Assembly: GCA_020721205.1 (NCBI GenBank)
Contig: DYNF01000008.1
Location: 1-47,130 of the forward strand
From: Prochloron sp. SulCav_FS08_3_32_3330
GTDB lineage: Bacteria; Cyanobacteriota; Cyanobacteriia; Cyanobacteriales; DYNF01
Length of the DNA stretch: 47,130 nt
Direction: 5' to 3'
The position numbers were made by a program, and so were the translations under genes. Below are positions 1 through 47,130 of this stretch, piece after piece (within the stretch, counting starts at the first letter, position 1; each line of letters opens with the position of its first letter). Below the pieces are notes generated by a model. That model had not been told where the DNA came from. It searched no databases and was given only the letters and a program-made list of their open reading frames with translations.

Positions 1-75
1 TAAAACCCGGGTCGCCCGTGGTTTTGTTTGAGTAGCAACGGGTTTTAACCCGTTGGAAAAAAAAGAATGAAAACT
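1..75. repeat. Partial composite palindromic repeat (copy A)
   Basis: This is the right half of the CAACGGGTT family. It contains a CCCGGGTCGCCCGTGG block, a GTTTTGTTTGAGTAGC linker, the palindrome CAACGGGTTTTAACCCGTTG at 38-57, then an A-run and GAATGAAAAC. It is cut by the window edge. The same order of parts recurs near 16.9 kb and 35.3 kb. It lies just past the 3' end of the ygfZ-like gene. Confidence 0.85.
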
Positions 76-109
76 ATCTTTTTTTGTTACTTTATTTATG
101 ACTATCTAC

Positions 110-1168
110 TTACTTACCTTCATTATATTCATGAGTTAAATAGGGAACAGAAATAATTTCTCCCTCGGCATTTTCTACTTTAACTTTTAAGCCTTCACCT
201 CCGGCTTTTGTGCGAATATAAGCAAGTCCAAATATACCTTCAGGTGTTTCCGTAATACTGGTTAATTGTCCAATTTTTTCATCATTTAAAGTAATAATTG
301 AACCCTCGGAAATTAAACGATTAAGTTTAATTCCCCAGAGTCTTTGTTTAACTCCTTTATAAGTATTTAAACGGGCAATAGTTTCTTGTCCAATATAACA
401 ACCTTTATTAAAGGAAATAGTATGCCATAAACCCGCTTCTAAGGGGTTAAAATCTTCTGTTAATTCATGATCCGGGGTGGGTCTTCCTTGTAAAATTGTT
501 AAAGTTTTCCACCCATTTTCCCCCATATTTATAACATTCATTTCAGTTAATTTTAACCAAAATATTTCAGCTATTTCTACAGGTAAAATAAAAGTATAAC
601 CTTTAATTTTTAAACCGCTTCCTACGATTACCCTAATTTCTTGATTTTCAAAATTAAAAATTTGATGCCCATATTCAGGTTTATTTATGATATTATTAAA
701 GCCTAATTTTTTAATAATTTGATCACTTTCTTCCCCTAATAAAGTAAAGATTGCATATTCTCCAGATAAATCAGTTAAAGTTACTTTATCCATCGGAAAA
801 ATAAAGCGATCTAACCATTCCATTAAATACTTCCGACGATTAGGAGAAACTAATAATAAAATGCTATCTTCTGTTAAATAAACATTAGCTAAATCAATAG
901 TTCTGGCGGTGGAAGTAACAAAAACTGTTTCCCATCCTTCTCCTACGTTTAAGTTATTAAAATCATTGGTACTTTGATTATGTAAATATCTAATTTTATC
1001 ATTGCCTGATACTTTAATTAAACCCCAATGACTACGATCTACAAGAAAAGTTTTAGTATTAATTTGATTTAAAATATCAGGATCATTACCAAAAGTGACA
1101 GGATATTGATCATTTTCGGAGAAGATAGCACCTAATTTTTGTTGAGTTTTTCTTAATTGTTCAAGCAT
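110..1168 (-). CDS. ygfZ: YgfZ/GcvT-like folate-binding protein
   Basis: The 352-residue protein matches the YgfZ (IBA57-like) branch of the aminomethyltransferase fold. The family diagnostic KGCYIGQE is present near residues 255-262, including the conserved cysteine. The N-terminal half is a GcvT-like tetrahydrofolate-binding region (DRSHWGLIKVSGNDKIRYLH), and the C-terminal end is the usual barrel-like segment. Family members act in the cytoplasm in repair or assembly of certain iron-sulfur proteins and in tRNA modification; they are not glycine-cleavage enzymes. Length is normal for the family. The ATG at 1168 gives the full N-terminus. The gene stands alone, with a palindromic repeat just past its stop codon. 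Identification rests on the motif and overall length. Confidence 0.88.
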   Translation of the reverse strand: MLEQLRKTQQKLGAIFSENDQYPVTFGNDPDILNQINTKTFLVDRSHWGLIKVSGNDKIRYLHNQSTNDFNNLNVGEGWETVFVTSTARTIDLANVYLTEDSILLLVSPNRRKYLMEWLDRFIFPMDKVTLTDLSGEYAIFTLLGEESDQIIKKLGFNNIINKPEYGHQIFNFENQEIRVIVGSGLKIKGYTFILPVEIAEIFWLKLTEMNVINMGENGWKTLTILQGRPTPDHELTEDFNPLEAGLWHTISFNKGCYIGQETIARLNTYKGVKQRLWGIKLNRLISEGSIITLNDEKIGQLTSITETPEGIFGLAYIRTKAGGEGLKVKVENAEGEIISVPYLTHEYNEGK

Positions 1169-1307
1169 AGTTAATAAAGTAAAGTTTGACGATATTATTA
1201 TATCACAAATAGATTAGATTAATTAAAATAAAGATTACTTTAATCATCAATTAAATTAATTGATTGTGAAACAGGCATCTTGCCTGTTACAAATAACAAA
1301 TAACTAA

Positions 1308-1724
1308 TTAAGTTAAATTATTAAAAATAGTTTGAATTAAATTAGCCGTTTTATTTTCAATTTTAATCCAGTCAACTTCTCCATTTTTATCAATTAAACT
1401 GGTATCTATTTCTACCTCTTGTATTTCTTCAATTTGAGTGCCATTTAGTTGGGCAATATGTTGTTGCAATTCTATAACTTTTGTGGTAAAATTAATAAAA
1501 CAAACTTGATAACATAATTGCCAAATATCTAATTCAACTAACTGATCATTTTTAGTTAATAATAATTGATATTTGGGGAAAGGTTCACTTATCTCTTGAT
1601 AAGTGCCTTTCCATGTAGACTCATCTAATTTTTTACGAATATTATCTATAACTCTAATAAAAATAGGTTGCATTAATAATTGGGCTTGTTCCCAAGCTAC
1701 AATATTTTTAAATTTAGGTTTCAT
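1308..1724 (-). CDS. Conserved-looking cyanobacterial protein of unknown function
   Basis: This is a 138-residue soluble, mixed-charge protein with no signal peptide or membrane segment. It is rich in amphipathic stretches and has two closely placed aromatic or cysteine patches (DIWQLCYQVCFINF). I do not recognise the family. The reading frame is complete, starts with ATG, has codon use like its neighbours and has no competing frame, so it is probably a real gene. It lies between the ygfZ-like gene on the same strand and a divergent cyclotransferase, about 80 bp from the latter, so the two promoters must share that gap. No function is proposed. Confidence 0.6.
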   Translation of the reverse strand: MKPKFKNIVAWEQAQLLMQPIFIRVIDNIRKKLDESTWKGTYQEISEPFPKYQLLLTKNDQLVELDIWQLCYQVCFINFTTKVIELQQHIAQLNGTQIEEIQEVEIDTSLIDKNGEVDWIKIENKTANLIQTIFNNLT

Positions 1725-1805
1725 AATTAATTTAAAAATCAGTTAAAATGGTTGAAAATATGTTAAGTTGATTATTATATCATTAATAGTAACAATCTCA
1801 AAATT

Positions 1806-2666
1806 ATGAAAAAAATTAAAATTATTTTATCTTGTTTTTGTCTTAGTTTAATTCTTAGTGCGGCTCAATGTAGTAACACCGAAGAAATTGTTACCCCGAA
1901 TCCTCAAACTACGAATACAGAAAATACGAATACAGAAACAATGGATCAACCTGTAGAAACTCCTTCCGAAATTGTTAATAAACAAAGTGATTATGAAATT
2001 ATTAATACTTATCCCCATGACAATCAAGCTTTTACCCAAGGTTTAATTTATCATAATAGTTTTTTATATGAAGGTACGGGTTTAAATGGTGAATCTTCTT
2101 TGAGAAAAGTGAACATTGAAACGGGAGAAGTTTTACAAAAATATGAGTTACCCGAAGAATATTTTGGGGAAGGAATTACGATATTTAATAATAAAATTAT
2201 TCAACTTACTTGGCAATCAAAAAAAGGTTTTATTTATGATTTAGAAACTTTTGAAAAATTAGGAGAATTTTCTTATAATACCGAGGGTTGGGGTATAACT
2301 CATGATACACAATATTTAATTATGAGTGATGGAAGCGATATTTTATATTTTCTTGATCCAGAAACTTTTACAGAAGTAAAAAGAATCCAAGTAAATTATA
2401 ATAATCGTTCTATTAAAAGAATTAATGAATTAGAATATATTAATGGGGAAATTTTTGCTAATGTGTGGTTAACGGATAAAATTATTAAAATTAATCCTGA
2501 AACTGGGGAAGTTAATGGCTTTTTAGATTTACAAAAATTAACAGAAAATGAACCAGATTTAAGGGATAATGTTTTAAATGGAATTGCTTATAATCCTGAA
2601 ACTAATCATCTTTTTATTACGGGAAAATTATGGTCTAATTTATATGAAATAAAATTAAATAATTAG
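1806..2666 (+). CDS. Glutaminyl-peptide cyclotransferase (glutamine cyclotransferase family), exported
   Basis: The 286-residue protein belongs to the five-bladed-propeller glutamine cyclotransferase family, which turns N-terminal glutamine into pyroglutamate. Typical motifs are YPHDNQAFTQGLIY near residues 68-81, LYEGTGLNG, GEGITIF, LTWQSKKGF and, near the C-terminus, LNGIAYNPETNHLFITGKLW. Residues 1-22 form a signal peptide with a possible lipobox ending in Cys-23 (SAAQC). Glutamine at -1 is unusual for a lipoprotein, so lipidation is uncertain. Residues about 24-60 are a low-complexity Asn/Thr/Glu linker. The protein is expected in the periplasm. The downstream gap before cobM carries short tandem TTATTGG-type repeats. 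Confidence 0.88.
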   Translation: MKKIKIILSCFCLSLILSAAQCSNTEEIVTPNPQTTNTENTNTETMDQPVETPSEIVNKQSDYEIINTYPHDNQAFTQGLIYHNSFLYEGTGLNGESSLRKVNIETGEVLQKYELPEEYFGEGITIFNNKIIQLTWQSKKGFIYDLETFEKLGEFSYNTEGWGITHDTQYLIMSDGSDILYFLDPETFTEVKRIQVNYNNRSIKRINELEYINGEIFANVWLTDKIIKINPETGEVNGFLDLQKLTENEPDLRDNVLNGIAYNPETNHLFITGKLWSNLYEIKLNN

Positions 2667-2709
2667 TTATTGGTTATTGGTTATTAGTTATTGGTTATTT
2701 GTTATTAGA
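2665..2709. repeat. Short tandem repeat (TTATTGG-type units)
   Basis: Degenerate 7-8 bp units of the form GGTTATT, GGTTATTA and TGTTATTA follow the stop codon of the cyclotransferase gene. Similar simple-unit arrays with other sequences occur near 6.42, 12.56, 17.65, 29.61 and 32.46 kb. Each lies in an intergenic gap. Confidence 0.7.
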
Positions 2710-2774
2710 AACTACTGATTACTGATAATTGAATTAAACTATCAACTGTCAAACATTTATTAAGATTAAATTTT

Positions 2775-3587
2775 ATGCAATTATCGGAAAAAAAAGTAAC
2801 TTTAAAACCTGCTGTTTATATTATCGGTGCTGGACCAGGGGATCCTGATTTATTAACAATAAAAGCTTATAAAATTTTGGCTCAAGCTGATGTTATTATT
2901 TATGCTAATTCCCTTGTGCCTAAACAAATTTTACAGGATGTTAAACCCACTGCTAAATTAATTCCGACGGGAAATAAAACCTTAGAAGATATTATTCCTT
3001 TAATGATTGAAAATGTTAAAAATAATTTAATTGTGGTGCGTTTACATTCGGGAGATTTAACTTTATATAGTACAATTAATGAACAAATGCAACTATTAAA
3101 AGAGGCAAATATTCCTTTTGAATTAATCCCCGGAATTAGTGCTTTTCAAGATGCGGCGGCGAAATTATGTACCGAATTAACTGTACCAAATTTAGTTCAA
3201 ACTATCATTTTAACGCGCATTAGTGGGGATGCTTCTCCTGTACCGGAAAGGGAAAATTTAGCCAGTTTAGCTAAACATAAAGCTAGTATTTGTTTATATT
3301 TATCGGCGCGTCATTGTGCCAAAGTACAAGAGGAATTATTATTACATTATCCTCCTGATACCACCGTAGCTATTTGTTATCGTTTAGGGTGGGAAGATGA
3401 AAAAATATTAGTAGTTTCTTTAAATGAAATGGCAAAAGTAACTCATGAAAATAATTTATTTCGTACTACTTTATATATAATTAGTCCGGCTTTAAAAATG
3501 ATTAATAATGATGATAATTTAATTAGATCTCAATTATATAATCCTAATTATTCTCATTCATTTCGTCAAGAAAAAAATGCCAATTAA
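2775..3587 (+). CDS. cobM: Precorrin-4/cobalt-precorrin-4 C11-methyltransferase
   Basis: The 270-residue protein belongs to the tetrapyrrole (uroporphyrin-III-like) methylase superfamily, CobM/CbiF branch. It shows the SAM-binding start VYIIGAGPGDPDLLT at about residues 14-28, the glycine-rich RLHSGDLTLYS near residue 94 and PGISAFQDAAAKL near 124. The enzyme transfers a methyl group from S-adenosylmethionine to C11 of precorrin-4 or its cobalt form in adenosylcobalamin (pseudocobalamin) synthesis. The CobM assignment is favoured over CobI/CobJ by the SLVP segment after the first strand and by overall length. No other cobalamin genes are adjacent, which is common in cyanobacteria. The stop codon runs directly into a tandem repeat array. 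Confidence 0.9.
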   Translation: MQLSEKKVTLKPAVYIIGAGPGDPDLLTIKAYKILAQADVIIYANSLVPKQILQDVKPTAKLIPTGNKTLEDIIPLMIENVKNNLIVVRLHSGDLTLYSTINEQMQLLKEANIPFELIPGISAFQDAAAKLCTELTVPNLVQTIILTRISGDASPVPERENLASLAKHKASICLYLSARHCAKVQEELLLHYPPDTTVAICYRLGWEDEKILVVSLNEMAKVTHENNLFRTTLYIISPALKMINNDDNLIRSQLYNPNYSHSFRQEKNAN

Positions 3588-3803
3588 AAAAAGTTCGTTG
3601 TTGCGCTTCAGCGCTAAAAAGTTCGTTATTGCACTTCAGCGCTAAAAAGTTCGTTGTTGCGCTTCAGCGCTAAAAAGTTCGTTGTTGCGCTTCAGCGCTA
3701 AAAAGTTCGTTGTTGTGCTTCAGCGCTAAAAAGTTCGTTGTTGTGCTTCAGTGCTAATCTGAATAAAACAAGATTGCAGTGGTGCTAAAGCACAACAACG
3801 AAC
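3588..3803. repeat. Six-copy 28-bp tandem hairpin array with one inverted unit
   Basis: Six head-to-tail 28-bp units start at 3588, 3616, 3644, 3672, 3700 and 3728. Each reads AAAAAGTTCGTTGTTGCG followed by CTTCAGCGCT, with small changes. Each ends in a short hairpin (GCGCT-tc-AGCGC). In unit 6 it has become GTGCT-tc-AGTGC, and unit 2 has a GCAC arm that breaks one pair. After a 26-bp gap an inverted, shortened unit lies at 3782-3803 (GTGCTAAAGCAC then AACAACGAAC). The array fills the gap between cobM and the convergent SGNH hydrolase gene. Confidence 0.93.
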
Positions 3804-3809
3804 CTAAAT

Positions 3810-4628
3810 TTAATTGATTTGCACTAAATTTATAACTTGTAAAGTGCTACGCCAAACTTCATATCCCGTCGGGGCAAGATGTAAACCGTCGGAAGAAAAT
3901 TCCATTCTTAAATTGCCATTTCCATCAGCAAAAAGAGGATATAAATCTAAAAAAATAACTCCTTCAGATTCGGCAATTTTTTTTAATCTTTGGTTAATTT
4001 TTTTGATTCTTTGATTGGGAATTTTTAATAATTTAGCTTTCCCTTCCCATGTGGAATTTTCCGCACCATGAGGTAAAATAGATTGAACAATAATCTCACT
4101 TTGAGGATGAACTTTGCGTAAATAACGAATAATTAATAAATGATTTGCGACTATACTATCATCTTTCATTCCTTGAATTAAATCATTAATTCCAATCATA
4201 ATAAAAATTTTTTTCGGCTTAGTTTGATCTACTATATTTAATCTTTTTAATAAGCCCCTTGATGTTTCCCCTGAAATACCTTGATTAAGCCAGACTGTAT
4301 CAGGAGGTAATAATGTAGGTGGAAACCATAAACTAATAGAATCTCCTAATAATAAATTAAGATTATCTGGTTTTTCCTGTGCTATTCTTTCGGCTTCTTG
4401 AGTTAGAAGTTCTAACCATTGTTGATAATTCAAATAATGACGTTCTCCTAATTTTGGCATATTTTCTGAATTAGCCGCCATTACTTGATCATTTCCGACT
4501 GAAGATTGAACTACAGAAGAAATCGCCTGAGAGTTTTGACGTTGCCAAAAATTAACCAATATTATTAATAAAATTACATTGGTTATCACAGAGATTAATG
4601 CCCAAATTGGAAACCGTTTTAAAAACAT
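3810..4628 (-). CDS. SGNH/GDSL-family hydrolase, membrane-anchored
   Basis: The 272-residue protein has one N-terminal membrane segment (about 8-27). A periplasmic SGNH esterase domain follows. All four catalytic blocks are visible: block I LLLGDS with Ser-97, block II GISGE at 117-121, block III GIND at 146-149, and block V DGLH with Asp-247 and His-250. Such enzymes hydrolyse esters of lipids, sugars or cell-wall acyl groups; the substrate cannot be told from sequence. The enzyme is probably tethered to the inner membrane and faces the periplasm. The gene is convergent with cobM across the repeat array and downstream of amt on the same strand, with a terminator hairpin in between. Confidence 0.9.
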   Translation of the reverse strand: MFLKRFPIWALISVITNVILLIILVNFWQRQNSQAISSVVQSSVGNDQVMAANSENMPKLGERHYLNYQQWLELLTQEAERIAQEKPDNLNLLLGDSISLWFPPTLLPPDTVWLNQGISGETSRGLLKRLNIVDQTKPKKIFIMIGINDLIQGMKDDSIVANHLLIIRYLRKVHPQSEIIVQSILPHGAENSTWEGKAKLLKIPNQRIKKINQRLKKIAESEGVIFLDLYPLFADGNGNLRMEFSSDGLHLAPTGYEVWRSTLQVINLVQIN

Positions 4629-4732
4629 TTGTTTTAATTAGCTATTAGTAAATAGTTAGTTTTACTAATAATTATTAATTATTCATTGTTCATTGTCAAT
4701 CTTAATTAGTTTAAACCGATTGTTATCCAAAC

Positions 4733-4773
4733 AAAAAGGCTTTAGTTCAGGATTACTTAGCTAAAGCCTTTTT
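4733..4773 (-). terminator. Intrinsic terminator hairpin of amt
   Basis: Inverted arms AAAAAGGCTTTAG and CTAAAGCCTTTTT are separated by about 15 bp. Read on the minus strand they lie about 55-95 bp past the amt stop codon and end in a T-run. This separates amt from the SGNH hydrolase gene further along the same strand. Confidence 0.8.
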
Positions 4774-4827
4774 CTTATTTTTTGAAATTTTAAATCTGTT
4801 TAAAGATTAAAAAGATTAATTACTGAG

Positions 4828-6264
4828 TTAATAATCTTCATTAATTTTATTAAATTGACTGATTCCTCCCGCAAATTCTTCACCATAACCTTCTTCACCA
4901 TGTTCATTAATATCTAAACCTTGCATTTCTGCCTCTGTTTTTAAGCGTAATCCTACTGTAGCATCCACAATTTTAATAATTATAAATGTTCCGGCGATCG
5001 CAATTAGATAAGCAATCGCTACCGCCGCAATTTGAATTAATAATTGCATTGGATTCCCGAAAAATAAGCCATTTTTGCCAAACTCATTAACCGTTGTCGT
5101 CGCAAAAAGTCCGGTTAAAATTGCTCCCACTGTTCCCCCTACACCATGCACAGGGAAAGTATCTAAAGCATCATCAATCCCTAGTTTCATCTTGTAACTA
5201 ATGGCAAAGAAACAACATACAGCCGTAATACTACCGATTAAAATTGCCGCTAAAGGGGTGACAAAACCTGCCGCCGGAGTAATCCCGACTAAACCTGCCA
5301 CTGCACCGGAAGCCGCCCCCACTGCTGTGGGTTTGCCCCGTAAAACTCGTTCAATAATTAACCAAGTTAGTAAACCGGAAGCCGCTCCGGTATTAGTTGC
5401 CACAAATGCTACTGTAGCAATACTTCCAGAGGCTAAAGCACTTCCGGCATTAAAGCCAAACCAACCAAACCAGAGTAAACCCGCACCTAAGAGGATAAAA
5501 GGTACGTTATGAGGTGCTGATAACTTAGCTGGATAGGCTTTACGAGGTCCGATCATGATAGCGGCAACAAAAGCTGAAGCCCCGGAAACGATATGAACTA
5601 CCGTACCTCCGGCAAAGTCTAATGCTCCCATACCGCCATATAAACCTAATAAACCGCCTTTTGCCCAAACCATGTGAGCCATGGGGCAGTAGATAAAAGT
5701 TGACCAAAGCACCACAAATAAAGCATAAGCCCTAAAGGTAGTTCTTTCGACGATCGCCCCAGAAATTAAGGCGGGAGTAATAATGGCAAACATTCCTTGA
5801 TACATCATGAAAGCTTCATGGGGAATAGTAGCGGCGTAAGAAACCACCTCGGCGGGTTCTGTTCCTTTGAGATAATCAGTAGTTTCTAAACCTACGCCAT
5901 TAAGGAAACTCCATTCTAAACCGCCAATAAAGGGTAAGCCGGGGGCAAAAGCCAAACTATAACCCCATAAAATCCAAGTTACGCCCACAATACCCATGAG
6001 GAGAAAACTCATCATTAGGGTGTTGAGAATATTCTTTTTGGAGACGAAACCACCATAGAAAAAAGCTAATCCGGGGGTCATTAATAAAACTAATGCCGAA
6101 CAGATAAGCATAAAAGCTGTATCTGCCGATTCTTGAGCAGTGGTGACTGCTTTTTGGAGAGCTTCAATTGCTTCTTTATCTAGGGTTTGTGCTAAAACAT
6201 TGGAATTAAATAAATTTAAAGCAATTATAGTTAATAATCCGACAAGCAAAATTTTTTTTAACAT
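4828..6264 (-). CDS. amt: Ammonium transporter, Amt family
   Basis: The 478-residue polytopic protein carries a cleavable-looking N-terminus (LLTIIALNLFNSNVLAQ) followed by the eleven-helix Amt channel. Family marks include PGLAFFYGGFVSKKN near residue 65, the first pore histidine in VVHIVSGASAF, the second in FPVHGVGGTVGAI, and the glycine-rich helices between them. The protein conducts ammonium or ammonia across the cytoplasmic membrane; with glnA at 30.8 kb it forms the uptake and assimilation route. The C-terminal tail ends in a Glu/Gly-rich segment of the kind that meets PII regulators in this family. Upstream DNA has only a weak NtcA-like sequence, and no glnK-type gene is adjacent. Confidence 0.95.
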   Translation of the reverse strand: MLKKILLVGLLTIIALNLFNSNVLAQTLDKEAIEALQKAVTTAQESADTAFMLICSALVLLMTPGLAFFYGGFVSKKNILNTLMMSFLLMGIVGVTWILWGYSLAFAPGLPFIGGLEWSFLNGVGLETTDYLKGTEPAEVVSYAATIPHEAFMMYQGMFAIITPALISGAIVERTTFRAYALFVVLWSTFIYCPMAHMVWAKGGLLGLYGGMGALDFAGGTVVHIVSGASAFVAAIMIGPRKAYPAKLSAPHNVPFILLGAGLLWFGWFGFNAGSALASGSIATVAFVATNTGAASGLLTWLIIERVLRGKPTAVGAASGAVAGLVGITPAAGFVTPLAAILIGSITAVCCFFAISYKMKLGIDDALDTFPVHGVGGTVGAILTGLFATTTVNEFGKNGLFFGNPMQLLIQIAAVAIAYLIAIAGTFIIIKIVDATVGLRLKTEAEMQGLDINEHGEEGYGEEFAGGISQFNKINEDY

Positions 6265-6417
6265 TTAAAACCAGAATCCTCAAGGCAAGAAAATATAACA
6301 ATTCAGTAATTTAGAAAAGTATTACAACATTTTTCCATGGGATAAACTGTTACAATTGATGCAATGTTAGATCCTGATAAATATAGCAATTCTCATACTT
6401 ATGAGGTACAAAATTAA

Positions 6418-6456
6418 TCCTTTTTGTCCTTTGTCACTTGTCCTTTGTCCTTTGTA
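6418..6456. repeat. Short tandem repeat (GTCCTTT units)
   Basis: Degenerate copies of TTTGTCC and CTTGTCC occur four to five times in the gap upstream of amt. The rest of the 237-bp gap (6265-6501) is AT-rich and contains no gene I can support. Confidence 0.65.
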
Positions 6457-6501
6457 AGACTGTTTTTTTATCATTTTTGATTAATTAAGATCAAAAACAA
6501 G

Positions 6502-7377
6502 CTAAAAATTTGATCTCAAAAAGTTTAAGAAAGGATCCTGTGCGACCCAACCAAGGGGCGAAGATAAACGCACTTCAAAATGTAAATGAGGTGAAACAAG
6601 ATCGGGAATACCCGTATTTCCTACTAAACCAATAATTTCACCCCCTTGGATCATTTGTCCTATCTGTATATTAATCTTTTCTAAATGAGCATAACGAGTT
6701 TGTTTTCCATTATTATGATTAATTATGATTAAATTACCGTAATGATCCTGATTTCCGGCAAAAACGACAATTCCATCTTCTACTGCGATCACTGATTCTC
6801 CTAGATTAGCAAGAATGTCAACCCCACCATGAAAAAAAGTAGTGTTATTTTCCTGATTTGTCTGCCAACCGTAATTTAAAGCAATTTCTCTGTTATTTAT
6901 CAGAGGATAAAAAGGAAATTCTGTATAATTATTTTGATTTTGTGGATTATTAGTTTCAGTCCATGTAATACCCGGAATAAATACTTGTTGAGTAATCGGA
7001 GTGCAACCATTTAATTCAAATAATAAATCGGCACGAATACCATAAGCTTCTCCTAAATCTTTCCATGTTGCTCCAGAAGGTGCATTGATAATCATACCGT
7101 TAAAAGGCGGAATTTTCATAATTTGCCCCGGAGGAAGTCGACGGGCGTTTAAACTCGGATTAACTCTGATTAAAGTTTCGGGGACAAGGTTATAACGACT
7201 GGCGATCGCCTCAAGGGTATCATTGCTTTGGATTGTATATTCCTCCATGCGGGACCAAATCGAATTAGTACAAATGTCCGTTTGAGCGATCGAATTTTCC
7301 GTAATCAGGGGAAAGATTAACAGTCCATAAATTAAGCCTACAAGCCCCCAAGGGGAATTTCTTTTTTTCATATTCAA
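6502..7377 (-). CDS. LysM-M23 peptidoglycan endopeptidase (secreted)
   Basis: The 291-residue exported protein has a signal peptide at about 1-31. It then has a LysM peptidoglycan-binding motif (YTIQSNDTLEAIASRYN to LPPGQIMKIP, about 47-92) and a weaker second LysM-like stretch (SGATWKDLGEAYGI). The C-terminal M23 (LytM) zinc peptidase domain has metal and catalytic residues His-183 and Asp-187 in HGGVD, YAHL, and HLHFE at 264-268. Both key motifs are intact, so the enzyme is probably active. It should cut peptide cross-links in the periplasmic wall. The gene is divergent from the peroxiredoxin gene over about 100 bp. The ATG at 7377 gives a normal lysine-rich signal start (MNMKKRN). Confidence 0.92.
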   Translation of the reverse strand: MNMKKRNSPWGLVGLIYGLLIFPLITENSIAQTDICTNSIWSRMEEYTIQSNDTLEAIASRYNLVPETLIRVNPSLNARRLPPGQIMKIPPFNGMIINAPSGATWKDLGEAYGIRADLLFELNGCTPITQQVFIPGITWTETNNPQNQNNYTEFPFYPLINNREIALNYGWQTNQENNTTFFHGGVDILANLGESVIAVEDGIVVFAGNQDHYGNLIIINHNNGKQTRYAHLEKINIQIGQMIQGGEIIGLVGNTGIPDLVSPHLHFEVRLSSPLGWVAQDPFLNFLRSNF

Positions 7378-7477
7378 ATAAAACCAGTTTTAACCCATAC
7401 TTTACAGTTTATGCTATATTTGTAACAAATTGTAAATTTTCGTAAACTATTATCCAATTTTAGGAGATCTATAAATT

Positions 7478-8071
7478 ATGACAGGATGCTTAAGAGTAGG
7501 ACAACAAGCTCCAGACTTTACTGCTACCGCCGTTGTGGATCAAGAATTTAAAACCATCAAACTCTCTGACTACAAAGGGAAATATGTTGTTCTCTTTTTC
7601 TATCCCTTAGATTTTACCTTCGTTTGCCCTACGGAAATCATTGCTTTCAGCGATCGCTATAGTGAATTTAGCGGTGTTAATACTGAGGTTTTAGGGGTTT
7701 CTGTGGATAGTGAGTTTTCTCACCTTGCATGGATTCAAACCGATCGCAAAGAAGGTGGAATTGGAGATATTGATTATCCTTTAGTGGCGGACTTGAAAAA
7801 AGAAATTAGCACCGCTTACAATGTACTTGATCCTGATGCCGGAGTAGCATTAAGAGGATTATTCATCATTGATAAAGAGGGAGTAATTCAACATTCTACC
7901 ATTAATAATCTTTCTTTTGGACGCAGTGTAGACGAAACTTTACGCACATTAAAAGCGATCCAATATGTCCAAAGTCATCCCGATGAAGTTTGCCCTGCGG
8001 GTTGGAAAGAAGGGGATAAAACGATGATTCCTGATCCGGTTAAATCTAAAATTTATTTCTCTGCTGTGTAA
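7478..8071 (+). CDS. 2-Cys peroxiredoxin
   Basis: The 197-residue thiol peroxidase belongs to the typical 2-Cys (AhpC/Prx1) class. The peroxidatic cysteine is Cys-50 in [13 protein letters not shown] and the resolving cysteine is Cys-172 in [10 protein letters not shown]. The GGLG-type segment found in peroxide-sensitive eukaryotic forms is replaced by GGIGD. It reduces hydrogen peroxide and alkyl peroxides, with thioredoxin as the usual donor, and protects a photosynthetic cell from peroxide. The start is fixed by a good ribosome binding site (AGGAG) about 12 bp upstream of the ATG. The gene is monocistronic, with a terminator-like hairpin after it. Confidence 0.95.
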
Positions 8072-8101
8072 GCAAGTTTTAAACTTTTAAAACAAACTTT
8101 T

Positions 8102-8134
8102 AAATTCCCGATTTTTTCACAAAGTCGGGGATTT
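8102..8134. terminator. AGTCGGGGATTT-type hairpin after the peroxiredoxin gene
   Basis: Arms AAATTCCCGATTTT and AAAGTCGGGGATTT form a stem about 30 bp past the stop codon. It is the most divergent member of a hairpin family repeated at 18.90, 22.05, 22.98, 30.79, 36.89 and 41.75 kb. Confidence 0.75.
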
Positions 8135-8198
8135 GTGGTAAAAAATTAAATATTTTATTATATAATTAATAATTATAGTAACCAACAAAATTAACATT

Positions 8199-8819
8199 AT
8201 GATTGCCACACTTCCTGAACAAAAACAAATTACTTTAGAAGAATTTTGGGAATGGTATCCCGATGGTCATGGTCGTTATGAATTACACAATGGAGTTATT
8301 ATTGAAATGCAACCTACAGGTACTCATGAACAAGTAGCAGGTTTTCTGGCGGGTGAATTTTTTGCCCAAATCAGAAAATTACAACTGCCTTATTTTATAC
8401 CAAGACAAGCATTAATTAAAGCTTTAGATACAGATAAATCTGCTTATATTCCTGATGTAATTGTGCTGGATCAAAGTGCATTAAATGATGAATCTTTGTG
8501 GAAAAAACGCTCTACTATTACTCAAGGAAAAACCGTACCTTTATTAGTAGAAGTTGTTAGTACAAACTGGCGAGATGATTATGGTTATAAATTAATAGAT
8601 TATGAAAATTTAGGCATAACTGAATATTGGATTGTGGATTATTTAGGATTAGGAGGAATGCGCTATATTGGCGATCCAAAACAACCGACAATTTCGATTT
8701 ATCAATTAATTGATGGGGAATATCAATTAAAACAATTTAGAGGAAAAGATCGCCTTATTTCTAGTATTTTTCCTGAATTAAATTTAACGGCTGAACAAAT
8801 TTTTGCAATAAACCAATAG
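8199..8819 (+). CDS. Uma2-family endonuclease-like protein (DUF820)
   Basis: The 206-residue protein belongs to the Uma2/DUF820 family, which has a PD-(D/E)XK restriction-endonuclease-like core and is greatly expanded in cyanobacteria. Family marks are LEEFWEWYPDGHGRYELHNGVI near the N-terminus, IPDVIVLD near residue 90, LLVEVVSTNWRDDYGYKLIDYENLGITEYWIVDY at about 124-157 with the Asp and Glu-x-Val core, and the C-terminal FPELNLTAEQIF. Biological role is not established for the family. A paralogue lies at 25980-26585. The last codons (Ile-Asn-Gln-stop) fall inside a duplicated part of a palindromic repeat, so the repeat supplies the stop codon. Confidence 0.88.
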   Translation: MIATLPEQKQITLEEFWEWYPDGHGRYELHNGVIIEMQPTGTHEQVAGFLAGEFFAQIRKLQLPYFIPRQALIKALDTDKSAYIPDVIVLDQSALNDESLWKKRSTITQGKTVPLLVEVVSTNWRDDYGYKLIDYENLGITEYWIVDYLGLGGMRYIGDPKQPTISIYQLIDGEYQLKQFRGKDRLISSIFPELNLTAEQIFAINQ

Positions 8820-8833
8820 GTTGAGAAATAAAC

Positions 8834-8944
8834 CAATAGGTTGAAACCTATTGCTACATAGACAAAACCCTCCTACGAGGGTTTTTTTTGATGAAACCCG
8901 TGAAGACGGGTTTTGTTTGAGTAGCAATAGATTTTAATCTATTG
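8834..8944. repeat. Composite palindromic repeat (copy B)
   Basis: The element runs from palindrome CAATAGGTTGAAACCTATTG (8834-8853), through GCTACATAGACAAAACC, a CCCTCCTACGAGGG hairpin and a second ACCCGTGAAGACGGGT hairpin, to palindrome CAATAGATTTTAATCTATTG (8925-8944). It has the same part order as copies D and F, but nearly every stem has changed on both arms together. A duplicated 20-bp stretch (AATAAACCAATAGGTTGAGA and neighbour) precedes it and overlaps the Uma2 stop codon. It lies between convergent genes and could end transcription from both sides. Confidence 0.88.
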
Positions 8945-8952
8945 TCCATTGT

Positions 8953-11196
8953 TTAGGGTGCGCTCAGTTTAACTAATGTTTCCTCGGGTAAAAAACTATG
9001 GAATTTACCTTGATTTGCTAAAACCGCTACTAAATGCAATGAAACATCAGGCTGAATATGTAAATCAGCCCAAGGTACAGAAATTTCTAAACACTGATTA
9101 AATGCCATCTCAGCACGACTTCGGCGGGAATCCCAATGATGATTTGCCCTTGCTTCCGCAAACCATAAAGACTCAGTAACTAAATTAATCCCAATATGAT
9201 GACGAAATAGATAATTCATCGGAGCTTTATCAGGCAAACCCTCTAAAGGAGGACGACTAATTTCTCCCCCTACTCCCGGATAATACCAAAATAAATGTAA
9301 TTCTGGAGGTATATCTTTACCCGGTATTGTGCCTTGTTTAAAATCTAATCTTAAATAAAAATTAAGGTGATCTAAACCGTAAAATAACCGTTGTACCGCA
9401 CTTGCTTGGTGCATTGTACCACGAGCGCCACCAATTTCGATGCGTCCAGCTTTATCCCAGTCTTGCTCATCTCCTATGCCATCAATAAAGGGATGTATAA
9501 AGCTTTGAGGTAGATGATCCTCAATTCTTTCATGACTTTCTAAAGGCTCAGAAAGATTAGCCGGAATAGGCTCATTCAGAGCCTGATAAATCCCCGTTAA
9601 ATGTTCACGAAATAGTTGATCAAACATTGCATCTTGATTAGAGGAATGTCCCTCCCCAAACCACCAAAACCAATCAGAGCCTTCCGCCGCATATAAAGAC
9701 TCCCAAGCTTGAGGGTTAGTTTCCTCTGTTGCTGAGGGATGATTTGCTAAAGTTTGTCTGGCTTCCGTTAATAAATCCCAAGCTTTATTTTTCACCGGAT
9801 CGCCGATCCATGTGCTGAAACTACCGTCTACCCAAGAACCACTATGTAATTTTTCTGAGTTTATGGTGGCTGTGGGAGGAAATTGATCGACAAATTCAGA
9901 AACGGTGACTAATTTTATCCCTTCATTTTTACTGAGTCTTTCATAAAGTGAGTTTAAGAAGGGTAAACCGTCTTTTTGATAAAATTCCCAACAATTTTCA
10001 CCGTCTAATGCGATCGTTACTAACCAAGGTTTTTCTAAAGTTGTAAGATTATTTTCTTGATGTTCTTTTAAATTGCGAGAAATTCCCTCTAAATGGGAAA
10101 TTAAATCTCCGGCGGCTTTATTCGCATCCATCGCCCCATAAGTAAAACCGATTAAATCCGATAAACGGTGATCTCTAAAAACGATAGATAAATCACCATG
10201 AGCGGTTTCCAGACGATAGGGACGATATAATAATTCAGGCTCATAAACATTTCCTACTTCATCACGGTGGAAAAAGTGTTGTAAACTCCAACCTAAAACT
10301 GCTTCATCGGAGCAGATCCAGTTAAAACCAGCCTCTTTAATATAGGGTAAAATAGCAGGGCTTACTGATTGTTCTGAGGGCCACAAACCTCGAGGATTCA
10401 TCCCGAAGCGATCGCAGTATAATTCCTTAGATTTTCTGAGATGACGGGGAATATCCTCTGACCACTGAAAACGCTTTTGAGGTAAAGTCATATTAGAAAT
10501 TGCAACTTTTCCTGAATTGGTATCAGCGATCAGGGGTAAAATTGGGTGAGTGTAAGGCGTTGTCGTCACTTCTAACTGCCCTGCATCCTGCATTTTTTTA
10601 TGTTGAGGAATAATTCTTTTAATAATTTCCCGTTGTTTTTGATAGATATTTTGGCGATCTTCTAAAGTAAAATTTTCGCCTTGTTTTAGCCATTTACTAA
10701 TAGTTGGATCATCCCAAAATAGAGGATCAATCCATGCTAAATTATGCCATGCTAATAAATCACTATAATCTCGTAAATTCCAATTTTCTAAACACCATCT
10801 TTGCCCCTTATTTCGTCTTTGTTCATATAATTGAAAATAACGAGGATGGGGGTCTACTAAAGTACGATGATTGCCGTCAAAAAAGTGTTCAACAATGAAA
10901 TGTTTTTGTTCAATAGTTAACTTTTCATTTGGAGTTAAAGCAACTGCTAAATAGGGATCAATTGCTGTACCATTAACATAATCTTCTAATTGTAAAATTA
11001 AAGAAGGAACAAGGTTAACTGTTTGATGTAATTTCGGATATTTTTCTAAGATTAAAATTAAATCTAAATAGTCTTTTGTGCCGTGTAAACGCACCCAAGG
11101 AAGACGATATTGTTCTGAATGATTGTCAGGATTTGGTGACTTATATAAAGGTTGATGTTGATGCCAAATAAACGCCACATATAAGGGATGAGCCAT
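8953..11196 (-). CDS. Glycoside hydrolase family 57 alpha-glucan enzyme
   Basis: The 747-residue cytoplasmic protein belongs to GH57, the family of alpha-amylase, amylopullulanase and glucanotransferase-like enzymes. Conserved region 1 is WHQHQP at 11-16. Region 2 is GLWPSE at 270-275. Region 3 is WICSDEAV, with the probable nucleophile Glu-298. Region 4 is ALDGENCWEFY, with the probable acid/base Asp-398. All catalytic positions are present. The C-terminal 250 residues form a separate beta-rich region with WYYPGVGGEISRP. Cyanobacterial members of this length are usually linked to glycogen metabolism; the exact bond specificity cannot be read here. It has no signal peptide, and its 3' end abuts repeat B. 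Confidence 0.9.
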   Translation of the reverse strand: MAHPLYVAFIWHQHQPLYKSPNPDNHSEQYRLPWVRLHGTKDYLDLILILEKYPKLHQTVNLVPSLILQLEDYVNGTAIDPYLAVALTPNEKLTIEQKHFIVEHFFDGNHRTLVDPHPRYFQLYEQRRNKGQRWCLENWNLRDYSDLLAWHNLAWIDPLFWDDPTISKWLKQGENFTLEDRQNIYQKQREIIKRIIPQHKKMQDAGQLEVTTTPYTHPILPLIADTNSGKVAISNMTLPQKRFQWSEDIPRHLRKSKELYCDRFGMNPRGLWPSEQSVSPAILPYIKEAGFNWICSDEAVLGWSLQHFFHRDEVGNVYEPELLYRPYRLETAHGDLSIVFRDHRLSDLIGFTYGAMDANKAAGDLISHLEGISRNLKEHQENNLTTLEKPWLVTIALDGENCWEFYQKDGLPFLNSLYERLSKNEGIKLVTVSEFVDQFPPTATINSEKLHSGSWVDGSFSTWIGDPVKNKAWDLLTEARQTLANHPSATEETNPQAWESLYAAEGSDWFWWFGEGHSSNQDAMFDQLFREHLTGIYQALNEPIPANLSEPLESHERIEDHLPQSFIHPFIDGIGDEQDWDKAGRIEIGGARGTMHQASAVQRLFYGLDHLNFYLRLDFKQGTIPGKDIPPELHLFWYYPGVGGEISRPPLEGLPDKAPMNYLFRHHIGINLVTESLWFAEARANHHWDSRRSRAEMAFNQCLEISVPWADLHIQPDVSLHLVAVLANQGKFHSFLPEETLVKLSAP

Positions 11197-11302
11197 AATT
11201 AATAATTACTTTATTTTTCTGAATAGATAATCTTACTTTAAGTTATTTGTTACTTAAATGCAAGAATATTCAGATAAATCTTAACAAAAATATAACAAAA
11301 AT

Positions 11303-12535
11303 TTACTTAATTGCTGTAATTTCTTGAAGATCAAAAGCGAAAATTGTGCCTTCTGTGGTGACAGCAAAAATTAAATTTTGCCAAGCTTTTAAATTTAAAA
11401 TTGCTCCTCCTTCGATCTGAGATTTACTGATTAGTTTACCTTGGAAATTTAAACAATAAATATAACCTTGATAATCCGCCGTAATAATTAACTTTTGATC
11501 CGGTATAATTATCCCAGAAAATAAAGCACTTTGACCTTGAAAAATCTTTCTTATTCTAGTTTTTTGAGTTTTCCAATCTCCCCGGGAATTAACTTTATAA
11601 ATTTGACCGTTACTTGTGCCAATAATTAAAGATTTATTCCCTATTTCTCCCCATAATACTGATGATTTCATTTCATTTTTCCATAATAGTTTACCTTTAA
11701 TTATTTCATAACAATTAATACCCCGACTATGCCCCACATAAATATGCTCATTGTGATAAGCTAAAAACCAACTTCGCCATAATTGATCTCGATTATTTTC
11801 CCAAATTATTTTAAATTGATCATTAACTAATTTTAAATTACCATAAGTATCAACAATTAAAATATTATCTTCAGCAAAAGCAAGATTAAAAATATTTAAG
11901 TTAGAGTGATAAGTATGAGGGCGAAGATGATAAACTGATTGGGGAATTTTTCCTCTTAAATCGTAAATTTGACCATCATCACAGGCACAATAAAAATAAT
12001 TTTCATTGGTTAAAAAACAATTAATTTTACTAGCTAATTCCTGTTGATTAATTATCGCTCCTTCCTGATTTAATCCTAACAGTAAACCGTCTCTATTTCC
12101 TAACCAACAACTTTCATTATTTACGGTTAAACTCCAGATCGGAATTTTCCATAATCCTTTAGTATTTGGAGGCGTATATTGCCACAATAAAGTTAATTTT
12201 GATTGCCCTTGTTTATCCTGATTATGATGATAAGCACTTACTTTACATTCTGACTTTAAAATATTTAAAACTTGGGCATCTTTTTTCGGATCAAGTTTAG
12301 GCATTAAATCCTGATTAAATGCTAAATAATCAATGGAAAAAAAAGGCATTTTTGCCAATTCAGGAAACGCAGAAAAATTAATGATTTCTTTAGGGTAAAA
12401 AACCTGTCCAAAATCATAAGCAAAAGCCCTTGCACTTTCCTCTGGAAAACCTTGAATAATTAACCCCATATAGCCCCCTGTTTCCGTACTTTGTAACAGA
12501 AAGCGATCTCCACAATGATAAAGAATAAAAGCCAT
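11303..12535 (-). CDS. Beta-propeller protein, paralogue of the neighbouring WGR protein
   Basis: The 410-residue protein has an N-terminal domain of about 120 residues that I do not recognise (starting MAFILYHCGDRFLLQST). A seven-bladed PQQ/WD-like propeller follows. The propeller aligns blade by blade with that of the upstream protein: CWLGNRDGLLLGLNQEGAI against CWVGNQKGLVYKLNHQGEI, and CDDGQIYDLRGKIPQ against CDDGNVYDLTGKIPR. The pair therefore arose by duplication, with different N-terminal domains. Gene order on the minus strand is WGR protein, 140-bp gap, then this gene. The gap holds a mobile-looking repeat (12541-12653). No signal peptide is seen, so it is probably cytoplasmic. Function is unknown. 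Confidence 0.78.
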   Translation of the reverse strand: MAFILYHCGDRFLLQSTETGGYMGLIIQGFPEESARAFAYDFGQVFYPKEIINFSAFPELAKMPFFSIDYLAFNQDLMPKLDPKKDAQVLNILKSECKVSAYHHNQDKQGQSKLTLLWQYTPPNTKGLWKIPIWSLTVNNESCWLGNRDGLLLGLNQEGAIINQQELASKINCFLTNENYFYCACDDGQIYDLRGKIPQSVYHLRPHTYHSNLNIFNLAFAEDNILIVDTYGNLKLVNDQFKIIWENNRDQLWRSWFLAYHNEHIYVGHSRGINCYEIIKGKLLWKNEMKSSVLWGEIGNKSLIIGTSNGQIYKVNSRGDWKTQKTRIRKIFQGQSALFSGIIIPDQKLIITADYQGYIYCLNFQGKLISKSQIEGGAILNLKAWQNLIFAVTTEGTIFAFDLQEITAIK

Positions 12536-12540
12536 AGATT

Positions 12541-12653
12541 AGACTTCTTCCAGAAGTCGAGTAATGAGTAATAAGTAATAAGTAATGAGTAGGAGAATTG
12601 ACGAAAACACTATTATAATTAATTATTCGTTAGACTTTCGTGCTAATGTCTAT
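12541..12653. repeat. Repeat element with internal GAGTAAT microsatellite (copy 1)
   Basis: The element begins with the inverted arms GACTTCTTCCAGAAGTC and continues with tandem GAGTAAT/AAGTAAT heptamers. It ends with a unique tail (GTAGGAGAATTGACGAAAAC to TAATGTCTATT). A second copy at 29586-29720 has the same start and tail but more heptamers. It lies in the gap between the two propeller genes. Confidence 0.82.
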
Positions 12654-12675
12654 TTTATTAAAAATAACTAACATT

Positions 12676-14100
12676 TTAAACTAATTTTTTAATTTCTCCA
12701 TAAACTCGATAAAAACCGCCCCTTGCTGATTCTTTTATATTCTCAACTAAATATTTAGCTCCTTTTTGACGGAGATTTCTCGGAAATTGTACATTCCAAT
12801 CCTGATTAAATCCTTCAGAAATTACTTTTATTTTGAGTTTACTTCCTTTTTCAATACATTCTAAAATCACGCCTTGACTACTATTACTAGTCGTTTCTAA
12901 CTCAGTAGAATCAATATTAATGGGAGCTTTAGTAGGTGTTTTAATATTTAAAATTTCCGGTAATTGACCCGTTTGAGCCGAAGCGATCGCCGTCGGACTT
13001 GCATCTATACAAGCAAAAGAGCCGTCTGTAGTGACAATATATAAATGATCTTGATAATATTGCATGGAAAGGGCAGAACCGCACCCTGTAGCTAATTTCC
13101 AGATTAATTTACCCTCAGCACTAAAACAGTAAAGAGAGGATGAACTATCTCCAGCAAACACATATTCTCCTTGTGGTGAAGTCGCACAGGAATAAACAGA
13201 AGCATTACATTTATATTCTGCTTGTATTTCTCCCTCTTTACTTAATTTGTAAACCTTTTGACTCGCTGTGCCTCCATAAACAGAGTTTTCTTCTTGCCAT
13301 CCGAATAAAATTCCTTTCACCTCTTGATGCCAAAGTTGTCGTCCCTCACTAAGCTCATAAGAAGTAATACCGCCACTATGACCATGATACATATTTTGTG
13401 AGTCTATTCTGACCATCCAACCGGAAGAACCCTGACTTAAACGAGTCCATTCTATTTCTTCCTCCGAATTAATTTTAACTACCGCTCCATTAACATCAGA
13501 AACTGCTAAAATTCCATCATAAATATCTAGCCAATAAATATCAATATTTTCATCAATTGTATAAGCTAAACGGGGGATTTTTCCTGTGAGATCATAGACA
13601 TTTCCATCATCACAACCTGCATAAATCCAAATATCATCACCAACTAAACATTTTACCCCTTCAGGTAACTTAAATTGATTAAGAATTTCCCCTTGATGAT
13701 TAAGTTTATAAACTAAACCTTTTTGATTTCCCACCCAACAATGTTCTTGATCTATAAAAATACCAAAAGCGGAAGAACCTGATTTAAACTGCCATAATAA
13801 AGGGGCTTTATTTTTAATTTTAGAAACCGTGCTAGTTACTGAACGACGGGTAATAGGGCGTTTTTTTCTCATACCCATTACGGCAGGTTCATAACCTTTA
13901 CGCAATTTTTCTTTAATTTTTTTTTGCGCTTCTGTTTGGGCTTTTTCGGGAGTAGGAAATGTTTTAAGATCGGTTTTTCCTGTTTCTCCAATCCTTCCAT
14001 AACGAATTTTTACTTCTGTATTTTCAACGGTTACTTCATAAAATTTATGAGAGGATCCGCTTTCTTGAGATAATTCTAAATAAGTAGTTTCTGGCATCAT
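12676..14100 (-). CDS. WGR-domain beta-propeller protein
   Basis: The 474-residue protein starts with a WGR domain (about 4-76) ending in a KAQTEAQKKIKEKLRKGYEP helix; the signature tryptophan-glycine-arginine is here KIRYGRIGETGKTD. A short basic linker (MRKKRPITRRSVTSTVSK) leads to a seven-bladed PQQ/WD-like propeller at about 97-370. A C-terminal beta-rich domain (about 405-474, CIEKGSKLKIKVISEGFNQDW) follows. WGR domains occur in PARPs and in MolR-type bacterial proteins and are thought to bind nucleic acids. Coupling one to a propeller suggests a sensor or scaffold, but that is inference. The downstream gene is a propeller paralogue. There is no signal peptide. Confidence 0.82.
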   Translation of the reverse strand: MMPETTYLELSQESGSSHKFYEVTVENTEVKIRYGRIGETGKTDLKTFPTPEKAQTEAQKKIKEKLRKGYEPAVMGMRKKRPITRRSVTSTVSKIKNKAPLLWQFKSGSSAFGIFIDQEHCWVGNQKGLVYKLNHQGEILNQFKLPEGVKCLVGDDIWIYAGCDDGNVYDLTGKIPRLAYTIDENIDIYWLDIYDGILAVSDVNGAVVKINSEEEIEWTRLSQGSSGWMVRIDSQNMYHGHSGGITSYELSEGRQLWHQEVKGILFGWQEENSVYGGTASQKVYKLSKEGEIQAEYKCNASVYSCATSPQGEYVFAGDSSSSLYCFSAEGKLIWKLATGCGSALSMQYYQDHLYIVTTDGSFACIDASPTAIASAQTGQLPEILNIKTPTKAPINIDSTELETTSNSSQGVILECIEKGSKLKIKVISEGFNQDWNVQFPRNLRQKGAKYLVENIKESARGGFYRVYGEIKKLV

Positions 14101-14149
14101 TTTTCTCCTTTATTTAGTAATTTTTAAAATTAGGAATAACAAATTTTGA

Positions 14150-14418
14150 AGTGTGAGCGAAACGCTCACTGGATTTGAGCATAAGCAGGGCGTTTTCATT
14201 CTTTTTTTTCCAACGGGTTAAAACCCGTTGCTACCCAAACAAAACCCGTCTTTACGGGTTTTAAGATTAAATATTAACTAATATTAAAAAATTCAACCTG
14301 CGTAGGCAGGTTTTGCTTATGTAGCAACGGGTTTCAACCCGTTGCTTTTTGGAGAATGAAAACACTTTTTGGAGAATGAAAACACCCTAGGAGCATAAGT
14401 GAGCGAGACGCTCACACT
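14150..14418. mobile_element. Composite palindromic element C with hairpin-bearing terminal inverted repeats
   Basis: The left end, AGTGTGAGCGAAACGCTCACT (14150-14170), and the right end (14398-14418) are inverted copies that differ only in the 3-nt loop. Each end is itself a hairpin. Inside, both sides carry AGGGYGTTTTCATTC. The core is the CAACGGGTT repeat in inverse orientation to copies D and F: palindromes at 14211-14230 and 14325-14344, an ACCCGTCTTTACGGGT hairpin and a CCTGCGTAGGCAGG hairpin. A 20-bp unit (CTTTTTGGAGAATGAAAACA) is doubled near the right end. It has no coding capacity and fills the gap between the WGR gene and purM. The 14101-14431 gap holds nothing else I can name. Confidence 0.72.
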
Positions 14419-14431
14419 CCATTTTTATAAC

Positions 14432-15451
14432 TTAAAAAATAACTTCCCTATTCCCGTTTATAACCTCCCCAATCAGATTAACAGTTAAATCTTGATCCGA
14501 AAAATAATTAACAGTTTGATCCACATTTTCAGGAGATACAATGACTACAAAACCAATCCCCATATTAAAAGTATCAAACATCGCACTTTTTGATACTTTT
14601 CCCTTTTCTTGTAACCATTGAAACACTGTCGGAATTTCCCAACTATTAGGGATTATTTTAACCGATTGATTTTGATTTAAACAACGGGGTAAATTTTCGG
14701 GTAAACCTCCCCCCGTAATATGCGCCATTCCTTTAATTTTTAACCCTGATTTTAGCGCATTTAACACAGGTTTAACATAGATTTTTGTAGGTGTTAAAAA
14801 TACTTCTCCTAAAGATTTTCCATTAAATTCTGTCGGGCAATTTTCCCAACTTAAATTATTAGTTTCAATAATTTTTCTGACTAACGAAAAACCATTACTA
14901 TGCACTCCACTACTATTAAGAGCGATCGCCTGATCACCAATGTTAATCTGAGAACCGTCTAAAATTTGGGATTTTTCCACAATTCCCACAGAAAAACCCG
15001 CTAAATCATACTCTCCTACTTGATAAAATCCGGGCATTTCCGCAGTTTCACCCCCTAATAAAGCACAATTACTTAGCTTACAACCCTCTACAATTCCCTC
15101 AACTACCTGAGTTAATTGTTCTTCATTTAATTTACCTGTTGCTAAATAATCGAGAAAAAACAAGGGTTCAGCCCCAGAAGTAAGAATATCATTGACACAC
15201 ATTGCTACTAAATCAATTCCTACAGTTTTATGACTATTAAGAGTATGAGCAATTTTGAGTTTTGTGCCTACTCCATCCGTTCCTGAAACGAGGACAGGCT
15301 GTTTATAACCAGAAGGGATCTCAAAACAACCGCCAAAACCACCTAATCCCCCTAACACTTCTGGGCGATAGGTACTTTGTACTCCCTGACTGATTCTTTG
15401 AACAAAGGAGCGTCCGGCAAGAATGTCCACACCAGCATCTTTATAATCCAT
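14432..15451 (-). CDS. purM: Phosphoribosylformylglycinamidine cyclo-ligase (AIR synthetase)
   Basis: The 339-residue enzyme makes aminoimidazole ribonucleotide from FGAM and ATP, the fifth step of purine synthesis. Clear PurM marks are [11 protein letters not shown] at about 34-44, the ATP-binding [12 protein letters not shown] at 57-68, [12 protein letters not shown] at about 78-89, [11 protein letters not shown] near 138 and the C-terminal [14 protein letters not shown]. Length is typical and there is no truncation. The start ATG at 15451 gives the usual [10 protein letters not shown]. The gene is divergent from the RlpA-like gene. No other purine genes are adjacent. Confidence 0.96.
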
Positions 15452-15708
15452 ATTAATCTTCCATAATTCGGGCTATCAGGCAATATTTTAAGGGATTAAG
15501 GGTTAACTTGAACAAAACTTAATTTTATATAAGAAAAATTTATATAAAAAATTCTAATCAAAGGCTGTATTTATTACATAGATAGTTTTTTCGTATTTAT
15601 ACTCATTGAATTGCATAGTTTGTTACGGTTTACATTTGTTCACAATGTTTAAGATTGTGCTAGTTTAAAAACTGTCAACTATCGAAAGGATGAATTTGCA
15701 ATTTTATC
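15452..15708. other. Divergent purM/rlpA-like intergenic region, no gene seen
   Basis: This AT-rich gap must hold the promoters of purM on the minus strand and of the RlpA-like gene on the plus strand. I saw no open frame, RNA gene or repeat of the window's families here. The hairpin immediately downstream is listed separately. Confidence 0.5.
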
Positions 15709-15752
15709 GAGTCAAAACCTTATCTGATAAGGGTTTTATTAATATTTGACTC
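15709..15752 (+). promoter_or_regulatory. Nested stem-loop in the leader of the RlpA-like gene
   Basis: Outer arms GAGTCAAA and TTTGACTC enclose inner arms AAAACCTTATC and GATAAGGGTTTT. The structure ends 27 bp before the ATG. It resembles a terminator without a good T-run, so it may be an attenuator, a processing site or protection for the 5' end. Which of these holds cannot be decided from sequence. Confidence 0.5.
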
Positions 15753-15779
15753 AAATTATTCCCATTTGTGTGTATAACT

Positions 15780-16694
15780 ATGAACAAAAAATTAGGACTT
15801 AGCCTCACGGCTATTTTATTAACGGCAACTCATACATTTCCCGCCCAAAGTTCGACTACGAGGGTAGAAGACAGTATGAGACAACAACGAGAGAGGAGTA
15901 TTTTATCCTCGGATCAAACCGCTTCTCCATCTTCTTGGTTACAAGCTTTTAACCCAAATAAACATCCCACTCCCCCCACTGATAGCACTTCTGATTCTAA
16001 TGGAGTGATTTCTTCTTTTTATGACTATGAAATAGATGGAACACCTGCCACTACCATCTATATGGAACAAATCCCTGTGATCACCTTTCTTAAAGAAAAT
16101 TCCAGTCAAAACGCTACACAACTGAGCGATCGCCTTAATCAACTCTATCGAGACAATGTGGATCCAGAAACGATCACTGCTCACTGGAACGATGAAAGTA
16201 AGTCTTATACTATTAATGTGGGTGATGAAGTATTAATCACCATGAATGAAAATACAATCCTTGCCGATACTACAGAAAATCCGGCTGAGGATACTAGACA
16301 AGTAGCCAACCGTTTACGGCGTTTACTTAGCGGAAATACCGTTGATTATTTGTCAGAAATAGAGGGTACTGCACAAATACAAGCTTTATCCTCCCAAGTA
16401 GTTAGAGAAACAAGGGGCGTAGCTTCTTGGTATGGACCGGGTTTTCACGGTCGTCAAAGTGCTTCTGGCGAAAGATTTAATCAAAATTCTTTAACGGCGG
16501 CACATCGGAGTTTACCTTTTGGCACAATGGTCAGAGTTACTAACTTAAATAATGGCAGAACTGTGGTGGTACGGATTAATGACCGAGGTCCTTATAGTGG
16601 TAACAGAATTTTAGACCTTTCTGCCGGAGCGGCTCAACAAATCGGCATGATTTCCACAGGGGTAGCTCCGATTCGTTTAGAAATTTTAAGATAA
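15780..16694 (+). CDS. RlpA-like double-psi beta-barrel lytic protein, secreted
   Basis: I chose the ATG at 15780 rather than the in-frame GTG at 15768 because it begins a normal signal peptide ([23 protein letters not shown]). The 304-residue product has a Ser/Pro/Asp-rich middle and a C-terminal double-psi beta-barrel of about 92 residues. That domain carries [39 protein letters not shown] and [14 protein letters not shown]. The catalytic-type Asp in the NDRGPY motif is present. RlpA-family proteins act on denuded glycan strands in the wall; no SPOR domain is seen, which is normal for cyanobacterial versions. Function as a lytic transglycosylase is inferred from the family. Confidence 0.88.
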
Positions 16695-16731
16695 TTTAAA
16701 ATTCAAAATTCAGTCAATTTTGTTGATCTCT

Positions 16732-16978
16732 ATTGTTGACACTCCCCCGTTAAGCGTAGCTTAACGGGGCAGGGTGTTTTCATTCTCCAAAAAGCAACGG
16801 GTTGAAACCCGTTGCTACATAAACAAAACCTGCCTACGCAGGTTTAATTTTTTAATATTAGTTAATATTTAATCAGAAAACCCGGGTCGCCCGTGGTTTT
16901 GTTTGGGTAGCAACAGATTTTAATCTGTTGCAAAAAAAAGAATGAAAACGCCCTGCTTAACGGGGGAGTGTCAACAAT
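16732..16978. mobile_element. Composite palindromic element D with perfect 24-bp terminal inverted repeats
   Basis: The left end, 16732-16755 (ATTGTTGACACTCCCCCGTT then AAGC), and the right end, 16955-16978, are perfect inverted copies. Inside the left end CCCCGTTAAGC-GTA-GCTTAACGGGG makes a subterminal hairpin that the right end lacks. The core is the CAACGGGTT family: palindromes at 16796-16815 and 16911-16930, a CCTGCCTACGCAGG hairpin and a CCCGGGTCGCCCGTGG block. The GGGGAGTGTCAA terminus with an adjacent hairpin resembles IS200/IS605-group ends known from cyanobacteria. The element is non-coding and so would need TnpA from elsewhere. It lies between convergent genes. Confidence 0.75.
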
Positions 16979-16988
16979 ATGAGAATTG

Positions 16989-17255
16989 CTATAATTTAAT
17001 AATTAAATCAGCAACAGTTTGTAAGATAATAATTGCTAAAATAGGGGAAATATCTAAACCGCCTAAAGGGGGAATAAAAGACCGAAAAATATTGAGATAA
17101 GGGTCTGTTACCGGGGCTAAAAAACCCATGATTTGATTTGCCCAGTCTGCGGTTTGAAACCAACTTAGCAAAATACGCACAAAGATTAATATTAAGTAGA
17201 TTTGCAGAAATTTACCAAGACTTTGTGTTAATAATTCCGTTGCCATATTATCCAT
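16989..17255 (-). CDS. YggT/Ycf19-family membrane protein
   Basis: The 88-residue protein has two hydrophobic helices (about 13-33 and 68-86). The family pattern FVRILLSWFQTADWANQIMGFLAPVTDPYLNIFRSFIPPLGGLDISPI is present in full. YggT proteins are small integral membrane proteins; in plastids and cyanobacteria relatives are linked to thylakoid or nucleoid organisation, and their exact role is not settled. MDNMATELL has two possible starts, ATG at 17255 or 17246; the longer is reported. It lies immediately past element D and just downstream of the glycine-zipper gene on the same strand, possibly as one transcript. Confidence 0.85.
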   Translation of the reverse strand: MDNMATELLTQSLGKFLQIYLILIFVRILLSWFQTADWANQIMGFLAPVTDPYLNIFRSFIPPLGGLDISPILAIIILQTVADLIIKL

Positions 17256-17343
17256 AAGATTAAACTTTTTTCCTAATTTTAAGTTAATAATTGATTAAAA
17301 TTAATTCTGAAAAAGAAAAAGATTAAATGTAAATTTATTTTAT

Positions 17344-17631
17344 TTAATCTTCATCTAAACCATTATTATTCCCAGTTTTTAGGTGTTGACGCACATCATC
17401 AATCGCCAAATTTAATTGATTAATTTGCTCCTCAAGAGTGCGACTGACACCTTTTGAATTTTTGTTTGATTTTAATGGAGTATCTTCCCTTGATTCTAAC
17501 AAAATATCATCATCATCAAGGGTATTTGTTTTTGGACGAGATGCTAATAATGATCCTAGCACTCCTCCTACTATACCACCTACAATTGCTCCGACAAAAA
17601 ATCCGCCTGTAAAACTACCTTTTTCACTCAT
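17344..17631 (-). CDS. Small glycine-zipper membrane protein (YtxH-like)
   Basis: The 95-residue protein has one glycine-zipper membrane segment at about 8-32 (GGFFVGAIVGGIVGGVLGSLLA). A short acidic stretch follows, and the polar C-terminal half includes a predicted helix (SRTLEEQINQLNLAIDDVRQHL). The form matches YtxH-like and related small envelope proteins found across cyanobacteria. No enzymatic role is implied. It is upstream of the YggT gene on the same strand, with an 88-bp gap. Confidence 0.7.
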   Translation of the reverse strand: MSEKGSFTGGFFVGAIVGGIVGGVLGSLLASRPKTNTLDDDDILLESREDTPLKSNKNSKGVSRTLEEQINQLNLAIDDVRQHLKTGNNNGLDED

Positions 17632-17640
17632 TTTTTTTCT

Positions 17641-17710
17641 AATAATTAATAATTAATAATTAATAATTTAATTATCTATTGTTCATTGTTCATTGTCAAT
17701 TGTTAATTGT
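17641..17710. repeat. Simple tandem repeats (AATAATT and TTCATTG units)
   Basis: Four AATAATT units are followed by ATTGTTCATTGTTCATTG-type units between upp and the glycine-zipper gene. A similar TTCATTG run lies at about 4680-4698. Confidence 0.7.
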
Positions 17711-17712
17711 TT

Positions 17713-18363
17713 TTATGTCCCAAAAGCCCGATCCCCCGCATCTCCTAATCCGGGAACAATATAACCTTTACTATTAACTCCTTCATCAATCATTGCCCCA
17801 TAAATATTCAATTCTGAATAGGTTTGACTTAATTCTGTTAAGGCTGGACGGGCAACGACCACAGTAATAATCCTCATTAACGCCGGATCAGCCCCTCTAC
17901 GAGTTAATTCTTCCATTGCCATCATCATAGTCCCCCCGGTTGCTAACATGGGATCTAAGATAATAATGCGACTATCAGGGTTAAATTTTTCGGGTAAAAA
18001 ATTTAGATAACAATGAGGTTTAAGAGTTTCTTCATCTCTTTTAATGCCTAAATGATAGGTATTAGCAAGGGGTAATAAAGATTGTGCGCCTTCTAATAAT
18101 GCCAATCCGGCGCGTAAAATTGGGACTACGGCGATGGGAATTTCTGGATTAATGATTGTCCCATCACAGTTTGCGATCGGTGTTTCCAGTTTGATTTCTT
18201 GGGTGGGAAACCAATAACGGGTAGCTTCGTAGGTTAACCAACGCCCTAACTCCACCATTGCCGTTTTAAATAAAGCGGGGGGTGTATTGCGATCGCGCGC
18301 TACCACTAACCAATGTTTAAGTAAGGGATGTTCGGGAACATATATACGCAGTTGAGAACTCAT
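17713..18363 (-). CDS. upp: Uracil phosphoribosyltransferase
   Basis: The 216-residue type I phosphoribosyltransferase salvages uracil to UMP using PRPP. The PRPP loop is IILDPMLATGGTMMMA at about residues 134-149. The uracil-binding C-terminus is YIVPGLGDAGDRAFGT, where the glycine-rich loop and the final Asp-Arg segment match the family. VPILRAGLALLEGA near residue 83 is the other conserved block. Length is normal. The start MSSQLRIYVPEHPLLKHW is typical of cyanobacterial Upp. The gene is probably the first of a minus-strand series ending at the YggT gene. Confidence 0.96.
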   Translation of the reverse strand: MSSQLRIYVPEHPLLKHWLVVARDRNTPPALFKTAMVELGRWLTYEATRYWFPTQEIKLETPIANCDGTIINPEIPIAVVPILRAGLALLEGAQSLLPLANTYHLGIKRDEETLKPHCYLNFLPEKFNPDSRIIILDPMLATGGTMMMAMEELTRRGADPALMRIITVVVARPALTELSQTYSELNIYGAMIDEGVNSKGYIVPGLGDAGDRAFGT

Positions 18364-18528
18364 AGAAATTTAATTAATTAATTTTTGACTAATTATAAAA
18401 CATTTAGGGATCAATTATAATTAATTTTCTTTGTTTATTTGATTTTGCAATAAAATTTATTAGACAAAAGGGAAAATCTGCTCAAGCAATTATTTTTTAA
18501 TAATTAATTTTATGTAATAATTAATCTT

Positions 18529-18888
18529 ATGTCATTATTTTATCAAAAAAGCTATCAAAATTTGCGATTACAACTAGAAAGATTACAAGAATCTTTAACT
18601 AATTTTCCAGAAGAAAGGGAAGTTTTTGAGAGAGAATTTACATCTCTAAAAGTTCTCATAGAAAATGATATTTTAAAATTAGATCTGGAAAATATTGACC
18701 TTAAAATTAGGTCTCAATTCCAATCAATTTCCACAGAAATTTATCGTAGTTATCGCCTTTTAATTACGGATATTTTATTTCTCAAAAGTGCGCGTCAATC
18801 TGCTTTAATTACCAAAAGATTAACAATTATTCAAGACCGTTTAAATCAATTAATTGCTTATTGTCAAATAATTTTTAGGTTAGGTTAA
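18529..18888 (+). CDS. PatD-like small helical protein
   Basis: The 119-residue all-helical protein resembles the PatD family, named for control of heterocyst frequency in Anabaena but also found in unicellular cyanobacteria. The C-terminal part (IYRSYRLLITDILFLKSARQ, then RLNQLIAYCQIIF) is the portion I recognise. In a non-heterocystous cell the role would differ; PatD is reported to interact with FtsZ, so a division-related role is possible. The family call is from memory of its pattern and is moderate. A strong terminator hairpin follows directly. The gene is convergent with the HtrA-type protease gene. Confidence 0.6.
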   Translation: MSLFYQKSYQNLRLQLERLQESLTNFPEEREVFEREFTSLKVLIENDILKLDLENIDLKIRSQFQSISTEIYRSYRLLITDILFLKSARQSALITKRLTIIQDRLNQLIAYCQIIFRLG

Positions 18889-18896
18889 ATACAAAC

Positions 18897-18929
18897 AAAT
18901 CCCCGACTTTTTAGAAAAGTCGGGGATTT
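18897..18929. terminator. Bidirectional AGTCGGGGATTT hairpin terminator
   Basis: Near-perfect arms AAATCCCCGACTTTTT and AAAAGTCGGGGATTT lie between the convergent patD-like and htrA-like genes, 8 bp from each. Each strand reads stem then T-run, so it can stop transcription both ways. Confidence 0.9.
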
Positions 18930-18936
18930 AAGTTTA

Positions 18937-20094
18937 TTACATTTCTAATTGTTCAGTAATAATCGTTAATTCTATATTTTTATTTTGACGAATTACTGTC
19001 ACTTTTAATTCTTGTCCCACACCCGTTTTTTCCACAAGCGATTGTAATTCTTCGGCTGTGGTAACATTCGCATTATTAACTTTTATAATCACATCTCCCT
19101 CTTTCATACCTGCTTTTTTTGCCGGAGTATTCGGTAAAACACGCGCGACAAAGATACCATTTATTTCAGGTAATTGAGTTTTATTTTTGGGATTTTGATT
19201 AAAACTCAGCGCCATTTCGGGAGTAAAAGTAGTCATTGAAATACCAATATAAGGATGAGGCACGGATTGTCCTTGTGCTAAATAATCCTTAATTCTTTTT
19301 GCCACATTAATGGGAATCGCAAAACCAATCCCCATCGCATCAGGACGAATCGCCGTATTAATCCCGATCACCTCTCCTTTAGCATTCAATAAGGGACCCC
19401 CCGAATTTCCGGGATTAATTGCCGCATCAGTTTGCAGAAAATCTAACCTTTTATCCGGCGCTCCAACTTGAGCAGAGGAGCGATCTATTGTACTAATAAT
19501 TCCTAATGTAACTGTATTATTTAAACCCACCGGATTACCCACAGCGATCGCCCAATCTCCCACTTGTACCTGATCAGAATCCCCCAAAGGTGCTACAGGT
19601 AAGCCTTTTTCATCAGGTTCAATTTTTACCACCGCTAAATCAGTTAATTCATCATAACCCTTCACAATACCACTGAAAACACGACCATCTTTCAGTGTTA
19701 CTTTAACTTGATTAGTGTTTTTTACTACATGAGCATTAGTTAAAATTATCCCATTAGAATCAGTAATAAAACCTGAACCTTGTCCCGTTACCAATTCCGG
19801 GGAAGCAAAAAACGGATTAATTGAGCGATTAACAATTTGCTCCGTATCAATACGCACCACCGCCGGACCTGTGGTCGCTACGGCTGAGGCGACAAAACTA
19901 TCCGCCGTTATTGGTACGGGGATACTAGACTGTGCTAAAGCCGGATTTTGAGGATTCTGAGTATTTTGAGCAGAAGAAGTTGAAAAAAGTCTTAAAGCTT
20001 TAACAGTGCCAATAGTGAGTAAAACCCCGACCACTAGAGTCGCTGAATGGGTAATAATTTGACGAAATAATTTAGGTGAGGGTGAAGATTTCAT
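18937..20094 (-). CDS. HtrA/Deg-family serine protease with PDZ domain
   Basis: The 385-residue protein has an N-terminal membrane anchor or signal (about 13-33) and a low-complexity linker. A trypsin-like domain follows with catalytic His-122 (TNAHVV), Asp-152 (LTDLAVVKI) and Ser-231 (NPGNSGGPL). One PDZ domain lies at about 290-385 (GIFVARVLPNTPAKKAGMKEGD). It belongs to the cyanobacterial HhoA/HhoB/HtrA trio, which handle protein quality control in the periplasm and envelope under light and heat stress. Sequence alone does not tell me which of the three it is. It is probably a trimer, as for other one-PDZ Deg proteases. Confidence 0.94.
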   Translation of the reverse strand: MKSSPSPKLFRQIITHSATLVVGVLLTIGTVKALRLFSTSSAQNTQNPQNPALAQSSIPVPITADSFVASAVATTGPAVVRIDTEQIVNRSINPFFASPELVTGQGSGFITDSNGIILTNAHVVKNTNQVKVTLKDGRVFSGIVKGYDELTDLAVVKIEPDEKGLPVAPLGDSDQVQVGDWAIAVGNPVGLNNTVTLGIISTIDRSSAQVGAPDKRLDFLQTDAAINPGNSGGPLLNAKGEVIGINTAIRPDAMGIGFAIPINVAKRIKDYLAQGQSVPHPYIGISMTTFTPEMALSFNQNPKNKTQLPEINGIFVARVLPNTPAKKAGMKEGDVIIKVNNANVTTAEELQSLVEKTGVGQELKVTVIRQNKNIELTIITEQLEM

Positions 20095-20391
20095 AATAAA
20101 GTAGATGGCTGTCTAAATTTGTAAATTTAAGATTATATTTTAAAGCTAACTTAAAAAATAGTAGCTATCTTTTATTTTAACAATTTCTCAAAAATTAAAC
20201 TAATTTTTCCCAAAAAATGATAAGGTAAGTTGTTAAACTTTGAAAACATTGATTAGTACCATAGATATTTGGTCAGTAACAAACAAAATGCTTGTTTTCT
20301 CTAAGGGTTTTCAATCTGTCTTAATTTTCTGATTAGTTATCCTAACAAATATCAAAATATTACCATAAAAACTTCTATTAATTATTGTTAA
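20095..20391. other. Divergent htrA/ampG-like intergenic region, no gene seen
   Basis: The 297-bp AT-rich gap separates two divergent genes and must hold both promoters. I found no open frame, tRNA or member of the repeat families here. Confidence 0.5.
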
Positions 20392-21720
20392 ATGAGAACA
20401 ATTAATTCCTTTTTCAAAGTATTTGAAAGTCGCAAAATTGTGGCGTTATTATTGCTTGGTTTTGCCTCTGGTTTACCCTTATTTTTAACCAGTAAAACCC
20501 TTCAAGCTTGGATGACTGATGCAGGAGTAGACTTAACTTCCATCGGTTTATTTAGTTTAGTCGGTTTACCCTACTCTTTAAAATTTATTTGGTCTCCTTT
20601 AATGGATCGTTTTGTCCCTCCATTTTTAGGTCGTCGTCGAGGTTGGCTCTTAATAACTCAGATATTATTGGTAATTGCAATCGCAATTATGTCTGTTCAA
20701 AAACCAAAAGAAGCCTTATTTTTTGTAGCGATTAATGCTCTATTAATCGCTTTTTTTAGTGCCAGTCAAGACATAGTAGGGGATGCCTACCGCACCGATG
20801 TGCTTGAAAAGCCTGAAATGGGTGCAGGAGCGGCGGTATTTGTCCTCGGATATCGGATCGCCTTATTAGCGACAGGGGCATTAGCTCTGATTTTAGCAGA
20901 TCAGATGTCATGGAATTTAGTTTACCTCTGTTTAGCCGGATTAATGTCTCTCTGTATAGTTTTTACCCTCTTTGCCCCGGAGCCAGAAGAAGATAATAAT
21001 GCCCCTCAAAGCCTTGTAGATGCAGTAATTTTACCATTTAAAGAGTTTTTTGAGCGATCGGGAATTACTGCCGGAGCATTAATGTTACTATTTATTGTCC
21101 TCTATAAACTCGGAGATGGCTTATTAGGAAATATGGCAACGCCTTTTTTATTGAGTCCAGAAATGAGCTTTAGTAAAACAGATATTGGAGCGATACAGGG
21201 TGGAATGGGGCTATTAGCAACAATTGTCGGCACTTTAGTCGGTGGCTCAATTATGAGTAAAATCGGAATTAATAAATCTTTATGGCTCTTTGGAGGCTTA
21301 CAAGCGATTAGTAATTTAGCCTATTTTGTCCTTGCGCAACTATCTCAAAATTATCAATTAACAGAATTAGCTCAGAAATATCAATTTTCAGAAATACCAT
21401 CCTATTATCAAGTTATGGTAATTTCAATTAATATTGAAAACTTTTGTGGAGGTTTAGGCACAGCCGCATTTGTTGCCTTTTTAATGAGTTTATGTAACCA
21501 CAAATTTTCCGCCACTCAATATGCTTTATTATCCAGTCTTTATGCAGTAAGTCGAGATATTTTAGTCGCCCCCGCAGGTAAATTAGCAGATACAATTGGC
21601 TGGTCAAATTTCTTCTTATTTTCCTTAATTATTGCTATCCCCGGCTTATTATTATTACCTTGGTTTGCCCCTTGGAAACCTCAATTTGTAGATATTCCAC
21701 GTCCGGGAAAAGATAATTAG
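20392..21720 (+). CDS. AmpG-like major facilitator transporter
   Basis: The 442-residue protein has twelve predicted membrane helices. The AmpG-branch start is visible: LLLGFASGLPLFLTSKTLQAWMTDAGVDLTSIG, then LKFIWSPLMDRFVPPFLGRRRGW with the MFS loop 2-3 basic motif. SQDIVGDAYRTDVL near residue 125 is also typical. AmpG proteins import anhydromuropeptides for peptidoglycan recycling in enterobacteria; cyanobacterial relatives are annotated the same way, but substrate is not proven. The hydrophilic insert after helix 10 (TELAQKYQFSEIPSYYQ) is characteristic. The start ATG at 20392 leaves little upstream hydrophilic sequence, as expected. Confidence 0.85.
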   Translation: MRTINSFFKVFESRKIVALLLLGFASGLPLFLTSKTLQAWMTDAGVDLTSIGLFSLVGLPYSLKFIWSPLMDRFVPPFLGRRRGWLLITQILLVIAIAIMSVQKPKEALFFVAINALLIAFFSASQDIVGDAYRTDVLEKPEMGAGAAVFVLGYRIALLATGALALILADQMSWNLVYLCLAGLMSLCIVFTLFAPEPEEDNNAPQSLVDAVILPFKEFFERSGITAGALMLLFIVLYKLGDGLLGNMATPFLLSPEMSFSKTDIGAIQGGMGLLATIVGTLVGGSIMSKIGINKSLWLFGGLQAISNLAYFVLAQLSQNYQLTELAQKYQFSEIPSYYQVMVISINIENFCGGLGTAAFVAFLMSLCNHKFSATQYALLSSLYAVSRDILVAPAGKLADTIGWSNFFLFSLIIAIPGLLLLPWFAPWKPQFVDIPRPGKDN

Positions 21721-21724
21721 GAAT

Positions 21725-21747
21725 AACGATGTCAGGTTTCTCCTACA
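21725..21747. repeat. Solitary terminal repeat of the 189-bp MITE
   Basis: This 23-bp segment (AACGATGTCAGGTTTCTCCT then ACA) is a right-hand end of the MITE found at 21843-22031, without the rest of the element. It lies 4 bp past the transporter stop codon. Confidence 0.75.
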
Positions 21748-21758
21748 ATTTTAAATTT

Positions 21759-21821
21759 GTAAGGTGAGCAACTTTTTAATATTTAATAATTGATATTTTT
21801 ATTCTGAAATGTTGCCTATCC
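21759..21821. repeat. GGTGGGCAACT-type mini-element
   Basis: The unit starts GTAAGGTGAGCAACTTTTTA and ends ATTCTGAAATGTTGCCTATC, so its ends are inverted (GGTgaGCAAC against GTTGCctaTC). It is about 63 bp long and very AT-rich inside. Related copies lie at 22088, 22707, 23023, 27960, 41817, 42877 and 43764. Confidence 0.75.
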
Positions 21822-21842
21822 GATCAAATCATTTTTAATAAC

Positions 21843-22031
21843 TGTAGGGGAAACCTGGCATCGTTAATTTATGATACAAAAAAATAACCTAATAAATGTC
21901 ATGCCCAACCCAATATGTAAATTTTATCAATATTAATTATTTTTTTGTTGTTAATTTAATAATGAGACGGGCATGACAAAATATAATTGATCTTCACAAA
22001 TATAATTTAATGATGTCAGGTTTTCCCTACA
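21843..22031. mobile_element. 189-bp MITE-like element, copy 1
   Basis: Terminal inverted repeats of 25 bp (left TGTAGGGGAAACCTGGCATC then GTTAA; right its complement) match at about 22-23 positions. A second, inner inverted pair is GTCATGCCC at 21898-21906 and GGGCATGAC at 21969-21977. The interior is over 80 percent AT and has no gene. A second copy is at 22779-22967 and a solo end at 21725-21747. Confidence 0.82.
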
Positions 22032-22045
22032 TTTTGTTAAAATCT

Positions 22046-22083
22046 AAAAAAAGTCGGGGATTTGTTAAATCCCCGACTTTTAA
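22046..22083. terminator. AGTCGGGGATTT hairpin inside R1
   Basis: Arms AAAAAGTCGGGGATTT and AAATCCCCGACTTTT enclose a four-base loop (GTTA). This is the strongest stem in the region and would stop transcription from either side. It is duplicated in R2 at about 22982-23018. Confidence 0.85.
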
Positions 22084-22087
22084 ATTT

Positions 22088-22150
22088 GTAAAGTGCGTAA
22101 CTTTTTAATATTTAATAATTAATATTTTTATTCTGATATGTTGCTACTCT
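22088..22150. repeat. GGTGGGCAACT-type mini-element at the right edge of R1
   Basis: The unit begins GTAAAGTGCGTAACTTTTTA and ends TGATATGTTGCTACTC. It is a more diverged member of the family at 21759, directly upstream of the antitoxin promoter region, where TATAAT occurs at 22172-22180 within GTTATAATAATG. Confidence 0.7.
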
Positions 22151-22208
22151 ATCAATTATTTAACAATTCTGTTATAATAATGAAGTAGTCAATTTATCAA
22201 TTAAAATT

Positions 22209-22427
22209 ATGACCAATTTATTAACAGAAGCTTTTAATAAAGCACAAACTTTACCAGAGTCTATTCAAAATGAATTAGCTCAACAATTAATTGAAGATAT
22301 TGAAAATGAATTAAAATGGCAAAAAACTTTATCAAAACCAAATTCTTTGTTTGAAAAATTAGCAAAAAAAGCATTAAAAGATTCTAAAGAAGGAAAAACT
22401 AAAGTTATGGGTATTGATGAGTTATGA
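22209..22427 (+). CDS. Antitoxin-like protein of a RelE/ParE-type pair
   Basis: The 72-residue acidic-basic helical protein starts MTNLLTEAFNKAQTLPESIQNELAQ. This helical N-terminal pattern is common in cyanobacterial antitoxins paired with RelE-superfamily toxins. The lysine-rich C-terminal tail (KLAKKALKDSKEGKTK) would be the disordered toxin-binding part. Its stop codon overlaps the start codon of the next gene (ATGA, 22424-22427), so the two are translationally coupled. The pair lies between two near-identical 316-bp repeats. The family assignment comes mainly from the gene partner. Confidence 0.75.
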   Translation: MTNLLTEAFNKAQTLPESIQNELAQQLIEDIENELKWQKTLSKPNSLFEKLAKKALKDSKEGKTKVMGIDEL

Positions 22428-22696
22428 AATCAGAATTAACAGATGAATTTTTAGAATGTTTTGCTAATTTACCCGAAAGAGTTAAACAAACAGCCAGAAA
22501 AAATTATCAACTTTGGAAAGAAAATCCTTATCATCCTAGTTTAGAATTTAAAAAACTAAATACAAAAGAGCCATTATATTCCGTTAGAATTGGAATAGGT
22601 TGGCGTGTAGTAGGAGTTTTAAAAAATCCAGATACAATTATTTGGTTTTGGATTGGTTCACATAATGAATATGATAAATTACTTAAAAATTTCTGA
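22424..22696 (+). CDS. RelE/ParE-superfamily toxin
   Basis: The 90-residue protein has the small RelE fold pattern: an N-terminal helical pair (FLECFANLPERVKQTARKNYQLWKENPYHPSLEFKKL) followed by beta strands YSVRIGIGWRVVGVL and a final IIWFWIGSHNEYDKLL. The helix-strand arrangement, the RIGIGWR strand and the closing histidine-containing strand match the ParE/HigB-like group. RelE relatives cut mRNA on ribosomes, whereas ParE relatives poison gyrase; the target here cannot be assigned. It overlaps the upstream antitoxin by 4 bp. Confidence 0.85.
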   Translation: MKSELTDEFLECFANLPERVKQTARKNYQLWKENPYHPSLEFKKLNTKEPLYSVRIGIGWRVVGVLKNPDTIIWFWIGSHNEYDKLLKNF

Positions 22697-22706
22697 AGAA
22701 ATTGAG

Positions 22707-22757
22707 TAAGGTGCGTAACTTTTTAATATTTAATATTTTTATGCTGATTACCCACCC
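22707..22757. repeat. GGTGGGCAACT-type mini-element, left of R2
   Basis: This shorter copy begins GTAAGGTGCGTAACTTTTTA, has lost part of the interior and ends GATTACCCACCC. It occupies the position in front of R2 that the 21759 copy occupies in front of R1. Confidence 0.7.
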
Positions 22758-22764
22758 GATCAAC

Positions 22765-23080
22765 TCATTTTTAATAACTGTAGGGGAAACCTGGCATCGT
22801 TAATTTATGATACAAAAAAATAACCTAATAAATGTCATGCCCAACCCAATATGTAAATTTTATCAATATTAATTATTTTTTTGTTGTTAATTTAATAATG
22901 AGACGGGCATGACAAAATATAATTGATCTTCACAAATATAATTTAATGATGTCAGGTTTCCCCTACATTTTGTTAAAACCTAAAAAAAGTCGGGGATTTG
23001 TTAAATCCCCGACTTTTAAATCGGTAAAGTGAGTAACTTTTTAATATTTAATAATTAATATTTTTATTCTGATATGTTGC
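22765..23080. repeat. Long direct repeat R2 flanking the toxin-antitoxin pair
   Basis: This is the second copy of the 316-bp segment described at 21829-22144, in the same orientation and about 98 percent identical by eye. It contains MITE copy 2 and the hairpin at about 22982-23018. Confidence 0.93.
22779..22967. mobile_element. 189-bp MITE-like element, copy 2
   Basis: It differs from copy 1 at one base in the right terminal repeat (TTTCCCC here, TTTTCCC there). That change makes the right end a better match to the left, so copy 2 is closer to the likely ancestral element. Confidence 0.82.
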
Positions 23081-23087
23081 CCCCCTA
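23023..23087. repeat. GGTGGGCAACT-type mini-element at the right edge of R2
   Basis: It begins GGTAAAGTGAGTAACTTTTT and ends GATATGTTGCCCCCCTA. It is the R2 counterpart of the 22088 copy and stops about 17 bp before the convergent lipoprotein gene ends. Confidence 0.72.
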
Positions 23088-23104
23088 CAAACTACAAAAA
23101 TAAA

Positions 23105-23641
23105 TTATTCAGAACAAGAGTTATTAATATCTTCTAAGATTTTATTCTCTAATTCTAGTGTTTCTAAATATTTCTTACTATAGTTTACAAGAACAGAACG
23201 ATTTTGTTCTATACTTGATTGATCGTTTATTCTTGCAATATCTTCTTTATAAAGATTAACTATGTTTTTTCTTTCATTTTGAATATTAATAAATTCATCT
23301 TTAAGTTTTGTTAAAGACTCATCTTTTAATTCTAAAGTAATAACAAAAGTTTGTAATGCCATATCAGACATTTCATAGGCACTTTCTGTATTTACAAGAA
23401 TTGATTGATTTATTGGATATAGCTTTTCTATATCTGGAATTGTTAAGTTAGATTTCAGTACATTTCCAAACTCATTGATTTGGTCTTTTGTATTAACATC
23501 ATTGTTTTTATTGATCTGTGTGACTCTATTTATTGCATTATATAAATTCTCACATTTTGTTTGTTTTGAAGAATCACAGCTTATTAACACAAAAGAAGAA
23601 ATAAATGTGATCAAGAAAAGTTGTATTATTTTTTTATTCAT
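23105..23641 (-). CDS. Putative lipoprotein of unknown function
   Basis: The 178-residue protein has a lipoprotein signal peptide (MNKKIIQLFLITFISSFVLISC) with the lipobox LISC and Cys-22 as the lipidated residue. The mature part is helical and charged, with two further cysteines (Cys-29 and, near the end, NNSCSE), and could form a disulfide. I do not recognise the family. It is convergent with the toxin gene across R2. Very low GC and Lys/Asn/Glu-rich composition fit the accessory stretch it sits in. Confidence 0.7.
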   Translation of the reverse strand: MNKKIIQLFLITFISSFVLISCDSSKQTKCENLYNAINRVTQINKNNDVNTKDQINEFGNVLKSNLTIPDIEKLYPINQSILVNTESAYEMSDMALQTFVITLELKDESLTKLKDEFINIQNERKNIVNLYKEDIARINDQSSIEQNRSVLVNYSKKYLETLELENKILEDINNSCSE

Positions 23642-23785
23642 ATTACATAGTTCCTTTTTATTTGAATAATTAAAATTAATTTATGAAGATTAAAGTGGAC
23701 AATATATATTAAATTTAATAAAAAAATCAAAAATTTAATAACATTGCTTACCCTATAGCAATCTTAACGAAGTGATCACCTCAAT

Positions 23786-23868
23786 CCCGTAGGTATTTGT
23801 CCTACGGGGGATATTGAAGAAGTCGTGAAGCTGTTGGCGATCACGGATAGTTGAGTGAACTATCCGTG
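23786..23868. other. Two strong hairpins in an otherwise empty gap
   Basis: Stem 1 is CCCGTAGG...CCTACGGG at 23786-23808. Stem 2 is CACGGATAGTT-GAGTG-AACTATCCGTG at 23842-23868, an 11-bp perfect stem. GTGATCACC (23772-23780) and GGCGATCAC (23836-23844) can also pair across the pair of stems. This segment is much richer in GC than its surroundings, and no T-run follows either stem. It may encode a small structured RNA or be a repeat remnant. Confidence 0.5.
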
Positions 23869-23907
23869 CTTGATAGTTCCCTTTAATTTGCCACACAAGA
23901 TAGAGTT

Positions 23908-24279
23908 TTAGTCGGGACATGGGGTATCTCCCATATTTATTTTTGCTATTTCTATAAATAAAGCGTCAGAAAGAGTCCCTACTGATTGTCCCGTAGCGAA
24001 TAATCTTGCCCCAGCCAATTCAAGAGCCTCTTTTTTTGCTTGTTCAGGTGAGCGTCCTTGTGCGATCGCACTACAGTATCCTGCATAATAACTCGCTTTA
24101 TATAATTCATCATTAGTAAAATGATGAGTAGTATTTTCTGCTGAATTATTTTGTTCAGGAGTATCAGTAGGGTAATTACACAGATAATTCAAATCTATGT
24201 AGTTTCCCTGAGTATCAAGAGCAAAACAGCCCGGATACTCCTGTGCGATCAAAAAACTAGCCAATAACAAATCAATCAT
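23908..24279 (-). CDS. Small exported protein of unknown function
   Basis: The 123-residue product has a very short hydrophobic start (MIDLLLASFLIAQEYPGCF) that may be a signal peptide. A C-terminal helical region (ELYKASYYAGYCSAIAQGRSPEQAKKEALELAGARLF) follows, along with four cysteines at CF, LCN, YCS and PCPD. The cysteine spacing suggests an oxidised extracytoplasmic protein. It contains one exact HIP1 octamer (GCGATCGC near 24061), unlike the genes to its right. The family is not recognised. Confidence 0.6.
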   Translation of the reverse strand: MIDLLLASFLIAQEYPGCFALDTQGNYIDLNYLCNYPTDTPEQNNSAENTTHHFTNDELYKASYYAGYCSAIAQGRSPEQAKKEALELAGARLFATGQSVGTLSDALFIEIAKINMGDTPCPD

Positions 24280-24410
24280 ATTTTTGCTCCTGTTTTTGCG
24301 TTGTTTTCTCTGTAGAGAATATAAATGTTTAAATTTAACTCTTAATTTTTAAGTTAAACTTCAAACTTTAAAGTGATATAAAAATCATACAAAACTAACG
24401 AAAATAACCG

Positions 24411-24512
24411 TTAACAGAAAAAACAAGATTTTAACAGTTGTTTTGTTACAAAATATTAAGCAATTAACAGAAAAAAACAGATTTTATGGTACAAAATTAA
24501 GCTATAATAGCT
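24411..24512 (+). promoter_or_regulatory. Promoter with duplicated upstream box before the STAND gene
   Basis: A 22-bp box (TTAACAGAAAAAACAAGATT then TT) occurs at 24411-24432 and again at 24464-24485 with two changes. Each is followed by a GTTACAAAATATTAAGC-like segment, giving a tandem repeat of about 53 bp. The second ends in AGCTATAATAGCT (24500-24512), a perfect 13-bp palindrome around a TATAAT -10 box. The start codon is 26 bp further on. The arrangement suggests operator control. Confidence 0.55.
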
Positions 24513-24537
24513 CAAACTATTAATTTATCTGTGTTTT

Positions 24538-25911
24538 ATGAATATTAAGGAAATGTTACAAATGGTTGATCATTGGGTATTTGCTGAGACGGATCAACAT
24601 TTGGATGATTTACAAAAAACTATTATTGAGGAAATATCTCAGGGTAAAACCTATAAACAAATAGCTGATCTTTATGGTTATCATGAAAATTATGTCGGTG
24701 ATGAAAGTAGAAAGTTATTTAAAATATTATCGGAAAAGTTAGGAGAAAATATTAATAAACATAATTTTTTTTGGACTTTTGAAAGAGTAACAGATCATTC
24801 TCAAGGTTTTAATGTTATTAATGCTAATCTTAATTTATGTCATAATCATCAAACTTCTAATAATAATAATTCTAACTATCATAAACAAAAATCTAATTTT
24901 AAAGATTTAACTTTAGCTCCTCAAATCTTTAAATTTTATAATCGAGAAACTGAACTTAAAAACCTTAATAATTACATATTTAATCAAAATATTAAATTAA
25001 TTTCAGTTTTAGGATTATCGGGTATTGGTAAAACTTATTTAGTTAAAAGATTTGTAGATTTAAACTTAGATAATTTTGAAGTAATTATTTGGAAAAGTTT
25101 AAAATATCCTAAATCTTTAGATTTATTAGTTAATGATTTATTGAAAATTTCTAATGTAGAGACGTACCATGGTACGTCTCTACAAAAAAATGAAACTTAT
25201 CTACAAAAATCTTTAGATGATAAATTAAAACAATTATTTGATCTTTTCACTCAAAAAAAATGTTTAATTATCTTTGATAATATAGAAACTATCTTTATAA
25301 AAGAACAATTTGCTGGACAATATCAAACTAAATTTAAAGATTATCAAGATTTATTTACTATGATTACAGAAAATGATCATCAAAGTAATTTAATTTTGAT
25401 TAGTCAAGAATCTTGTGCCGAAATGCAAAATTTAGATCAAGATTTAACTATAGTTAAATGTTTAGAATTATCAGGTTTAAATGATGTTGATATTTTAACT
25501 AATTTAGGTTTAAAAGATGAGGATAGTTGGTTAAAATTAGTTAAATTATATCAAGGGAATCCCCTTTATTTGAAAAAATATATTTCGCCATTAATTAAAA
25601 ATATTTTTGCGGGTAAAGTTACTGATTTTTTACAAGAAAATACTTTATTTTTAACCGAAGATATGAAATCTCATTTAAGAGAAATATTTGATAGATTATC
25701 ATTAATCGAAAAGCAAATTGTAACAGAATTAAGTAAATTTGATCAACCTATTAGTAGAGAAAATTTAAGACAAAATTTAGATTTATCTTTTATGGATTTA
25801 GTCATGGGATTACAGTCTTTAAAGCAACGATATTTATTAACAAAAATAGAAGAAGAAACAGTTTTATTTAGTTTATCTCCAATCTTAAGAGAATATGTTA
25901 AGAAAAGCTAA
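24538..25911 (+). CDS. STAND-type NTPase with vMAP-like N-terminal helix-turn-helix
   Basis: This 457-residue protein carries an N-terminal domain (about 1-85) of the type called vWA-MoxR-associated N-terminal HTH, with the segment DLQKTIIEEISQGKTYKQIADLYGYHENYVGDESRKL. An NB-ARC-like NTPase follows, with Walker A GLSGIGKTY at 159-167, Walker B KCLIIFDN at 241-248 and a winged-helix part at about 380-455. Relatives known to me normally continue into WD40 or TPR repeats that act as sensor; here the protein ends after the NTPase, so it is either a natural short form or a truncated one. Residues 207-215 are encoded by a perfect palindrome. Confidence 0.82.
   Translation: MNIKEMLQMVDHWVFAETDQHLDDLQKTIIEEISQGKTYKQIADLYGYHENYVGDESRKLFKILSEKLGENINKHNFFWTFERVTDHSQGFNVINANLNLCHNHQTSNNNNSNYHKQKSNFKDLTLAPQIFKFYNRETELKNLNNYIFNQNIKLISVLGLSGIGKTYLVKRFVDLNLDNFEVIIWKSLKYPKSLDLLVNDLLKISNVETYHGTSLQKNETYLQKSLDDKLKQLFDLFTQKKCLIIFDNIETIFIKEQFAGQYQTKFKDYQDLFTMITENDHQSNLILISQESCAEMQNLDQDLTIVKCLELSGLNDVDILTNLGLKDEDSWLKLVKLYQGNPLYLKKYISPLIKNIFAGKVTDFLQENTLFLTEDMKSHLREIFDRLSLIEKQIVTELSKFDQPISRENLRQNLDLSFMDLVMGLQSLKQRYLLTKIEEETVLFSLSPILREYVKKS
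25156..25183. repeat. Perfect 28-bp palindrome inside the STAND coding sequence
   Basis: The left half, GTAGAGACGTACCA, and right half, TGGTACGTCTCTAC, are exact complements. The form TAGAGACGT...ACGTCTCTA is that of a short repeat common in intergenic DNA of many cyanobacteria. Here it sits in frame and encodes about nine residues (VETYHGTSL) between two NTPase motifs. Confidence 0.92.
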
Positions 25912-25979
25912 AATTTAATAATTATGTTATAATTTTGATTATAATTAAATTGAAACTTTTGAAAATCAGGAAAATAACC

Positions 25980-26585
25980 ATGATTACAGCAGTTAAAACA
26001 AAACTAACTTTTAATGATTTTCTGGATCAATATCCTGAAGAAAACAAAAAATATGAATTTGTACAAGGAGAAATTATTGAAATGAGAAGCACTAGAGAAC
26101 ATGATGATAAAGCTAGATTTCTTTTGTTTGCTTTTAATGATGAAATCAGACGATTAAATCTTAATTTTGTTGTCACAGATAACACCTTAATTCAAACTAC
26201 AACTAAAAAGGGAATTGAACAAGGTAGAATCCCCGATGTTAGTATAATTAATAAGGATATTTGGTTACAAGATCGTACTTCTTATTCTGCTTTAAATCAA
26301 GCAATTCAGTTAGCTATAGAGGTAGTTTCAACTAATTGGGATGATGATTATTTAGACAAATTAGACGAATATCAACGCTTAGGAATTAAGGAATATTGGA
26401 TTGTAGATTATTTGGCGATCGGGGGGCGAGAATATTTAGGAAAACCCAAATTTCCGACGATTTTTGTTTATAGTTTAAAGGAAAATAATGAATATGAAAA
26501 AACCATGTTTAGAGATGAAGAAATGATTATTTCTACGACATTTCCTGAGTTAAAATTAACACCATTACAAATTTTTCAAGCTTAA
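25980..26585 (+). CDS. Uma2-family endonuclease-like protein (DUF820)
   Basis: I chose the ATG at 25980 (MITAVKTKLTFNDFLDQYPE) over the upstream TTG because it is preceded by an AGGA ribosome binding site and fits the family N-terminus. The resulting 201-residue protein has the Uma2 core: YEFVQGEIIEM, IPDVSIIN, LAIEVVSTNWDDDYLDKLDEYQRLGIKEYWIVDYLAIGG and FPELKLTPLQIF. It aligns throughout with the protein at 8199-8819. It lies between the STAND NTPase and the Rpn nuclease on the same strand. Biological role of the family is unknown. Confidence 0.88.
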   Translation: MITAVKTKLTFNDFLDQYPEENKKYEFVQGEIIEMRSTREHDDKARFLLFAFNDEIRRLNLNFVVTDNTLIQTTTKKGIEQGRIPDVSIINKDIWLQDRTSYSALNQAIQLAIEVVSTNWDDDYLDKLDEYQRLGIKEYWIVDYLAIGGREYLGKPKFPTIFVYSLKENNEYEKTMFRDEEMIISTTFPELKLTPLQIFQA

Positions 26586-26623
26586 AAATTATTGAACATT
26601 AAAAAGTTTAAGGAGTAATAATT

Positions 26624-27625
26624 ATGAGATTTATAGATCCCCGTACCGATTTTGCCTTTAAAAAAATATTTGGTTCAGATAAAAGTAAACCAATTTTAAT
26701 TAGTTTTCTTAATGCTTTAGTTTATCAAGGACAAGATAGAATTAAAGATTTAGAAATAATTGATCCCTATCAAGCCGCTAAAATTTTTGGTTTAAAAGAT
26801 ACTTATTTAGATGTTAAAGCTGTCTTAGATGATGATACTAAAGTCATTATAGAAATGCAATATGATTATGTACCCGGTTTTGAACAAAGAATTTTATATA
26901 ATGGGGCAAAAGGCTACGCTAATCAATTAGTTAAAGGGCAAAGATATAGAGAATTAAATTCCGTAATTGCTCTAACAATTACTAATTTTAAGCTGTTTAA
27001 AAATGTGCCTGAAGTAATTACTTATTTTGAATTTAAAGAAAGAAATACTTTGATGGCTTATCCTTTTTCTGCTATTACAATGATTTTTGTGGAATTACCA
27101 AAATTTAAGAAAGAATTAACAGAATTAAATGATATTATAGATAAGTGGCTTTACTTTTTAAGTAAAACGTGGGAATTAGAAGAAATCCCTCAAAAATTAG
27201 AACAAATTGAACCAATTAAAGAAGCTCTTTTAATTGCTAATCGTGCCTCTTTTTCTCCTGAAGAATTAGATACAATTGAGCAACAGGAATTTTATCGTTA
27301 TGATCAACAAAAATTAACGGAATTAAACTTAAAAATACAACAAGAAGCTGACAAAGCTAAACAGGAAGCTGATCAAGCTAAACAAGAAGCTGATCAAGCT
27401 AAACAAGAAGCTGATCAAGCTAAACAAGAATTACTACAAATTCAACAACAAGAAAGGGAGAAAAAAATAACTTTATTGTTGCGTCAATTATCTAAAAAAT
27501 TTGGAGAATTAGATCAACAAATTAAAGATAAAGTTACTCTTTTGTCAACAGAAAAATTAGAAAATTTAGCTGAAATTTTCTTAGATTTTGTGCAGATTTC
27601 TGACTTAATTTCTTGGTTAGAATAA
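26624..27625 (+). CDS. Rpn-family PD-(D/E)XK nuclease with DUF4351-type tail
   Basis: This 333-residue protein starts with the PDDEXK_2/Rpn pattern MRFIDPRTDFAFKKIFG, then LDVKAVLDDDTKVIIEMQ, where Asp and the Glu-x-Gln pair form the nuclease core, and YNGAKGYANQL. Residues about 230-280 are a coiled coil built from four QEAD(K/Q)AK heptads with nearly identical DNA. The end (KKITLLLRQLSKKFGELDQQIKDKV) matches DUF4351. Rpn proteins promote recA-independent recombination in E. coli; this family is often labelled transposase without good reason. A clear AGGAG site precedes the start. Confidence 0.88.
   Translation: MRFIDPRTDFAFKKIFGSDKSKPILISFLNALVYQGQDRIKDLEIIDPYQAAKIFGLKDTYLDVKAVLDDDTKVIIEMQYDYVPGFEQRILYNGAKGYANQLVKGQRYRELNSVIALTITNFKLFKNVPEVITYFEFKERNTLMAYPFSAITMIFVELPKFKKELTELNDIIDKWLYFLSKTWELEEIPQKLEQIEPIKEALLIANRASFSPEELDTIEQQEFYRYDQQKLTELNLKIQQEADKAKQEADQAKQEADQAKQEADQAKQELLQIQQQEREKKITLLLRQLSKKFGELDQQIKDKVTLLSTEKLENLAEIFLDFVQISDLISWLE
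27341..27424. repeat. Four 21-bp tandem units in the Rpn gene
   Basis: Units start at 27341, 27362, 27383 and 27404. The last two are identical and the first two differ by one to three bases. Each encodes the heptad Gln-Glu-Ala-Asp-(Lys/Gln)-Ala-Lys, so copy-number change would lengthen the coiled coil by whole heptads without a frameshift. Confidence 0.92.
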
Positions 27626-27637
27626 GTATAAATAATT

Positions 27638-27670
27638 AAGATACCGAAATTTGAGAAAATTCGGTATCTT
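27638..27670. terminator. Terminator hairpin after the Rpn gene
   Basis: Arms AAGATACCGAAATTT and AAAATTCGGTATCTT lie 13 bp past the stop codon, with AT-rich flanks. The next gene is convergent, so the hairpin may serve both. Confidence 0.7.
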
Positions 27671-27701
27671 ATAAACTAAAGGAAACAATGAAATGACAAA
27701 A

Positions 27702-27911
27702 TTACTCATTAATTTCAGTAATTTCTATGTCTAAACCAATTTCATCCCAATTTCTGATAGAGTCGGTTTCTTCAATCATTTGTTTTAGTAAAACTTCTTT
27801 GGCGGTAGTTTCAAATTTTTCTTTACCAAAATAATAAATTATCCGTTGATCATTGGTGAAAAAAATAGCTTCTAATTGAGCAATAGCTCTAACTTGATAT
27901 TGATAAGTCAT
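27702..27911 (-). CDS. Small protein of unknown function
   Basis: This 69-residue protein is acidic (EEFDSIRNWDEIGLDIEITEINE-like end) with no signal peptide. No family is recognised. The start MTYQYQVRAIAQLEAIFF and the clean separation from neighbours suggest a real gene of the size often seen next to nucleases and toxins in cyanobacteria. It converges on the Rpn gene. Confidence 0.5.
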   Translation of the reverse strand: MTYQYQVRAIAQLEAIFFTNDQRIIYYFGKEKFETTAKEVLLKQMIEETDSIRNWDEIGLDIEITEINE

Positions 27912-27959
27912 ATTGTTTTTTTGCTGTAATTTTCTTTAGTTGTTTCTTTTATTATAACT

Positions 27960-28022
27960 GTAGGGTGGGCAATTATTTCATTTATTGATATTATGAAATT
28001 GAACGCAAATTGCCCCCCCTAC
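27960..28022. repeat. GGTGGGCAACT-type mini-element upstream of the hydantoinase-B gene
   Basis: Ends are GTAGGGTGGGCAAT and ATTGCCCCCCCTAC, near-perfect inverted copies of 14 bp, with a different interior from the toxin-antitoxin-associated copies. It ends 10 bp before the ATG at 28032, so the promoter and leader of that gene must run through it. Confidence 0.75.
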
Positions 28023-28031
28023 TTATAATTT

Positions 28032-29609
28032 ATGTTACATTTAAAAGCTGATCCGGTACGTTTAGAAATCTTTAAAAATCTCTTTCAATTTATTGCTGAA
28101 GAAATGGGTATTACTTTACAAAATACTGCCGTTTCTGTCAATATAAAAGAGCGTTTAGATTTTAGTTGTGCTATTTTTGATCAAAAAGGTAATTTAGTGG
28201 CAAATGCTCCCCATATTCCTGTACATTTAGGCTCAATGAGTGAGAGTATTTCTAGTTTAATTAAAGCTAAATCTAATAATATTAAATATGGGGATGTTTA
28301 TCTTTCTAATAATCCCTATAATGGGGGAACTCATTTACCTGATCTTACCGTAATTACTCCTATTTTTAATCAGGAAAAAACCAAAATTATTTTCTATGTT
28401 GCTTCAAGGGGGCATCATGCTGATTTAGGAGGAATTACTCCCGGATCTATGCCCCCCCATAGCACAATTTTAGATGAAGAAGGGGTTTTATTTGATAACT
28501 TTTTGTTAGTAGAAAATGGTAATTTTCGAGAACAAGAATTATTAAATATATTATTAAATAATCCCTATCCTGCTAGAAATCCTAACCAAAATATAGCCGA
28601 TTTAAAAGCTCAAATTGCCGCTAATTATAAAGGAGTTCAATCTTTATTAAAGATGATAGATCATTATGGTTTAGAAATGGTACAAAGTTATATGCAGTTT
28701 GTACAAGATAATGCGGAAGAATCTGTGAGAAAAGTGATTGAAGTTTTAAAAGATGGTAGTTTTATTTATGAAATGGATAACGGAAATAAAATTAAAGTTT
28801 CTATTAGTATAAATAAGAAAAAATGTCAAGCTAAAATTGATTTTACAGGTACTTCTTTACAACAATTAAATAATTTTAATGCTCCTTCTGCGATCTGTAA
28901 AGCGGCTGTTTTATATGTGTTTCGCACTTTAGTTAAAGATAATATTCCCCTCAATGCTGGTTGTTTAAAACCTTTAAAAATAATTATCCCTGAAGGCTCA
29001 ATGTTAAATCCGAAATATCCGGCGGCGGTAGTAGCAGGAAATGTGGAAACTTCTCAAGCTATTACTGATAGTTTATATGGTGCTTTAGGGATTAAAGCAG
29101 GAAGTCAAGGAACTATGAATAATTTTACTTTTGGGAACGAAAAATATCAATATTATGAGACAATTTGCGGAGGATCGGGGGCGGGAATTAATTATCATGG
29201 CACTGATGCTGTACAAACTAATATGACTAACTCAAGATTGACTGATCCTGAAGTGTTAGAAATGCGTTTTCCTGTGGTAATTGAGGAATTTTCAATCAGA
29301 GAAAATAGTGGAGGGAAAGGTTTATTTAATGGTGGTAATGGGGTGATTAGAAAAATTAAATTTTTAGAGGAAATGACCGCCGGAATTTTATCTCAAAAAC
29401 GGGTTATTCCTCCTTTTGGTTTAGCTGGAGGAGAAGATGGTAAAACTGGTAATAATTATGTAAAACGTAGCAATCAAAATCTTGAAAAATTAGCTAGTTG
29501 TGCTACCGTAAAAATGGAAAAAGGTGATACTTTTATCATTGAAACTCCCGGAGGTGGAGGTTATGGTTTATCTGCTACTGTTAATAGACTTCTTGCAGAA
29601 GTCGAGTAA
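28032..29609 (+). CDS. Hydantoinase B/oxoprolinase-family protein
   Basis: The 525-residue protein has the full HyuB pattern: DPVRLEIFKNLFQFIAEEMG near the start, ERLDFSCAIFDQKGNLVANAPHIPVHLGSM, YLSNNPYNGGTHLPDLTVITP, ASRGHHADLGGITPGSMPP and the C-terminal GGGGYGL. It would hydrolyse or decarboxylate hydantoins or 5-oxoproline with a HyuA partner, but no HyuA gene is adjacent, so it may pair with a distant one. The last seven codons (RLLAEVE) and stop lie within a repeat element starting at 29586, so the native C-terminus has probably been replaced. Confidence 0.9.
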   Translation: MLHLKADPVRLEIFKNLFQFIAEEMGITLQNTAVSVNIKERLDFSCAIFDQKGNLVANAPHIPVHLGSMSESISSLIKAKSNNIKYGDVYLSNNPYNGGTHLPDLTVITPIFNQEKTKIIFYVASRGHHADLGGITPGSMPPHSTILDEEGVLFDNFLLVENGNFREQELLNILLNNPYPARNPNQNIADLKAQIAANYKGVQSLLKMIDHYGLEMVQSYMQFVQDNAEESVRKVIEVLKDGSFIYEMDNGNKIKVSISINKKKCQAKIDFTGTSLQQLNNFNAPSAICKAAVLYVFRTLVKDNIPLNAGCLKPLKIIIPEGSMLNPKYPAAVVAGNVETSQAITDSLYGALGIKAGSQGTMNNFTFGNEKYQYYETICGGSGAGINYHGTDAVQTNMTNSRLTDPEVLEMRFPVVIEEFSIRENSGGKGLFNGGNGVIRKIKFLEEMTAGILSQKRVIPPFGLAGGEDGKTGNNYVKRSNQNLEKLASCATVKMEKGDTFIIETPGGGGYGLSATVNRLLAEVE

Positions 29610-29720
29610 TGAGTAATGAGTAATGAGTAATAAGTAATAAGTAATGAGTAATAAGTAGGAGAATTGATAAAAACACTATTATAATTAATTATTAGTTAGA
29701 CTTTCGCGCGTATGTCTATT
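29586..29720. repeat. Repeat element with internal GAGTAAT microsatellite (copy 2)
   Basis: It begins with the inverted arms GACTTCTTGCAGAAGTC, has about eight heptamers (GAGTAAT, AAGTAAT) and the same tail as the copy at 12541-12653. The heptamer number differs between copies, as expected from slippage. The first 24 bp are coding for the end of the hydantoinase-B-like gene. Confidence 0.82.
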
Positions 29721-29839
29721 AAGAAATATTAAGAAATATAATAATTTAGCAATAATCCTTAGTTAAGAGTGCTTTTTAGGTAAAATCAAGGGAAAAGTGA
29801 TAAACCATTTAATCAAATCAAGATTACAGGTTAAAATTT

Positions 29840-30763
29840 ATGTCTCAAGATTTTCCTTTTAATGTCAAAGCTACTGGTTTTGATATTAGTAATGCTTACA
29901 GTTTAGGCAAAGTATCTCAGCTAGTTTATACTAATTTTGAGAAAGACGAAGAAATTAGACTTAAAGTTGTTAATCAAGCAAAAGAATGGGGTTTAAATCA
30001 AATTTATTTGTTTGATTATAACAGTGCGGGAGAAGATTCTCAGGGCATGATATTAGCTAATAGTGAGCAAATTATTATCGCTTTTCGGGGTACTGAAACT
30101 TCAAAAATTCAAGATGTAATTACTGATTTAAAAATCGGACAAATTCCCAGATTAAATGGGAAAGTTCATCGAGGTTTTTATGTTTCTTTTAGTACCTTAT
30201 GGATTTCTAAATTAACAATCTGGAAATTTGATCAAGAAATAACAGATACCCCCGGAATGAAAGAGATTTTAATTAAATTATTAACCACCAAAAAACGCCC
30301 TATTTTCATCACAGGTCATAGTTTAGGAGGTGCTTTAGCCGTATTAGGGGCAGCCGCTTGTGGTTTAGAATTAAAAGAGGCTTTTCAACCAGAAATCACT
30401 GTCTATACTTATGGACAACCCCGTGTCGGAAATGATGATTTTAATAAATCTTTAATCTCAAATGTTAAAGGTATATTCAGGGTTGTTAATAATAATGATG
30501 TAGTAGCCAGAGTCCCTGTAGATTTAATTAAAAAAACTCCTGCTCTTGACTATAATCATGCGGGTAAATTAGTCTATTTAGATACAGATAAAAAAGTTCA
30601 TTTACAAGATTTAGGTTGGTGGACAAAAACTAAAGATCAGTTTTGGGGACGGATCCAAGACCTCGGTAAACCGGGTACTGATGGTATTAAAGATCACGAT
30701 TTAAGTAAATATGTTGCTATTTTAAAAGGTGCTTTAGATCATCCTGAAAATATTATTACTTAA
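29840..30763 (+). CDS. Class 3 lipase-family alpha/beta hydrolase
   Basis: The 307-residue protein has the lipase_3 pattern: IIIAFRGTETSKIQDVITDLK near residue 80, GKVHRGFYVSF near 107 and the nucleophile elbow ITGHSLGGALA, with Ser-161. TYGQPRVGNDDF follows, then NNDVVARVP supplies the likely catalytic Asp and DYNHAGKLVY the likely His. No signal peptide is seen, so it probably acts inside the cell on membrane lipids or acylglycerols. Substrate is unknown. It is followed by a strong hairpin and the convergent glnA. Confidence 0.88.
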   Translation: MSQDFPFNVKATGFDISNAYSLGKVSQLVYTNFEKDEEIRLKVVNQAKEWGLNQIYLFDYNSAGEDSQGMILANSEQIIIAFRGTETSKIQDVITDLKIGQIPRLNGKVHRGFYVSFSTLWISKLTIWKFDQEITDTPGMKEILIKLLTTKKRPIFITGHSLGGALAVLGAAACGLELKEAFQPEITVYTYGQPRVGNDDFNKSLISNVKGIFRVVNNNDVVARVPVDLIKKTPALDYNHAGKLVYLDTDKKVHLQDLGWWTKTKDQFWGRIQDLGKPGTDGIKDHDLSKYVAILKGALDHPENIIT

Positions 30764-30791
30764 GTTAACAGTTTAAAACCACCTCCAAAAC

Positions 30792-30826
30792 AAATCCCCG
30801 ACTTTTTTAAAAAAAGTCGGGGATTT
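30792..30826. terminator. Bidirectional AGTCGGGGATTT hairpin terminator
   Basis: Arms AAATCCCCGACTTTTTT and AAAAAAAGTCGGGGATTT lie 29 bp after the lipase stop codon and 20 bp from the glnA stop codon, between convergent genes. Confidence 0.9.
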
Positions 30827-30845
30827 AAGATTAGCTAATTACATT

Positions 30846-32261
30846 TTAGCAGTCATAATACAGAGAAAACTCATAAGGATGAGGACGTAGACGCATGGGG
30901 TTAACCTCATTATCTAACTTGTACTCGATCCAATTTTGAATAAAGTCTGTGGTAAATACGCCGGAATCGGTTAAGAAAGCATGATCTTTTTCTAATGCTT
31001 CTAAAGCGGCTTCTAAAGAACCGGGAGTAGAAGGAATTTTACTCAATTCTTCAGGAGAAAGATCGTAAATATCCACATCTAAAGACGCTCCGGGATCCAT
31101 TTCTTTCTGAATACCGTCAATCGCCGCACAAAGAATCGCCGCAAAAGCTAAATAAGGATTACAAGTTGCATCAGGACAACGGAACTCAAAGCGTTTTGCT
31201 TTAGGGTTTCCTCCTGATAAGGGGATCCGAATCGAAGCGGAGCGGTTTCCTTGGGAATAAGCTAAGTTTACAGGGGCTTCAAAACCCGGAACTAGACGCT
31301 TATAAGAGTTAGTAGTAGGGTTAGTTAACGCAAGTAAAGCGGGAGCATGGTGTAAAACGCCACCGATCGCATGAAGACCCATTTTACTTAAATTAGCGTA
31401 TTCGTTACCCCAGAATAAAGGCTGACCTTCTTTCCAAATAGATAAATGGGTGTGCATACCCGAACCATTATCATTAAATAAAGGTTTAGGCATAAAGGTG
31501 GTAGTTTTACCATATTTTTTGGCGACATTTTTAACTGCATATTTATAAGTCATTAAATAGTCAGCCGCTTGAATAATGGGGGCAAACTTCATCCCTAACT
31601 CATTTTGTCCACCTGTAGCCACTTCATGGTGATGTTTTTCAATCGGTACGCCACATTCTGCCATTGTTAACAGCATTTCTGTACGGATATCCTGTTGAGT
31701 ATCCGTGGGAGGGACGGGGAAATAACCTTGTTTGTAACCGGGTTTATAACCCAAGTTTCCGCCTTCCTCTTTGCGTCCAGAGTTCCAACGACCTTCAACA
31801 CTGTCTACATGGTAAAAACCTTCATTTTCTTTTTGATCAAAACGAACATCATCAAAAATGAAAAATTCCGCTTCAGGACCAAAATAAGCCACATCACCAA
31901 TACCTGTAGAGGTTAAGTAATCAAGGGCTTTAGCCGCAATACTACGGGGGTCTCTGCTATACCATTCCCCAGTACGAGGTTCTTTGATACTACAGATCAT
32001 ACTTAGAGTTTTTTCCTTAAAGAAAGGATCAATCCAAGCCGTGTTAGGATCGGGAACCATTGCCATATCAGACTCGTTGATGGCTTTCCATCCACGAATA
32101 CTTGAACCGTCAAAGGCTACACCTTCAGTAAAAGCATCTTCATCAATTAAATCTCTATAGAATGAGCAATGTTGCCAAATGCCCGGCATATCAATAAATT
32201 TAAGGTCAATGATTTTAATGTCATCGTCTTTGATCCACTGTAAAACTTCTTGGGGGGTCAT
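30846..32261 (-). CDS. glnA: Glutamine synthetase type I
   Basis: The 471-residue dodecameric enzyme joins ammonium to glutamate using ATP; it is the entry point of the GS-GOGAT cycle. Marks are [13 protein letters not shown] near 19, [25 protein letters not shown], the ATP-binding [18 protein letters not shown] with the metal and catalytic loop residues, and NRSASIRIP and [19 protein letters not shown]. Length is that of GSI-beta without truncation. The start has a strong ribosome binding site (AAGGAG). The gene is monocistronic, convergent with the lipase gene and divergent from apcF. Post-translational control by inactivating factors is likely in cyanobacteria, but no gif gene is in the window. 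Confidence 0.98.
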
Positions 32262-32317
32262 GAATATTTATAGCTCCTTAAGATTGAGATAAGTTAAAGA
32301 ATAACTTAGTTATGAAC

Positions 32318-32359
32318 AGAATGAATCTTTACACAAAATAAAAATGTCATTAAATATAC
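32318..32359 (-). promoter_or_regulatory. Probable NtcA-activated promoter of glnA
   Basis: On the minus strand GTATATTTAATGAC (32346-32359) fits the NtcA consensus GTA-N8-TAC at five of six fixed bases. Exactly 22 bp further comes CATTCT (32318-32323), in the place of the -10 box. The 22-bp spacing is that expected for class II NtcA activation. The start codon is about 57 bp from this -10. Confidence 0.62.
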
Positions 32360-32462
32360 CGAAATTTAATTTTCTGTTCTAGTTTGTTAAAGAAATGTAT
32401 CAAAGTCAGGCTGTTTTCTTGGTTTTGATCAAAATTTAACATCTTTGATGAGATGATAGATT

Positions 32463-32551
32463 ATTGGTCATTGGTCATTGGTCATTGGTCATTTGTGATA
32501 AACTGTCAACTATCGAGTATCAACTAATGACTAATGACTAATGACTGATCA
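32463..32551. repeat. Mirrored heptamer arrays between glnA and apcF
   Basis: Four perfect ATTGGTC heptamers (32463-32490) are followed, 33 bp later, by CTAATGA heptamers (32524-32544), which read GTCATTAG in reverse. The two arrays are thus largely complementary and could fold into one long stem, and they lie between divergent promoters. Confidence 0.75.
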
Positions 32552-32600
32552 CTACTTAAGTTAAAATAAAAAATTAATTACTTTTTGGGAGAAAAATTTA

Positions 32601-33110
32601 ATGAGAGATAAGGTGACAAGCCTCATTAGAAACTACGATGGTACTGGACGCTATTTTGACCGTGATGCGTTTGATACCCTCAAATCTTATTTTACTTCGG
32701 GTACAGCCAGAATAGCCGCCGCTAATGTGATTAATGCTAATGCGGCTAATATTGTGAAACAGGCTAGTAATCAACTTTTTGACACTGTGCCTGAATTATT
32801 ACGTCCGGGTGGCTATGCTTACACTACTCGTCGTTATTCGGCTTGTGTCAGAGACATGGACTACTATCTTCGTTATGCTAGTTATGCTTTAATTGCTGGT
32901 AATAATGATGTTTTAGATGAGCGTGTTCTTCAAGGTTTACGGGAAACTTATAATTCTTTAGGTGTACCGATCGGTCCTACGGTAGTAGGGATCCAAATTA
33001 TGAAGGATCTTGTTAAATCAATGGTAGCGGATAGTGGTCTTGAGGATACTTCTTTTGTGGATGCACCTTTTGATCATCTTAGTGCTAAGTTAAGCGATAT
33101 ATCTGTTTAA
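32601..33110 (+). CDS. apcF: Allophycocyanin beta-18 subunit (phycobilisome core)
   Basis: The 169-residue biliprotein has the ApcF pattern MRDKVTSLIRNYDGTGRYFD, the chromophore cysteine Cys-82 in RRYSACVRDMDYYLRYA, and the C-terminal LDERVLQGLRETYNSLGVPIGPTVVGIQIMKDLV. Length is 8 residues longer than ApcB and fits ApcF. It replaces one beta subunit in the basal core cylinders next to the ApcE linker and helps pass energy to photosystem II. The residue at position 72 is Tyr (GGYAYTTRR) where beta subunits usually have the methylated Asn. ATG is preceded by GGGAGAAAAA. The gene is monocistronic. Confidence 0.96.
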   Translation: MRDKVTSLIRNYDGTGRYFDRDAFDTLKSYFTSGTARIAAANVINANAANIVKQASNQLFDTVPELLRPGGYAYTTRRYSACVRDMDYYLRYASYALIAGNNDVLDERVLQGLRETYNSLGVPIGPTVVGIQIMKDLVKSMVADSGLEDTSFVDAPFDHLSAKLSDISV

Positions 33111-33205
33111 TTTTTGCCTCAATTAACTCTTTTATTGGTTATTTAATCTTAATTATTTTCTTTAATTAAGTTAAATAATCTTTTTTTTTATGTGGGAGGA
33201 AGGTG

Positions 33206-33290
33206 ATTTCATTCTCCAAAAAGGCAACAGATTTTAATCTGTTGCTACATAAACAAAACCTGCCTACGCAGGTTTAATTTTTAAAATATT
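33206..33290. repeat. Half copy of the composite palindromic repeat (copy E)
   Basis: TTCATTCTCCAAAAAGG is followed by palindrome CAACAGATTTTAATCTGTTG (33226-33245), GCTACATAAACAAAACC and the CCTGCCTACGCAGG hairpin. The right-hand half is absent after the AATATTAGTT stretch. It lies in the gap between apcF and the amidase gene. Around 33320 a degenerate unit of the AACGAAC family follows. Confidence 0.82.
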
Positions 33291-33367
33291 AGTTCATAAA
33301 ACCACTATACATAATTTTAATTAGTGCTAAATGCACGAACGAACTTAAATTGAAAATATTAAATAAT

Positions 33368-35134
33368 ATGAATAAAATTTTTAAATTTACCTTAACTAGC
33401 AGTTTAATTTTAGCATCTTCTATCTTAGGAGAAAATATAACTGTAAATGCTCAAACTCGACAAAATTTAAACCTATCTTATCCTCCTCAAAATCATCAAA
33501 CTACCGCCGATCAAATCTTTTTTATTGGCAGTGCCTCTCCCACAGGAGAAGTATTAATTAATAATCAAAAAATACCCCGTAGTAATACAGGAAATTTTGC
33601 TCCCAGTTTTCCCTTACAACTAGGCGAAAATAATTTTACAATCAGCCATGAAAATGAATCAATCAATATTACTATTACTCGTTTAAATAATCAATTAGAA
33701 ATTCCTCAAGGAGTAACATTTGCTAATAATAGTTTAACTCCTGCTGTTGACATTAGCAGACTACCGAATGAATTAATCTGTTTTAGTGCCGTTGCCCCGC
33801 CAAAAGGGGAAGTTTATGTTAATTTAGCAAATCAAAATATTCTTTTATTTCCTCAAGGTGAAAATATCCAACTTCCTGAAAATTCAGCCGTTTTAACAGG
33901 AGATAATCGTCCAATTTCTTCTAATATTGAAACCTATCAAGGTTGTACCACCTTTGCTAATATTGGGGAGTTAGGTTATCCTCTATTTAATCTTAACTTA
34001 AATGGTGAAAAATATCAACAACAAGGGACAGGTAAAATTAATATTTTATCTCCCTATGCTCAAGTGATTGAAGTAATAACTGAAAATGCGATTACTCGCA
34101 CAGGATCAAATAGTAATTATTCCCGCTTAACTCCTTTACCAAAAGGCACAAGGGCATCAGTTACAGGCTCAGAAGGAGACTGGTTAAGATTAGATTATGG
34201 GGCTTGGATTAAAGCCAGTGATACTAGAATTATTCCTAATGCTATCCCTCCTCAAACCGTGATTAGAAGTATTATCTCAGAGGAAAAAGAAGGTCAAACT
34301 GATATAATTTTTCCTCTCCAAACTGCCGTACCAATTAATATTAATCAAGGTAGTAATACTTTTACTTTAACTCTTTATAATACTACGGCTCAAACTGATA
34401 CTATTTATCTTGATAATGATCCCTTAATTGAGCGTTTAGACTGGCAACAAATTACGCCTAATTCCGTTCAATATACTTTTCATTTAAAAACGGATCAACA
34501 ATGGGGTTATAATGTAAGCTATGATAACACAAGTTTAGTGCTTTCTTTACGTCATTCTCCTCAAATTAATGGTCAATCTTTATCAAATATTACAGTTTTA
34601 TTAGATCCCGGACATGGGGGATCAGAAAGTGGTGCAGTTAGTCCGACTAATTACCCTGAAAAAGACGCTAATTTAGTTATTTCTAAACTTTTAAAAACAG
34701 AATTAATTAAAAGAGGAATTAACGTAATTATGACGAGGGAAATAGATCAAACTTTAGCTTTAAATGAGAGAATTAATATTATTAATCAAACTCAACCAAC
34801 TATTTCTTTATCCTTACATTATAATGCTTTACCAGATCAGGGAGATGCGATAAATACAAGGGGAATAAGTGCATTTTGGTATCATCCTCAAGCACATTCT
34901 TTGGCAGTTTTTTTAGAGGATTATTTAGTGGAAAATTTAAACAGAAATTCCTACGGAGTTTATTGGAATAATTTAGCTTTAACTCGTCCTAATATTACTC
35001 CTTCGGTACTGTTAGAATTAGGTTTTATTATTAATCCTGAAGAATTTGAATGGATTTCTAATCCTAATGAACAACAAAAATTAGCTAGTATTTTAGCTGA
35101 TGGTATTGTACAATGGTTTATTAATAATAATTAG
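33368..35134 (+). CDS. N-acetylmuramoyl-L-alanine amidase (Amidase_3), exported
   Basis: I chose the ATG at 33368 rather than the upstream in-frame TTG because it directly starts a signal peptide (MNKIFKFTLTSSLILASSIL). The protein has beta-rich N-terminal repeats, an SH3-like segment near residues 240-285 (LPKGTRASVTGSEGDWLRLDYGAWI) and an AMIN-like region. The C-terminal zinc amidase carries DPGHGG with the first zinc His, YPEKDANL with Glu, SLHYNALP with the second His and LLELGFI with the catalytic Glu. It would release peptides from muramic acid in the periplasm, which helps daughter-cell separation. Confidence 0.9.
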   Translation: MNKIFKFTLTSSLILASSILGENITVNAQTRQNLNLSYPPQNHQTTADQIFFIGSASPTGEVLINNQKIPRSNTGNFAPSFPLQLGENNFTISHENESINITITRLNNQLEIPQGVTFANNSLTPAVDISRLPNELICFSAVAPPKGEVYVNLANQNILLFPQGENIQLPENSAVLTGDNRPISSNIETYQGCTTFANIGELGYPLFNLNLNGEKYQQQGTGKINILSPYAQVIEVITENAITRTGSNSNYSRLTPLPKGTRASVTGSEGDWLRLDYGAWIKASDTRIIPNAIPPQTVIRSIISEEKEGQTDIIFPLQTAVPININQGSNTFTLTLYNTTAQTDTIYLDNDPLIERLDWQQITPNSVQYTFHLKTDQQWGYNVSYDNTSLVLSLRHSPQINGQSLSNITVLLDPGHGGSESGAVSPTNYPEKDANLVISKLLKTELIKRGINVIMTREIDQTLALNERINIINQTQPTISLSLHYNALPDQGDAINTRGISAFWYHPQAHSLAVFLEDYLVENLNRNSYGVYWNNLALTRPNITPSVLLELGFIINPEEFEWISNPNEQQKLASILADGIVQWFINNN

Positions 35135-35171
35135 GAAGTATTAATAATAAATATCTAATAATTGTAGAATG

Positions 35172-35307
35172 CAACGGGTTGAAACCCGTTGCTATATAAG
35201 CAAAACCTGCCTACGCAGGTTGAATTTTTAAATATTAGTTAATATTTAACTTAAAAACCCGGGTCGCCCGTGGTTTTGTTTGGGTAGCAACGGGTTTTAA
35301 CCCGTTG
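35172..35307. repeat. Composite palindromic repeat (copy F)
   Basis: This full-length copy without outer ends has palindromes CAACGGGTTGAAACCCGTTG (35172-35191) and CAACGGGTTTTAACCCGTTG (35288-35307), a CCTGCCTACGCAGG hairpin, an ATATTAGTTAATATTTAA bridge and a CCCGGGTCGCCCGTGG block. It follows the amidase gene closely. The 35308-35567 remainder of this gap is described as an orphan frame plus AT-rich DNA. Confidence 0.9.
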
Positions 35308-35445
35308 GAAAAAGAAGCTTTTAAATATTTCTTTGAGTTATTTGATGAGTTTTTACAAGATAAATTAGTAATTGATAATCAACAAATAATATTTAATGGT
35401 AATCATAAATTTGATATTCAGTCTCAAGAAAAAATCAAAGTATAA
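35305..35445 (+). pseudogene. Possible 5'-truncated gene remnant after repeat F
   Basis: An open frame of 46 codons runs out of the right palindrome of repeat F and ends at a TAA at 35443. It has no ATG and reads EKEAFKYFFELFDEFLQD, then KLVIDNQQIIFNGN, with good protein-like composition. The simplest reading is the tail of a gene cut by insertion of the repeat. I do not recognise it, and chance in AT-rich DNA is possible. Confidence 0.35.
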
Positions 35446-35567
35446 ATAATATAATTTTATGGTTTTTAGCAAAAATAATTTATTTGACAATTTAACTAAT
35501 TTAATTAATAATTAAATTAGTTAAATTAGTTACATTTAAAATAATTTAAAATAAGGAATAAAAATTA

Positions 35568-36884
35568 ATGTTAGAAACTCAACCAAAAATTATCGTTCTT
35601 GATGATGATCCTACAGGTTCTCAAACTGTCCATAGTTGTTTATTATTAATGCAGTGGGATGTGGAAACATTGCAGTTAGGCTTAAGAGATTCATCTCCGA
35701 TCTTTTTTGTTTTAACTAATACTAGATCTATGACTCCGATCCAAGCTTCTGATACTACTAGAGAAGTTTGTCATAATTTAAAAATCGCTTTAGAAAAAGA
35801 AAATATTAAAGACTTTTTAGTTGTTAGTAGATCCGACTCAACTTTACGAGGACATTATCCGATTGAAACCGATGTAATCGCTGAAGAATTAGGAGAATTT
35901 GATGCCCATTTTCTTACTCCTGCTTTCTTTGAAGGGGGCAGAATTACTAAAGATAGTATTCATTATTTATTAATAGATGGAGTTTTCACTTCTGTGGAAA
36001 AAACTGAATTTGCTAAGGATTCAGTTTTCGGTTATACTAATAGTTATTTACCCGATTATGTAGAAGAAAAAACTAAGGGAAGGATTAAATCTCAAGAAGT
36101 TGAAAGATTTTTATTAACGGATCTTCGTCAAGGTGTTAAAGATCGTTTATTAAATTTACATAATAATCAATGTGGCGTAGTTGATGGGGAAAAACAATCA
36201 GATTTTGATCAATTTGCTACGGATATTCTATCAGCAACGGCACAGGGAAAACGCTTTTTATTTAGAAGTGCGGCAAGTTTATTAACTTCTTTAGCAAAAT
36301 TAGGAAAACAACCTATTTCTGCGGAAAAAATGGCTGAATATAAACCGACAAATAAACCGGGTATTGTGTTAGTTGGCTCTCATGTTCAAAAAACTACTAA
36401 ACAACTGGAACAATTATTAAAAGAATCTGAGGCGATCGGGGTGGAAGTGGAAGTTTTAGAACTGAAAAATAACCCTGAAAATCGTCAAGATTTACTTAAT
36501 AATATCTTAGCAAAAATTAACCAAGTTTATCAAGAAAATAAAACTCCCGTTATTTATACCAGTCGAGGAGAATTAACTTTTGAAAATAGCCAAAAACGCT
36601 TAGATTTTGGCGTAGAAGTATCTAATTTATTGATGGATATTGTCAAAAATTTACCTTCAGATATTGGCTTTTTAATAAGTAAAGGTGGGATTACTTCTAA
36701 TGATGTTTTAAGCACTGGTTTAAGCTTAAGATCAGCCCGTTTATTAGGGCAAATATTAGCAGGAGTTTCGGTAGTTCGTACAGAAAAAAATCATCCTTTA
36801 TTCCCTAATTTACCTGTGGTTTTATTCCCCGGAAATGTGGGGGATGATCACGGTTTAGCAACGGTTTTTAATCGTTTAAAGTAA
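35568..36884 (+). CDS. Four-carbon acid sugar kinase family protein (DUF1537)
   Basis: The 438-residue protein has the OtnK/DUF1537 pattern. The N-terminal substrate domain starts IIVLDDDPTGSQTVHSCL and contains FFVLTNTRSM, LVVSRSDSTLRGHYP and FLTPAFFEGGRIT. The C-terminal nucleotide-binding domain has PGIVLVGSHVQKTTKQLEQLL, LLISKGGITSNDVL (here FLISKGG) and LFPGNVGDDHGL. Characterised members phosphorylate four-carbon sugar acids such as erythronate or threonate. The partner aldolase and dehydrogenase genes are not adjacent, so the true substrate is open. A weak ribosome binding site (AAGGAA) precedes the ATG. Confidence 0.88.
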   Translation: MLETQPKIIVLDDDPTGSQTVHSCLLLMQWDVETLQLGLRDSSPIFFVLTNTRSMTPIQASDTTREVCHNLKIALEKENIKDFLVVSRSDSTLRGHYPIETDVIAEELGEFDAHFLTPAFFEGGRITKDSIHYLLIDGVFTSVEKTEFAKDSVFGYTNSYLPDYVEEKTKGRIKSQEVERFLLTDLRQGVKDRLLNLHNNQCGVVDGEKQSDFDQFATDILSATAQGKRFLFRSAASLLTSLAKLGKQPISAEKMAEYKPTNKPGIVLVGSHVQKTTKQLEQLLKESEAIGVEVEVLELKNNPENRQDLLNNILAKINQVYQENKTPVIYTSRGELTFENSQKRLDFGVEVSNLLMDIVKNLPSDIGFLISKGGITSNDVLSTGLSLRSARLLGQILAGVSVVRTEKNHPLFPNLPVVLFPGNVGDDHGLATVFNRLK

Positions 36885-36890
36885 TTCTTA

Positions 36891-36923
36891 AAATCCCCGA
36901 CTTTTTGGAAAAGTCGGGGATTT
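36891..36923. terminator. Bidirectional AGTCGGGGATTT hairpin terminator
   Basis: Arms AAATCCCCGACTTTTT and AAAAGTCGGGGATTT lie 7 bp past the kinase stop codon and 41 bp from the convergent pfkA stop codon. A half mini-element (GCCCACCCTAC near 36943) lies between hairpin and pfkA. Confidence 0.88.
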
Positions 36924-36963
36924 AATCATTGTTAAGTTAATATGCCCACCCTACGATCAATGT

Positions 36964-38109
36964 TTAATCTCCTACATAAATACCCAATTCTTTAGCAGTT
37001 TTGACCATAACATTATCTTTTTTAACAGCAGAAGCACATTCTTTAAAATCATGACATTGTTTAATCAAACTCATCACATTTTCTAAAGGAATATTGTCCA
37101 CACTGCCATCTTTCCAAATTACTAATTGAGAATAGCATTGCTGTTCAATTAAATCCACAGCTTTAACCGCAAAAGTTGCCGCCAAAATTCTGTCAAAAAA
37201 TGAAGGTTTACCGCTTCTTTGTAAATGTCCTAACACAGTAACTCGCACATCAATATCTTTTAAATCACAAAAATGAGTACCGCCATTTTCACATATTTTT
37301 TTACTATGGGATTTAATCCAATTGGCTAAATAATCACCTATATATTTTTCTTTTTCTTCAGCATGATTTTTCACACCTTCCGCAATTACAACTAATGCAA
37401 ATTGACGACCTTCATGACGTAATTTAGAAATTTTTTGACAACATTTATCAATGATTTCTTCTGTTAAATGGGGCGTTATTTCGGGGATTAAAATAATATC
37501 CGCACCCCCCGCAATTCCTGAATTTAAAGCTAAATGTCCCGCATCTCTACCCATTACTTGGGTAATCATTACCCGATCATGACTAGCGGCAGTAAAAGTT
37601 AAATCATAAAGACATTCAGTTACAATATTACAAGCGGTATCAAAACCTACTGATTGTTGAGTAAAAGGTACATCATTATCAATAGTTTTGGGAATACAAA
37701 TTAAGTTCCAATTACCTTCTTGGGCAAGGTCATAAATAATATGTAAACTGCCATCTCCTCCCACCGCAATTAACGCATCTAAACCTAATATTTCATAACC
37801 TTTTAAGATAGCTTCCCTGACGTTTTTTTGATTAGGTTCACCTTTACTAATTGAACCTAAAATACTACCACTCATAAATTGTAAAACATCAACTTTTAAA
37901 AATTGTGAGAGGTCATATCCGTGTTTTTCTAACTTAAATTGTTCTGGTTTATATTCCCCATTTGCTAAATGAATAAACCCATCAGTGCCGTAGGGAATAC
38001 CATAAACTTCCCAGTTTTTTTCTGTTGCTGATTGTAACACAGCACGAATCACGGCATTTAAGCCCGGGCAATCACCACCACTGGTTAAAATGCCAATTTT
38101 TTTCGTCAT
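36964..38109 (-). CDS. pfkA: 6-phosphofructokinase, probably ATP-dependent
   Basis: The 381-residue enzyme phosphorylates fructose 6-phosphate in glycolysis. Marks are [17 protein letters not shown] at 7-23, GGDGS at 117-121, the substrate loop [20 protein letters not shown] at 140-159, and [25 protein letters not shown]. Gly at the fourth position of GGDGS and Lys in PKTIDND point to ATP or a mixed type rather than strictly pyrophosphate use; group III PFKs of cyanobacteria have this length. [21 protein letters not shown] is the C-terminal substrate block. The gene is monocistronic, with its start 3' of the DUF4926 gene on the same strand. Confidence 0.93.
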
Positions 38110-38288
38110 AATTAAACCTTCCTTAATTTTTACTTAATGTTTATTATCTCGTTTAATTTCAACTTTTTATGTTTTTTATTATACTAAATTTTTGAATTTT
38201 AAATATTACATTTTATTACATTTATTTAACAACAAAAAAGTTGTTATTAGTTATTAAAAATGTAATAATATTAAATACAGACAATATT

Positions 38289-38531
38289 TTAAACTTCAAT
38301 TAAAGAACGAACTGTTAATATTTCGTTTTCTTGTAAAGAATTAACAGCACTTTTAGGAACAATAACAACATTAATTGATTCTCCTAGGGCATTAAATACT
38401 TCTAAAACATAGCCTTCTTCACCTCCTGATGGGTGAGATACAGTATCAATAAAAGTAGCAATATCACCTTTTTTTAAGTTGTATTCGGGAAAGTTTCGAT
38501 TAAGAGAAACTCTTTGATATAGTGTTATCAT
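38289..38531 (-). CDS. DUF4926-domain small protein
   Basis: The 80-residue beta-rich protein has the DUF4926 pattern: LKKGDIATFIDTVSHPSGGEEGYVLEVFNALGESINVVIVPKSAV. Such proteins are common in cyanobacteria next to mobile or toxin-like genes and are also found as stand-alone genes. No function is established. It lies 67 bp past the stop codon of the SbcC gene on the same strand, so the two could be co-transcribed. The 179-bp gap to pfkA is AT-rich and empty. Confidence 0.8.
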   Translation of the reverse strand: MITLYQRVSLNRNFPEYNLKKGDIATFIDTVSHPSGGEEGYVLEVFNALGESINVVIVPKSAVNSLQENEILTVRSLIEV

Positions 38532-38598
38532 GGCTTTTTTTCTCCTTCATTTTACCACCTTTTTAATCTTACTTTTTAATCTACTAAATTTTTTAAAA

Positions 38599-41500
38599 TT
38601 ATTGTAAAACTGTAATTTGGGAACCGTCTTCAGTTTTGTTAACATAAATTCTCGTTTCAAAAGCTTCTTTAAATTGAGCTAAATGAGTCACAGCTAAAAT
38701 ACAAGCAAAATCAGGAGAAATTGCATTAATAGCCGCTATTAATTTATCACAACCATCATCATCTTGAGTCCCAAAACCTTCATCAATAATTAATAATTGT
38801 AACGCAGTTCCTGCCCTTTGAGCTAATAATTTAGCCAATGCCAAACGTATTGCAAAATTAATCCGAAAAGCCTCACCTCCTGAATAAGTTTCATAAGAAC
38901 GAGTGCCATTAGCATCAGCAATAATTATTTCTAAAGTATCAATAAATTTCGTTTCTTTATTTTTAGCTTGACTGCTTTTTGTTGCTTTTTGAGTTAAGAA
39001 TTGAACATGAAGTTGATTACCCGTTAAACGAGCTAAAATTTGATTAGTTTCTGTTTCAAATTGGGGTAAAATATTCTCAATCATTAAAGCTTGAATCCCA
39101 TTTTTACCAAAAGCAGTACCTAACTCTTGATAAATCCGATATTTTTTATTAATTTCCTTTAATTCTTTCTCATTTTGTTGATATTCTTCTCGCAATTTTT
39201 CCAAATGAATTAAAGTTTGATCTAAACTCCCTTGTTTACTAAATAAATTATTTAATTTATCCCTACATTCTTGAATTTTACGATCTAATTCCTTAATTTC
39301 TTTTCTCTTATCAGTATACTGATTCATTTGTACTTTTAAATCAGCTAAAATTTTACTTATTTCTTGTTGTTCAATCAAAGATTTTTCCCATTTTTCTTGT
39401 TTTTGTTCTAAATTATTTTTTAATAAAGGATATTGAGTTTTTCCCTGTTGTAATTTTTGATAACGCAAAGTTAAATCATGACCTTGACGTAAAGCTTGAC
39501 GAACTTTATTATGGTCATCAATATTATAACCTAATTCCTTCAATTTTGCATTAATTACATCAATTTTTTGCTTAATATCTGAAGTTTTATGTAACTGATC
39601 TAAATCATATTTAAAACGAAAAATTTGTTCTAATAACTTAGGTTTAGCTTGATTGATTTTATCTAAATGTCGTTGAGCATTCTCTAATTTTACCTGCTCA
39701 AAATAAACCTTTCTTTGTTGTTTTTCTTCCTCTCTAACTAAAGCATGAGTTTGATCATGATAATCTAATTCTTTAATTTGATCTTCCAATTGTTGCAACT
39801 CAAATTTTAAATCATTAGCATAAGTTTCCATCGTTAAAGACTTTTCTAAATCCGTAATTTCTTCCTCTATTTGTTGTAATTGATCATACACTTCATCCGT
39901 TGCTTCTAACTGTGCTTCTAATCGTCCCAATTCTTGTTTTAAAGAATCATAACAAGCTAAGTCCTGATTAATCTTAGCATATTCTTCCCGTAAAGAAATT
40001 AACTCTCTTTCACAAACAGTTAATTGTTCCTGAATTAACCAAATTTGATGTTCAATTTCTTGATGTTGATTTTCAGTTTTATTAATTACTTTTTGACGAT
40101 AATGTTCATCTAATTCCTGTTCACATAAAGGACATAAAACTTCAGGAGTTTGTAATAAAATTAACTTTTGATGTAACTCATTTAATTGTTTTTCACAATG
40201 TTTTTGTTTCTCTGTTAATTGTTCCTTAACACTCCCTTTATTTTTCCCTTTTTCTGATACCCTTTCTTTATAATTACGCTTTTTATCTAATTGTTCTAAC
40301 TGTTGTTGTAAAGAAAAAAAATGTTGACGATTTTCTGGTACTTTTTCCATTTGTTCAGATAATTTTTGAGACTTTTCTTTAGAATTATCTAATTTTAAAT
40401 TTAATTTTGTTTTTATTTTTTCAAGATCAGCCATTAAATTTTGACGCTGTTGTAATAAAGGAGAAACTTGACTTTGAAGTTGATCTAATTGTTCTAATTT
40501 TACTCGAGAATTATTCCATTTTTCTACCCCGGAATTAATCTCATCTTTTTTACTTAAAATTGTCTCATTTTCTTTTTCTTGTTTTTCTAAATTCTCTAAA
40601 TTACCTTGAACTTTACTTAATTGTAAATTAATTTCATGTTCTTTTTTAAATAATTGCTGTTCTAATTGATTTTTATTTTTCTGTAATTCCTGATATTCAT
40701 GAAATTGATTTGATAATTGTTCTTCTTGCTTTTGTAACAGTAAAAAATTCTCATATTCTAACTCAATATCTGCTTGTTTTTCTAATAATTGATCTAACTG
40801 ATTTAACTCTTTTTTAATAGCTTCAATTTCCTGCCGTAATTCCTCATTATATACCAAAGTTTTTTGATATTGATTCTCTTGAGAATTAACCTGTTGTTCC
40901 CAATTTTGACGGAGATGTTCCACCCCTTGTAAAATAACTAAATTTTCCTGATCTTTTGCCTGTAATTCTTGTAAAATTTTAATTTCTTTTGCTAAACTAT
41001 GCTTTTCTTTTTCCACCATTAAACGCCGTTCTAATTGTTCTTCCATTGGTGCTAAACTAGAAGCCAATTGATCAGATTGACCCTTAAATTGTCTAGCAAA
41101 ATCTTTAGCTTGATTAGATAATTCTTCATAATGATCTAACTTCAATAAATCTGCTAAAATTTGTTTCCGTTCATTCGGTTTTCTTAACATAAATTCATCC
41201 GCCCTACCCTGTCTTAAATAAGCAGAATTAACAAAAGTATCATAATCCAATTTTATAGCGGAAATAATCTCTTTTTGAGTATCTTTAATTCCTTTTCCTG
41301 TTAAAGATATATAACTCCCAGATTCACTTTGAATTTGAAAATCTAAATTAATACTTTTCCCTTTTGAACGATTACGAATAATGCGATAAACTTGATTATT
41401 ACTAATAAAGTCAAAATCAACTCTAATCATTATTTCCCCATTATGCACCAGATCCTCATCACTTACTGCGCGACTTTTACCCCAGATTACCCAAGTAATA

Positions 41501-41628
41501 GCCTCTAATAAAGAGGATTTTCCTGCCCCATTTGCACCACAAATACAAGCAGTATGTAAACCACGAAAATCTAAGGTTGCTTGACGATAACTTAAGAAAT
41601 TTTTTAAGGTTAATTTTAGGGGAATCAT
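38599..41628 (-). CDS. sbcC: SbcC/Rad50-type SMC-like ATPase
   Basis: The 1009-residue protein is a DNA-repair ATPase. Walker A is GANGAGKSS at 31-39. Two long coiled-coil arms flank a zinc hook, CPLCEQEL near 498-505. The ABC signature is YSGGEAFRINFAIRLALA near 914, and Walker B is LLIIDEGFGTQD near 947. With the nuclease SbcD (Mre11) it opens hairpins and clears blocked DNA ends, which matters in a genome so full of palindromes. No sbcD gene is in the window. All motifs are intact and length fits the family. The gene precedes the DUF4926 gene. Confidence 0.95.
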   Translation of the reverse strand: MIPLKLTLKNFLSYRQATLDFRGLHTACICGANGAGKSSLLEAITWVIWGKSRAVSDEDLVHNGEIMIRVDFDFISNNQVYRIIRNRSKGKSINLDFQIQSESGSYISLTGKGIKDTQKEIISAIKLDYDTFVNSAYLRQGRADEFMLRKPNERKQILADLLKLDHYEELSNQAKDFARQFKGQSDQLASSLAPMEEQLERRLMVEKEKHSLAKEIKILQELQAKDQENLVILQGVEHLRQNWEQQVNSQENQYQKTLVYNEELRQEIEAIKKELNQLDQLLEKQADIELEYENFLLLQKQEEQLSNQFHEYQELQKNKNQLEQQLFKKEHEINLQLSKVQGNLENLEKQEKENETILSKKDEINSGVEKWNNSRVKLEQLDQLQSQVSPLLQQRQNLMADLEKIKTKLNLKLDNSKEKSQKLSEQMEKVPENRQHFFSLQQQLEQLDKKRNYKERVSEKGKNKGSVKEQLTEKQKHCEKQLNELHQKLILLQTPEVLCPLCEQELDEHYRQKVINKTENQHQEIEHQIWLIQEQLTVCERELISLREEYAKINQDLACYDSLKQELGRLEAQLEATDEVYDQLQQIEEEITDLEKSLTMETYANDLKFELQQLEDQIKELDYHDQTHALVREEEKQQRKVYFEQVKLENAQRHLDKINQAKPKLLEQIFRFKYDLDQLHKTSDIKQKIDVINAKLKELGYNIDDHNKVRQALRQGHDLTLRYQKLQQGKTQYPLLKNNLEQKQEKWEKSLIEQQEISKILADLKVQMNQYTDKRKEIKELDRKIQECRDKLNNLFSKQGSLDQTLIHLEKLREEYQQNEKELKEINKKYRIYQELGTAFGKNGIQALMIENILPQFETETNQILARLTGNQLHVQFLTQKATKSSQAKNKETKFIDTLEIIIADANGTRSYETYSGGEAFRINFAIRLALAKLLAQRAGTALQLLIIDEGFGTQDDDGCDKLIAAINAISPDFACILAVTHLAQFKEAFETRIYVNKTEDGSQITVLQ

Positions 41629-41744
41629 AAACTTTTTTGACTAAAAATTATTGAGCCGTTATTACATTATAATACAATAAATACTTGATCATAATTATAA
41701 TCTCTAAATTTTTAAATCTTAATTATTAATCAATTACATCCACC

Positions 41745-41808
41745 AAAAGTCGGGGATTTTCCTTAACCTATCTTATTAAAATTAACTTTTTTAAAATCCC
41801 CGACTTTT
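41745..41808. terminator. Widely spaced AGTCGGGGATTT inverted pair
   Basis: Arms AAAAGTCGGGGATTTT (41745-41760) and AAAATCCCCGACTTTT (41793-41808) are perfect complements 32 bp apart. This is the same hairpin family with extra DNA in the loop. A decayed form of the right arm recurs at about 42853. Confidence 0.7.
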
Positions 41809-41816
41809 CTATTTTA

Positions 41817-41883
41817 GTAAGGTGGGCAACTATTTTAAATTTAATTATTAAAAATAAAGTTAAATTTAGTTGCCTACCCTACC
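41817..41883. repeat. GGTGGGCAACT-type mini-element (island copy 1)
   Basis: It starts GTAAGGTGGGCAACTATTTT and ends TTTAGTTGCCTACCCTACC. Together with the preceding CGACTTTTCTATTTTA stretch, about 91 bp are repeated at 42853-42943. Confidence 0.85.
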
Positions 41884-41896
41884 TATTATTTTCACT

Positions 41897-42103
41897 TTAA
41901 GCTATCTGTAAAGATCGGGATTCTGGTAAAGGTTTTCCTATTTGTTCATAACCATAAATTAAATCCTCTAACACTTCTTGAGCATTTTTGAGAGCTTCTT
42001 CATAACTTTCACCATGAGTCCGAGCGTAAGATCCCCACTCAGGCAAAAAAGCGATATATAGCTGATCTTCTTCAGACCATTGAATTAAAATACTATATTT
42101 CAT
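41897..42103 (-). CDS. hicB: HicB-type antitoxin
   Basis: The 68-residue protein has the HicB pattern: MKYSILIQWSEEDQLYIAFLPEW, then ARTHGESYEEALKNAQEVLEDLI. The N-terminal part is the RNase-H-like HicB fold; no C-terminal DNA-binding domain is present, as in short HicB proteins. It would neutralise the HicA toxin encoded just upstream. Start and stop codons of the two genes overlap by 4 bp, which indicates coupling. A mini-element lies 14 bp past its stop codon. Confidence 0.9.
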   Translation of the reverse strand: MKYSILIQWSEEDQLYIAFLPEWGSYARTHGESYEEALKNAQEVLEDLIYGYEQIGKPLPESRSLQIA

Positions 42104-42324
42104 AATTGATCTCCTTGCTCTAATTGTTCAACTTCTTTAATACCTTTCATTATATCTTTTTCTTGGTAAGGTTGAGCATCTTTGTTATCTTTGCCAGATA
42201 AAACTATTGGTTTTGATAAAAGAGGATGAAGCCAATAAGAATGACTGCCTTTTCCTCTTTTTGGTAAAAGATAAAATCCAGCTTTTTGTAACATTTGTTT
42301 TAATTCTCTAATTTTTTTTGGCAT
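42100..42324 (-). CDS. hicA: HicA/YcfA-family mRNA interferase toxin
   Basis: The 74-residue protein has the double-stranded-RNA-binding-like HicA fold pattern: KKIRELKQMLQKAGFYLLPKRGKGSHSYWLHP. The catalytic histidine lies in the conserved GKGSHSYW. HicA toxins cut mRNA and tmRNA without the ribosome. Order here is toxin then antitoxin, which is usual for hicAB. The pair looks intact. Confidence 0.92.
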   Translation of the reverse strand: MPKKIRELKQMLQKAGFYLLPKRGKGSHSYWLHPLLSKPIVLSGKDNKDAQPYQEKDIMKGIKEVEQLEQGDQL

Positions 42325-42362
42325 TAGTGATCATTAATTTTTATTGACAATAGATTAAATAT

Positions 42363-42401
42363 TTATTTAACACTTGGAATACCTAAATCTTTACGTTTCA
42401 T
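42363..42401 (-). pseudogene. Remnant of a second HicA toxin gene
   Basis: An ATG at 42401 overlaps the stop codon of the HicB-like gene (ATGA, 42398-42401), the same coupling as in toxin-antitoxin operons. It opens with Met-Lys-Arg-Lys-Asp-Leu, a typical HicA start, then runs six more codons (GIPSVK) to a stop. The rest of the toxin is missing. Only this 12-codon tag survives. Confidence 0.6.
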
Positions 42402-42610
42402 ATTGCAATTTTTTCCTCTCTGTAATTATTACTAGCGGCAGAAATTGCATCTTGACGATTAAATTCTAAAGCTTCCTGAAGTGTAATTTTTAAACTTTCA
42501 AGTAATTCTTCATAAGATGCTTCCTGACAGTTAACTCCCGGAATTTCTTCGATCCATCCGATCCACCAACCGTTATTTTCTTGTATAAGAGCCGTATATT
42601 GATTAATCAT
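42398..42610 (-). CDS. HicB-family protein, apparently without its toxin
   Basis: The 70-residue protein has the HicB core: YTALIQENNGWWIGWIEEIPGVNCQEASYEELLESLKITLQEAL. It is a different subtype from the 41897 protein, as the two share only the fold pattern. A toxin gene would be expected directly downstream. Only a 12-codon HicA-like tag is there, so the antitoxin may be an orphan protecting against related HicA toxins, or just a decaying gene. Confidence 0.85.
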   Translation of the reverse strand: MINQYTALIQENNGWWIGWIEEIPGVNCQEASYEELLESLKITLQEALEFNRQDAISAASNNYREEKIAI

Positions 42611-42876
42611 AATAATTTTTTGGTAATTAGTAATATAATGTAATTAATTTTGCAATGGAAAAACTAGAAAAATATGCTCTAATTATTGTATTTTTGATCT
42701 AATGATTCAGATCTAAATTATACACAGATTTTACCTAAAGTAATAAAACCTAAAACATATAATAAGTAATTATACGATGGGAAGGTGATCGCCCGATAAA
42801 AAAAGTTACTCCTATTTTCAGTAATCTTTAACAACAAGACTAAAACTTTAAAAAAAGCCCTGACTTTTCTGTTTTA
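42611..42876. other. Gap in the toxin-antitoxin island, no intact gene
   Basis: This AT-rich DNA is upstream of the orphan hicB. It carries a short GC-richer stretch (GGGAAGGTGATCGCCCGAT near 42779). At its right end lies a decayed copy of the AGTCGGGGATTT arm (AAGCCCTGACTTTTCTGTTT, from about 42855). No open frame of note. Confidence 0.5.
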
Positions 42877-42943
42877 GTAAGGTGGGCAACTATTTTAAAT
42901 TAAATTATTAAAAATAAAATTAATTTAAGTTACCCACCCTACC
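42877..42943. repeat. GGTGGGCAACT-type mini-element (island copy 2)
   Basis: It starts GTAAGGTGGGCAACTATTTT and ends AAGTTACCCACCCTACC. It is about 85-90 percent identical to island copy 1 by eye and lies 21 bp past the stop codon of the small gene below. Confidence 0.85.
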
Positions 42944-42963
42944 AACTAACTTTTAAGCAAAAT

Positions 42964-43152
42964 TTAATCATTTGATTGTCTTGTTTTAAAAGATGGATCA
43001 ATTTTTTTAGGCGGTAATGTTATAACTTTTCTGCCACTAGCATCTTGTTTTTTTTGCCAATCAGCGAACATAGCATCTAAATCGTAGTTAAATAAGCGAT
43101 CGTGTTCTTCTCGAAATTTATGAATTTCATCTACAATTTCATCATTCCACAT
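42964..43152 (-). CDS. Small partner protein of a PIN-domain toxin
   Basis: The 62-residue acidic-basic protein starts MWNDEIVDEIHKFREEHDRLFNYDLDAMFADWQKKQ. It has no DNA-binding domain that I recognise. Its gene starts 3 bp past the stop codon of the PIN gene, so the two are surely one operon. The position and helix-plus-tail design fit an antitoxin that follows its toxin. IVDEIHKFREEH-type proteins commonly follow PIN genes in cyanobacteria. Confidence 0.7.
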   Translation of the reverse strand: MWNDEIVDEIHKFREEHDRLFNYDLDAMFADWQKKQDASGRKVITLPPKKIDPSFKTRQSND

Positions 43153-43155
43153 AGT

Positions 43156-43629
43156 TTAATCTCCTAATAGTTCATAAGGTGTACAAATTATCGGTAAATT
43201 ATAGCCAAATTCTAAACTAATTTGAGTTAGTTTTTTTTGAATTTGAGCGTTAGCAATATGTTTGCAATTCCATGTTAACAAATAATCTATTTCATGAACA
43301 GTAGCCGCCGCAATATGAACTGAGTCTTCCGATGCTTTAGAGGGCAGATTACTTCTTTTTAGAAACTCTGCTGATAAATTGCGTACAGATTGATTTAATT
43401 CTAATAAAGGTAGTCCGTTGAGTAATTCTAATCTTTTTAAGGCAATTTCTTGATCTCCTCTTGTTACTTCATCAACAACAACCTGTGAAATATAAAGACT
43501 AAAATCATTACGGCGATTTTGCCACCAAGCTTGAGTAATTTCCATATTAGCAGATAGAATCCTATTTTGAGTCTCTCTAGCTGTTAAATAGCCTAAAATA
43601 CTTGTTTCAATATAAATGGTTTCTTTCAC
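43156..43629 (-). CDS. PIN-domain (VapC-like) ribonuclease toxin
   Basis: The 157-residue PIN-fold protein starts with MKETIYIETSILGYLTARE, where the first acidic residue of the site is Glu-8 in place of the usual Asp. SQVVVDEVTRGD near 53 supplies a Glu. The C-terminal KASEDSVHIAAATVHEIDYLLTWNCKHIANA supplies the last acidic pair. PIN toxins are metal-dependent RNases; the acidic cluster looks complete. It heads a two-gene operon with the small protein at 42964. Confidence 0.87.
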   Translation of the reverse strand: MKETIYIETSILGYLTARETQNRILSANMEITQAWWQNRRNDFSLYISQVVVDEVTRGDQEIALKRLELLNGLPLLELNQSVRNLSAEFLKRSNLPSKASEDSVHIAAATVHEIDYLLTWNCKHIANAQIQKKLTQISLEFGYNLPIICTPYELLGD

Positions 43630-43685
43630 AGAATTTGATCAAAATTATGTTTTTAATAAATCTAATTATATCTTATAACATTTAG

Positions 43686-43742
43686 GGTATGCCCTGCGTT
43701 TAATCTTTGATTCTCACCAATCAATTAAATACAGAGCATACC
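43686..43742. repeat. Imperfect inverted repeat upstream of the PIN operon
   Basis: GGTATGCCCTGCGTTTAAT (43686-43704) and ATTAAATACAGAGCATACC (43724-43742) are complementary at 16 of 19 positions, around a 19-bp centre. The site lies 57 bp upstream of the PIN start codon. It may be a small mobile repeat or an operator. Confidence 0.65.
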
Positions 43743-43763
43743 ATACCAATTATTAAATTAGGG

Positions 43764-43828
43764 AAAGGTGGGCAACTATTAAAATTTAATGATTAAAAAT
43801 AAAATTAATTTAAGTTCCCCACCCTACC
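43764..43828. repeat. GGTGGGCAACT-type mini-element (island copy 3)
   Basis: It starts AAAGGTGGGCAACTATTAAA and ends AAGTTCCCCACCCTACC. It abuts the 5'-truncated frame at 43814-44200 and seems to have replaced the start of that gene. Confidence 0.85.
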
Positions 43829-44200
43829 TATAAATTATGGCGTATTTTATCGAATGCGTTAGGAGAAGATGTTAATAGGTCAAATATTCAAGCTACAATT
43901 GAAAGATTAGGATTTGCTAATCAATCTATTACAGGAAATAAAGCACCAGTTATAGGTAGTAATAATATTAATTTTTGTCCTAATTCTGCAAAAAAAGAAA
44001 GTGATCTGATCAACGATAATATAGAAGATAATCAAACAAATTCATCTAATAATAAAAATGGTTATCAAGTTATAATTGAACAAGCACAAAAAAAAGTAAA
44101 ATTAGAGACAGTTCCCAAATTAATAAAAGCAGGTTTAAGTATTGAACAAATTACGGAAATGCTAGAATTAGAATTAGAGGAAGTTCAAAACCTAATCTAA
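43814..44200 (+). pseudogene. 5'-truncated gene, C-terminal tail like Rpn-family proteins
   Basis: There is an open frame of 128 codons with no ATG, GTG or TTG near its 5' end; the first in-frame ATG lies 11 codons before the stop. It reads LWRILSNALGEDVNRSNIQA and ATIERLGFANQSITGNKAPV near the start and KLETVPKLIKAGLSIEQITE near the end. The last part is the helical tail common in Rpn-type nucleases. I do not recognise the front part. A mini-element occupies the position of the lost 5' end. A degraded copy of the last 110 bp lies at 45115-45230. Confidence 0.7.
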
Positions 44201-44261
44201 TCATCTTTATTTTGTGTTAAACTATTGTCAATCATTAATTAATCTTAACTAATCTAAATTT

Positions 44262-44519
44262 ATGAATATTATTCTTAACTCCCGACTAGAAAATTTAATT
44301 CAACAACAAATCACTTCTGGAAAATATAACAATATTAATGATGTGATTGAAGATGCTTTAACTTTGTTAGAAAAACGCCATCAATATGATCAATGGGTTA
44401 AAGAAATTGGCGATAAAATTGATATTGCGGCTCAACAATTAGATCAAGGTGAAGGCATAAATAGCGATTTTGCGATTAAACAACTTCGCCAAAATTTACG
44501 TCAAACTAATGATAATTAA
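44262..44519 (+). CDS. parD: ParD-type ribbon-helix-helix antitoxin
   Basis: The 85-residue protein begins MNIILNSRLENLIQQQITSGKYNNINDVIEDALTLLEKR. This is the ribbon-helix-helix pattern of ParD antitoxins, where the beta strand at 2-6 contacts DNA and helices dimerise. The tail (QLDQGEGINSDFAIKQLRQNLRQ) would bind the toxin. It precedes the ParE gene by 8 bp and probably represses their promoter. Confidence 0.9.
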   Translation: MNIILNSRLENLIQQQITSGKYNNINDVIEDALTLLEKRHQYDQWVKEIGDKIDIAAQQLDQGEGINSDFAIKQLRQNLRQTNDN

Positions 44520-44527
44520 GGAAAATA

Positions 44528-44827
44528 ATGACTCAATATATTATTGCACCAGAAGCAATACAAGACCTCAAAGAAATTACACATTATTTGGCTAATTTTA
44601 ATCTTGATACTTCTGAAAATTTCCTTAACCAATTTGAAACAAAATGTCGTTATTTAGTACAGTTTCCCAAAATTGGACGCAGTTATAAGCAAATTCGCTC
44701 TTATTTAAGAGGTTTACCTTTTAATGGTTATATTATCTTTTATCGTCTTGGTAATGATGTTATCGAAATTATGAGAGTTGTTAAAGGTAATCGTGATTTA
44801 GAAGCTCTTTTTGCTGATTATAATTAA
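44528..44827 (+). CDS. parE: ParE/RelE-superfamily toxin
   Basis: The 99-residue protein has the ParE pattern: YIIAPEAIQDLKEITHYLANFNLDTSENFLNQFETKC, then FPKIGRSYKQIRSYLRGLPFNGYIIFYRLGNDVIEIMRVVKGNRDLEALF. The RVVKGNRDL strand is typical for the family. Known ParE toxins inhibit gyrase. It forms an intact pair with the upstream ParD. Confidence 0.92.
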   Translation: MTQYIIAPEAIQDLKEITHYLANFNLDTSENFLNQFETKCRYLVQFPKIGRSYKQIRSYLRGLPFNGYIIFYRLGNDVIEIMRVVKGNRDLEALFADYN

Positions 44828-44889
44828 TGTTAGTTGATGATCTGAATCAAGAAATATCTTTATAACTCTAGTTAATATAGTGAAAAATC

Positions 44890-45096
44890 ATGAAAATTAA
44901 TCTTAATAATGATCAACAAATTATTGAACAAGTTTTTAAAGTTTTAATTGAAAACTTAGATACTTCTACTGTTATGCGTTTTTGGAAAATTTGTAATTTA
45001 GGAAATAGTGATTATTGTCAGATCAAAGATCAATTATTTAAAGATGAAACTGTTGATAGTCTTTATGAGAAAATTAAAGCACAAGAAAATAGTTAA
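44890..45096 (+). CDS. Small protein of unknown function next to parDE
   Basis: The 68-residue protein (MKINLNNDQQIIEQVFKVLIENLD, then TSTVMRFWKICNLGNSDYCQ) is mixed alpha-beta, with two cysteines. Short proteins with an RFWKICNLGNSDY-type motif are familiar to me only as hypothetical proteins near toxin-antitoxin genes in cyanobacteria. It has an ATG start and clean termination, and lies 62 bp after parE on the same strand. No function proposed. Confidence 0.55.
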   Translation: MKINLNNDQQIIEQVFKVLIENLDTSTVMRFWKICNLGNSDYCQIKDQLFKDETVDSLYEKIKAQENS

Positions 45097-45114
45097 CATT
45101 AGCGAATGGAAAAA

Positions 45115-45230
45115 CGAAAAAAGTAAAATTAGACACAGTTTCTAAATTAATAAAAGCAGGTTTAAGTATTGAACAAATTGCCGAAATGTTAGAATTAGAA
45201 TGAGGAGAAGTACAAACTACAATAAAATAA
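45115..45230 (+). pseudogene. Degraded duplicate of the Rpn-like tail
   Basis: About 110 bp repeat the end of the 43814-44200 frame (KKVKLDTVSKLIKAGLSIEQ, then IAEMLELE). A premature TGA replaces one codon, and the rest of the frame (GEVQTTIK) continues after it. With the first copy it brackets parD, parE and the 68-residue gene as direct repeats. Confidence 0.75.
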
Positions 45231-45251
45231 GTATGAGAATTGACTCATTTA

Positions 45252-45260
45252 TGCTATAAT
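45252..45260 (+). promoter_or_regulatory. Extended -10 promoter of the ABC-F gene
   Basis: TGCTATAAT is a perfect extended -10 element (TGn followed by TATAAT), 35 bp before the ATG at 45296. The ribosome binding site is AAGGAAAA. A TTGACT at 45240 is too close (9 bp) to serve as its -35 box. Confidence 0.6.
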
Positions 45261-45295
45261 TAATCCTGTTAAAATATTAAGGAAAATTTAAACAA

Positions 45296-47026
45296 ATGCT
45301 ACGCTTAGAAAATATTAGTAAAATCTATACCACTGATGAAGTTTTAAAAGACGTTACATGGGAAGTTAAAGCTGGAGAAAGAGTGGGTTTAGTGGGGGTA
45401 AATGGGGCGGGAAAATCCACCCAATTAAAAATAATTATGGGGGAAGTTGAACCTACCAGTGGCTCGGTTATTCGCCCTGCTAGTTTGAAAATTGCCTATT
45501 TAACTCAAGAATTTGAAGTAGATCCCAATCGCACGGTGAGAGAGGAATTTTGGACTGTTTTTAAAGAAGCAAATGATATTCATTTAAAAATGGAAAAAGT
45601 CCATCATTTAATGGAAAAATATGCAACTCATCCTGAAGAATTGGATAAATTAATTCATAAATTAGATAAACTTCAACGAAATTTTGAAGCTTTAGATGGC
45701 TATAATTTAGAAACTCAAATTGAGAAAATTTTACCCGAAATGGGTTTTTCTTCTGATAATGGGGATCAACTGGTAAGTAGTTTTAGTGGTGGTTGGCAAA
45801 TGCGGATGAGTTTGGGAAAAATTTTGCTACAAACTCCAGATTTACTGTTATTAGATGAACCGACTAATCATTTAGATTTAGATACGATTGAATGGTTAGA
45901 AAATTATTTAAAATCTTTAACCACTCCGATGGTTATTATTTCCCATGACCGAGAATTTTTAGATCGATTATGTACTAAAATTGTGGAAACAGAAAGGGGA
46001 GTTTCTTCTACTTATTTAGGTAATTATTCTAGTTATTTACAACAAAAAGAAGAAAATAAATTAGCTCAACTTAGTACCTTTGAAAGACAACAAAAAGAAA
46101 TCGAAAAACAACAACAATTTATAGATCGATTTCGTGCTAGTGCTACCCGTAGCACTCAGGCAAAAAGCAGGGAAAAATTATTAGATAAAATGGACAGAGT
46201 TGACGCTCCTATCTCGGATGTGAGAACTTTAAAGTTTCATTTTCCTCCTGCTCCTCGCAGTGGTCAAGATGTGGTAATTATTAATAATTTATCTCATACT
46301 TATGATGATAAAATTTTATTTTTAGATGCTAATTTAATCGTAGAAAGGGGAGAAAAAATTGCAATTTTAGGTCATAATGGGGCGGGAAAATCTACTTTAT
46401 TAAAAATGATTATGGGTTTAGAAAAACCGGAGGAAGGAGTTGCTGGTTTAGGGAAACATAATATTATTCCGGGTTATTTTGAACAAAATCAAGCGGAGGC
46501 TTTAGACTTAGATAAAACTGTTTTTGAGACAATTCAAGGGCAAGTTCCTGAATGGAAAAATGAGGAAATTAGAGCTTTACTCGGTCGTTTTTTATTCAGT
46601 GGTGAAACTGTTTTTAAACGAGTGGAATCTTTAAGTGGTGGGGAAAAAGCAAGACTCGCTTTAGCTAAAATGTTATTAACTCCTGCGAATGTTTTAATCT
46701 TAGATGAACCGACTAATCATTTAGATATTCCTGCTAAAGAAATGTTAGAAAATGCTTTACAGGATTATGAAGGTAGTGTAATTTTAGTCGGTCATGATCG
46801 TTATTTTATTTCTAAAGTTGCGAATAAAATTGTGGAAATTCGTGATGCTGATTTTATTGAATATGATGGAGATTATCATTATTATTTAGATAAAATTGCT
46901 GAAGAAAAAGAGAAGGAAAAACAACGTATTTTAGAGGAAGAAAAAGCCAGAAAAAAAGCTGAAAAAGATGGGAAAAAGAAGGAAACAGAAAAAGTAAAAA
47001 AAGATCAGAAAAAACATAAAAAATAA
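45296..47026 (+). CDS. ABC-F family ATPase
   Basis: The 576-residue soluble protein has two ABC domains and no membrane segment. Domain 1 has Walker A GLVGVNGAGKSTQ near 32, signature SFSGGWQMRMSLG and LLLLDEPTNHLDLDTIEWLE. The linker is rich in Lys, Gln and Arg (about 240-310). Domain 2 has Walker A ILGHNGAGKSTL, signature SLSGGEKARLALAKM and LILDEPTNHLDIPAKE. The C-terminal 45 residues are a highly charged coiled coil (EEKEKEKQRILEEEKARKK). ABC-F proteins act on ribosomes in translation, or some give antibiotic tolerance; which subfamily (Uup- or EttA-like) is unclear. Confidence 0.92.
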   Translation: MLRLENISKIYTTDEVLKDVTWEVKAGERVGLVGVNGAGKSTQLKIIMGEVEPTSGSVIRPASLKIAYLTQEFEVDPNRTVREEFWTVFKEANDIHLKMEKVHHLMEKYATHPEELDKLIHKLDKLQRNFEALDGYNLETQIEKILPEMGFSSDNGDQLVSSFSGGWQMRMSLGKILLQTPDLLLLDEPTNHLDLDTIEWLENYLKSLTTPMVIISHDREFLDRLCTKIVETERGVSSTYLGNYSSYLQQKEENKLAQLSTFERQQKEIEKQQQFIDRFRASATRSTQAKSREKLLDKMDRVDAPISDVRTLKFHFPPAPRSGQDVVIINNLSHTYDDKILFLDANLIVERGEKIAILGHNGAGKSTLLKMIMGLEKPEEGVAGLGKHNIIPGYFEQNQAEALDLDKTVFETIQGQVPEWKNEEIRALLGRFLFSGETVFKRVESLSGGEKARLALAKMLLTPANVLILDEPTNHLDIPAKEMLENALQDYEGSVILVGHDRYFISKVANKIVEIRDADFIEYDGDYHYYLDKIAEEKEKEKQRILEEEKARKKAEKDGKKKETEKVKKDQKKHKK

Positions 47027-47030
47027 ATAG

Positions 47031-47123
47031 GTTTGTTGTTGTGCTTTAGCACTATTTCTATTAATTTTGTGTGCTGAAGCACAACAACGAACATTTTTTG
47101 TGTGCTGAAGCACAACAACGAAC
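47031..47123. repeat. AACGAAC-type hairpin repeats at the window end
   Basis: One unit lies forward (GTTTGTTGTTGTGCTTTAGC then AC, 47031-47052). Two lie in reverse (GTGCTGAAGCACAACAACGA then AC) at 47071-47092 and 47102-47123. They are the same family as the array at 3588-3803 and probably act as terminator of the ABC-F gene. Confidence 0.88.
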
Positions 47124-47130
47124 ATTTTTT

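Follow-up and report, generated by a model that had tools for sequence, protein, structure and literature searches.

The window analyzed here is a 47,130-nt stretch of contig DYNF01000008.1 from the draft genome of Prochloron sp. SulCav_FS08_3_32_3330 (GCA_020721205.1). Between a gene for an MFS transporter and an oppositely oriented gene for a 178-aa protein, which had no family match, it contains two small ORFs enclosed by a pair of long direct repeats, R1 and R2 (Table 1). As in type II toxin-antitoxin (TA) systems of the ParDE/RelBE superfamily, the product of the downstream ORF passes the Pfam cut-off for ParE_like and a small putative antitoxin gene overlaps it upstream; unlike in those systems, the 72-aa antitoxin candidate matched no Pfam or NCBIfam model and the 90-aa toxin had no sequence relative among solved structures at E 0.1. 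We thus predict the two ORFs to be a type II TA pair, in which a candidate antitoxin gene adjoins one for a ParE-like toxin of the ParE/RelE kind. The pair has probably moved horizontally, since its close relatives (74–81% toxin identity) are found in both cyanobacteria and Gammaproteobacteria, e.g., Thiospirillum jenense.

Table 1. Features of the TA locus and of two further repeat-bracketed TA pairs, in coordinates of the window.
Feature	Position	Strand	Basis
Upstream MFS transporter gene	20392..21720	+	ORF; name read from sequence
MITE right-end remnant (TIR), before R1	21724..21751	+	repeat family D4
Mini-element M1, palindrome-ended, ~85 nt	21751..21833	+	nhmmer 66.2 bits
R1 core (spacer end, MITE, hairpin, M)	21829..22144	+	5 differences in 316 vs R2
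MITE in R1, 189 bp, TIR TGTAGGGGAAACCTG	21843..22031	+	
GC hairpin in R1, terminator-like dispersed repeat	22049..22081	.	inverted repeat I3; near-exact genomic copies elsewhere
Mini-element M2, R1 right end	22081..22158	+	nhmmer 57.9 bits
Antitoxin candidate, 72 aa	22209..22427	+	ORF; kept beside toxin in relatives
Predicted toxin, 90 aa, ParE_like PF24732	22424..22696	+	Pfam 1.8e-8
Mini-element M3 (shortened), directly after toxin stop, R2 left end	22700..22772	+	nhmmer 44.8 bits
R2 core	22765..23080	+	alignment to R1
MITE in R2	22779..22967	+	
GC hairpin in R2	22985..23017	.	
Mini-element M4, R2 right end	23016..23096	+	nhmmer 68.6 bits
Downstream gene, 178 aa, lipoprotein-like signal read from sequence	23105..23641	-	ORF
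M element, 17 nt from PIN-pair stop	42869..42947	.	M profile
Second repeat-bracketed TA pair, PIN domain toxin just below Pfam cut-off	42964..43629	-	Pfam
M element, other side of PIN pair	43763..43834	+	M profile
parDE direct repeat, left copy, 100 bp	44090..44189	+	90% identical to 45117-45216
Third repeat-bracketed TA pair, ParD-ParE	44262..44827	+	Pfam
parDE direct repeat, right copy	45117..45216	+	

The initial annotation had described R1 and R2 as non-coding 316-bp repeats at a constant offset of 936 with about five differences, and the ungapped alignment bears this out exactly, with five substitutions (22024, 22043, 22086, 22087, and 22096), no gap, and 98.4% identity. The two copies agree over the first 195 nt of the block, and all five differences fall within 22024-22096. 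In a search of the whole genome (4.73 Mb, a draft of 209 contigs) with R1 as the query, R2 was recovered at 594 bits and E 2.8e-170, which places the match far above chance. The inner order that had been read from the letters, a 189-bp MITE followed by a 33-nt GC hairpin and a 57-nt AT-rich mini-element (M), is present in both copies, and only the two overlapping ORFs of the predicted TA pair lie between them, with no transposase or recombinase. The repeat is longer than first described, however: homology extends leftward through an additional M copy and a spacer (21759-21828 and 22706-22764, with two gaps), giving a full unit at 21759-22144 and 22706-23080 of 386 and 375 bp that is 94% identical and ordered M-spacer-MITE-hairpin-M. 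The 316-bp block is therefore the best-conserved core of a longer homology rather than a sharp-ended unit, and divergence between the copies is uneven, the outer ends being the more different. An Rfam search of the window and a plasmid search with the R region returned no match.

Parts of R recur throughout the genome, where R1 has 87 partial matches. After R2, the next-best copies score 352 bits and less at 86–88% identity. As R1 has no other copy this close, we regard R1 and R2 as one local duplication and not as termini of a known transposon. The palindrome-ended element M, about 85 nt long with terminal inverted repeats GGTGGGCAAC...GTTGCCCACC, is present at 22 strong places; its profile gave 35 hits after merging over 704 kb of contig sequence, several of them weak or partial. 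Copies often lie 0–25 nt past a stop codon, both at TA pairs (ParE-like, BrnTA, HicBA, MazEF, PIN) and at some other small genes. The MITE, with ends TGTAGGGG...CCCTACA, is likewise dispersed, and six of its 16 genomic copies have mixed end types. We take M and the TGTAGGGG MITE to belong among the MITEs and small palindromic repeats of cyanobacteria, with which they share terminal inverted repeats and dispersal; unlike those, they make up one compound here, present twice with a gene pair between the copies. For neither element was a parent transposon identified. At L085 (3446-3686), an element with CCCACATTCCGC ends interrupts one M copy, with a possible 6-bp target duplication (TTTAAT).

The same modules bracket other TA pairs. 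M, MITE, or hairpin repeats flank a BrnTA pair (C39), a HicBA pair (C151), a HicA-like/DUF4365 pair (C137), a MazEF pair (C40), a YafQ pair (C4), and, within the window, the PIN pair, whose direct repeat spans 42879-42943 and 43765-43828 at 92% identity. A different repeat, of 100 bp, surrounds the parDE pair. These last two pairs lie in a run of TA genes at 41897-44827 (HicBA, DUF1902-like, PIN pair, ParDE), which has M and other repeats between its members and resembles a small array. A paralogue of the ParE-like pair on contig C69 (L394, 5842-6537) has a 110-bp repeat that is 99.1% identical, with one mismatch, and the TA pair fills the space between the copies. That repeat holds the promoter, ribosome-binding site, and first codons of the next gene, so that the antitoxin starts from the left copy and the next gene from the right, in which the toxin frame also ends; the toxin has an in-frame stop. 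As read from the sequence, this would be the clearest case of a repeat derived from the end of a host gene. Elsewhere (C4; L094, 4317-4602 and 5175-5460), direct MITE-hairpin repeats of 290 bp and 92% identity surround the YafQ-type pair, and the two MITE copies and two hairpins carry reciprocally exchanged arm types. The genome is TA-rich, with 31 scored HicA matches and nine BrnT matches. Bracketed small bicistrons numbered 13 of 33 on contigs chosen for their repeats versus 0 of 31 on contigs chosen blind to repeats, and among 12 TA loci picked by their family, four were bracketed.

Bracketing was then scored around homologues of the pair with a threshold of at least 40 bits, and sliding control windows on these loci gave the background rate. 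Homologues of the ParE-like pair had a direct repeat within 800 bp in 16/62 loci versus 118/7597 control windows (1.6%; binomial p 3e-14, a value that is too small because the loci are not fully independent, including as they do two Moorena genomes, several loci per genome, and the window itself). Within 400 bp, the counts were 13/64 versus 52/8137. The contrast is large despite this non-independence. When whole small genes or operons were used as controls, 19 of 637 were bracketed, and about half of these 19 units were TA-like by eye. An independent test of further families, with 1.5-kb flanks, found bracketing in 10/29 BrnT and 3/23 HicA loci, compared with 3/29 ABM and 0/27 GNAT loci (3/56 for the two non-TA families together; Fisher p 0.004 pooled). 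ParE-like and BrnT pairs show a clear effect, HicA a weak one.

The bracketing repeats differ from genome to genome, measuring about 22–390 bp and mostly 80–97% identical. They are dispersed elements in the window, in Moorena, and at loci L251 and L271; in the two Moorena genomes, the homologous TA pair lies between 82–87 bp repeats of the same end kind, GTAGGGTGGGC...GCCCACCCTAC. The genes neighboring these MITE-like repeats in Moorena (L131, L134) are phage-tail- or injection-system-like. At five other loci, the repeats look like target sequence of the host: at L135, a 119-bp repeat of the start of an acrB-like gene (its first ~108 bases); at L219, a 78-bp repeat of the start of gltD; at L214, a 118-bp repeat of the end of a porin gene and its terminator (all three gene names being read from sequence); at L275, the end of the upstream gene; and at L394, the gene start described above. 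The repeat at L255 has another origin, its left copy being a relic of another brnA gene.

These comparisons divide the proposal, made in the initial annotation, that the repeats and pair form a composite cassette that moved as a unit. In its favor, R modules occur elsewhere and bracket other TA pairs, and the enrichment of TA pairs between repeats extends to other genomes. No support was found for a composite transposon or mobile cassette whose fixed ends are R: R1 and R2 are each other's closest copies, no transposase or recombinase lies inside, homologous pairs in other genomes have other repeats, and four of the closest relatives (G012, G039, G019, and G016) match at the DNA level over the TA genes but have no R. 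No second intact R pair, only modules, turned up here or across 391 genomes from the order; among the latter, R gave weak module matches in two and neither an R-TA-R nor an empty-R locus. An M-spacer-MITE arrangement without a TA pair occurs in the Prochloron genome (C94). The opposite case that had been set out, in which both repeats are always kept and no R exists elsewhere, does not apply, since R modules do occur elsewhere.

A clean empty site, i.e., a single copy of the target without the TA pair, was found neither for the window nor for three compared cases (L219, L214, L205). The comparison for L214 gave only a porin gene without the pair, plus a TA remnant. For L205, sister species carry the unit rearranged or elsewhere, with a junction at the repeat end in G157 and no single-copy site. 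In genus g10, the repeat-bounded unit of G037 is present in G157, sequence that follows the left repeat recurs after the right repeat, and in three sister genomes the neighboring transporter gene is without the TA pair. The repeats were thus a place of rearrangement in this genus, although the event itself is not captured.

What is established here is how the repeats are built, that their modules are dispersed, and that direct repeats are enriched around homologous and BrnT pairs. We tentatively hold, at somewhat under an even chance, that the window is best read as a TA insertion with long target duplication; as no clean empty site was found, its mechanism, comprising insertion, gene conversion, and a stabilizing effect, is one that we infer. 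The spacer between the MFS transporter and lipoprotein-like genes would already have carried the dispersed-repeat compound M-spacer-MITE-hairpin-M when the TA pair inserted, R1 and R2 would be the duplicated target, and the two copies may later have been partly homogenized by gene conversion. The TA pair would be lost by recombination between R1 and R2, an outcome that post-segregational killing may disfavor. Direct repeats immediately around the gene unit, the pattern looked for under this reading, are present as R1 and R2 and are enriched around the pair's relatives. Against it stand the uneven divergence of R1 and R2, which one simple duplication does not predict, and the mixed origin of the bracketed cases, L255 among them. 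More broadly, the bracketed ParE-like and BrnT pairs suggest that such pairs can enter the chromosome without a transposase, through an insertion that duplicates a long target. That type II TA pairs of cyanobacteria, and some of other bacteria, are generally transposase-less cassettes that enter by long target duplication or by a single crossover at repeats, the bracketing repeats being the scar of entry and addiction shielding that scar from deletion, is conceivable but doubtful, a claim limited by the absence of bracketed small gene pairs (0/31) on random contigs.

Insertion with long target duplication was reportedly described by Nobusato et al. in 2000 for restriction-modification (RM) genes of Helicobacter pylori. 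Three papers refer to such insertions of RM genes (PMC1643837; PMC4978471; PMC3031569). As in those cases, a small addiction-type unit without a transposase is bracketed by direct repeats, which at several loci look like target sequence; unlike them, the units here are type II TA pairs of ~0.5 kb, mostly cyanobacterial, with repeats of ~22–390 bp that are mostly 80–97% identical and with no empty site found, and the presumed target in the window is itself a dispersed-repeat compound. We found no report of long target duplication for TA pairs in a literature thin on subscription journals, and in PMC3874152, PMC2654758, and PMC3031569 the term occurs in the bibliography, where it belongs to the title of the RM paper. 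Resistance of a TA pair to deletion is a published stabilization model (PMC2654758). A recognizable insertion scar would make it testable how TA pairs enter chromosomes without mobility genes; such scars would map and roughly date TA entries, and close direct repeats that persist around addiction genes would offer a natural test of deletion resistance in chromosomal TA pairs.

The window's repeats are dispersed elements, so target duplication cannot be distinguished there from recombination at such elements. The main rival is a circle carrying the TA pair and one repeat that recombined once, Campbell-type, with a resident repeat, M or the MITE supplying the shared homology; this predicts the same final structure and is, in our estimate, somewhat unlikely. 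R-TA-R would on this view be the composite cassette of the initial annotation. It would account for the fact that M brackets unrelated pairs (ParE-like, BrnTA, HicBA, HicA-like/DUF4365, PIN, and MazEF, the last with a weak second copy), for the direct orientation of the M copies in the five pairs where orientation is readable, for the position of M 0–25 nt past the stop in most of these pairs, and for the Moorena repeats around the same TA homologue. It does not sit easily with the host gene-end repeats of other genomes, which are non-dispersed, nor with the many M copies that do not adjoin TA genes. The exchanged end types at the YafQ pair fit it too, but the pattern is not significant alone, and with mixed ends in 6/16 MITE copies we dropped it as proof of single-crossover integration.

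Less probable still, and on balance unlikely, is that MITE and M insertions came to flank a resident TA pair in a plastic intergenic region and were followed by local segmental duplication and gene conversion, the pair being a bystander where insertions are tolerated. The dispersal of the modules, the richness of the genome in TA genes, the occurrence of M just behind the stop codons of non-TA genes (C67, C39, C137, and window 23105), and the lack of bracketed pairs on random contigs all agree with this. Two independent compound insertions would not, however, be expected to be 98.4% identical and in the same order when other copies reach at most 88%, and the enrichment with other repeats in other genomes and the duplicated host gene ends would be left unexplained. 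Finally, that an assembler copied or smoothed the 316-bp repeat is very improbable: the assembly is a 209-contig draft and the five differences are confined to 22024-22096, but a single 67-kb contig contains both copies together with unique genes between and outside them, their outer ends differ, and similar structures occur in single-contig genomes, e.g., G037 (L205).

Insertion with long target duplication, our preferred reading, also has to be set beside the integron and superintegron TA cassettes, which are TA operons with their own promoter as reviewed in PMC2654758. Both arrangements place TA operons between recurring palindromic repeats, with deletion resistance proposed; unlike in integrons, M is without a recognizable attC core and has no constant orientation relative to the gene, and the repeats are not the same from one genome to another. 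M as an integron attC was rejected, its orientation being the same as that of some TA genes and opposite to others. Among genes other than TA pairs, a REP-associated tyrosine transposase-like gene on contig C135 (L177, 15402-16225) is bracketed by 92-bp direct repeats made up of palindromes, and on four contigs the M-rich loci have paralogous NB-ARC-type ATPases as neighbors (window 24538-25911; L085, L086, and L092).

What the first reader, a model, noticed from the sequence alone, without database searches (positions are those of the whole stretch)
43814..45230. Direct repeat of a broken Rpn-like tail brackets parDE
A 5'-truncated frame (43814-44200) ends in a helical tail that is repeated, with a stop mutation, at 45115-45230. 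Between the copies lie parD, parE and one small gene. As at 22 kb, a toxin-antitoxin pair is framed by direct repeats, although here the repeats are gene fragments. This suggests insertion of the pair into an Rpn-like gene with duplication of its end, or a shared way of capturing such pairs.
Basis: partly seen in the sequence, partly recalled or inferred. Interest (0 to 1): 0.52.

Follow-up and report, generated by a model that had tools for sequence, protein, structure and literature searches.

The report
Gene debris beside palindrome-bracketed toxin–antitoxin array
The repeat around the parDE toxin–antitoxin pair is real but is leftover gene ends, while a different, short palindromic repeat does bracket many toxin–antitoxin pairs one by one in this cyanobacterium.

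Summary
In detail: 44090-44189 and 45117-45216 are 90% identical over 100 nt, with parD, parE and a 68-aa ORF between. The interpretation mostly fails. The broken frame is not an Rpn nuclease but the 3' two-thirds of a 165-220-aa cyanobacterial gene: an HTH head (shared with this genome's STAND ATPases) plus an Rpn-type tail, intact elsewhere in this genome and in other genera. Relatives carry one tail each. The same genome has a duplicated Rpn gene end with no TA pair beside it. Both copies are dead. Best reading: gene debris; insertion with end duplication cannot be excluded without close relatives.

The head is cut exactly at a ~65-bp palindrome closing a two-module TA array (41.8-43.8 kb). 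This GTAG-REP-like palindrome, also at 22 kb, has at least 78 genomic places. Of 22 intervals of 0.4-1.3 kb between neighbouring copies, 15 hold a toxin family; of 44 sides of isolated copies, 6 hold any TA family. Neighbouring copies resemble each other (0.86 vs 0.70; 0 of 2000 permutations). The shared framing is the palindrome, not the tail.

The parts
43829..44200 (+). 5'-truncated pseudogene: HTH head remnant + Rpn-type tail (about 56 N-terminal residues missing, no start codon)
   Evidence: 61% identical to the intact 183-aa frame at G000:C123; N-half not found in 36-47 kb
44090..44189 (+). tail repeat, copy 1
   Evidence: 100 nt, 90%; homologous tail matches TIGR01784 C-terminus
45117..45216 (+). 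tail repeat, copy 2: orphan remnant with in-frame TGA and no start codon
44262..44519 (+). parD antitoxin gene (85 aa)
44528..44827 (+). parE toxin gene (99 aa)
44890..45096 (+). 68-aa ORF of unknown function; relatives on cyanobacterial plasmids beside PIN, RelE/ParE or restriction genes
43763..43827 (.). palindromic repeat (PAL), right end of the TA array; the gene truncation point abuts it
42877..42942 (.). PAL, middle of the array
41817..41882 (.). PAL, left end of the array
43156..43629 (-). PIN-domain toxin candidate (157 aa)
   Evidence: PF01850, 22.6 bits, just under cut-off 23.6; paralogue at C123 29.6 bits
42964..43152 (-). 62-aa partner ORF of the PIN gene (antitoxin candidate, no family match)
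   Evidence: same pair at C123
41897..42324 (-). HicB-like (41897-42103) and HicA (42100-42324) pair
   Evidence: HicA 37.4 bits over cut-off 27; HicB-like 16.1 bits, below cut-off
42398..42610 (-). DUF1902/UPF0150-like small ORF (HicB-type, unpaired)
   Evidence: 21.5 bits, just under cut-off 22
22088..22152 (.). PAL left of the 22-kb TA pair (another at 21759-21824)
23024..23088 (.). PAL right of the 22-kb TA pair
22209..22696 (+). 72-aa ORF and ParE_like toxin (90 aa) between the 22-kb palindromes

Best explanation
The two tails are debris of one gene family in a hypervariable, TA-rich stretch. Shown: copy 1 is the remaining 3' part of an HTH + Rpn-tail gene whose 5' third is gone exactly up to the edge of a palindromic REP-like repeat (PAL) that closes a HicBA + PIN toxin-antitoxin array; copy 2 is an orphan 3' end with only amino-acid-changing or stop changes. 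Inferred: an older local duplication of the gene (whole, then decayed, or of its 3' end only) gave the two tails; parDE and the 68-aa ORF lie between them because TA pairs accumulate here; a deletion from the PAL edge later removed the start of copy 1. What frames TA pairs one by one in this genome is the PAL (GTAG-REP dimer type, usually sitting just after stop codons), so the TA arrays probably grew by recombination or insertion at PAL sites with the PAL duplicated on the other side (mechanism inferred).
For: Intact HTH+tail genes at G000:C123 (183 aa), C202 and C207 and in other genomes. One tail in each of 13 relative loci, none with a second (the 14th locus has the head only). Gene homology begins at 43829, the base after the PAL. 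At C123 the same PAL / PIN pair / PAL block lies upstream of the intact gene, with ~0.5 kb that the window lacks. Polarised by C123, copy 1 gained 4 changes (3 synonymous), copy 2 gained 5 (none synonymous, one a stop), 1 ambiguous. A partial duplication of an Rpn gene end with no TA pair lies at C181, 95-99% identical. Tails at 14 places in the genome, 5 in short frames. PAL: 15 of 22 PAL-PAL intervals hold a Pfam toxin family against 6 of 44 control sides with any TA family; Fisher p 1.4e-5. Neighbouring PALs alike 0.856 vs 0.698 permuted, 0 of 2000.
Against: The two tails are each other's closest relatives by far and flank a TA pair neatly, which an insertion model predicts. Copy 2 dead while copy 1 stayed selected is also what an insertion that replaces the gene end would give. 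Only 9 polarised changes. No close relative was available, so neither the duplication nor the deletion is dated or ordered. Relatives of the HTH+tail gene also often lie next to TA pairs, so the neighbourhood is not random.
Confidence: 0.58

Rival explanations
1. One reading: DNA carrying parDE, the 68-aa ORF and a gene tail entered at the 3' end of the HTH+tail gene, for example by single crossover in the ~100-nt tail, leaving the old tail as a dead copy on the far side.
For: Tail copies are each other's best match in the genome; copy 2 shows only damaging changes and copy 1 mostly silent ones; relatives have one tail; at 22 kb a TA pair lies between 97% identical 300-nt repeats, as a single crossover would leave.
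Against: No integrase or transposase among the ORFs between the repeats; copies already 10% diverged; a gene-end duplication exists without TA; the parDE paralogue at C33 shows no tail among the ORFs mapped beside it; no empty site seen.
Confidence: 0.27
2. Two independent HTH+tail paralogues stood on either side of a TA pair and both decayed; gene conversion kept the tails alike.
For: The gene family has several members here and often neighbours TA pairs in other genera.
Against: Tails match 90% while the next paralogue matches 77%; no trace of a head before copy 2.
Confidence: 0.12
3. Copy 2 is a working solitary antitoxin, like the RpnS C-terminal product of rpn genes.
For: The tail matches the Rpn C-terminus, and RpnS is a C-terminal antitoxin (PMC10327210: abstract start in a search listing, passages, and section 4 read).
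Against: In-frame TGA, no start codon in frame, no synonymous change since the split.
Confidence: 0.03

Closest known systems
Rpn (recombination-promoting nuclease / COG5464, TIGR01784) and its C-terminal RpnS
   Same: The 35-aa tail; arrays of rpn genes by tandem direct duplication are described (PMC10327210, section 4 read).
   Different: The window gene has an HTH head and no PD-(D/E)XK nuclease domain was found in its intact relatives.
GTAG-tagged REP palindromes / REPINs (PMC3733652 and PMC3116915, passages read)
   Same: GTAG at both ends, extragenic, close after stop codons, mostly between tandem or convergent genes; GTAG REPs are reported in cyanobacteria.
   Different: Here neighbouring copies bracket single TA pairs and resemble each other; PMC3733652 holds words beginning with 'toxin' 0 times in its main text.
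Integron gene-cassette arrays / CALIN
   Same: Arrays of one- or two-gene cassettes separated by imperfect palindromes; TA pairs common (recalled).
   Different: Palindrome ends GGGCAAC/GTTGCCC do not fit the attC core consensus (recalled); orientation of genes is mixed; integrase not looked for.
ParDE type II toxin-antitoxin
   Same: Both proteins pass Pfam cut-offs.
   Different: Nothing unusual in the pair itself.

Membership tests
Rpn nuclease family | PD-(D/E)XK nuclease domain (PF12784/COG5464) | tested here: not met
   Two intact relatives of the broken gene show only HTH/DUF433-type and other weak matches; an Rpn-type gene in the window, 26624-27625, does match PF12784
Rpn nuclease family | Rpn C-terminal tail | tested here: met
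   TIGR01784 positions 227-272 of 273, E 4e-7 in the intact C123 relative, though the whole-protein score (30.1) is below cut-off (52.1)
ParDE type II TA | ParD and ParE domains, adjacent genes | tested here: met
   PF03693 23.5 bits and PF05016 61 bits, both over cut-off; ORFs 8 nt apart
Integrative element with duplicated attachment site | integrase or transposase inside the repeats | tested here: not met
   only parD, parE and a 68-aa ORF without family match
Integrative element with duplicated attachment site | empty site in a close relative | not testable with these tools
   no same-genus or same-family genome among those searched; records near the window may be left out of genome contigs
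GTAG REP / REPIN | palindrome with GTAG foot, many copies, extragenic at gene 3' ends | tested here: met
   consensus GTAGGGTGGGCAAC...GTTGCCCACCTTAC; 89% of stem cells paired vs at most 47% for slid versions; 78 merged places, a lower bound; 0 of 67 inside an ORF, median 24 nt after a stop codon, tandem 33 / convergent 20 / divergent 8
GTAG REP / REPIN | cognate RAYT transposase gene flanked by the palindrome | tested here: inconclusive
   Own genome: two RAYT-like genes (C135 over cut-off, C143 below) carry other palindromes. In G083 a broken RAYT frame (89.0 and 74.8 bits, cut-off 80) lies between PAL-like copies
Integron / CALIN | attC core sites RYYYAAC ... GTTRRRY (recalled motif) | tested here: not met
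   PAL ends read GGGCAAC ... GTTGCCC, compared by eye
Integron / CALIN | IntI integrase in the genome | not tested
   no search made

The most novel reading that the evidence does not exclude
Toxin-antitoxin modules in this cyanobacterium, and probably in related families, are gained and exchanged as single-module cassettes bounded by GTAG REP dimers: each gain duplicates the palindrome, building arrays (seven consecutive intervals at G000:C92) without an integrase, through REP/RAYT activity or recombination between palindromes.
Probability: 0.3. Interest if true: 0.7.

Novelty: new variant of a known kind. Interest (0 to 1): 0.42.

Why it matters
The tail repeat itself is ordinary. The palindrome-bracketed TA arrays matter more: how small TA modules move and cluster is an open question, and a repeat that brackets them one at a time gives a testable boundary (empty palindrome sites, excision products). 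It also shows that 'TA pair between direct repeats' can arise in unrelated ways side by side in one genome.

Tried and rejected
Tail as part of a longer duplicated block: rejected, downstream flanks are no more alike than shuffles. 5' half of the gene left upstream of the TA array: not found. PAL-like element around parDE: none (best E 1.5). Orthologous locus in close relatives: not obtainable; genome contigs gave only Tychonema at 45%, and the relatives searched are all labelled 'same order' with other family labels. Exact PAL core pattern in 291 genomes of the order: 8 with a match, this genome among them or 7-8 others with one match each; most of their interiors do not look like this family (by eye), G006 being the likely exception. 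RAYT as cognate transposase in the own genome: two RAYT-like genes and the IS200-type genes carry no PAL. PDB: one good match for the tail, 8vd6 'CAP REPEAT', not followed. PADLOC: nothing for the genes of the finding. Literature on TA with REP or MITE in cyanobacteria: searches listed nothing that describes TA modules bracketed by REPs; of these I read listings only, plus passages of four papers and one section. Structure prediction was not used; it would not decide between the models.

Limits of the PAL counts: PALs were sought with a model seeded on copies that flank TA pairs, so the sub-family may be biased; only 150 of 22284 first-look candidates were scored. Two of the 15 counted toxin matches (PIN at C140 and at 42877-43763) are below Pfam's cut-off. 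The test count is of toxin families and the control count of any TA family, a difference in favour of the control. Ten of the 79 listed places lay outside the stretches I held and were dropped from the similarity test (69 of 79 used). Seven of 22 intervals had no toxin family: C67 three times, C86, and C92 at 13499, 14821 and 15546 (the last with DUF433 only). Held-out pairs first seen: 3 of 5 held a TA pair (toxin families). Outside this genome, NCBIfam toxin matches fell in 1 of 3 intervals of G006 and 2 of 8 of G083 (one of them, VapC, below cut-off), by eye about two more; not every ORF of these intervals was scanned; those stretches were chosen from the best PAL hits only.

Full report
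THE REPEAT. The window is bases 1-47130 of a 67-kb contig (G000:C191) of a 4.73-Mb draft genome. Two 100-nt stretches, 44090-44189 and 45117-45216, are 90% identical. In the whole genome the next matches are 77% over 95 nt (C123), 88% over 41 nt (C92) and 92% over 26 nt (C28). Between them lie parD (44262-44519), parE (44528-44827) and a 68-aa ORF (44890-45096). ParD and ParE pass their Pfam cut-offs. After the copies the sequences do not resemble each other beyond shuffles.

WHAT THE BROKEN FRAME IS. The frame 43829-44200 has 61% identity with an intact 183-aa frame at G000:C123. Further members in this genome are at C202 (173 aa) and C207 (162 aa). Of 60 relatives searched, 13 have a match to the frame at E 1e-8 or better; the stretches read from them and Tychonema show a family of about 165-220 aa with an HTH-type head and the tail at its end. 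Some matches (L050, L051, L054, L055) cover the head only. The head recurs in many ~450-485-aa frames of this genome; one of them, at 24538-25911 in the window, matches ATPase_2, AAA_22 and NB-ARC. The tail of the C123 protein matches the last residues of the Rpn model TIGR01784 (227-272 of 273), and tails occur at 14 places in the genome, several at the ends of ~270-300-aa frames. So 'Rpn-like tail' is right and 'Rpn-like gene' is not. About 56 N-terminal residues are missing, and no trace of them was found between 36 and 47 kb.

WHERE IT WAS CUT. DNA similarity to the C123 gene starts at 43829, the base after a palindromic repeat at about 43765-43828. At C123 the same order is found: palindrome, PIN gene with a small partner, palindrome, then about 0.5 kb, then the intact gene. 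The window lacks that 0.5 kb and the gene's start. The simplest reading is a deletion ending at the palindrome (inference).

HISTORY OF THE TWO TAILS. With C123 as outgroup, 4 changes fall on copy 1 (3 silent, 1 replacing), 5 on copy 2 (all replacing or stop), 1 is ambiguous. Neither copy gives an ORF of 35 aa or more with a start codon in its frame. So copy 2 looks dead since the split and copy 1 looks as if it had worked for most of that time; the numbers are small. In 13 relative loci with a tail there is one tail each. At C181 in the same genome an Rpn gene end is duplicated about 320 nt downstream, 95-99% identical, with no TA pair. For rpn genes, arrays are described as tandem direct duplications without target-site duplications (PMC10327210, section 4). 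A duplicated gene end thus needs no TA pair. Insertion of parDE with end duplication remains possible and would leave the same picture; only close relatives can decide, and none were available.

THE PALINDROME (PAL). The repeat at the cut belongs to a family of ~65-bp palindromes with GTAG at both ends. Its 16-bp stem pairs in 89% of cells against 37-47% when slid by 1-3 columns. A covariance model finds 143 strand matches in this genome, which I reduced to 79 places (78 after merging), a lower bound. None of 67 with context lies inside an ORF; the median distance after a stop codon is 24 nt; neighbours are tandem in 33, convergent in 20 and divergent in 8 cases. This fits GTAG-tagged REPs and REPINs (PMC3733652, PMC3116915; passages read). 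Two RAYT-like genes of this genome carry other palindromes, but in G083 a broken RAYT frame lies between PAL-like copies.

PAL AND TA PAIRS. Consecutive PALs on one contig are strongly bimodal in spacing: 22 of 39 gaps are 470-1098 nt, the rest being one of 264 and 16 above 1.7 kb. Each of those 22 intervals holds one to three ORFs of 45 aa or more; 15 hold a Pfam toxin family: PIN 5, HicA 3, PemK/MazF 2, ParE or ParE_like 2, BrnT, TumE, DUF5615. Of 44 flanking 900-nt sides of 22 isolated PALs, 6 hold a TA family; Fisher p = 1.4e-5. Of 5 pairs first seen in the genome-wide search, 3 held a TA pair. Contig C92 carries seven consecutive intervals of about 0.5-1.2 kb (one palindrome, at 17009, from nhmmer only), all with small TA-like gene sets by eye, though two of the five scored by the model have no family match and one has DUF433 only. 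Neighbouring PALs are 0.856 identical on average against 0.698 in permutations, 0 of 2000 reaching it; they are reciprocal best matches in 5 of 22 pairs. At 22 kb the TA pair is likewise between PALs, flanked by a 300-nt, 97% direct repeat. G006 and G083, of other families, also have such intervals, less regularly.

CONCLUSION. The tail repeat around parDE is most likely gene debris. The PAL arrays are a new variant of a known kind (REP dimers) whose link with TA modules I did not find described in the searches listed. Whether PALs move TA modules, or merely collect beside them, is open.

Noticed in passing
G000:C92 12831-18259 (L080 4332-9760): Seven consecutive small-gene intervals, most recognisable TA pairs, each separated by the ~65-bp palindrome (one of the palindromes seen by nhmmer only).
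   Followed up: partly
window 21759-23088: Order PAL - about 0.26 kb - PAL - ParE_like pair - the same stretch again - PAL; the 300-nt direct repeat is 97% identical, as a single crossover or tandem event would leave.
   Followed up: partly
window 44890-45096: 68-aa ORF with relatives (75-78% DNA identity) on Cyanobacterium, Planktothrix and Gloeothece plasmids, beside a PIN gene, a RelE/ParE toxin, DUF4926 or type I restriction genes; no family match.
   Followed up: partly
L040-L056: Intact HTH+Rpn-tail genes often stand next to TA pairs (by eye: DUF1778-GNAT, MNT-HEPN, HicAB, VapBC) and, in L048/L049, overlap an Rpn-type gene (by eye).
   Followed up: partly
G000:C181 8454-8904 (L013, L089): Rpn gene with its 3' end duplicated about 320 nt downstream, 95-99% identical.
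   Followed up: partly
window 3588-3757 and 47065-47126: Tandem arrays of a short unit (GTTGTTGTGCTTCAGC type) resembling by eye the palindromes that flank the RAYT gene at G000:C135.
   Followed up: no
G000, many contigs; window 24538-25911: More than a dozen ~450-485-aa STAND-type ATPase frames share the HTH head with the broken gene.
   Followed up: no
L153 1995-2572 (G083:C1): Broken REP-associated tyrosine transposase frame between PAL-like palindromes, in a region with VapBC and RelE-like pairs.
   Followed up: partly
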